Shown here piece by piece: positions 1-27,046 of a stretch of DNA of 27,046 nucleotides. The stretch's first letter is position 1. Each line of letters opens with the position of its first letter. The translations under genes and the position numbers were made by a program. This DNA is from a virus, in the IMG/VR virus record IMGVR_UViG_3300025411_000066, positions 1 through 27,046 of that record; one strand, written 5' to 3'. Below the pieces are notes generated by a model, which was given only the letters and a program-made list of their open reading frames with translations, was not told the DNA's origin and ran no database searches.

Positions 1-30
1 AAAGAAGGCTACCACTCTGCGGTGGCTAAG

Positions 31-67
31 AAAGGCCACCTCAAAAGGGTGGCTTTTTTTCTTTTTT
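31..67 (+). terminator. Rho-independent terminator
   Basis: A GC-rich stem (GCCACC at 35-40 with GGTGGC at 48-53, extendable outward by A-T pairs) with a 7-base loop is followed by a run of 13 bases that are all T except one C. It separates an upstream gene outside the window from the tail/fibre genes. A short open frame entering from the left ends in TAA at 27-29, just before the hairpin, and may be the tail of that upstream gene. Confidence 0.85.
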
Positions 68-101
68 AAGTTACAATGTTTTTGTTTTAAAGGAACTTAT
101 T

Positions 102-437
102 ATGTCCTCCACAACCATCACTCGTGGTAATTCTCACGAGACTTTCTACATAATTCCAACGTTTAGCAATGCGTCTAACACCTTGGCAGCAAACACAACC
201 ACCACCGTTACTTATCCTATCGCAGGTCTTCAGACCACCGATATTGTGACCGTGTTGGGTGCAGTTGGCGCACAAACCGCAGGTGTATTCATTGCTGAAG
301 CTGATTGCTTGACCGCAGGTATTTTGTCTGTTCAATACGGCAACTTAACAGGTACGGCAACTTTGACACCAGTTTCAGGTCAATACGTGATTGCGATCAC
401 TAGACTTGAAGGTCCAGCTCCTGTATCGGCAGTTTAA
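102..437 (+). CDS. Small virion-associated-like protein, unknown function
   Basis: The 111-residue product is rich in Thr, Ala, Val and Gly, with alternating hydrophobic beta-strand character and no signal peptide or membrane segment. The start is supported by AGGA at 91-94, about seven bases before the ATG. It is the first gene after a terminator and is followed two bases later by a second protein of similar size and composition, then by fibre genes. This suggests a small structural (decoration, head-completion or fibre-associated) protein, but no family was recognised and the role is inferred from position only. Confidence 0.7.
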   Translation: MSSTTITRGNSHETFYIIPTFSNASNTLAANTTTTVTYPIAGLQTTDIVTVLGAVGAQTAGVFIAEADCLTAGILSVQYGNLTGTATLTPVSGQYVIAITRLEGPAPVSAV

Positions 438-439
438 TC

Positions 440-784
440 ATGGCAGGTTCAACCGTTCAACGCAATGCAGGTCAAACCTACGCATTAGCGGTCACTACAT
501 CTGCTCACTCAGCGGTGCAGATCAACGACACAACGAACGATCAGGTTAACTACACCAGTTTTTTAAATATTGGTTCAAGTGCTTGTGCAATTCGTTGGAA
601 TCAGACAAACTCAGGTTTGTCTAGTGTTGCTATTCCTAGCGATGGAAATTCAGGAGATTATGTATTACCTCCTAACATGACCACACCTTTGATTTTGGCA
701 ACACCTACGACACCGTATTATCTAAGCGCAATTGGCGCAGGTAGTACGACACTTTATGTAACTCCTGCTGCGGATCAATCGTAA
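440..784 (+). CDS. Small virion-associated-like protein, unknown function
   Basis: The 114-residue product is Thr/Ser/Asn-rich and predicted to be mainly beta. It begins two bases after the preceding stop and ends four bases before the next start, so it belongs to the same late transcript. There are no transmembrane segments, cysteine motifs or catalytic signatures. Its size and composition resemble its upstream neighbour, although the sequences are not obviously paralogous. A minor structural role is likely from context; no family was recognised. Confidence 0.7.
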   Translation: MAGSTVQRNAGQTYALAVTTSAHSAVQINDTTNDQVNYTSFLNIGSSACAIRWNQTNSGLSSVAIPSDGNSGDYVLPPNMTTPLILATPTTPYYLSAIGAGSTTLYVTPAADQS

Positions 785-788
785 AACT

Positions 789-2903
789 ATGGCTGCTCCT
801 TCCAACTCTACTGTTCAAAATCTTGTACCTATTCAGGGTCTTTTCGACACTTCAGGTAATTTTCAAACATTTATTGGTCAGGGGCAGCCTTTCTATGCCA
901 TTCCAAACCCTTATCAATCAGGGTTGCACATCACAAATAGCACAATTGACAGTACAACAATTGGGGCTACAACACCGTCAACAGGTGTTTTTTCAGCAGC
1001 GCAAGTCAATGCCACTCCTGTTGGCATTTATGACGTAACGAACAAACAATATGTAGATGCTGCGATTGTCGGCATTTCATGGAAGCCACCGGTTAATTAC
1101 GGAACTGTTAACAATGTGACCCTTTCAGGCTTGGGTACACAAAGTGGTGGTGATTGGCCTAGCGCATTGACATCAGGAATGCGTGTGTTGGTCAAAAATC
1201 AGTCTAACCAACCTGATAACGGCATTTATGTGGTTGCATCGGGCGCTTGGGTGCGTTCTGCGGACACAAACACATGGAACGAGCTAATATCAGCTTTGGT
1301 TTTTGTTGAATCGGGCAACACTTTGGGTGGGTCGGCTTGGTACTGTGCAGCACAATTAGGTGGCACATTAGGCACAACCAACGTCACATGGTCTAACTTT
1401 AGCGTTGCAGCTACTTATACGGCAGGAACAGGCTTAACTTTAAGCAACTATATATTCAGCATTACCAATACTGCGGTCACGGCAGGTAGCTACGGTAGTG
1501 CTTCAAGCGTACCAACTTACACCGTTAATGCTCAAGGTCAGTTGACGGCAGCTTCAAACACATCTATTTTGATTGCCAACACTCAAGTTACAGGCTTGGG
1601 TACGATGTCAACGCAAAATGCGTCATCTGTGGCAATTACTGGTGGCACGATAACTGGTCTATCTGCTGCTATTCCTGTGGCTTCAGGAGGCACAGGAGCG
1701 ACCACATTGACAGGTTATGTCAAAGGCACAGGAACATCGGCTTTAACAGGCGCTACAACGATTCCTAGCACCGATATTACTGGCCTTGGCACAATGTCAA
1801 CGCAGAATGCGAACAACGTTGCTATAACTGGTGGTTCAATTACAGGTTTGTCTTCTTCTTTGCCTGTGGCATCAGGTGGTACAGGCGCATCGACATTAAC
1901 AGGTTATTTGTCAGGTAATGGCACAGGCGCTTTTACGGCTAGTTCAACCATTCCAAGCTCTGTAATTAGCGGTCTTGGTACGATGGCTACACAAAATGCA
2001 AGTAGTGTTGCCATCACAGGAGGAACGATTAACGGTTCTTCAATTGGTGCAACAACAAGAGCAAGCGGTGACTTCACCACTTTGTCGGCTAATACAGTTA
2101 CAAGTACCACACCTGTTTTAAGTTTTAACGCATCAAATTCAATTGCAACATTTGGTAGCACAACTTCAGGTTCTTATAACCAATTGGTTATTCAGAATAA
2201 GAGTACAAGCGCTAATGCATCAGCTAACTATGTAATTTCTAACGACCAAGGCACAGACTCATCATATTATGGTGAGTTTGGCATGAATTCATCGACTTTT
2301 AGCGCATCAACACCTAGCGATTTTTATTCAATCAATAATGGTGTTTATTTCTCGGGTCATGATGGTGATATTACTGTTGGATCAGGAAATGGTTACAAGC
2401 ATTACATGGCTTGGGGCACAACAGGACAATCAGCTCACGTTATCAATGCAGTTGGTGCATTAGGGTTTACCACTAATTTAGGTACAACACCTGCGTTAAG
2501 TGGCACAACAGGTTATGGAACATCAGGTCAAACGTTAATTACCGCAGGTTCAACAGGTGCGCCATCTTGGGGTACTTTAGGAATTAGTGGAGGTGGAACA
2601 AATGCTACGACTACTCCTACTGCTGGCGCTATTGCCTATGGTAATGGTTCTGCTTACGCATTTACTGCTGCCGGTACTACTGGACAGGTTTTAACCTCAA
2701 ACGGATCAAGCGCACCTACATGGTCAACTCCTGTGGCTTATGCGACCGTGACGGACGATACGTCAACTAACGCAACTCGATATTTGTTGTTTGCAAATCA
2801 GACAACAGGTAATTTGACAACTGAATACACCAGTTCGACTAAACTTCAATTTAACCCTAGCACCGGAGCATTGACCTCTGGTAAACTCATCATATTGCCA
2901 TAA
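789..2903 (+). CDS. Repeat-containing tail fibre-like protein
   Basis: The product has 704 residues. Residues 1-95 form a non-repetitive N-terminus that may attach to the tail. Residues about 98-205 resemble a domain widespread in phage fibres, with RVLVKNQ at 132-138 and NGIYVV at 144-149. A segment typical of tail fibres (AGSYGSASSVPTYTV near 232-246) follows. Three tandem units of about 63 residues then begin with GLGTM and TQNA at residues 269, 332 and 396 and contain PVASGGTGA-like cores. The rest is Gly/Ser/Thr-rich beta sequence. The composition suits a trimeric fibre shaft. The C-terminus lacks an obvious chaperone or enzymatic domain, and two further fibre-like genes follow, so the host-range tip may be split across several polypeptides. 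Confidence 0.85.
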   Translation: MAAPSNSTVQNLVPIQGLFDTSGNFQTFIGQGQPFYAIPNPYQSGLHITNSTIDSTTIGATTPSTGVFSAAQVNATPVGIYDVTNKQYVDAAIVGISWKPPVNYGTVNNVTLSGLGTQSGGDWPSALTSGMRVLVKNQSNQPDNGIYVVASGAWVRSADTNTWNELISALVFVESGNTLGGSAWYCAAQLGGTLGTTNVTWSNFSVAATYTAGTGLTLSNYIFSITNTAVTAGSYGSASSVPTYTVNAQGQLTAASNTSILIANTQVTGLGTMSTQNASSVAITGGTITGLSAAIPVASGGTGATTLTGYVKGTGTSALTGATTIPSTDITGLGTMSTQNANNVAITGGSITGLSSSLPVASGGTGASTLTGYLSGNGTGAFTASSTIPSSVISGLGTMATQNASSVAITGGTINGSSIGATTRASGDFTTLSANTVTSTTPVLSFNASNSIATFGSTTSGSYNQLVIQNKSTSANASANYVISNDQGTDSSYYGEFGMNSSTFSASTPSDFYSINNGVYFSGHDGDITVGSGNGYKHYMAWGTTGQSAHVINAVGALGFTTNLGTTPALSGTTGYGTSGQTLITAGSTGAPSWGTLGISGGGTNATTTPTAGAIAYGNGSAYAFTAAGTTGQVLTSNGSSAPTWSTPVAYATVTDDTSTNATRYLLFANQTTGNLTTEYTSSTKLQFNPSTGALTSGKLIILP

Positions 2904-2912
2904 GGAACTGAA

Positions 2913-3509
2913 ATGGGACAACTCGTTTTTCAAGCAACTTTAGGAGGGGCAATTAACCTTAGTGGCCCCAATACGGCTTCTACGGTAACTTTTACGCTTC
3001 CAAGTGCGGACGGTTCTAGCGGTCAAGTTATGCAAACCAATGGAGCAGGATTGCTTTCATTAGGTAACGTTTCATTGACATCTGCGGTGACAGGCACATT
3101 ACCTGTTGCAAACGGTGGAACAGGAACAACTACATCTACTGGAACTGGTTCAGTAATGTTAAATAGCGCACCAAGTGTTACCAATCCAACTGTTACCAAT
3201 TACACGGAAACACTTTATACGGCAAACACATCAACTGCAATTACTGTATCTTTAGCAAATGGAACAGTTCAACAATTAACTTTGACAGGTAACGCAACAA
3301 TTACTATGCCTACTGCTAGTGCTGGTAAATCATTTATCATTATGCTTAAACAAGATGGAACAGGTTCAAGAACTGTTACATGGTCAACTGTCGTTTGGGG
3401 CGGTGGTACTGCACCAACAATTACATCAACTGCATCAAAACAAGACATTTATTCGTTTTTTAGCGATGGAACAAATTGGTATGGTGCAACTATTGGGCAG
3501 AATTACTAA
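2913..3509 (+). CDS. Short tail fibre-like protein
   Basis: The 198-residue protein is preceded by AAGGA with good spacing. It shares the ATLGGAINLSGPN and LPVANGGTGTTT type of glycine/threonine motifs with the larger fibre upstream, followed by a beta-rich C-terminal half ending in the aromatic motif DGTNWYGATIGQNY. That ending recurs in phage fibre and receptor-binding proteins as I remember them. It lies between a shaft-like and a LamG-containing fibre gene. The stop codon overlaps the next ATG as TAATG, indicating translational coupling. The exact role (tip, connector or receptor binder) is not determinable from sequence. Confidence 0.75.
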   Translation: MGQLVFQATLGGAINLSGPNTASTVTFTLPSADGSSGQVMQTNGAGLLSLGNVSLTSAVTGTLPVANGGTGTTTSTGTGSVMLNSAPSVTNPTVTNYTETLYTANTSTAITVSLANGTVQQLTLTGNATITMPTASAGKSFIIMLKQDGTGSRTVTWSTVVWGGGTAPTITSTASKQDIYSFFSDGTNWYGATIGQNY

Positions 3510-5521
3510 TGTTTAGCGCATCTAAATCAGGATTATCAAGCGTACCTGATCCTCAATTTAATTACGTTACTGCTTTATTGCATGGTGATGGAACTAATGG
3601 CGCACAAAATACATCTTTTGTAGATGGTTCTACAAACAATTACACAATTACCACTTATGCAAATGTAACTCAAGGTTCATTTAGTCCTTATGGTAGTTTG
3701 TGGAGTAATGTTTTTGGGAATAGTTCCAATTTGACATTTACTGGCACAACTGCCATGTCTTTTGGAACTGGTGATTTTACTATTGAAGCATGGGTTTATA
3801 AAACTGCAACAACTGGTGATTATGCAATTATTGATTCTCGTGCAACAGGAAGTGGTGAACCTTGGTATCTTTGGATCGTATCCAATAATTTGCAGTTTTA
3901 TACTGGAAGCAACACATTAACATCTAGCAATTCAATTTCATTAAATACATGGACTCATGTTGCAGTTAGTAGAACATCTGGTGTTTTAAAACTTTTTGTT
4001 GGTGGTGTACAAGGTTATAGCGCTTCAAATACAGACACAATCAATGTGACTGCAAATACTTATATTGCCTCTAGAAATGATGGTGTTGGTTCTTTTCAGG
4101 GATATATATCAAATTTGCGTATTATAAAAGGTACTGGAATTTATACTTCTGCTTTTACACCGCCAACAACTCCATTGACTGCTGTAAGCGGTACACAATT
4201 ATTAACTTGTCAGTCAAATCGTTTTATTGACAACAGTTCAAATAATTTTACTTTAACTGTTGTTGGCACACCATCTGTTCAAAGATTTAACCCATTTTTA
4301 CCGACATCATCACAAGCATATACCACAAGTGTTTATGGTGGTAGTGAATATTGTGACGGAAATCAAAGTTATGTTTCAGCTCCTGTAAACGCTGGATATT
4401 TTGGAACAGGAAATTTCACTATTGAATGTTGGGTATATCCAACTACAATTTCAAGTTCAAGCAATGTAATTGCAGGTATTTGGGAAGATTTAGGACCAGC
4501 TCATCAGGCTTGGATTTTAGTTATTGGGTCATCTGGTCAATTACAATTTTCCATCAATGCTAGTTTAAGTGGCCCAAATATCACGATTTTTAGTGGTGCA
4601 ACAAATGATATTAGATTAAATCAATGGCAACACATTGCTATAACTCGTTCAGGAAATAATTGGTACAAATTTATCAATGGTAAATTATCTGAAAGCACGA
4701 CAAATACAACTTCTATTTACAATAGTGCAGGATATTTAGGTGTTGGGTATTATTATCATCAAGTTAGTACAGGAGCATACATCGGGTATATTTCAGATTT
4801 TAGAACTGAAATAGGTACTGCGGTTTACACATCTGCTTTTACTCCTCCTACTGCACCTTTGACCGCAATTACAAATACATCACTGCTTTTAAATTTTAAA
4901 AACGCTGGCATTTACGATAATGCCATGATGAATGATTTCATTACTGCTGGATCAGCGCAAATCAGTACAAGTGTTAAAAAATATGGTACTGGTTCGTTAA
5001 GTTTTAATGGTTCTACTGATTTTTTAGTTCAAACATTTAGACCTTTTATGTTGTGGAATTCAGCAAATTTAACAATTGAATTTTGGATTAACACAACTAG
5101 TAGCACTCAATACGCTACTATATATTCAAATACACAAGCGTCATTCAGTACAGGGATGTATTCATTGATGATAAATAGTCAATCGACTACTTCTGGTGAT
5201 GTAACATTATTTGTAAATGAATATTCATCTGCAACTCCTTTGATAGTAACCACAAGTAATAGTGTGCGAGATGGAAATTGGCACCATGTTGCAATGGTTA
5301 GAAATGGGTCTTCTTGGGTTATTTATGTTAATGGTTTAAGCAGTGGTACAGGAACATTTTCTGGTTCTATAACTGCAACAACTTACCCTGCAAATATTGG
5401 TTCTGACCCATTTTATTCAAGAAATTTTGGTGGTTATATTGATGATTTTAGAATAACGTATGGATATGCTAGATACACATCCAACTTTACACCACCAACA
5501 TATGCTTTCCCCAACTATTGA
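3509..5521 (+). CDS. Fibre/receptor-binding protein with three LamG-like domains
   Basis: The start is placed at the ATG overlapping the previous stop (TAATG), giving 670 residues; an upstream in-frame start would add 11 residues inside the previous gene. Three concanavalin A/LamG-like jelly-roll units lie at about residues 75-220, 280-450 and 490-665. Each carries a FTIE(A/C)WVY- or LTIEFWI-like strand, a W-x-H-x-A motif and a GYI-DFRI-like strand. Each ends in a YTS-FTPPT sequence, showing internal triplication. Such folds bind carbohydrates or proteins, so the protein probably contacts the host surface. The codon use is more AT-rich than that of the first fibre gene, which may reflect exchange of receptor-binding modules. 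Confidence 0.85.
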   Translation: MFSASKSGLSSVPDPQFNYVTALLHGDGTNGAQNTSFVDGSTNNYTITTYANVTQGSFSPYGSLWSNVFGNSSNLTFTGTTAMSFGTGDFTIEAWVYKTATTGDYAIIDSRATGSGEPWYLWIVSNNLQFYTGSNTLTSSNSISLNTWTHVAVSRTSGVLKLFVGGVQGYSASNTDTINVTANTYIASRNDGVGSFQGYISNLRIIKGTGIYTSAFTPPTTPLTAVSGTQLLTCQSNRFIDNSSNNFTLTVVGTPSVQRFNPFLPTSSQAYTTSVYGGSEYCDGNQSYVSAPVNAGYFGTGNFTIECWVYPTTISSSSNVIAGIWEDLGPAHQAWILVIGSSGQLQFSINASLSGPNITIFSGATNDIRLNQWQHIAITRSGNNWYKFINGKLSESTTNTTSIYNSAGYLGVGYYYHQVSTGAYIGYISDFRTEIGTAVYTSAFTPPTAPLTAITNTSLLLNFKNAGIYDNAMMNDFITAGSAQISTSVKKYGTGSLSFNGSTDFLVQTFRPFMLWNSANLTIEFWINTTSSTQYATIYSNTQASFSTGMYSLMINSQSTTSGDVTLFVNEYSSATPLIVTTSNSVRDGNWHHVAMVRNGSSWVIYVNGLSSGTGTFSGSITATTYPANIGSDPFYSRNFGGYIDDFRITYGYARYTSNFTPPTYAFPNY

Positions 5522-5529
5522 GGTAAATT

Positions 5530-6009
5530 ATGCAAATTGCAATCATTTCTAATAACACAGTCACCAAAGTGGGTGATTACAGGGATTTGTTTCCCAATGT
5601 ATCGTTTCCATTAACAGGCCCAAATGCTGAGTGGTTAACAGAAAACTCATGTATGCAATGCAATTTGTATTTGACATACGATCCATTGACACAAGCTCTT
5701 GAACCATCAAATCCAACCATCAGTAATGGAATGGTAGATTTGGTAAAAGTTGTAGAGCTGACCGCTGACCAAATAACGGCAAACAAAGCAAGTGCATTGG
5801 CTGGCATTAGGGCCACTAGAAATGCTTTATTGACTGCTTGTGATTACACGCAAACACCAGACAATCCAAGCCCCAAAAAAGCAGCTTGGGCCACATACAG
5901 GCAAACATTGAGAGACATTCCTGAGACAATTACAAGTGGAAATTTAGACCCAAGAACATGGAATAATTGGCCTCATAATCCTGATTATGTTGAAGGAAAA
6001 TTATTTTGA
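5530..6009 (+). CDS. Tail assembly chaperone-like protein
   Basis: The 159-residue product begins after a GAGGT ribosome site. Its C-terminal part contains the pattern RATRNALLTACDYTQ, then W-x-x-YRQTLRDIPE. This pattern is characteristic of the phage tail assembly chaperone family (Pfam Phage_tail_APC, as I recall it), whose members sit next to fibre genes and help fold or attach them. The N-terminal half is family-variable. Its position right after three fibre-like genes agrees. It is presumably cytoplasmic and absent from the virion, but that is inference. Confidence 0.75.
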   Translation: MQIAIISNNTVTKVGDYRDLFPNVSFPLTGPNAEWLTENSCMQCNLYLTYDPLTQALEPSNPTISNGMVDLVKVVELTADQITANKASALAGIRATRNALLTACDYTQTPDNPSPKKAAWATYRQTLRDIPETITSGNLDPRTWNNWPHNPDYVEGKLF

Positions 6010-6020
6010 AAGACAAATAA

Positions 6021-6302
6021 ATGAAATGGCAAATTCTTGAGTTAAATGGTACTGATGGAACGGTCGTAAATGTCCGTTATAAAGTAGACCATGAAGGGGT
6101 AGAGACTGAGGGTTATTGGCACTTTGAAGAACCCAAACCTTTAAAGGGTGCGACTGAGGAATCTGTGATTGAATGGGTGCGTCAAGCCACTATGAAAAAC
6201 GGAATAAATGCCGTAGAATCACGTTTAATCGAGCAAGTTGAATCGCAGATTTCTGCTCTTCATCCTCCTTGGAAGGCTAAAACGTTTAAGGTGACAGTAT
6301 GA
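6021..6302 (+). CDS. Hypothetical protein
   Basis: The 93-residue acidic protein has a beta-type N-terminus (VNVRYKVDHEGVETEGYWHF) and a helical C-terminal half. No cysteine motif, membrane segment or catalytic signature is visible. Its stop overlaps the next ATG (ATGA), so it is translationally coupled to a 52-residue protein. Such small proteins are common between chaperone and tail accessory genes in related phages, but I do not know a function. Confidence 0.65.
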   Translation: MKWQILELNGTDGTVVNVRYKVDHEGVETEGYWHFEEPKPLKGATEESVIEWVRQATMKNGINAVESRLIEQVESQISALHPPWKAKTFKVTV

Positions 6303-6457
6303 AAGAGGTAAAACTAGAGCTTACTGTCGAAGAATTACAACTTATTGCTGGCTCATTGCGAGAACTGCCTTATAAAGTTGTTGTGAACTTACTTCAAAAA
6401 ATTGATAGACAAGTAGTACCACAACTGCAAGAGGCACAAAATGACGGCCCCAATTGA
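6299..6457 (+). CDS. Small hypothetical protein (52 aa)
   Basis: The frame starts at the ATG overlapping the previous stop and ends inside the following gene. It encodes 52 residues with the core [20 protein letters not shown] followed by [10 protein letters not shown]. This looks like a compact helical domain, and I recall comparable ELTVEE-LPY-LI-KI proteins in other phages. It overlaps the gp4-like gene by 17 bases, and the GAGG that serves as the ribosome site of that gene lies inside this frame, suggesting coupled expression. The function is unknown. Confidence 0.65.
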
Positions 6458-7424
6458 TTTCATTACTCGTGCGCTAAAAGACATCGGAGCATTAGAAGCT
6501 GGCGAACAACCCACTCCTGAAGCTGCACAAGACGCTTTTGATATGTTTAACGATCTTGTTGACCAATGGTCTAACGAGAACGGCATGGTCTTTAACGTCA
6601 CAGAGATCATTTTCCCTGTTATTGCAGGTCAAGTTCAATACACGATTGGACCAACCGCATCTAGCCCTAACTTCATAGGCGCATCGTTTACAGGATCAAT
6701 CGTAGGAAACATCTTAACGGTTACTGGTATTGCATCGGGGGCGGTTGCTCAAGGTCAAACGTTGTCGGGTACAGGCATATTGCCTGGCACTAAGATTGTC
6801 AGATTTTTAACTGGCGCAGGTGGAAACGTCAATGAAGCCGGTACGTATGAGGTTAACTTTAACCAAACCGTAGCGTCCACAAGCATTACGGCTTACTACC
6901 AAAAGCCACTCAACCTTAATTCTGCGTTTGTTAGGATAAACACCTATTCCAACGGTCAACCCATCACAAATGGTGGTTTAGATTACCAAGTTGACGTTTT
7001 AACGCTTCAGCAATACGAGTTGATTGGCTTAAAAACGCTTAACGGTCCTTGGCCTAAAGCAGTTTACTACAACCCAAATCAAGACTCAGGCAACGTTTTT
7101 GTGTGGCCTAACCCTGCACAGGGTGAAATGCACATTTTTGCCAATACATTGTTCAGTAGATATGACTCAATGTATGACACGGTAAGTATGCCCCAAGGCT
7201 ATAACATGGCCTTCAGGTGGTGTTTGGCAGAGCGTTTGATGCCTATGTATGGCAAATCAGATCAAGGCCAAATGGCGATGATTACAAGCTACGCAGCACA
7301 AGCCAAGGCTACGCTGAAACGCACAAATATTGCACCGTTGCAAGTTGCTCAATATCCTGACGCATTGATGATTGGCAGGGCCAAGGATGCTGGTTGGATA
7401 TTGACCGGTGGATTCATGAGGTAA
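6441..7424 (+). CDS. P22 gp4-like tail accessory factor
   Basis: The product has 327 residues. The N-terminus ([19 protein letters not shown], then [12 protein letters not shown]) and the C-terminal region ([19 protein letters not shown]) match the P22 gp4 family, which attaches below the portal and closes the head for tail assembly. Residues about 82-152 form a Gly/Thr-rich beta module ([17 protein letters not shown], then [12 protein letters not shown]) inserted into the family core. The same module type occurs twice in the next gene. P22 gp4 itself is about 166 residues, so the extra length comes partly from this insert. The start is supported by GAGG ten bases upstream. Unlike in P22, no muramidase signature was visible to me. 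Confidence 0.9.
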
Positions 7425-7428
7425 AGCC

Positions 7429-9423
7429 ATGCCTGACTTTGGATTTGTCGGCCCAAGTTATGAGGCCCCATCTATTTACCAAGATGCTCAAGAATGTATC
7501 AATTTTTTTCCTGAGATTGATTATTTAAAGCAACAGGGTGATAGAGGGGTTGTTGCGCTTTATCCAACACCAGGACTCACCACAAAGGCCATTCTGCCCA
7601 ATTTCCAAGAGGTAAGGGGTATGCGTACCCTTTCGGGCGGTAATCAAATGGTGGCGGTTTGTGGGCCTTACGTTTACGTTTTATCGTCTAACCTAGTTCC
7701 TGAAGTTATTGGCTTGCTGAACACCTCTTCAGGTCGTGTTGGGATTAGCGATAATGGGGTAAATGCTTACATTGTGGACGGTGCTTATCGTTACACATGG
7801 CGCATTTCTAGCCCTAACCAAGCCGTATTTGTTGGTTCAATTAGTGGTACGGTTTTAACTGTTACTGCGGTGTCTAGCGGTACGATTGGCATCAATCAAT
7901 CATTATTTGGTGTTGGTGTTACTGCTGAGACGATTATCACTAGCTTGGGAACAGGCACAGGTGGTATTGGTACATATAACCTTAACCTGTCTCAAACAGT
8001 ACCGGCAGGATCATTAAACTCTGCTGCTATTGGCACGATTTTTACAGGCACAATCGCAGGTTCTGTGTTGACGGTCACTAGCGTCACATCAGGTAGCATT
8101 TACTTGGGTCAGACGGTTCAAGGGCCTTATTTGCCTGTTGGAACGGTAATTGTGTCTTATGGCACAGGTGGTGGTGGAACTGGTACTTACAACATCAGTA
8201 CATCAGTAACCATAGCATCACCTGAAACAATGTATGGGCTTAACTTTTCTGTTTTGTCAAATTCTGATGGTGCTTTTTCAGGTGGCACATCGGTCGACAT
8301 CGTAGACAACTATTTTGTTTACTCACGTCCTAATTCTCAATGGTGGGGGGCATCTGACCTTTTGTCTCCCATTTCACCTCAAGCATCTTATAGCTTGAAA
8401 GACGGTGCGCCTGATAATTTGGTGGCTTTGATTGTTGACCATCGAGAAGTGTATTTAATGGGTGAACAGTCATCTGAGGTATGGAATGATGTAGGCGCAG
8501 TACCTTTTCCGTTTCAGCGCATACCAGGCACATCTACCCAACACGGCATTGCAGCTCCTAATTCACTAGCTCGTGTAGGTAATTCATTCGCTTATGTAAG
8601 CAGAAACAACCGTGGTCAAGCAGAAATCATGCAAATGAGTGGGTATATTCCACAACGCATTTCTACTCATGCGGTTGAGAACACATTGGTTAATCAAGTC
8701 ATCAATGATGCGGTTTCTTGGACCTATCAACTAGAAGGTCATGAAATTTATGTCGTTACCTTTCCTAGCATTGGAATTAACGGCATAACATGGGCTTATG
8801 ACTCAACCACTAATATGTGGCATAAGTGGCTATATTGGACAAACAATTACGAGCGTCACAGAGGTAATTGTTGTGCGGTGTTTCAGAACATGGTTTTGGT
8901 TGGTGACTATTCCAACGGAAAAATCTATATGTTGGACAAGACCAATTACACGGATGATGGCAACACAATTAGAAGATTAAGACGTGCTCCACATTTGGTA
9001 AGTGACTTGCAACGTCAATATTTTGAAGAATTGCAGATTCAATTTCAACCTGGTGTTGGAACATCAGGCTTGTGGTTTAACAATCCTACTTATTCACCTA
9101 ATCCAACAGTTATCACAATTGCACCTGACCAAAGTTTAGCGATTGGCCCTAATGAAACATTGATTATTGGATTCAATTCACAACAAAATCAATTGGATCA
9201 AACGACTAACCCACAAGCGATGTTGAGATGGTCAAATGACGGTGGTTCTACTTGGTCAAACGAGCATTGGGTTTCTATTGGACCTTTGGGTAAATATAAA
9301 AATCGTGCCATTTGGAGACGATTGGGTTGGTCTAGGGATAGAGTGTTTGAGGTTGTCGTTAGCGACCCTGTAAATGCGGTGATTGTTTCTGCTAATTTAA
9401 AAGCTAAAGTGGGGACAAACTAA
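7429..9423 (+). CDS. Packaged DNA stabilisation protein, P22 gp10-like
   Basis: The 664-residue product follows the gp4-like gene after four bases. It starts with FVGPSYEAPSIYQDAQECIN and contains, in its C-terminal two thirds, the family landmarks VDIVDNYFVYSRPNSQWWGA, EVYLMGEQSSEVW, IPGTSTQHGIAAPNSLAR, YQLEGHEIYVVTFP and a VGDYSNGKIYMLD strand. P22 gp10 assembles on gp4 to form the tail hub that retains packaged DNA and carries spikes. Two tandem beta modules at about residues 134-197 and 204-264 are inserted in the N-terminal portion and explain the length above the roughly 470 residues of P22 gp10. The stop overlaps the next start (TAATG). Confidence 0.92.
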   Translation: MPDFGFVGPSYEAPSIYQDAQECINFFPEIDYLKQQGDRGVVALYPTPGLTTKAILPNFQEVRGMRTLSGGNQMVAVCGPYVYVLSSNLVPEVIGLLNTSSGRVGISDNGVNAYIVDGAYRYTWRISSPNQAVFVGSISGTVLTVTAVSSGTIGINQSLFGVGVTAETIITSLGTGTGGIGTYNLNLSQTVPAGSLNSAAIGTIFTGTIAGSVLTVTSVTSGSIYLGQTVQGPYLPVGTVIVSYGTGGGGTGTYNISTSVTIASPETMYGLNFSVLSNSDGAFSGGTSVDIVDNYFVYSRPNSQWWGASDLLSPISPQASYSLKDGAPDNLVALIVDHREVYLMGEQSSEVWNDVGAVPFPFQRIPGTSTQHGIAAPNSLARVGNSFAYVSRNNRGQAEIMQMSGYIPQRISTHAVENTLVNQVINDAVSWTYQLEGHEIYVVTFPSIGINGITWAYDSTTNMWHKWLYWTNNYERHRGNCCAVFQNMVLVGDYSNGKIYMLDKTNYTDDGNTIRRLRRAPHLVSDLQRQYFEELQIQFQPGVGTSGLWFNNPTYSPNPTVITIAPDQSLAIGPNETLIIGFNSQQNQLDQTTNPQAMLRWSNDGGSTWSNEHWVSIGPLGKYKNRAIWRRLGWSRDRVFEVVVSDPVNAVIVSANLKAKVGTN

Positions 9424-9665
9424 TGGCTAACGGCTTATATTCTTCACCTCAAGTTAATTCTTATCCACAATCTGAGTTTTTGGATAAGTCGACCAATCGA
9501 CCAACAAGGGCTTGGCAACAGTTTTTACTCAACTTGGTTAACTTCACAAGTGCTTCAAGTGCGTCCACACAATCAGGTGGTCCAACAGTACCTGCTAACC
9601 CAGTTGGTTTTATAAACATTACTGTAAATGGTAAGCCATTTAAAGTTCCATATTACAATCCTTGA
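9423..9665 (+). CDS. Small tail-module protein, unknown function
   Basis: The 80-residue product overlaps the gp10-like stop by one base. It contains NRPTRAWQQFLLNLVNF and a proline-rich linker, then the beta stretch INITVNGKPFKVPYYNP. The PT-RAWQQFL element recurs in small proteins of phage tail modules as I remember them. In P22 the needle gene follows gp10, so a needle, plug or connector role is conceivable. However, this product is far shorter than the 233-residue P22 gp26 and has no visible long coiled coil. Confidence 0.7.
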   Translation: MANGLYSSPQVNSYPQSEFLDKSTNRPTRAWQQFLLNLVNFTSASSASTQSGGPTVPANPVGFINITVNGKPFKVPYYNP

Positions 9666-9666
9666 T

Positions 9667-10017
9667 ATGACATTAGCAACAGAATTTAAACAAAAAGAAG
9701 GCACTTTTAAGTGTGAACCTGACGTGGGTCATCATTTTTCTGATGGTCTTTACGCAAAGGAAATTTCGTTGCCTAAAGGTTATGTCATTGGTCAACACGC
9801 ACATAAATATGCTCATTTGTCGGTTTTAGCCAAAGGCAAAGTCTTGGTAGAAACTGACGATTGGAAAAAAGAAATTCAAGCGCCATCTTGCATTGAGATT
9901 AAGGCGAATACTTATCACAAAATCACAACGATTGAAGACACAACATGGTTTTGCATTCATGCAACGGAAGAAACCGATCTTCAAAAGATTGATGAAGTCT
10001 TGATCCAAAGGGGTTAA
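9667..10017 (+). CDS. Cupin-fold small protein
   Basis: The chosen start is the ATG one base after the preceding stop, giving 116 residues; an in-frame start inside the previous gene would add 13 residues. The sequence has a cupin pattern: GQHAHKYAHLSVLAKGKV, a conserved turn, then CIEIKANTYHKI and a terminal beta strand with H. The histidines could form a metal site, but the second motif is incomplete. It is encoded between tail hub and ejection protein genes on the same transcript. Possible roles are a small virion component or an auxiliary enzyme or sugar binder. The fold is well supported, the function is not. Confidence 0.75.
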   Translation: MTLATEFKQKEGTFKCEPDVGHHFSDGLYAKEISLPKGYVIGQHAHKYAHLSVLAKGKVLVETDDWKKEIQAPSCIEIKANTYHKITTIEDTTWFCIHATEETDLQKIDEVLIQRG

Positions 10018-10019
10018 TT

Positions 10020-12266
10020 ATGTACGGTTACGTTGATGAAAGCGGAAATATTGGTGTTGGCGATACAGGAGCTGGTGCTACAAGCGTCAACGGTTCAGTA
10101 GACACTAGCGGTCTAGGTGGATTGCTTGGTGGTGGTGGCCTTGGCACAGGTTTGTCTTTGTCTGCTCTTGGCGCATTGTTGGGAACATACGCTAATCAAC
10201 AAGGTATTTCTAAAGCATCTGATCTAATTAACAATTATGGTGGTCAGGCTTTACAAGGTTTGAACAACACAATTAACGGTCAGATTGCACAAAACCAAGG
10301 TAATCGTGCTGATTTGTATAATGCAGCGCTTTATGCTCAAAATGCCCTTACCAACAACTTAGGTAATCAATACAACGCTTATCAGCAAGGTAATCAGCAA
10401 TTTGGAAATACTGCTGCAAATTACGGTAATCAATTAACCAATAACCTAAACAACCAATATGCCAACTACAACGCTGGTAATCAGTTGTTTGGTAACACGG
10501 CTGCTAACTATGGCAACCAACTAGGACAAAATTTAGCTAATCAATATGCTACTGGCAACCAAGCCAATCAAGCATTTGGAAACGTTGCAGCAAATTATGG
10601 CAATCAATTGTCTAACAATTTGGCTTCACAATTTGGTTTAGGTGGTGCAATACAAAATAATTTGTATGGAAACCAAGCTAATGTTGCAGGTCAAATGGGC
10701 AACATCTTAGGTCAACAACAAGGTTATGCAAATCAAATTGGTGGTGAACTAGGTGGTAATACCGCACAAGCTCAAGGCGCATTAAACAATGCTTTGAACA
10801 TGGCAGGTAACGCAACCAATCAAACTGCTCAAAATATTGCCCAAAATGCGGGTCAAGCACAAGGTGTTTTAAGTGGTGTTTATGGTAACCAACAAGGCCA
10901 AGCTAGTGCAAACCAAGCAAACCTTTTAGGAAACTATGGTGCTACACAAGGTCAACTTGGTAACATCTACAACCAACAATTAGGTTTCCAAACACCATAT
11001 CAACAAGTCGGAACTACTGGTTCTCAGGCTTTGTTGAACAATATGGGTTATTTGCAAAACCAATTCAATGCAAATGACCTTAATGCCAATTTAGCACCTA
11101 ACTATCAGTTTAGCTTGCAACAAGGCCAAATGGCTAACCAAAGAGCTGCCAATGCTATGGGTGGTGGATTTGGTGGTAATGCGTTGGCAGGGTTGAATCA
11201 GTACACTCAAGGTTACGCACAAAACGCTTATCAAAATGCGTTTAACAACTACCAAGCACAACGTCAAAACATTTACGGCAACCTTGCAGGTTTGGCAGGT
11301 ATTGGTAACACAAGCGCAGGACAAATCACAAGTTTAGGTAACACATTAGGTTCTAACTTGGGTAGCTTGTCATCTGCTTTAGGTGGTAATTTAACTAGCA
11401 ATACAGGTAACTTGCTTGGTGCTGGTACGGCTTACGGTGGAAACCAAGCTAACTTGGCATCATCATTAAACAATGCTTTGGTTAGCAACACAGGTAATTA
11501 CTTGGGTTCTGTTAATCAATATGGTGCTAATACTGCTGGTTTGGCTAATGCTTTGAATAGCGCCATCAACACAAACGCAGGTCAGTTGCAAAATGCAGCA
11601 ACAAACTATGGTTCTAATCTTGGATCATTAGGTCAAAACTTAGCTAGTAACCTTGTATCTAATGCCGGTCAAGTGCAAGGCGCTGCCAATCAATATGGTG
11701 GAAACTTAACAAGTTTAGGTAATACTTTAACAGGCGCTTACGGCACAAATTACGGTAACTTAATTGGAGCAGGAAACCAATACGGTGCTAACACCACAAG
11801 TCTAGGTAATGCTTTAACAAGTGCCTATGGTACTAATTTAGGTAACTTACAAAACGCTGCCAACCAATATGGCGGTAACGTAACCAATTTGGGTACAAAC
11901 CTAAATTCATTGTATGGTTCTAATTTAGGTAATTTATTGAGTGCTGCTAACCAATACGGTGGTAACCTTTCAAGTTTGTCTAATACTTTGGGTGGTAACC
12001 TCACATCAGGCTCTAATGCTTTGTTGGGTGCAGGTTCACAATACGGCACTAACTTGGCATCGTTGGCTACTGGATTGGGTGGCGCACAAGCTCAAAACGC
12101 TATTGCATCTGCTAATGCAAACGCAGGTGCTTTACAGTCTATTGGCAACACCGCTTTGTTGGGTTCTATTTTAGGAAACAAACAATCTAGCGGTGGCGGT
12201 GGAGGTGGGGGCGGTGGTAGTTTACTGAACACCATTGGTAATATTGGTAGCTTTTTAGGCTTTTAA
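10020..12266 (+). CDS. DNA ejection protein (P22 gp7 / 'DNA transfer protein' type) with repeats
   Basis: The 748-residue product is extremely rich in Gly, Asn, Gln and Ala. Around residues 355-430 it carries the pattern LAPNYQFSLQQGQ, then GGGFGGNALAGLNQYTQGYA and AYQNAFNNYQAQRQNIYGNL. I associate this pattern with phage DNA transfer proteins ejected into the cell with the genome. An N-terminal glycine-rich hydrophobic stretch (residues 31-60) could insert in membranes. Residues about 90-200 and 440-700 consist of degenerate repeats, the latter with a period near 29 residues built on NQYGGN and LGNxL. The C-terminus has nine consecutive glycines before a hydrophobic tail. The next two large genes are likely its ejection partners. 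Confidence 0.8.
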   Translation: MYGYVDESGNIGVGDTGAGATSVNGSVDTSGLGGLLGGGGLGTGLSLSALGALLGTYANQQGISKASDLINNYGGQALQGLNNTINGQIAQNQGNRADLYNAALYAQNALTNNLGNQYNAYQQGNQQFGNTAANYGNQLTNNLNNQYANYNAGNQLFGNTAANYGNQLGQNLANQYATGNQANQAFGNVAANYGNQLSNNLASQFGLGGAIQNNLYGNQANVAGQMGNILGQQQGYANQIGGELGGNTAQAQGALNNALNMAGNATNQTAQNIAQNAGQAQGVLSGVYGNQQGQASANQANLLGNYGATQGQLGNIYNQQLGFQTPYQQVGTTGSQALLNNMGYLQNQFNANDLNANLAPNYQFSLQQGQMANQRAANAMGGGFGGNALAGLNQYTQGYAQNAYQNAFNNYQAQRQNIYGNLAGLAGIGNTSAGQITSLGNTLGSNLGSLSSALGGNLTSNTGNLLGAGTAYGGNQANLASSLNNALVSNTGNYLGSVNQYGANTAGLANALNSAINTNAGQLQNAATNYGSNLGSLGQNLASNLVSNAGQVQGAANQYGGNLTSLGNTLTGAYGTNYGNLIGAGNQYGANTTSLGNALTSAYGTNLGNLQNAANQYGGNVTNLGTNLNSLYGSNLGNLLSAANQYGGNLSSLSNTLGGNLTSGSNALLGAGSQYGTNLASLATGLGGAQAQNAIASANANAGALQSIGNTALLGSILGNKQSSGGGGGGGGGSLLNTIGNIGSFLGF

Positions 12267-12276
12267 GAGGTAAATC

Positions 12277-13854
12277 ATGCCTGATTTTTCAATGAACGTT
12301 CAATACCCCCAACAGCAACAAATGAGTTTGGCAGATATGCTAAAACTTGCTGGTGGAGCACAGGCGTACCAACAAGCTCAACAACTTAATCCTGTTCAAC
12401 TTGAAACTGCTAGGCTTGCACAACAAAAAGCTCAACAAGAAGTCAATCAAGCTCAACAATTAAATCCTATTGCAGTTAAAAAAGCTGGTGAAGAATTAAC
12501 TTCAGCACAAGAAGTTGCAAAGCAAAATTTAATTAAAACATTGCAAGATACTCAAACTCAAAAAGCAAATCAATTTAATGCTTTAGCAGGAGCACAAGTT
12601 TCTTTGATTAACAATCCTTTGGTGATCAAAGCAGAAAAAACCCCTGAAAGTTTGTCGCACATAGAAAGATTACAACTTGGTAATTTAGTTGCTCAGAATG
12701 TTTTAAATACTGCTCATGCAAAAGGTATTTCTGAAAAAGAAGCAATGGATCAAGTCAATCCTATGATTGAAAAGATTTTGAGTGATCCTAGCTCAACACG
12801 TCAAGAATTAAAACAATTGCATATTCAAACCTTGGATAATGCGTCAAGAACTAGCGCACTTACTCCAAGCGGTATTGCGGTCAACTATGGATCAGGTGGT
12901 CAAACAACATCTACCAATCCTTTTGGCGGTACACCACAAGGTCAAGCGATTCCTGGCACTCAATATACCCAAGGTCTTGCACCATCTGTTCAAACAGGAG
13001 CTACACAAGCGCCTTTTGTTATGAGTGGTCAAGCCGGTGGTGTCAATCAACCTAATATGCAAAGACCTATGGGACAAACTCAAGGTCAACCACCATTGCC
13101 ACCAGGTATGCCTTTAGGCCAACCACAAGGTCAAAGTAGTGCACCTAATTCTATGGTTAACCAATTTGCTGAACGTGGTGGAATACAAATTTCACCAGGG
13201 GAAAACTATAATTCATACAGAAATAGAGTTGAAAGATTAGGTTCATTACCTAAAATAGCAAATCAAGCAATGAATTTGGGTAATCAAGATTCAGTACCAA
13301 ATCAAGAATATACCAACGATAAAATTTTAAAATTGTTGGAAAAGAAAAACTTAGAAATTGGTCCAATTCAAAATGCTATTGCTAACAAAACTGGTGGAAT
13401 TGGTTTAACAAGTGACCAACAAGAAGTTATTAAATATCTTGAGCAACGTATTAGACAAGAATCTTCAAGAAGTAATCAAGATGAAAATTCACAACGTAAA
13501 GCCTATGGTAGTTTTGGAACATCAAAAGATGCCTTGTTAGACATTCTTTACAATGACAAAGGTTCATTAGCTTCTCAACGTTTGTATCATCAAGGTATTT
13601 TGAAAAACCAAGGTAATCCAAATCAACCTAATTTGTCCAACATCAATAATTTTGAAAATAAATTTGTTCAATTAAATACTGATCCAAATGTTACACATCT
13701 GTTGGGTGTTATTGGAACAAAATCATTAAATGAATTATCACCTTTAGATGTTCAACATTTGAAAAAATCATTTGGTAATATGTCTCAAAAACAAATAGAA
13801 AATCTATTTGACAAAAAAGCTCAATTAGAGGCATTGGCTAGAGGTGAAAAATGA
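12277..13854 (+). CDS. Probable internal virion / ejection protein
   Basis: The 525-residue product begins after AGAGGT. Residues 1-110 are Gln/Ala-rich and helical, with repeats of AQQLNP. Residues about 200-300 are a Pro/Gln/Gly-rich low-complexity linker. The C-terminal half is helical and charged. No lytic transglycosylase or peptidase motif was seen. Its place between the gp7-like protein and another large helical protein matches the order of the three ejection proteins of P22-like phages (gp7, gp20, gp16). Assignment to a particular one is not possible from sequence alone. The stop overlaps the next start (ATGA). Confidence 0.6.
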   Translation: MPDFSMNVQYPQQQQMSLADMLKLAGGAQAYQQAQQLNPVQLETARLAQQKAQQEVNQAQQLNPIAVKKAGEELTSAQEVAKQNLIKTLQDTQTQKANQFNALAGAQVSLINNPLVIKAEKTPESLSHIERLQLGNLVAQNVLNTAHAKGISEKEAMDQVNPMIEKILSDPSSTRQELKQLHIQTLDNASRTSALTPSGIAVNYGSGGQTTSTNPFGGTPQGQAIPGTQYTQGLAPSVQTGATQAPFVMSGQAGGVNQPNMQRPMGQTQGQPPLPPGMPLGQPQGQSSAPNSMVNQFAERGGIQISPGENYNSYRNRVERLGSLPKIANQAMNLGNQDSVPNQEYTNDKILKLLEKKNLEIGPIQNAIANKTGGIGLTSDQQEVIKYLEQRIRQESSRSNQDENSQRKAYGSFGTSKDALLDILYNDKGSLASQRLYHQGILKNQGNPNQPNLSNINNFENKFVQLNTDPNVTHLLGVIGTKSLNELSPLDVQHLKKSFGNMSQKQIENLFDKKAQLEALARGEK

Positions 13855-15875
13855 CCACTAACATAAGTGCAAATGATTTAATTAGTTTATTGGGAAATCA
13901 AAACCAAAAAACAGAAGCAGTTCCTGTTAATTCTGAAAACTTTTTAAAACTTTTAAAGTCAACACCTGAACAACAAGATGAAAATTTTGGTTCTGTTGTT
14001 GGTAAAAAAATATTAAATTTGCGTTCAGATTTAGGACAAAAAACTGCTGGTGCTTTAGATACTATTTTAGGTATCGTTCCGCAAACAATTAAACAAGCCA
14101 CTTATGCAAGTGCTAGAGCAGCACAACAACCTGAAAATAAAGCCGAACAATTTTCACAACAGTTGTCTTCATATTTTGAACCCAAAATAGGAAAGATTTT
14201 TGGTGTTGAAAATACTGAAGGATATAAACATCCTTTAGGTGAAACAGTCAGTAATATCAGTTCTGATGTTGGTCAAACTATAAAAGATTACGCAACAAAA
14301 TTGGGTTTAACACCAACACAAATTTCAGCAACATTGGCAAAAACTGGTGTTAATGTTCCTGTTGGTGACATAACAAATATGTTGGGTACTCTTGGGTTGG
14401 CAGCTCCTGAATTGGGTAGTTTAGGTACTACTGCTGCAAAAACTGCTTTAAAAGATGTAGGTAAGAAAACATTGTCTGATTTAGAAATCAGAAAGATTCC
14501 TGCATCACAAATGACACCTAATGGTGTTTCTATTGGTGCAGCAGCATCTACACCAACATCAACTATTCAGGCCATGAAAGCCAATGCTTCACCTGAATTG
14601 CAAATGAAAATTGATGAATTAGGTCATGAAAATATTGACCCAGTTGCATTGCAAACAAAGTTATTAGAAGAAAAACACGGTGTTTCATTGTCTAGTGGTC
14701 AGAGATCAGGAAACATTCATGATTATGCTCAACAATGGAATAGTAGAGGCGCACATCCAACGACTTTAGGTTCTTTGTTTGAAAATCAACCAAAACAAGT
14801 TGCTGAAGCATTTGATAAACAAATGGACACTCATGGTGAAAATTTGTTTGATAGAAGCCGAGAAGGTATTGGTAATGCTGAAATCAATGGCTTGGTTGAA
14901 AAAGATAAGCAACGTTTAGCAAATATAAATCAAGCCTACAAAGATTTAACTGACGCTAATGGTGGTCAATTTCCAATTGATACCAATACGTTAAAACAAA
15001 ACATTGATAATCAATTAACTAAAAAGTATAAGTCAAGACATTTTTCTAATGCGATGAAAGGTGATTTAGAAGATTTTTATACAAATCCTACTTTTGAAGG
15101 TTATGAAGCACTACGCAGTAATTTAGCTGATGAAATCAGAAGTGCAGAAAACGGAAAAGCAAGACAAGCTGCTTATATTGTTCGTGACGAACTCGAAAAT
15201 TTACCGATATTTGGTGAACAAGGTGGCGATCCAAGGGCTATTCAACTCAAGGCTTTGGCTGATAAAGCAAGGGCTTTGTATAAAGAACGTGCAGACACTA
15301 TCAGAAGTAATCCTGCTTATGCTGCTGCTATTAAAGAAGCGGTAAGCGATAAAGAAGCATCGGCAGGTTTAGAACCATTAAATGCAGAAAAGTTCCACAA
15401 CAAATATGTTACTAATGGAACATCTGAAACAGTAAGACGTATGCTTGCTGAAGTTGGTGAAAATTCTGAAGCGCATCAAGCGATGAAAGTTGGTGAGTTG
15501 CAAAGACTAAAAGAAGCTGCTGGCTTCAAAGGTAATGCAATTAACTTTAACCCAACTTCATTGAATAATGAGATTTTTAAACAAGACACAAAACATAAAG
15601 CATTGTTTGGTCCTGAAGGAAAAGAAAGCATCAATGAAATTAACTTTTTGGGGAATAAAATTATTCAACCAAAAACAGGTACTTTCAATCCATCAAATAC
15701 TTTGTCAGGTTATTTGCAACAAATGGCTGGTTTGGGTGCGGAAACAGGCGCAGCATTCTTAACTAATGGTTGGTCTACACCTGCTATTGGTGCAATCAAA
15801 AAAGGTTTGGAATTGCGTAAAGATGCACAATTTGGACCTAAATCAATAGACCCCTATGAAGGACTTACAAAATGA
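13851..15875 (+). CDS. Probable large internal virion / ejection protein
   Basis: The 674-residue product starts at an ATG overlapping the previous stop, with AGAGGT as ribosome site. A hydrophobic Gly/Ala/Leu segment lies near residues 180-200 (MLGTLGLAAPELGSLGTTAA). The central part (about 380-500) is a charged helical domain including NLADEIRSAENGKARQAAY, then ALADKARALYKERAD and NPAYAAAIKEA. I recall this pattern from internal virion proteins of podovirus-like phages. No catalytic domain is visible. It probably works with the two preceding products to move DNA across the envelope. The stop overlaps the following start, consistent with coupled translation. Confidence 0.65.
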   Translation: MTTNISANDLISLLGNQNQKTEAVPVNSENFLKLLKSTPEQQDENFGSVVGKKILNLRSDLGQKTAGALDTILGIVPQTIKQATYASARAAQQPENKAEQFSQQLSSYFEPKIGKIFGVENTEGYKHPLGETVSNISSDVGQTIKDYATKLGLTPTQISATLAKTGVNVPVGDITNMLGTLGLAAPELGSLGTTAAKTALKDVGKKTLSDLEIRKIPASQMTPNGVSIGAAASTPTSTIQAMKANASPELQMKIDELGHENIDPVALQTKLLEEKHGVSLSSGQRSGNIHDYAQQWNSRGAHPTTLGSLFENQPKQVAEAFDKQMDTHGENLFDRSREGIGNAEINGLVEKDKQRLANINQAYKDLTDANGGQFPIDTNTLKQNIDNQLTKKYKSRHFSNAMKGDLEDFYTNPTFEGYEALRSNLADEIRSAENGKARQAAYIVRDELENLPIFGEQGGDPRAIQLKALADKARALYKERADTIRSNPAYAAAIKEAVSDKEASAGLEPLNAEKFHNKYVTNGTSETVRRMLAEVGENSEAHQAMKVGELQRLKEAAGFKGNAINFNPTSLNNEIFKQDTKHKALFGPEGKESINEINFLGNKIIQPKTGTFNPSNTLSGYLQQMAGLGAETGAAFLTNGWSTPAIGAIKKGLELRKDAQFGPKSIDPYEGLTK

Positions 15876-16420
15876 GCGTTTTACTAGCCCCAATCGGTAA
15901 TGGTTTTCAGTTTTTCACATCTGTTGGGCCTTCTGTGCCTTTGTCAGGTGGATACATCTATACCTATCAAGCTGGCACTTCAACCGCTTTAGCGACTTAT
16001 ACAACAAGTTCAGGAACGGTTGCTAACACCAATCCTATTGTTTTGGGTGCTGACGGTAGACCACCACAAGAGATTTGGTTGACTAGCGGATCAAATTACA
16101 AGTTTGTTCTAACTGATTCAAGCAACAATCAAATTGCAACGTATGACAACCTATATGGAATTGTAAATAGCGCACCTGTGGCTAACCCTGTGCCATCAGG
16201 CTCAATCATTATGTGGAGTGGCTCGATTGCAGCTATTCCATCAGGCTATGTTATCTGTAATGGTAGCAATGGAACACCCAACTTGTTAGATTCTTTTGTT
16301 GTTGGAGCTGGTAATAACTATGCCGTTGGTAATACTGGTGGATTTATAAATAATTCAACATCATCAACAGGCGCATATTTGCCATTGTTTTATGCTTTAG
16401 CATTTATTATGAAAACATAA
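15872..16420 (+). CDS. Tail-collar domain fibre/spike-like protein
   Basis: The product has 182 residues. The N-terminal half (GGYIYTYQAGTSTALATYT, then VLGADGRPPQEIWL and YKFVLTDSSNNQIATYDNL) resembles head-binding N-termini of P22-like tail spikes and fibres. The C-terminal half (PSGSIIMWSGSIAAIPSGYV, CNGSNGTPNLLDSFVVGAG) is a classical phage tail collar domain with its ICNGSNGTPNL core. This combination suggests a short virion appendage docked to the tail hub. It ends in the hydrophobic YLPLFYALAFIMKT typical of collar-domain C-termini. It lies directly between the ejection genes and the lysis/membrane genes. Confidence 0.85.
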   Translation: MSVLLAPIGNGFQFFTSVGPSVPLSGGYIYTYQAGTSTALATYTTSSGTVANTNPIVLGADGRPPQEIWLTSGSNYKFVLTDSSNNQIATYDNLYGIVNSAPVANPVPSGSIIMWSGSIAAIPSGYVICNGSNGTPNLLDSFVVGAGNNYAVGNTGGFINNSTSSTGAYLPLFYALAFIMKT

Positions 16421-16421
16421 C

Positions 16422-16631
16422 ATGGATGAGAAAATGATCACAATGACGGAACATCGTTTATCAGTTCATGAGCAAGTTTGCGCTGAACGTTACGAGGGCA
16501 TTCAGAATGCTTTGTCCAAAGGCGATAAACGCATGAGCAAGATTGAATATTTGCTTTATGCGGTGATTGTTTGCGTGCTGATGGGGCCTGGTGTTGCTGC
16601 AACCTTTTTCCACAAGTTGTTTGGTATGTAA
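16422..16631 (+). CDS. Small membrane protein, holin-like candidate
   Basis: The 69-residue protein has a charged N-terminal helix (VHEQVCAERYEGIQ) and one predicted transmembrane segment at about residues 42-64, with a short basic tail. Architecturally it resembles XhlA-like or other class III holin-associated proteins: a cytoplasmic helix followed by one C-terminal membrane helix. It precedes several membrane proteins and the spanin/endolysin genes. There are several ATGs in the first eight codons (residues 1, 5 and 8), so the exact start is uncertain. Holin function is inference from topology and location. Confidence 0.6.
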   Translation: MDEKMITMTEHRLSVHEQVCAERYEGIQNALSKGDKRMSKIEYLLYAVIVCVLMGPGVAATFFHKLFGM

Positions 16632-17330
16632 ATGCCACTTGCGTTTGTTGCTTTAGCTTCAAGTGCCGTAAAAATAATAAAGGAATCGTGTGAACTCTAT
16701 AAAGAAGGTCGGCAAATCGTTACTGACATTGCCCATGAAGTTGATGGAGTTGTCAAAGACGTTAAGACAGTACAAAAGAAAGCCAAAGGGTTACTTGGGT
16801 TCTTAGACGCTTTATTTGGTGAAAAAGAAAAGCCAAAGGAAGAAGTTCAAGCACCAGTAGTTAAAAAGAAAAAGAAGCAACCACCGCCTGAGTTTGATGA
16901 GAATCTGATTTACAAGCAAGTAGCAGATTCTTTAACAAAGTTCTTTCAAGCCTACAACGGCCTAAAGAATTATGTTAAAGAAAAGCAAGAGTTATCGTTG
17001 CACGTTGATGACGAGGAAGGTCAGGCTTTGGCTATCCAAATCACGATTGCAGAATTGCAAATGGAGAAGATTTCATCTGATCTTAGCAATTTTATGGTTT
17101 ACTCTGTTCCAAATGAATTAAAGGATTTGTACACAAGGATCAACGCAACGATTGGGGATATTGCAACAAAACAAGCATTGGCTAGAAGGGAAGAACTACT
17201 GAAGGAAAGAAGAGCAAAATGGCAACGTCAGCAAAAGGCAAGCCTAATCCAAAATCGAGTGGCGGTTTCAGTAATTACAGTTCTGATGCTTCTGTACGTA
17301 TGGATTCTGATCATAAGTCTGACTCACTAG
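16632..17330 (+). CDS. Tail-anchored coiled-coil membrane protein, unknown function
   Basis: The 232-residue product starts immediately after the previous stop. Residues 1-60 are helical. A Lys/Pro-rich linker (VVKKKKKQPPPEFDE) lies near residue 80. A long charged coiled-coil-like domain covers about 95-205, and a single C-terminal membrane helix lies at about 211-229 (VAVSVITVLMLLYVWILII). The topology suggests a cytoplasmic domain anchored in the inner membrane. The last 112 bases overlap the next gene in another frame. No family with known function was recognised; its place in the lysis/membrane cassette hints at an envelope role. Confidence 0.7.
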   Translation: MPLAFVALASSAVKIIKESCELYKEGRQIVTDIAHEVDGVVKDVKTVQKKAKGLLGFLDALFGEKEKPKEEVQAPVVKKKKKQPPPEFDENLIYKQVADSLTKFFQAYNGLKNYVKEKQELSLHVDDEEGQALAIQITIAELQMEKISSDLSNFMVYSVPNELKDLYTRINATIGDIATKQALARREELLKERRAKWQRQQKASLIQNRVAVSVITVLMLLYVWILIISLTH

Positions 17331-17461
17331 CCATTTTGTTAATCATTGTTCTTTTGGTAATCATTCTTTTGTTTTTGCCTTTGTTGGCTTGGATGTACAC
17401 CGATATCAGAAAGATGGAAATCAGAGTTGATAAAGCTCTAACGAGGATTGAAGGCAAATGA
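17219..17461 (+). CDS. Small membrane protein overlapping its neighbour
   Basis: The 80-residue product has a polar, Ser/Lys-rich N-terminus of about 37 residues. A strong membrane helix (LAILLIIVLLVIILLFLPLL) and a charged C-terminal helix with basic and acidic residues follow. The ATG is preceded by purine-rich AGGAAAGAAG, so this early start is favoured although it lies 112 bases inside the preceding gene. A later ATG at 17300 would shorten the overlap but lacks a clear ribosome site. The stop overlaps the following start (ATGA). Function unknown; a holin or holin-modulator role is possible. Confidence 0.65.
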   Translation: MATSAKGKPNPKSSGGFSNYSSDASVRMDSDHKSDSLAILLIIVLLVIILLFLPLLAWMYTDIRKMEIRVDKALTRIEGK

Positions 17462-17718
17462 TCAAAAAATCAAGTTTTCTATACACTTCAATGTTGATAT
17501 GTATATTTTTGCCGTTTTTGTGTACAAGTTGTAATGACACATATAGGTACTATTGCCAAGACCCCGATAACTTTAGCAAAGAGCGTTGCCAAAAACCAAG
17601 ATGCGAATTTAACCAAGATTGCCCCGAATATTTAGTTGCCCCAATATTGGAGAAAAAAATTGAAGGAATTACTACTGCTCCTCCTCAACAGTCCCAAGGA
17701 ACGACTGTCTGCCGATGA
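17458..17718 (+). CDS. Small Cys-rich lipoprotein-like protein
   Basis: The 86-residue product starts with a basic tip and a hydrophobic signal sequence followed by a lipobox-like LCTSC, with Cys25 as the probable lipidated residue (position -3 is Cys rather than Leu, so it is not canonical). The mature part contains six further cysteines within residues 33-86 (for example CQDPDNF, CQKPRCEF, CPEY), suggesting disulfides in the periplasm. It overlaps the 5' part of the next gene. The context with spanins suggests an envelope-localised accessory, but the function is unknown. Confidence 0.7.
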   Translation: MIKKSSFLYTSMLICIFLPFLCTSCNDTYRYYCQDPDNFSKERCQKPRCEFNQDCPEYLVAPILEKKIEGITTAPPQQSQGTTVCR

Positions 17719-18118
17719 GATAGAAATTAGGGTTCGGTCTTTTGTGATCATTGTGGTGACCTTGATTCTTGCTTTCATCGTGATGGCTTTGCTTTATTCG
17801 GTGACGTTTGTTAGCCAACCAATCAAGGCTATGGCCCCGATTGACCAAGCGTATACCAAGATGCTCAACGACATTGTTTTGTTGATTGTGGGTGGTATTG
17901 GGGGCATTCTGACCAAGGGTTTGACGAATGAAGCCACAAACATGATGAATGCAGCCAAGGCAAACAAAGATTCTTATGTCGCACCGCCACCACCACCACC
18001 TGCTCCTATTATTGTTTCTAGCCCTAATTGGACGGCTCCTCCACCACCTACGACACCGCCAACGCTAGAAGCGGACCATGAGAGAGAGAGAATGGCGCAA
18101 GCAAGGGCAGGGTTATGA
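17660..18118 (+). CDS. Membrane protein with Pro-rich tail; TTG start proposed
   Basis: The frame is open from at least 17636 but has no ATG near its beginning. The TTG at 17660 has GGAG at 17649-17652 with seven bases spacing and is the best start (152 residues); a TTG at 17636 would give 160. Two hydrophobic segments are present, near residues 27-50 (FVIIVVTLILAFIVMALLYS) and 71-88 (DIVLLIVGGIGGILT). A long Pro-rich region (APPPPPPAP and PPPPTTPP) follows, then a charged C-terminus. The two-membrane-helix plan is holin-like. It overlaps the lipoprotein gene by 59 bases and the next start by four. Confidence 0.65.
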   Translation: MKELLLLLLNSPKERLSADEIEIRVRSFVIIVVTLILAFIVMALLYSVTFVSQPIKAMAPIDQAYTKMLNDIVLLIVGGIGGILTKGLTNEATNMMNAAKANKDSYVAPPPPPPAPIIVSSPNWTAPPPPTTPPTLEADHERERMAQARAGL

Positions 18119-18693
18119 GTTGGTTGTCATGGTTTATTGATGACTTGTTTTATTGGATTGCCGTTATTGCACTTGTAGGAGGCGCAATAGCGTATGTTTT
18201 AAGCAACTTTATAGGGTATATCCCTATGCTTAAAGCTCATGCCATGATCTTCAGGGTCGTGGGTTTGTTAATGGTTATATCAGGAGGTTACTATGTCGCA
18301 GATCATCACGGCTATGAAAGAAGGGTTGCTGAAGATAAAGCAGAAATTGAGCGACTTAATGCAGAAGCTCGGTCAAAAGAAGTCGAGTTAAGTGGCAAAC
18401 TAGCCAAGGCAAATGGTCAACTGAAGAAAGCAAAAGATGACATTAAAATCAAACAGGCTAGTATTGATGCTCGCATTGACAATGGTGAGTTGCGCCTCCC
18501 CTCCACCTGTGGTGTACAAGCCGATTCAAGTTCCACCGTTGGGGATGGACCCAATCGAGCCGAATCTGACAAACAGGCTCTTAAAGATATTGTCTCCATC
18601 GCAACAGAAGGAGACTCAGCCATCGTCAGCTACAACTCCTGTATTGCCCAATACGAAACCGTAAGACAGATGGTCAATGAGGGGGTTAAATGA
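18115..18693 (+). CDS. Rz: i-spanin (Rz-like)
   Basis: The 192-residue product has two N-terminal hydrophobic segments (about 8-38 and 43-62). A long charged helix (about 65-120, EDKAEIERLNAEARSKEVEL) is typical of the periplasmic coiled coil of Rz proteins. It is followed by ELRLPSTCGV, similar to the ELRLP-C element near the end of many i-spanins. The C-terminal extension is longer than in lambda Rz and the extra membrane helix is unusual. An o-spanin is embedded in another frame, which strongly supports the assignment. Together they disrupt the outer membrane after endolysin action. Confidence 0.8.
   Translation: MSWLSWFIDDLFYWIAVIALVGGAIAYVLSNFIGYIPMLKAHAMIFRVVGLLMVISGGYYVADHHGYERRVAEDKAEIERLNAEARSKEVELSGKLAKANGQLKKAKDDIKIKQASIDARIDNGELRLPSTCGVQADSSSTVGDGPNRAESDKQALKDIVSIATEGDSAIVSYNSCIAQYETVRQMVNEGVK
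18437..18664 (+). CDS. Rz1: o-spanin (Rz1-like) embedded in the i-spanin gene
   Basis: The 75-residue frame lies wholly inside the i-spanin gene. It has a signal peptide (basic start, hydrophobic VLMLALTMVS) with a lipobox ending in Cys19. The mature part begins CASPPPVVYKPIQVPPLG and continues proline-rich, the hallmark of Rz1 outer membrane lipoproteins. Position -3 of the lipobox is Met, a tolerated deviation. Nested o-spanins in the +1 frame are known from lambda. The arrangement, the lipobox and the proline content together make a chance frame unlikely. Confidence 0.85.
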   Translation: MTLKSNRLVLMLALTMVSCASPPPVVYKPIQVPPLGMDPIEPNLTNRLLKILSPSQQKETQPSSATTPVLPNTKP

Positions 18694-19286
18694 TCAGCGC
18701 TGAAAAACTTCATGCTTTGGGTATTGGGTCAGAATGGTCCGAACCTTTGACCACAACCTTTACAACGTTTGGGATCAACGATGTTAACCGCCAAGCTGCG
18801 TTTATTGGACAATGTTCACACGAGTGCAAACACTTCAAAACATTGGAAGAAGACCTTAACTATCGACCCGAAACCCTTCAAAGATTGTTTGGTCACAAAT
18901 TCAAGCCTGAAGAAATTGCCCTTTATGCCCACAATCCCCAAAAAATTGCAAACAGAATTTACTCTAACAAAATGGGAAACAGAGATGAAGCAAGTGGAGA
19001 TGGGTATCGTTTTAGAGGAAGAGGTTGTATCCAATTGACTGGACATGATAATTATTGGCACTTTGGTCAATCTATCAAGCAAGACATGGTTGCCCATCCT
19101 GATTTGGTAGCCACACCGATGTACGCTGCACTCTCAGCAGGTTGGTTTTGGCAAACACATGGGTGCAATGACCTAGCTGAAACGCAAAATTGGGTAGGAT
19201 TGACCAAGCGCATCAATGGTGGAACAATTGGTCTAGATGAGAGAATTTCTTTAACTAAACGTGCGTTAGACGTACTAGGAGCTTAA
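18690..19286 (+). CDS. GH19 chitinase-like endolysin
   Basis: The 198-residue product is a single-domain family 19 glycoside hydrolase used by phages to cleave peptidoglycan glycan strands. The catalytic region is FIGQCSHECKHFKTLEEDLN, with likely catalytic Glu45 and a second acid at Glu53/54. GRGCIQLTGHDNYWHFG is the conserved substrate-binding segment, and the C-terminus has TKRINGGTIGLDER. There is no signal peptide or SAR domain, so release needs a holin, probably one of the small membrane proteins upstream. The start overlaps the i-spanin stop, preceded by GAGGGGG. Confidence 0.92.
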   Translation: MISAEKLHALGIGSEWSEPLTTTFTTFGINDVNRQAAFIGQCSHECKHFKTLEEDLNYRPETLQRLFGHKFKPEEIALYAHNPQKIANRIYSNKMGNRDEASGDGYRFRGRGCIQLTGHDNYWHFGQSIKQDMVAHPDLVATPMYAALSAGWFWQTHGCNDLAETQNWVGLTKRINGGTIGLDERISLTKRALDVLGA

Positions 19287-19287
19287 C

Positions 19288-19512
19288 ATGGCAACCCATT
19301 TTAAATACACCAAAGGCGAAACCAAACAAGAGATGGACAAGCACTTTGTCATCAAAAAAGATTGGGAAAAAGAGCGTGAACATGTGATGAAATTGGAAAA
19401 GGAACTCAAAAAGCATGAAAAAACAGACATTTCTCGTGCCCATCCAATGCACTCACATGATGGCGGTATGCGTCAACCTTCAGCCGGTATTCCTGCCTTG
19501 CGTAAAGGCTAA
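19288..19512 (+). CDS. Small charged protein, last gene of the late block
   Basis: The 74-residue product is very rich in Lys, Glu and His, with a central helix (KKDWEKEREHVMKLEKELKK) that may form a coiled coil, and a His/Gly/Pro-rich C-terminus. It begins one base after the endolysin stop. Its 3' end overlaps the 3' end of the convergent HNH gene by 33 bases. No family recognised. Confidence 0.6.
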   Translation: MATHFKYTKGETKQEMDKHFVIKKDWEKEREHVMKLEKELKKHEKTDISRAHPMHSHDGGMRQPSAGIPALRKG

Positions 19513-19866
19513 ATACAGGTCGGTCAATGGCACGTTTGGAGGCCATTGATCACTTACACACAAGATATGTAGCGTCTTGATGTGGGCATGACACCAAGTG
19601 TCGATGCGTTCTTCCTTGTTCAACTCATGACCTTGGTCTATTTCATGATGGCATGATTGGCATAAAGCAGCGATGTAGTTATCGCTTGCTTTAATGCCTC
19701 TACCCTTTCCGCCATGCCAATTACTGTGCGCTGCTTGGGCTAGATGGAAACCACACCGCTGACAACTTAGGGTAGATACTAATCGGAGTAGGTTCTTGTT
19801 CCGCACATATTGATTCTTCGGAAATGCCCTCAATGGTGGTGAATCTGTGTCTGTTTTGGCATTCAT
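19480..19866 (-). CDS. HNH-like / YbcO-type nuclease
   Basis: From the ATG at 19866 the product has 128 residues; an upstream in-frame ATG at 19926 would add 20 residues that do not look conserved. The core reads LSCQRCG, then AQAAHSNWHGGKGRGIKASD and LCQSCHHEIDQG. This gives two Cys pairs plus the His-rich nuclease motif seen in phage HNH and DUF1364/YbcO-like proteins of early regions. The probable role is structure-specific or recombination-associated cleavage, alongside RusA. Purine-rich AGAAGAAGAAG precedes the chosen start. The N-terminal part overlaps the zinc-ribbon gene in another frame. Confidence 0.75.
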   Translation of the reverse strand: MNAKTDTDSPPLRAFPKNQYVRNKNLLRLVSTLSCQRCGFHLAQAAHSNWHGGKGRGIKASDNYIAALCQSCHHEIDQGHELNKEERIDTWCHAHIKTLHILCVSDQWPPNVPLTDLYLAFTQGRNTG

Positions 19867-19945
19867 ATCTTCTTCTTCTAGTATTGTTGTCGTTGACTCT
19901 AGACTCAATTGTTCTTGTTTTGGCATCGCAAACTGGACATTTCAT
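19721..19945 (-). CDS. NrdR-like zinc-ribbon protein
   Basis: The 74-residue frame begins MKCPVCDAKTRTIESRVN and continues RRRRYECQNRHRFTTIE. This matches the zinc-ribbon part of NrdR-type regulators, with metal ligands Cys3, Cys6, Cys29 and probably His33 in place of the usual last Cys. There is no ATP-cone domain. Residues beyond about 45 are low complexity and may simply be read-through. It is translationally coupled to the 109-residue gene upstream (ATGA overlap) and overlaps the HNH gene by up to about 145 bases. It may be a DNA-binding regulator. Confidence 0.65.
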   Translation of the reverse strand: MKCPVCDAKTRTIESRVNDNNTRRRRYECQNRHRFTTIEGISEESICAEQEPTPISIYPKLSAVWFPSSPSSAQ

Positions 19946-20271
19946 TCATGACTCCTGATGGCTAGACGTTCTGAGGCTTCTCTTGTGCGCCAAATTTGGA
20001 TTGATAGGTCCGCAGATTGGAGTTGTAGTTTAAGCGTTTCCTCGAACTCTACGGCCTTTGCTAACGCATAAATCAGCTTTCCATAGGCTTCACTACTCAA
20101 TGCCTCACGTTCTTGCGCTACGGCCTGTTTAAAGCCGTTTTGGAAGGCTTCTGTCATCAAGAATGCTTTGGTTGCTTTTAACTCCAACTCAACCTTAACC
20201 CTCATGGCTTTGGCTTGTGCATAAAGAGAGGCATTATTGTAGATAAATTCAGCGTTTTGTTCAGGAGTCAT
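19942..20271 (-). CDS. Hypothetical helical protein
   Basis: The 109-residue product is mostly alpha-helical and charged (for example YNNASLYAQAKAMRVKVELE and FKQAVAQEREALSS). It has no cysteine motif or membrane segment. Its start overlaps the end of a small membrane-protein frame and its stop overlaps the zinc-ribbon start, so it sits in a tightly coupled early operon. I recall comparable helical proteins in phage early regions, but no function. Confidence 0.7.
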   Translation of the reverse strand: MTPEQNAEFIYNNASLYAQAKAMRVKVELELKATKAFLMTEAFQNGFKQAVAQEREALSSEAYGKLIYALAKAVEFEETLKLQLQSADLSIQIWRTREASERLAIRSHE

Positions 20272-20377
20272 GGTTCACCATTAAGTAAGCTAACCAAATA
20301 CAAATCATTACCAAGCCAGCACTCATGCAAGCACAAATTAAGGAAATGATGGTAATCACAAAGGTTAACAGGGTCAT
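20261..20377 (-). CDS. Very small membrane protein (38 aa)
   Basis: The frame starts at an ATG that overlaps the preceding stop (ATGA at 20377-20374) and ends 11 bases inside the next gene. It encodes 38 residues that are almost entirely hydrophobic from residue 3 to 33 (LLTFVITIISLICACMSAG), followed by MVNHDS. The coupling on both sides and the absence of any other frame filling this gap support it as a real small membrane protein. Its function is unknown. Confidence 0.6.
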   Translation of the reverse strand: MTLLTFVITIISLICACMSAGLVMICIWLAYLMVNHDS

Positions 20378-20589
20378 TCTTGTCCCCTTGCTCGGATTGA
20401 GTTTGCAGCAAATTCATATTCTTTAAATCCAGCAATGTTTAATACTGTTTGAGCACATTCCTCACGTTCTTTTTCTGCTATCAGTCTAGCAAACTGTTCT
20501 AGTTTATCTAGCCACATTAACTCACCTCCAACATAGTCGTAAGGTAAATTTGCTTGATTAGCCATTTCTATGATTTCTTCTTTAGTCAT
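20374..20589 (-). CDS. Hypothetical early phage protein
   Basis: The 71-residue acidic protein has the layout EEIIEMANQA, then LEQFARLIAEKEREECAQTV and a C-terminal AANSIRARGQE. I recognise this recurring pattern from small phage early proteins of unknown role. It starts at an ATG overlapping the RusA stop. The long helix with EKEREE could mediate oligomerisation. No metal-binding or catalytic motif is visible. Confidence 0.7.
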   Translation of the reverse strand: MTKEEIIEMANQANLPYDYVGGELMWLDKLEQFARLIAEKEREECAQTVLNIAGFKEYEFAANSIRARGQE

Positions 20590-21005
20590 TCTGCCTCCCT
20601 AATCATTATTTCTACAAAAGGTTCACCATAAACCTTGGTTGCGTGTAAATCCACAATTTGTGTGTCATCATCGTAAACAATGCCATTCATGGCATCTAAA
20701 TAGGCTTTAATGATGTTGTCAATGTCAGGCTTTTTAGAAGGCCTTTCTGCGCCTATTAAACAAGCCTCTCTGCGCTTTTTAGGATACGACTTAGGCACAG
20801 GCATGGAAATGTAAATAAATGCTTCTAAATCGGTTTTAAACGGTTCTGATGCCCCCATCGCACGTTTAGCCTTGTCAACAATGAAATCTTCATATTCAAG
20901 TGTTGATTTGGGTGTGTAGGTAGAAACAAAGTTTCCCCTTCTTGCGAATCTGGGCCTTCCCTTCCCTTTAGGTAGCCCTTCAACTTTAAACATGACGATC
21001 AGCAT
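20586..21005 (-). CDS. rusA: RusA-like Holliday junction resolvase
   Basis: The chosen ATG at 21005 has AAGGA five bases upstream, giving 139 residues; an in-frame ATG at 21029 would add eight. The product shows PKGKGRPRFARRGNFVSTYT near the N-terminus and the RusA catalytic segment KPDIDNIIKAYLDAMNG with VYDDDTQIVDL (Asp94, Asp96 and Asp112-114). RusA enzymes cut four-way junctions as dimers, resolving recombination or replication intermediates before packaging. It accompanies an HNH-like nuclease on this strand and ERF and YqaJ proteins on the other. Confidence 0.92.
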   Translation of the reverse strand: MLIVMFKVEGLPKGKGRPRFARRGNFVSTYTPKSTLEYEDFIVDKAKRAMGASEPFKTDLEAFIYISMPVPKSYPKKRREACLIGAERPSKKPDIDNIIKAYLDAMNGIVYDDDTQIVDLHATKVYGEPFVEIMIREAE

Positions 21006-21156
21006 TGAGTTCCTTAATTCTTTGGGCAATGAGTTTGCCTATTCCATGAAAAGCAGGTTCTTGTTCCATTAGCTTAACTTGTTGACGAACATAGTCAAGC
21101 CATGCAGGTTTAATGGCTAATTTGGCATAGTGATCGACAATCAGTTCAATCTTCAC
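20986..21156 (-). CDS. Small helical protein with GTG start (56 aa)
   Basis: The frame starts at a GTG lying inside the last codons of the methyltransferase gene (11-base overlap) and ends 20 bases inside the RusA gene. The 56 residues read as a helical, charged protein (KIELIVDHYAKLAIKPAWLD, then QQVKLMEQEPAFHGIGKLIA). I recall small phage proteins of the HYA-LA-P-W-D type near replication and nuclease genes. The GTG begins immediately after the stop of the alternative methyltransferase frame. Function unknown. Confidence 0.6.
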   Translation of the reverse strand: MKIELIVDHYAKLAIKPAWLDYVRQQVKLMEQEPAFHGIGKLIAQRIKELNADRHV

Positions 21157-21859
21157 TTAGGATATTCCATGCTGTTGCCGCACAAAGTGGGACTTGTCCA
21201 TTTCCAATGGCTTTAAGTCTGTCCACTCTAGAGGCCATCCCATCAGCCACTCTGTCCAAGTTGGGTTCAGCTTGCCACCATTGTGCAGACCCGAAACTTG
21301 TTCCCCAAGATTTCCTTTTCCCCTGTCTCTCAATGCGTGTCTTGAATCTTGAGCTTTTGGAGTTCCCCAAACATGAGTAAATCCAGATTCTTTCGCGTCT
21401 ATGGTTTGCACCAATGTCGGCAGCAGATATAACTCCCCACCTACTGTCATACCCCATTGCGGTAAAGTCTGCAAGGACTCGTTCAAGTCCTCTAGTAACG
21501 AGCATTGGACTGTTCTCCACAAATGTGTATTTGGGTCGTATTTCGCCAATAATCCTTGCCATTTCTCGCCACATTCCTGATCGTTCTCCATCAAGTCCAT
21601 CTCCGTTTCCTGCAACTGAGATATCCTGGCATGGAAATCCTCCCGATATAACGTCAACAATTCCTCTCCAAGGTTTTCCATCAAAGGTTTGAACGTCATC
21701 CCAAATCGGGAAAGGCGGGAGAAGTCCGTCATTTTGTCGGGCGCACAATACGCTTGCTGGGTATGGTTCCCATTCGACTGCACAGACTGTTCGCCATCCA
21801 AGCAAATGTCCCCCAAGTATTCCTCCACCAGCGCCTGCGAATAAAGCCAACTCATTCAT
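21146..21859 (-). CDS. C5 cytosine-specific DNA methyltransferase
   Basis: The product has 237 residues and the canonical motif order: I LFAGAGGG (6-13), IV GGFPCQDIS with catalytic Cys77, VI ENS (115-117, usually ENV), VIII HRRERIWI (153-160) and X AIGNGQVP (217-224). It is short: only about 35 residues separate motif VIII from the C-terminal AEPNLDRVADGMASRVDRLK segment, so the target recognition region is compact. It methylates cytosine at C5, probably protecting phage DNA from host restriction. There is no cognate restriction enzyme nearby. Its ATG overlaps the stop of the replication gene. An alternative frame covers nearly the whole gene. Confidence 0.92.
   Translation of the reverse strand: MNELALFAGAGGGILGGHLLGWRTVCAVEWEPYPASVLCARQNDGLLPPFPIWDDVQTFDGKPWRGIVDVISGGFPCQDISVAGNGDGLDGERSGMWREMARIIGEIRPKYTFVENSPMLVTRGLERVLADFTAMGYDSRWGVISAADIGANHRRERIWIYSCLGNSKSSRFKTRIERQGKRKSWGTSFGSAQWWQAEPNLDRVADGMASRVDRLKAIGNGQVPLCAATAWNILSED
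21157..21855 (-). CDS. Overprinted ORF inside the methyltransferase gene, candidate dual coding
   Basis: A second open frame of 232 residues starts four bases after the methyltransferase ATG and stops one base before the GTG of the next gene. Its product carries FGMTFKPLMENLGEELLTLY, then KYDPNTHLWRTVQCSLLEDL, QTLPQWGMTVGGELYLLPTL and LNPTWTEWLMGWPLEWTDL. I recall LNP-W-EWLMG-P-WT proteins as recurrent annotated phage proteins. Here that motif is exactly the shifted reading of the methyltransferase RVADG-RVDRLK segment. It is either a real overprinted gene or a conserved shadow frame; the function is unknown. Confidence 0.45.
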   Translation of the reverse strand: MSWLYSQALVEEYLGDICLDGEQSVQSNGNHTQQAYCAPDKMTDFSRLSRFGMTFKPLMENLGEELLTLYREDFHARISQLQETEMDLMENDQECGEKWQGLLAKYDPNTHLWRTVQCSLLEDLNESLQTLPQWGMTVGGELYLLPTLVQTIDAKESGFTHVWGTPKAQDSRHALRDRGKGNLGEQVSGLHNGGKLNPTWTEWLMGWPLEWTDLKPLEMDKSHFVRQQHGIS

Positions 21860-22638
21860 TTGCCCCCCTTTAACATCTTAAATTTAGCCTTAACATCATC
21901 AGGCATTGATACTGCTTTCAAAGCATCTTCTTCTAGCTTAACAAGAACAGGATCACGTTCTGAGCTTGATGGGACTGTCTGATGAACAATGTCAGCTTTG
22001 TTAGCAACCCATTCAGCTTTAAATGTTGTCCATCCTCTTGAGCAACATTCTTTGATGGCATCTTCTAAACTGATTTTTGCCTTATCTGCTTCTTTTTGAA
22101 TAGAGTTAAGCAAGGTTTGAGTTAAGGGTTTGTTTTTGGCTTTCAGAACTTTTTCAAAATCCATATATATATGGTTATTGGTTATTGGTTCTTGGTTATT
22201 GGTTGCATCAAGTACCCTTGATGTACCCATCATGTACCCATCATGTGACCTTAAAGTGTCTAAATATTCCTCTAATTTACCCTCATTAAAGTAATGAATG
22301 TACCTAGATTTGTTTACTAAATGTTTCAAATTTGGGTTATCTCTGATAAAACTTCCAAAAGAAGAAATACCTTGATGTTCCCTAAATTTCTTAATTTCCT
22401 CATCTGCTCTTGGATGAATATATCCATCTGGTGTATCTCGAAAGAATTCATCTAAAACAGATAGCACTTCCTGTTCGTAATCTTTCATACGAATTTGTCG
22501 AGCAATTGTTCTTTGTTTTATTGGTGCTTCATGCAGGTAATAATGGTCTAGCAACCTGCGAAAAGCTATGTCTTCAATCACAGTTAAGTGATGGGTATGG
22601 GATTGATAATCCCCAATATGGAAATTGTAGTAGTGCAT
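21856..22638 (-). CDS. DUF1376-type replication protein
   Basis: The product has 260 residues. The N-terminal 90 residues (MHYYNFHIGDYQSHTHHLTV, then DIAFRRLLDHYYLHEAPI and GYIHPRADEEI) match the DUF1376/YdaU domain, which occupies the replication-initiator slot in many lambdoid-type early regions. A Thr/Asn/Gln-rich linker (about 140-158) is encoded by tandem DNA repeats. The C-terminal part (ISLEDAIKECCSRGWTTFKAEW) resembles the C-terminal segments of phage replication proteins that contact helicase loaders. AAGG four bases before the ATG serves as ribosome site; an in-frame stop two codons further upstream fixes the start. No helicase is encoded in the window. Confidence 0.85.
   Translation of the reverse strand: MHYYNFHIGDYQSHTHHLTVIEDIAFRRLLDHYYLHEAPIKQRTIARQIRMKDYEQEVLSVLDEFFRDTPDGYIHPRADEEIKKFREHQGISSFGSFIRDNPNLKHLVNKSRYIHYFNEGKLEEYLDTLRSHDGYMMGTSRVLDATNNQEPITNNHIYMDFEKVLKAKNKPLTQTLLNSIQKEADKAKISLEDAIKECCSRGWTTFKAEWVANKADIVHQTVPSSSERDPVLVKLEEDALKAVSMPDDVKAKFKMLKGGK
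22163..22251. repeat. Iteron-like tandem repeats and AT tract, candidate replication origin
   Basis: Inside the replication gene three elements are contiguous: five AT dinucleotides at 22163-22172; four 7-bp units (GGTTATT with one GGTTCTT) plus a partial unit at 22173-22204; and four 11-bp units of the type TCATGTACCCA at 22208-22251. Neither period is a multiple of three, so the repeats are conserved as DNA rather than as peptide. Iterons beside an AT-rich stretch within the initiator gene is the arrangement of the lambda origin. Confidence 0.5.
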
Positions 22639-22723
22639 ATAACCTTACGTTCTTGGTTGACGTTACTGAAAAAACATTGGCAGGACGGTAACGAATCGTC
22701 TTTTCGGGAGCTACCCTAGCCAT
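22574..22723 (-). CDS. Possible small protein between cro and the replication gene
   Basis: An ATG 13 bases after the cro stop opens a 49-residue frame (MARVAPEKTIRYRPANVFSV, then LQFPYWGLSIPYPSLNCD). The frame ends about 65 bases inside the replication gene. It fills the only gap of this strand and has a basic N-terminus like a nucleic-acid-binding tail. However, its ribosome site is weak and no family was recognised. It could also be just the leader of the replication gene. Confidence 0.35.
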   Translation of the reverse strand: MARVAPEKTIRYRPANVFSVTSTKNVRLYALLQFPYWGLSIPYPSLNCD

Positions 22724-22736
22724 GTCTTAAACAATT

Positions 22737-22901
22737 TTACCTGTAAAGAAACCATTCAGGATGTAAAGATTGCATTTGCCAAATTCTTGCCTGGGGAGGT
22801 ATTTCACCCCACTGAGAAATAGCAGCTTTAGAAATACCCAATATTTTGGCTAGTTCTGTAACTGATCCTGCAAACTGTATAGCTTCTTTTTTGGTAATCA
22901 T
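22737..22901 (-). CDS. Cro-like repressor
   Basis: From the ATG at 22901 the product has 54 residues: TKKEAIQFAGSVTELAKILG then ISKAAISQWGEIPPQAR, a helix-turn-helix of the Cro type (recognition helix near 23-30), ending HPEWFLYR. The frame is open for another 19 codons upstream, but those residues look like untranslated sequence and a perfect TATAAT lies there, so the shorter form is preferred. It is first in the leftward early block, divergent from the rightward early genes, and probably controls both promoters. No CI-type repressor or integrase is in the window. Confidence 0.8.
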   Translation of the reverse strand: MITKKEAIQFAGSVTELAKILGISKAAISQWGEIPPQARIWQMQSLHPEWFLYR

Positions 22902-22907
22902 GCTTAA

Positions 22908-22936
22908 ATTATACTGGTAATGCAGATTTACAACAA
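22908..22936 (-). promoter_or_regulatory. Leftward cro promoter, likely leaderless transcript
   Basis: Read leftward, TATAAT (22913-22908) is a perfect -10 box, 17 bases after TTGTTG (22936-22931), a weak -35 box. Only six bases separate the -10 box from the cro ATG, so initiation seven bases downstream would fall on the A of the start codon. No ribosome site is present. Confidence 0.6.
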
Positions 22937-22951
22937 TTAAGTTAACTAAAT
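22936..22951. promoter_or_regulatory. Candidate operator palindrome
   Basis: The 16-bp sequence ATTAAGTTAACTAAAT is palindromic except for one base pair and is centred on GTTAAC. It touches the -35 box of the leftward promoter and lies about 33 bases before the rightward -35 box. Further half-site-like TTAAC/GTTAA words occur at about 22971 and 22993. It is a plausible Cro-binding site; binding is inferred. Confidence 0.4.
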
Positions 22952-22983
22952 ACAACATTAGGGGAACTACTTAACAAAAAGCA

Positions 22984-23011
22984 TTGACTGGTAGTTAATC
23001 TAGCTTAAAAT
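22984..23011 (+). promoter_or_regulatory. Rightward early promoter
   Basis: TTGACT at 22984-22989 and TAAAAT at 23006-23011 are separated by 16 bases; each box matches the sigma-70 consensus at five of six positions. The transcript would start near 23018 and read the small genes and the recombination module. It diverges from the cro promoter. Confidence 0.7.
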
Positions 23012-23058
23012 AAGCATCAATCCACAACACATCGTAGTGGTCTTTTAAGGAAGCAAGT

Positions 23059-23166
23059 ATGACAAAGCAAGAAGCCAATTTGATCTTAGATCAAGTCAAA
23101 GTGGGTATACAACACCCAATACTCCTAATCAATCTAGCATTGACCATTACAGGGGACTTAACATGA
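23059..23166 (+). CDS. Very small early protein (35 aa)
   Basis: This is the first frame after the rightward promoter, with AAGGA at 23047-23051 eight bases before the ATG. It encodes 35 residues (MTKQEANLILDQVKVGIQHP then a hydrophobic ILLINLALTITGDLT). The stop overlaps the next ATG, so it also acts as a translational lead-in for the downstream gene. No family recognised. Confidence 0.55.
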   Translation: MTKQEANLILDQVKVGIQHPILLINLALTITGDLT

Positions 23167-23324
23167 AATTCCACAGAACAATCAACGAAGCCTTTCCCAA
23201 AACAATGGAGTATGGATGCTCTATTGAGAAACCAAGATTAACTCGTTCAGAGAGAGTGTTAACAGTTGTTTACGCTTTAGCTGCCTTGGTTGTGATGTTT
23301 GACCTTTTCTTTTGGAGGCCATGA
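23163..23324 (+). CDS. Small membrane protein (53 aa)
   Basis: The 53-residue product has a polar N-terminal half (KFHRTINEAFPKTMEYGCSI) and a C-terminal membrane helix (VLTVVYALAALVVMFDLFFW). The ATG overlaps the previous stop and AGGGGA lies upstream. The N-terminal RT-NEAFPKT-EYG pattern is one I recall from small phage early proteins. Topology and place suggest an inner-membrane early protein; the role (for example superinfection exclusion) is unknown. Confidence 0.6.
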   Translation: MKFHRTINEAFPKTMEYGCSIEKPRLTRSERVLTVVYALAALVVMFDLFFWRP

Positions 23325-23518
23325 TGACTAGATTTGAACACATACAAAAATCATGTAATGAAGCATTGGAAAAATACAAAATTGCTGATGAACTTAACTT
23401 CCAAGTTGGGTATTACAGGGCACAGGTCGCATCACTTTGTATTGACATTGAATGTTTGCATGATGAGATGGAATATTTAGAAAAAGAAATTAAAGAATTA
23501 AAAAGGGAATTAGCATGA
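23324..23518 (+). CDS. Small coiled-coil protein
   Basis: The ATG at 23324 overlaps the previous stop and is five bases from a strong GGAGG (23314-23318), giving 64 residues; an ATG three bases earlier is too close to the ribosome site. The sequence is almost wholly helical, with a charged C-terminal coiled coil (HDEMEYLEKEIKELKRELA). Its stop overlaps the ERF start. It may be a partner or regulator of the recombination proteins; no family recognised. Confidence 0.65.
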   Translation: MTRFEHIQKSCNEALEKYKIADELNFQVGYYRAQVASLCIDIECLHDEMEYLEKEIKELKRELA

Positions 23519-24075
23519 AACAAATTGCATCAGCATTGGTTAAAGCTCAGAAGGCATTTGGACCAGCTCTCAAGTCTAGCCTTAACCCACATTTCAAAAG
23601 CCGTTACGCAGCTCTTGATGCTTGTATTGAAGCCGTTATTGATGGCCTTAACGACAATGGCATCTATTTACTTCAAAAGAACTACGATTGCGACAATGGA
23701 GTCATGGTAGAAACCGTATTTGTTCATGAGTCGGGTGAAATGCTTGAATGTGGCATTGTTCACTTTCCAGCAGTTAAGCAAGACCCACAAGGTTACGCAT
23801 CTGCCTTAACTTATGCAAGACGTTATTCCTTAATGGCAGCTTGTGGCATAGCTCCTGAAGACGATGACGGCAACAGAGCAAGCGCACCCAAGCCTTTTAA
23901 ATCACAAGTTGACCCCAAGCAAATTGACCATTTAATTGAAAAAATGAGGGCAACAGAGACAAAAGAAGCCTTGGTTGCGAGCTACAAGATAGCCCATGCT
24001 GCCTGTTTCCATGAGAAAGATTGGGAAGCCAAGGTTGTTGCAGTTAAGGACGAACTTAAAAAGGCCTACGAATGA
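23515..24075 (+). CDS. ERF-family single-strand annealing protein
   Basis: The 186-residue product has the ERF core: ALVKAQKAFGPALKSSLNPH, FKSRYAALDACIEAVIDGL, then QDPQGYASALTYARRYSLMA with CGIAPEDDDGN. A C-terminal helical tail follows. ERF proteins anneal complementary single strands and drive recombination or genome circularisation, as in P22. It is translationally coupled with the coiled-coil gene upstream and is followed after a small gene by the exonuclease that would generate its single-stranded substrate. Confidence 0.9.
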   Translation: MKQIASALVKAQKAFGPALKSSLNPHFKSRYAALDACIEAVIDGLNDNGIYLLQKNYDCDNGVMVETVFVHESGEMLECGIVHFPAVKQDPQGYASALTYARRYSLMAACGIAPEDDDGNRASAPKPFKSQVDPKQIDHLIEKMRATETKEALVASYKIAHAACFHEKDWEAKVVAVKDELKKAYE

Positions 24076-24218
24076 TTGACTTAAAAGAAGAATACTATTT
24101 TGAGTACATGGAGGAGCTGTCTTACAAACGCTATCAGCAAGTGTTAAGAAGATATCCTGATTGTCGTGACCCTGATCATCCTGAATGTGAACTATGTAGA
24201 GAGGAAGAAAATGATTGA
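24072..24218 (+). CDS. Small acidic Cys-containing protein (48 aa)
   Basis: The frame begins at an ATG overlapping the ERF stop and ends eight bases inside the exonuclease gene. It encodes 48 residues, including EYMEELSYKRYQQVLRRYPD and a C-terminal CRDPDHPECELC cluster. Together with the nearby His this may bind zinc (C-x7-C-x2-C with H). Its position between annealase and exonuclease is preserved by overlaps on both sides, so coupling is likely. The function is unknown. Confidence 0.65.
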   Translation: MIDLKEEYYFEYMEELSYKRYQQVLRRYPDCRDPDHPECELCREEEND

Positions 24219-24822
24219 ACAAAGAACAGAAGCATGGCATCTTCAGCGACTTGGTAAGGTAACGGCTAGTCGAGTTGCTGATGTCATAGCCAAGACCAAA
24301 TCAGGACCAAGCGCAAGCCGTGAGAACTATGCCACCCAATTGGTGTTAGAAAGGCTTACAAACACCGTAGGAGACGCTTATAGCAACGCAGCAATGCAAT
24401 GGGGTACAGAAACCGAACCAAGCGCTAGAAACGCTTATGAATTGAAAATGGGCACATTTGTACAGGAAGTCGGATTTATTGACCATCCAACCATTGCGAT
24501 GAGTGGCGCTAGTCCTGACGGCTTTGTTGATGACGGATTGATCGAAATCAAATGTCCAAATAGCACAAATCACCTCGATACATTAGTTAATCAAAAAGTT
24601 CCTACTAAATACATTCCACAAATGCAATGGCAAATGGCTTGTACTGGTCGCAAATGGTGTGATTTTGTGAGTTTTGACCCAAGAATGCCTGAAAATCTTC
24701 AGTTATTTGTTAAGCGTATTGAGTTTGAGGCACAGTATGTGAAGATGTTAGAACTAGAAATCACAGAGTTTTTAGAAGAAGTTAATCAAAAAGTAATCAC
24801 ATTAAGGAATTTAAATGTCTAA
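24211..24822 (+). CDS. YqaJ-type exonuclease / viral recombinase
   Basis: The ATG at 24211 follows GAGG and starts the family sequence IEQRTEAWHLQRLGKVTASR; an upstream in-frame ATG would add 15 unrelated residues. The 203-residue product has the PD-(D/E)XK nuclease core: SGASPDG (Asp103), then LIEIKCP (Glu112 and Lys114) and the QMQWQMACTGR helix. Such lambda-Exo-like enzymes resect DNA 5' to 3' to feed single strands to the annealase. With ERF and the SSB-like protein it forms a recombination module. Confidence 0.92.
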   Translation: MIEQRTEAWHLQRLGKVTASRVADVIAKTKSGPSASRENYATQLVLERLTNTVGDAYSNAAMQWGTETEPSARNAYELKMGTFVQEVGFIDHPTIAMSGASPDGFVDDGLIEIKCPNSTNHLDTLVNQKVPTKYIPQMQWQMACTGRKWCDFVSFDPRMPENLQLFVKRIEFEAQYVKMLELEITEFLEEVNQKVITLRNLNV

Positions 24823-25090
24823 ATTAGTCAAAGAAATCAGCGTTATTTCAGGTTCATACACCAATGCCGATGGCATGAAAAAGAACAGATACACAAGAAT
24901 TGGGTCAATTATTGAGACACAAAACGGTGAAATGCTCAAGTTGGACACCATTCCTTTGGTTGAAGGTGGTTGGAATGGTTGGGCTTACTTGAACGACCCA
25001 AAGCCTAAAGATGAGTTTTTGCCAAGGCCACAGATGCAAACTAGACAAACATCAAGGCCAGTTTTTGATGACGATTCAATTCCCTTTTAA
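24815..25090 (+). CDS. Small protein with SSB-like acidic C-terminal tip
   Basis: The 91-residue product begins with a beta-rich domain (VKEISVISGSYTNADGMKKN, RIGSIIETQNGEML) of a size suited to a small single-strand-binding fold. It has a Gln/Arg/Pro linker and ends FDDDSIPF, which closely resembles the DDDIPF tip by which bacterial SSB recruits partners. It overlaps the exonuclease stop by eight bases. It therefore probably covers single strands for the ERF/YqaJ pair. The OB fold itself cannot be proved by eye. Confidence 0.65.
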   Translation: MSKLVKEISVISGSYTNADGMKKNRYTRIGSIIETQNGEMLKLDTIPLVEGGWNGWAYLNDPKPKDEFLPRPQMQTRQTSRPVFDDDSIPF

Positions 25091-25099
25091 GGAAATAGC

Positions 25100-25522
25100 A
25101 TGACTAAAGATGAAACATTACAACTTGCATTGGAGGCGTTGGAAATAAATTTAGTTTTTCTGAGGAAAGTAAAACCGTTCAAAGGGCAAGAAGATTTGGC
25201 ATCCGACTGTGTGGCTATGACAAAAGAAACCATCACTGCCATTAAAAAAGCACTAGAAACAAAAGATGAGCCTGTGGCGTGGGGCATGGAAACAGACGGT
25301 CTTATCTATGATGTAATCTGCCCTGCCGAGCACGAGCGTGAAGAAGGTGAATATACAACACCTCTCTATACCACACCACAACGCACATGGGTAGATGTAA
25401 TGCGTGGAGTTCGTGTTGAAGGTAAAAATGTGGTGATCACGGTTAAATGTGGAAATGATGAAGCACGGTTTTTGTGCAAAGAACTCATTCACGAAATGCA
25501 AATGAATAAGGAAATAACATGA
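25100..25522 (+). CDS. Hypothetical early protein
   Basis: The 140-residue product follows AAGGA. The N-terminal half is helical (ETLQLALEALEINLVFLRKV), followed by KALETKDEPVAWGMETDGLI and EREEGEYTTPLYTTPQR. This EPVAWG plus PLYT layout is one I recall from many phage early proteins of unknown function. A C-terminal extension (VEGKNVVITVKCGNDEARFL) looks beta-alpha and may be an added domain. The stop overlaps the next start. Confidence 0.7.
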   Translation: MTKDETLQLALEALEINLVFLRKVKPFKGQEDLASDCVAMTKETITAIKKALETKDEPVAWGMETDGLIYDVICPAEHEREEGEYTTPLYTTPQRTWVDVMRGVRVEGKNVVITVKCGNDEARFLCKELIHEMQMNKEIT

Positions 25523-25731
25523 ATGATGTTGAATTAATAATTTTTGGAGTTTTTATTTCTTTTTTTGTTGCAATCATCAAAGCAATTATTCAAACCCTTG
25601 CTGAAAGATGGTCTAAAAAAGAATGGGTTGAATTGACTGATGAGGATAAACAAAAATTAGTTGCAGAGCATCACGATTGGGAAAGTTTATATTTTGCGAT
25701 TCAAGCCAAGCTGAAGGAGAAAAACACATGA
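25519..25731 (+). CDS. Small membrane-anchored protein
   Basis: The 70-residue product has an N-terminal membrane helix (LIIFGVFISFFVAIIKAIIQ) and a cytoplasmic charged helical tail (ELTDEDKQKLVAEHHDWESL). It overlaps the preceding stop and the following start (ATGA), so it is firmly part of the early operon. No family recognised. Confidence 0.6.
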   Translation: MNDVELIIFGVFISFFVAIIKAIIQTLAERWSKKEWVELTDEDKQKLVAEHHDWESLYFAIQAKLKEKNT

Positions 25732-26051
25732 GCGACTTATTTAATATGATGAATTTACCTAGTTTTGGCACTTTGCCTAAGTTTTTGGTCCGCAAAAACG
25801 ACCCATCGACATCGCATGAGGCAGCGGAGAAGGTTGACACCCAAACGCTTGAAAAAATAGTTTATGAGGTCATCAGAAGCCATCCTGATGGGTGTATTTC
25901 TGATGAAGTTCTTGCCCAGTTACATACTTTGCCCTATGGATCGGTAACGGCACGATACGCAGCACTCAAACGCAAAAAGTTAATCTATACAAATGATGAA
26001 AAACGCAACGGTAAAGCTGGTCGACCACAGTACGTCATGAAGGCGGTGTAA
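25728..26051 (+). CDS. Winged-helix DNA-binding protein
   Basis: Starting at the ATG that overlaps the previous stop, the product has 107 residues. After a short N-terminus comes KNDPSTSHEAAEKVDTQTLE, then a winged-helix-like domain: YEVIRSHPDGCISDEVLAQL, SVTARYAALKRKKLIY and a wing with RPQYVM. It is probably a transcriptional regulator or DNA-binding accessory. It is the last gene before an independent promoter at about 26060, which it could control. Confidence 0.75.
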   Translation: MSDLFNMMNLPSFGTLPKFLVRKNDPSTSHEAAEKVDTQTLEKIVYEVIRSHPDGCISDEVLAQLHTLPYGSVTARYAALKRKKLIYTNDEKRNGKAGRPQYVMKAV

Positions 26052-26059
26052 AAAAATAG

Positions 26060-26085
26060 TTGACAAACATAAATTGTGATATAGT
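26060..26085 (+). promoter_or_regulatory. Promoter with consensus -35 and extended -10
   Basis: TTGACA (26060-26065) is a perfect -35 box. TATAGT (26080-26085) is preceded by TG one base upstream, an extended -10. The spacer is only 14 bases, so the two boxes may not be used together; the extended -10 may act alone. It precedes the 112-residue gene by about 50 bases and starts nine bases after the preceding stop. Confidence 0.6.
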
Positions 26086-26135
26086 GGAATGGCTACAAAA
26101 AGTAGTGTTTTTTGCAAAGAAACAAAGGATTTATC

Positions 26136-26474
26136 ATGGGTTATCCAAAAATGGAAAAAATGCCTAAAGGTGTTATGTCTTCTGATATGACAGGTGACAA
26201 AAAGGTAAAAGTGCCTAAAGAGGACAAAGAAACTTTTAAGCCTGGTGTTTCAGGCGAGAAGATTCCCAAAGGCGCATTGTCTAGCGACACAAGTGGTGAG
26301 CGTAAGATGCCCATCATGGGTGGTGTTGGCATGGGTAAAGCTGACAGTATCGGAAGCCGTGAATCTAGTCACATGGGCCGTCACGATGGTCGTATGGGCG
26401 AAATGAAGGGCATGGTTACTGAGAAGTCAGTCTATGACCACAAGCGCTACGAGCACGATCAAGACAGTATGTAA
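26136..26474 (+). CDS. Repeat-containing charged protein, unknown function
   Basis: The ATG at 26136 follows AAAGGA. The 112-residue product is rich in Lys, Gly, Met and Ser and appears largely disordered. It contains a duplicated unit: PKGVMSSDMTGDKK and PKGALSSDTSGERK, linked by a Lys/Glu stretch. A Met/Gly/His-rich segment (MGGVGMGKADSIGSRESSHM) and a charged tail with DHKRYEHDQDSM follow. It has its own promoter and is followed by a hairpin, so it may be made at high level, perhaps late. I do not recognise a family. Confidence 0.65.
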   Translation: MGYPKMEKMPKGVMSSDMTGDKKVKVPKEDKETFKPGVSGEKIPKGALSSDTSGERKMPIMGGVGMGKADSIGSRESSHMGRHDGRMGEMKGMVTEKSVYDHKRYEHDQDSM

Positions 26475-26483
26475 AAAGCGAAA

Positions 26484-26511
26484 CCCTTCTAAGTGAGCAT
26501 ACCTAGAAGGG
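26484..26511 (+). terminator. Perfect 8-bp hairpin after the repeat protein gene
   Basis: CCCTTCTA (26484-26491) pairs perfectly with TAGAAGGG (26504-26511) around a 12-base loop, ten bases after the preceding stop. No T-run follows, so it is at best a partial or factor-dependent terminator; it could instead stabilise or process the transcript. Confidence 0.45.
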
Positions 26512-26542
26512 CTTCTAATCAAGAAAGTAAGAGGGTACTTCC

Positions 26543-26788
26543 ATGACTGAAAGAGATTGTAAATCATGCAATCATTTCTATGGCAAAGATTTAGGTGTTT
26601 GTAGACGATATCCTGTCTACCAAATGCGCCATGAAAATGAAGTGTGTGGAGAGTTTGCAAAGAGAGCAGTTGCCAAGCCTTTGCCCGATTCGAGTGAGTC
26701 GGGTGTTTTTTCGCACATGGAACGTCAATTGATGGAATTGCCGGTCTTAGAAGAACCTCCAAAGCGTAGAGGAAGGCCAAAGAAATGA
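26543..26788 (+). CDS. Small Cys-cluster protein with AT-hook-like tail
   Basis: The 81-residue product starts after AGAGGG. Its N-terminal half has Cys6, Cys9, Cys20 and Cys35 (DCKSCNHFYGKDLGVCRRYP, later EVCGEFA), a likely metal-binding or Fe-S cluster unit. The C-terminus ends PPKRRGRPKK, an AT-hook-like minor groove binder (RGRP core). It may be a small DNA-binding protein. Its stop overlaps the GroES start (ATGA), so the two are translationally coupled. Confidence 0.7.
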   Translation: MTERDCKSCNHFYGKDLGVCRRYPVYQMRHENEVCGEFAKRAVAKPLPDSSESGVFSHMERQLMELPVLEEPPKRRGRPKK

Positions 26789-27046
26789 TTAAACCACTCA
26801 GAGACAAGATTATTGTCAGACCCGAAAGACGCATAAAGTCTGACTTATGGATACAGACCGCAGAGGCGGACACCGTTGGGTACGTTCTAGCAGTTGGCGA
26901 TGAAGCTGCCGAAGAAGGCTTAAAAGTCGGTGACAAGATTTACTTTGGTACATTAGCCAAAGAATACAAAGACGAATACTTAAAGTTTAAAGATTTGAAA
27001 GACGGTGATGAACGCATCATCGTTATGTCATGGCAAGATGTTTGCT
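26785..27046 (+). CDS. groES: GroES-like co-chaperonin (cut by window end)
   Basis: The visible 87 residues begin MIKPLRDKIIVRPERRIKSD and continue with the short loop LWIQTAEADTVGYVLAVG, then GLKVGDKIYFGTLAKEY and DERIIVMSWQDV. This is the Cpn10 beta-barrel layout, with the mobile loop near residues 15-31. Cellular GroES has about 97 residues, so only a few are missing. The usual hydrophobic IVL tripeptide of the loop is replaced by LWI. Phage co-chaperonins such as T4 gp31 adapt host GroEL to fold the capsid protein; that role here is inferred. No groEL is seen. Confidence 0.88.
   Translation, partial: MIKPLRDKIIVRPERRIKSDLWIQTAEADTVGYVLAVGDEAAEEGLKVGDKIYFGTLAKEYKDEYLKFKDLKDGDERIIVMSWQDVC

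Follow-up and report, generated by a model that had tools for sequence, protein, structure and literature searches.

Ig-like domains were reportedly described by Fraser et al., in 2006 and 2007 (work cited in PMC13033339), in the capsid, tail and fibre proteins of phages, on the outside of the virion. In the accessible part of PMC13033339, Ig-like domains of phage Douge, produced recombinantly, attach to the host surface, and the part of PMC10684548 available to us documents the shuffling of domains in proteins of neck and tail. Additional domains are also found on the tail propeller: the nozzle tip of T7 gp12 leaves it at blade 3, and the blade that bears the tip makes inter-subunit contacts as well (PMC6702177), the crAss001 muzzle carries IG2 at blade 3, and blades 1-3 of the SU10 nozzle lie away from the axis. 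Among adaptors, those of T7, KP32 and SU10 possess a fibre dock domain and those of P22 and Sf6 do not, as far as the accessible text of PMC9509320 extends.

Here we describe a small beta module from the tail of an uncultured short-tailed phage. Its presence in many unrelated phage structural proteins suggests a reusable surface part that has no name yet and is akin to phage Ig-like domains. The window, by which we mean the whole stretch of DNA analysed (27,046 nucleotides, IMG/VR record IMGVR_UViG_3300025411_000066), contains adjoining ORFs for a gp4-like and a gp10-like protein, the former with one module of about 66 residues and the latter with two in tandem:

6441-7424, plus strand: gp4-like head-tail adaptor, 327 residues, with one module (PHROG 12985, E 9e-37; PHROG 637 (Ad3), E 0.032)
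6597-7145, plus strand: adaptor beta domain, residues 53-235, split by the module (from DSSP; apparently of fibre-dock type when compared with T7 and SU10 adaptors)
6678-6887, plus strand: module in the gp4-like protein, residues 80-149 (HMM domain E 4e-26)
7429-9423, plus strand: gp10-like head closure/nozzle protein, 664 residues, with two modules (PHROG 578, E 4e-93)
7786-8256, plus strand: predicted gp10 insertion site, with the blade 3 strands at residues 120-125 and 273-276 flanking the modules (DSSP strand count)
7822-8013, plus strand: module a of the gp10-like protein, residues 132-195 (HMM domain E 4e-26)
8032-8226, plus strand: module b of the gp10-like protein, residues 202-266 (HMM domain E 2e-21)

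The three copies proposed in the first-pass annotation are present, with boundaries that agree to a few residues. Pairwise identities among them are 30/71, 31/68 and 29/59 aligned columns, and their local scores of 134, 146 and 150 were never reached by shuffled sequences (maxima of 74, 79 and 79 in 2,000 shuffles per pair); a search of the window's own record, including with the module HMM, found no fourth module. The suggestion that the module interrupts a family core also holds for both proteins, since PHROG matches flank it in each (PHROG 12985/637 in gp4, and PHROG 578, "head closure Hc3", in gp10) and relatives exist without the insert, in alignment with which it forms a clean extra segment.

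Other features of the window deserve mention. Upstream of gp4, positions 3476-5521 encode a protein with three Laminin_G_3 (concanavalin-like) matches. The product of positions 10020-12266 has 748 residues, is rich in Gly, Asn and Gln, and weakly matches the DNA ejection family PHROG 598. On the minus strand, at 21146-21859, two same-strand frames are open over nearly the same 700 bases and both match phage DNA methyltransferase PHROGs (363, E 5e-64; 1008, E 3e-23), a case of possible overlapping coding in which Pfam DNA_methylase is matched by the first frame only.

The AlphaFold2 model of the gp10-like protein, built from 70 sequences, has a mean pLDDT of 89.2, with the modules among its best-scoring parts, and that of the gp4-like protein a mean of 84.0. 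Predicted strands occupy residues 78-99, 107-109, 118-124 and 134-152 in the gp4 module, 131-150, 157-161, 169-175 and 181-200 in gp10 module a (block pLDDT 89-96), and 203-221, 229-231, 240-244 and 252-270 in gp10 module b (block pLDDT 93-97). The module is thus confidently predicted to consist of two strands of about 20 residues enclosing two short ones, and this single pattern, common to the copies in both proteins, argues against unrelated folds. Around the modules, the gp10-like core is of the P22 gp10 type, a seven-bladed propeller plus platform belonging to PHROG 578 (Z 38.2 and rmsd 2.6 over 445 aligned residues against P22 gp10, 8eap_D; Z 37.9 against Pan3 and 34.1 against Pam1). The gp4-like protein is a P22 gp4-type adaptor in which the helical adaptor core is present (Z 14.5 over 112 aligned residues against P22 gp4, 9pgg). 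It also matches T7 gp11 (7ey7_M; Z 11.0, rmsd 5.7, 171 residues aligned) and the SU10 adaptor (7z47_B; Z 9.0, rmsd 4.2, 196 residues aligned), so that more of its residues align with the T7 and SU10 adaptors than with P22 gp4, and it has a beta domain at 53-235.

Local matches of the module itself, drawn from whole-protein structural hits, are middling (Z 6.2-6.5 over 65-74 residues), and such values may reflect simply a common arrangement. They include the domain II beta-barrel of eEF1A (Z 6.2-6.4, sequence identity 5-7%) and 8eci_1, a chain of 124 residues from Arthrobacter phage Bridgette that scores highest among the phage proteins locally matching the gp4 module (Z 6.5, 65 residues aligned, identity 22%). 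From its size, this chain is probably the Bridgette capsid cement protein; in the accessible part of PMC13033339 these cement proteins are dimeric. No carbohydrate-binding or Ig domain occurs among the 50 structural matches listed per model, which are ranked by whole protein.

Reading blades from DSSP as four-strand units, and taking blade 1 to be completed by the first strand, which is the arrangement in T7, a strand count on the monomer model assigns residues 62-96 to blade 2, 105-125 plus 273-276 to blade 3, 289 to 466 to blades 4-7 and 479-503 to the remainder of blade 1. By this count, rather than by superposition, the gp10 insert is predicted to lie in blade 3, after its third strand and before its fourth, and at the corresponding position of the alignment P22 gp10 has a short turn alone. 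The gp4 insert would lie in the adaptor beta domain, for which comparison with the T7 and SU10 adaptors suggests a fibre-dock type. The monomer model and published relatives most likely place the modules on the tail exterior. Lateral contacts between gp4 and gp10 through their modules, one of the roles raised in the first-pass annotation, would be unlikely, provided that the gp10 pair exits the propeller distally as the T7 tip does.

The distribution of the module among relatives agrees with it being an addition to existing proteins: the segments are missing from some close relatives, and so are not integral to all members of the families. MW202520 and MW202674, whose gp10 is about 60% identical to that of the window in tblastn, carry the gp4 insert and not the gp10 insert, and neither insert is found in MW202557, Rhodoferax phage P26218, MW202483, DSL-LC05 or Vibrio phage 1.184.A. 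In the gp4-like protein of Xanthomonas phage PBR31, an insert at the same site was missed by the HMM, and profile comparison (74% probability, 37 columns) suggests that it is perhaps a distant module copy. The gp4-like adaptors of MW202520.1 and MW202674.1 are annotated as "portal protein".

We scanned IMG/VR three times, taking the best 80 matches of each scan, which do not form a random sample and include some loci that are the same contig twice. Giving copies as (gp10, gp4), the best 80 loci of scan 1 comprise (2,1) 73 times, (2, not covered) four times, (2,0) twice and (2,3) once. Scan 2 yielded 74 new loci among its best 80, with gp10 carriers distributed as (2,1) 39, (2, not covered) 2, (2,2) 2, (3,2) 1 and (4,1) 1, and loci with a module-free gp10 as (0,1) 23, (0,2) 5 and (0,0) 1; a gp4 copy without any gp10 copy is therefore found in 28 of these 74 loci. 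The best 80 loci of scan 3 are (0,0) in 73 cases and (0, not covered) in 7. All gp4 zero counts of scans 1 and 2 (L050, L080 and L113) are contig-end gp4 fragments, of 69, 87 and 131 residues. At the level of distinct proteins, 222 gp10 proteins of at least 440 residues carry no copy (116), two (104), three (1) or four (1), and never exactly one; 204 gp4 proteins, fragments included, carry none (78), one (117), two (8) or three (1). Four related IMG/VR records searched whole contain 2, 3, 3 and 3 copies. A frame or assembly artefact is ruled out, because the pair recurs in 104/222 distinct gp10 proteins.

Other parts of gp10 vary too. A second variable site, at residues ~543-592 (window ~9055-9204) and with low pLDDT in the window's model, has 29-93 extra residues in 111 of the 222 distinct proteins; these extra residues occur also in 20 module-free proteins. 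Other segments, which differ in sequence, lie between or inside the gp10 modules of three loci (L136:4001-6256, L143:4001-6121, L165:2933-5326), and the blade-3 site seems to collect inserts.

The P22 particle contains 12 gp4 and 6 gp10 subunits. We considered 12 gp4 copies facing 6 x 2 gp10 copies as a reason for the presence of one module in the former and two in the latter, an idea that is weakened by a lack of covariation; off-pattern (gp10, gp4) pairs among the carriers of the best-80 scans are (4,1) and (3,2), each once, (2,2) twice and (2,3) once.

A tree built on the gp10 core alone (204 representatives) unites all 95 gp10 carriers in one clade with support of 0.96 and no non-carrier inside, and carrier state changes once on this tree, against 67.5 changes expected with shuffled labels. 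The 117 representatives with a gp4 copy at their locus sit in a larger clade of 125, at a node of modest support (0.72), and the rest of that clade consists of three negative gp4 fragments and five representatives in which gp4 is not covered. It follows from these clades that the gp4 copy was gained first and the gp10 pair once, later, with no loss seen. In a tree of the modules, the gp4, gp10a and gp10b copies group separately, with 20 label changes where 200 shuffles average 111; several deep nodes of this tree are weak, which bears on whether the gp10 pair derives from the gp4 copy. Pooled over pairs with a core pS of 0.05-0.55, which are not independent and make the values descriptive, dN/dS is 0.111 in the gp10 modules vs 0.081 in the core (114 pairs), and 0.082 in the gp4 module vs 0.065 in the core (214 pairs), and the median module/core pN ratio is 1.34 for gp10 and 1.27 for gp4. 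The modules are conserved under purifying selection, changing at about 1.3 times the rate of the core. A rapidly varying receptor-binding part is ruled out by the dN/dS of 0.08-0.11. Consequently, the description of the module as "mobile" in the first-pass annotation survives in part: copy numbers of 0-4 and many unrelated host proteins agree with it, but within the clade the module is old, vertically inherited and unlost.

In searches of 50,697 phage records with tblastn, a single gp10 module found nothing at 1e-5 and the gp10 tandem, with E values as high as 1 admitted, a single partial match, although low-complexity masking and divergence may hide matches of the gp10 modules. Modules from other host proteins matched six records each (MW202520, MW202674, MW202545 and three Sinorhizobium phage records), and two further module queries matched two records each, with one match, in a DNA polymerase gene, probably due to chance. 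In the Sinorhizobium phage records the protein with the module is annotated as a tail fibre protein. So few isolate records matched that the module appears to be uncommon in isolates, and it is frequent in IMG/VR. Among GTDB genome contigs, 94 stretches match module seeds and 19 loci were confirmed. The families counted here, from L248-L251, L253-L258, L260, L261, L265 and L266, include the tail sheath PHROG 205 (L248, L251, L257, L266; three also match DUF3383), PHROG 1876, the gene preceding the sheath (L251, L257, L266), the minor head PHROG 2122 (L256, where the protein holds two copies), the baseplate wedge PHROG 6 (L255), the structural PHROG 687 (L265), fibres (L249, L260, L261) and a Big_1 protein (L250). 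Two loci (L254, L258) have no PHROG match outside the module stretch, and L253, compared with Pfam only, has no Pfam match. On viral contigs the module is found additionally in structural PHROG 3287 (L273), in fibres and in a spike-like protein, and BFVD models of collagen-like Indivirus proteins and of an HK97 major capsid protein match it locally. Judging by these family matches, the host proteins of the module are mostly virion proteins, of prophages as well as of phages unrelated to one another.

The sheath and its preceding gene both carry the module in contigs of Mesorhizobium, Paraburkholderia elongata and an Elusimicrobia MAG (L251, L257, L266), and sharing between gp4 and gp10 therefore says little on their contact. 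The idea of one module, present or absent in relatives and spread across many phage proteins, is borne out, whereas its sharing by two interacting proteins, the key point of the first-pass annotation, is not supported as the distinguishing feature: the module occurs just as well in proteins of the sheath, minor head, baseplate and fibres, the gp4 copy stands alone in the 28 scan-2 loci mentioned above, and copy numbers vary independently.

Existing family resources do not name the module. In Pfam, neither the two whole proteins nor 13 single modules have a significant family (best module E 0.049-0.18), four whole proteins scanned against NCBIfam gave no match, and a PDB sequence search with the module gave chance-level matches only. 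PHROG 21413 and PHROG 38233 (tail fibre) match each of the three modules at E 3e-9 to 2e-13; these contain the module stretch, but are whole-protein families named after other parts, in which the stretch has no assigned function. Searches with module consensus peptides found no paper, and no description of the module occurs in the titles and abstract openings, mostly from outside the subscription literature, on propeller insertions, the P22 tail, Ig-like domains, decoration proteins and freshwater podoviruses.

We propose, with a probability of roughly 0.45, that this is a promiscuous, self-contained beta module of exposed loops whose likeliest job is weak, multivalent contact with the envelope. 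Phages would place it in loops of exposed beta domains, as they do with Ig-like domains, with one copy in the fibre-dock-type domain of the adaptor ring and the tandem pair in blade 3 of the nozzle ring. With the stoichiometry of P22, collar and distal face would bear 12 modules each, and their weak envelope contact, probably with a glycan, would steady the tail while fibres and needle act. A role like that of Ig-like domains is favoured because the module is small, confidently predicted to fold, promiscuous in virion proteins, erratic in distribution and sometimes tandem, and carbohydrate binding, also suggested at the outset, would be plausible by analogy. Retention and slow evolution of the module fit a structural part and an adhesin alike, and in a part facing the receptor one might look for more variation than the module shows.

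The main rival, serious though less likely, is that the modules form a structural clamp, joining neighbouring subunits of the same ring and stiffening collar and tip, with the gp10 pair as a built-up nozzle. The absence of loss after gain and the strong purifying selection agree with a clamp, as do the very high pLDDT of the gp10 pair (block means 89-97), its predicted position on the same blade as the T7 nozzle tip, which is a site of inter-subunit contacts too, and the resemblance of the gp4 module to Bridgette 8eci_1, by size probably a capsid cement. However, fibres, the spike-like protein and the Big_1 protein, in which ring contacts would be senseless, carry the module as well, and copy number in gp4 is not tied to that in gp10. 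Docking of the phage's own fibres or spikes seems improbable. The gp4 copy does split a domain of apparent fibre-dock type, adaptor and nozzle of SU10 and T7 dock fibres (in the accessible parts of PMC9509320 and PMC6702177), and fibre-like and lectin-like genes lie closely upstream (789-5521), yet many module-bearing proteins are not known to dock fibres, the SU10 and T7 fibres are docked through other elements, and the family manages without, given that, of the 116 distinct gp10 proteins that lack the module, none contains a different insert of at least 25 residues at the gp10 site. A tolerated selfish segment, spread by recombination without benefit, would account for the wide and erratic host range and for occasional tandem gains (two or three gp4 copies in 9/204 and three or four gp10 copies in 2/222 distinct proteins), but is very improbable, being largely refuted by retention (0 losses among 95 gp10 carriers, dN/dS near 0.1).

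Returning to weak envelope contact as the preferred reading, one may speculate, although we consider it rather unlikely, that a P22-type tail without a nozzle tip gained an adhesive one in a single step, through insertion of the tandem module at blade 3, where nozzles of T7 and crAss type bear tip domains that are unrelated to it. In that case, 12 tip modules would have joined 12 older ones on the adaptor ring, a needle-type tail would have acquired an adhesive tip, and the building block of this tip would be one that sheath, capsid, baseplate and fibre proteins exchange.

Beside the phage Ig-like domains, the module would represent another family of exchangeable surface units, one that has no name and extends to the best conserved components of the particle (adaptor, nozzle, sheath and minor head). 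With its profile, loops that probably lie on the outer surface could be flagged in many proteins of uncultured phages, and it offers a small expressible domain for envelope-binding tests. Like the Ig-like domains, it is a small beta unit inserted in or added to proteins of unrelated phages with an erratic distribution, but no Ig profile passes, it contains a Gly-Thr-rich turn and its predicted strand layout is another; its likeness to EF-Tu/eEF1A domain II (Z 6.2-6.4) comes without a Pfam or PDB sequence match. The proteins of the window share their core folds with those of P22, Pam1 and Pan3 and add the modules, and the window's adaptor appears to have a fibre-dock-type beta domain, which P22 gp4 does not. 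A parallel in position is provided by the T7 gp12 tip, the SU10 nozzle domains and crAss001 IG1/IG2, extra domains that exit distally at or next to blade 3. These are described as other folds, whereas here the addition is a tandem of a widely used module, and the exit from the propeller shared with the T7 gp12 nozzle tip is one of position, by strand count, and not of homology. Blade 3 of the tail propeller would be a recurrent insertion point at which unrelated phages grow tail-tip domains.
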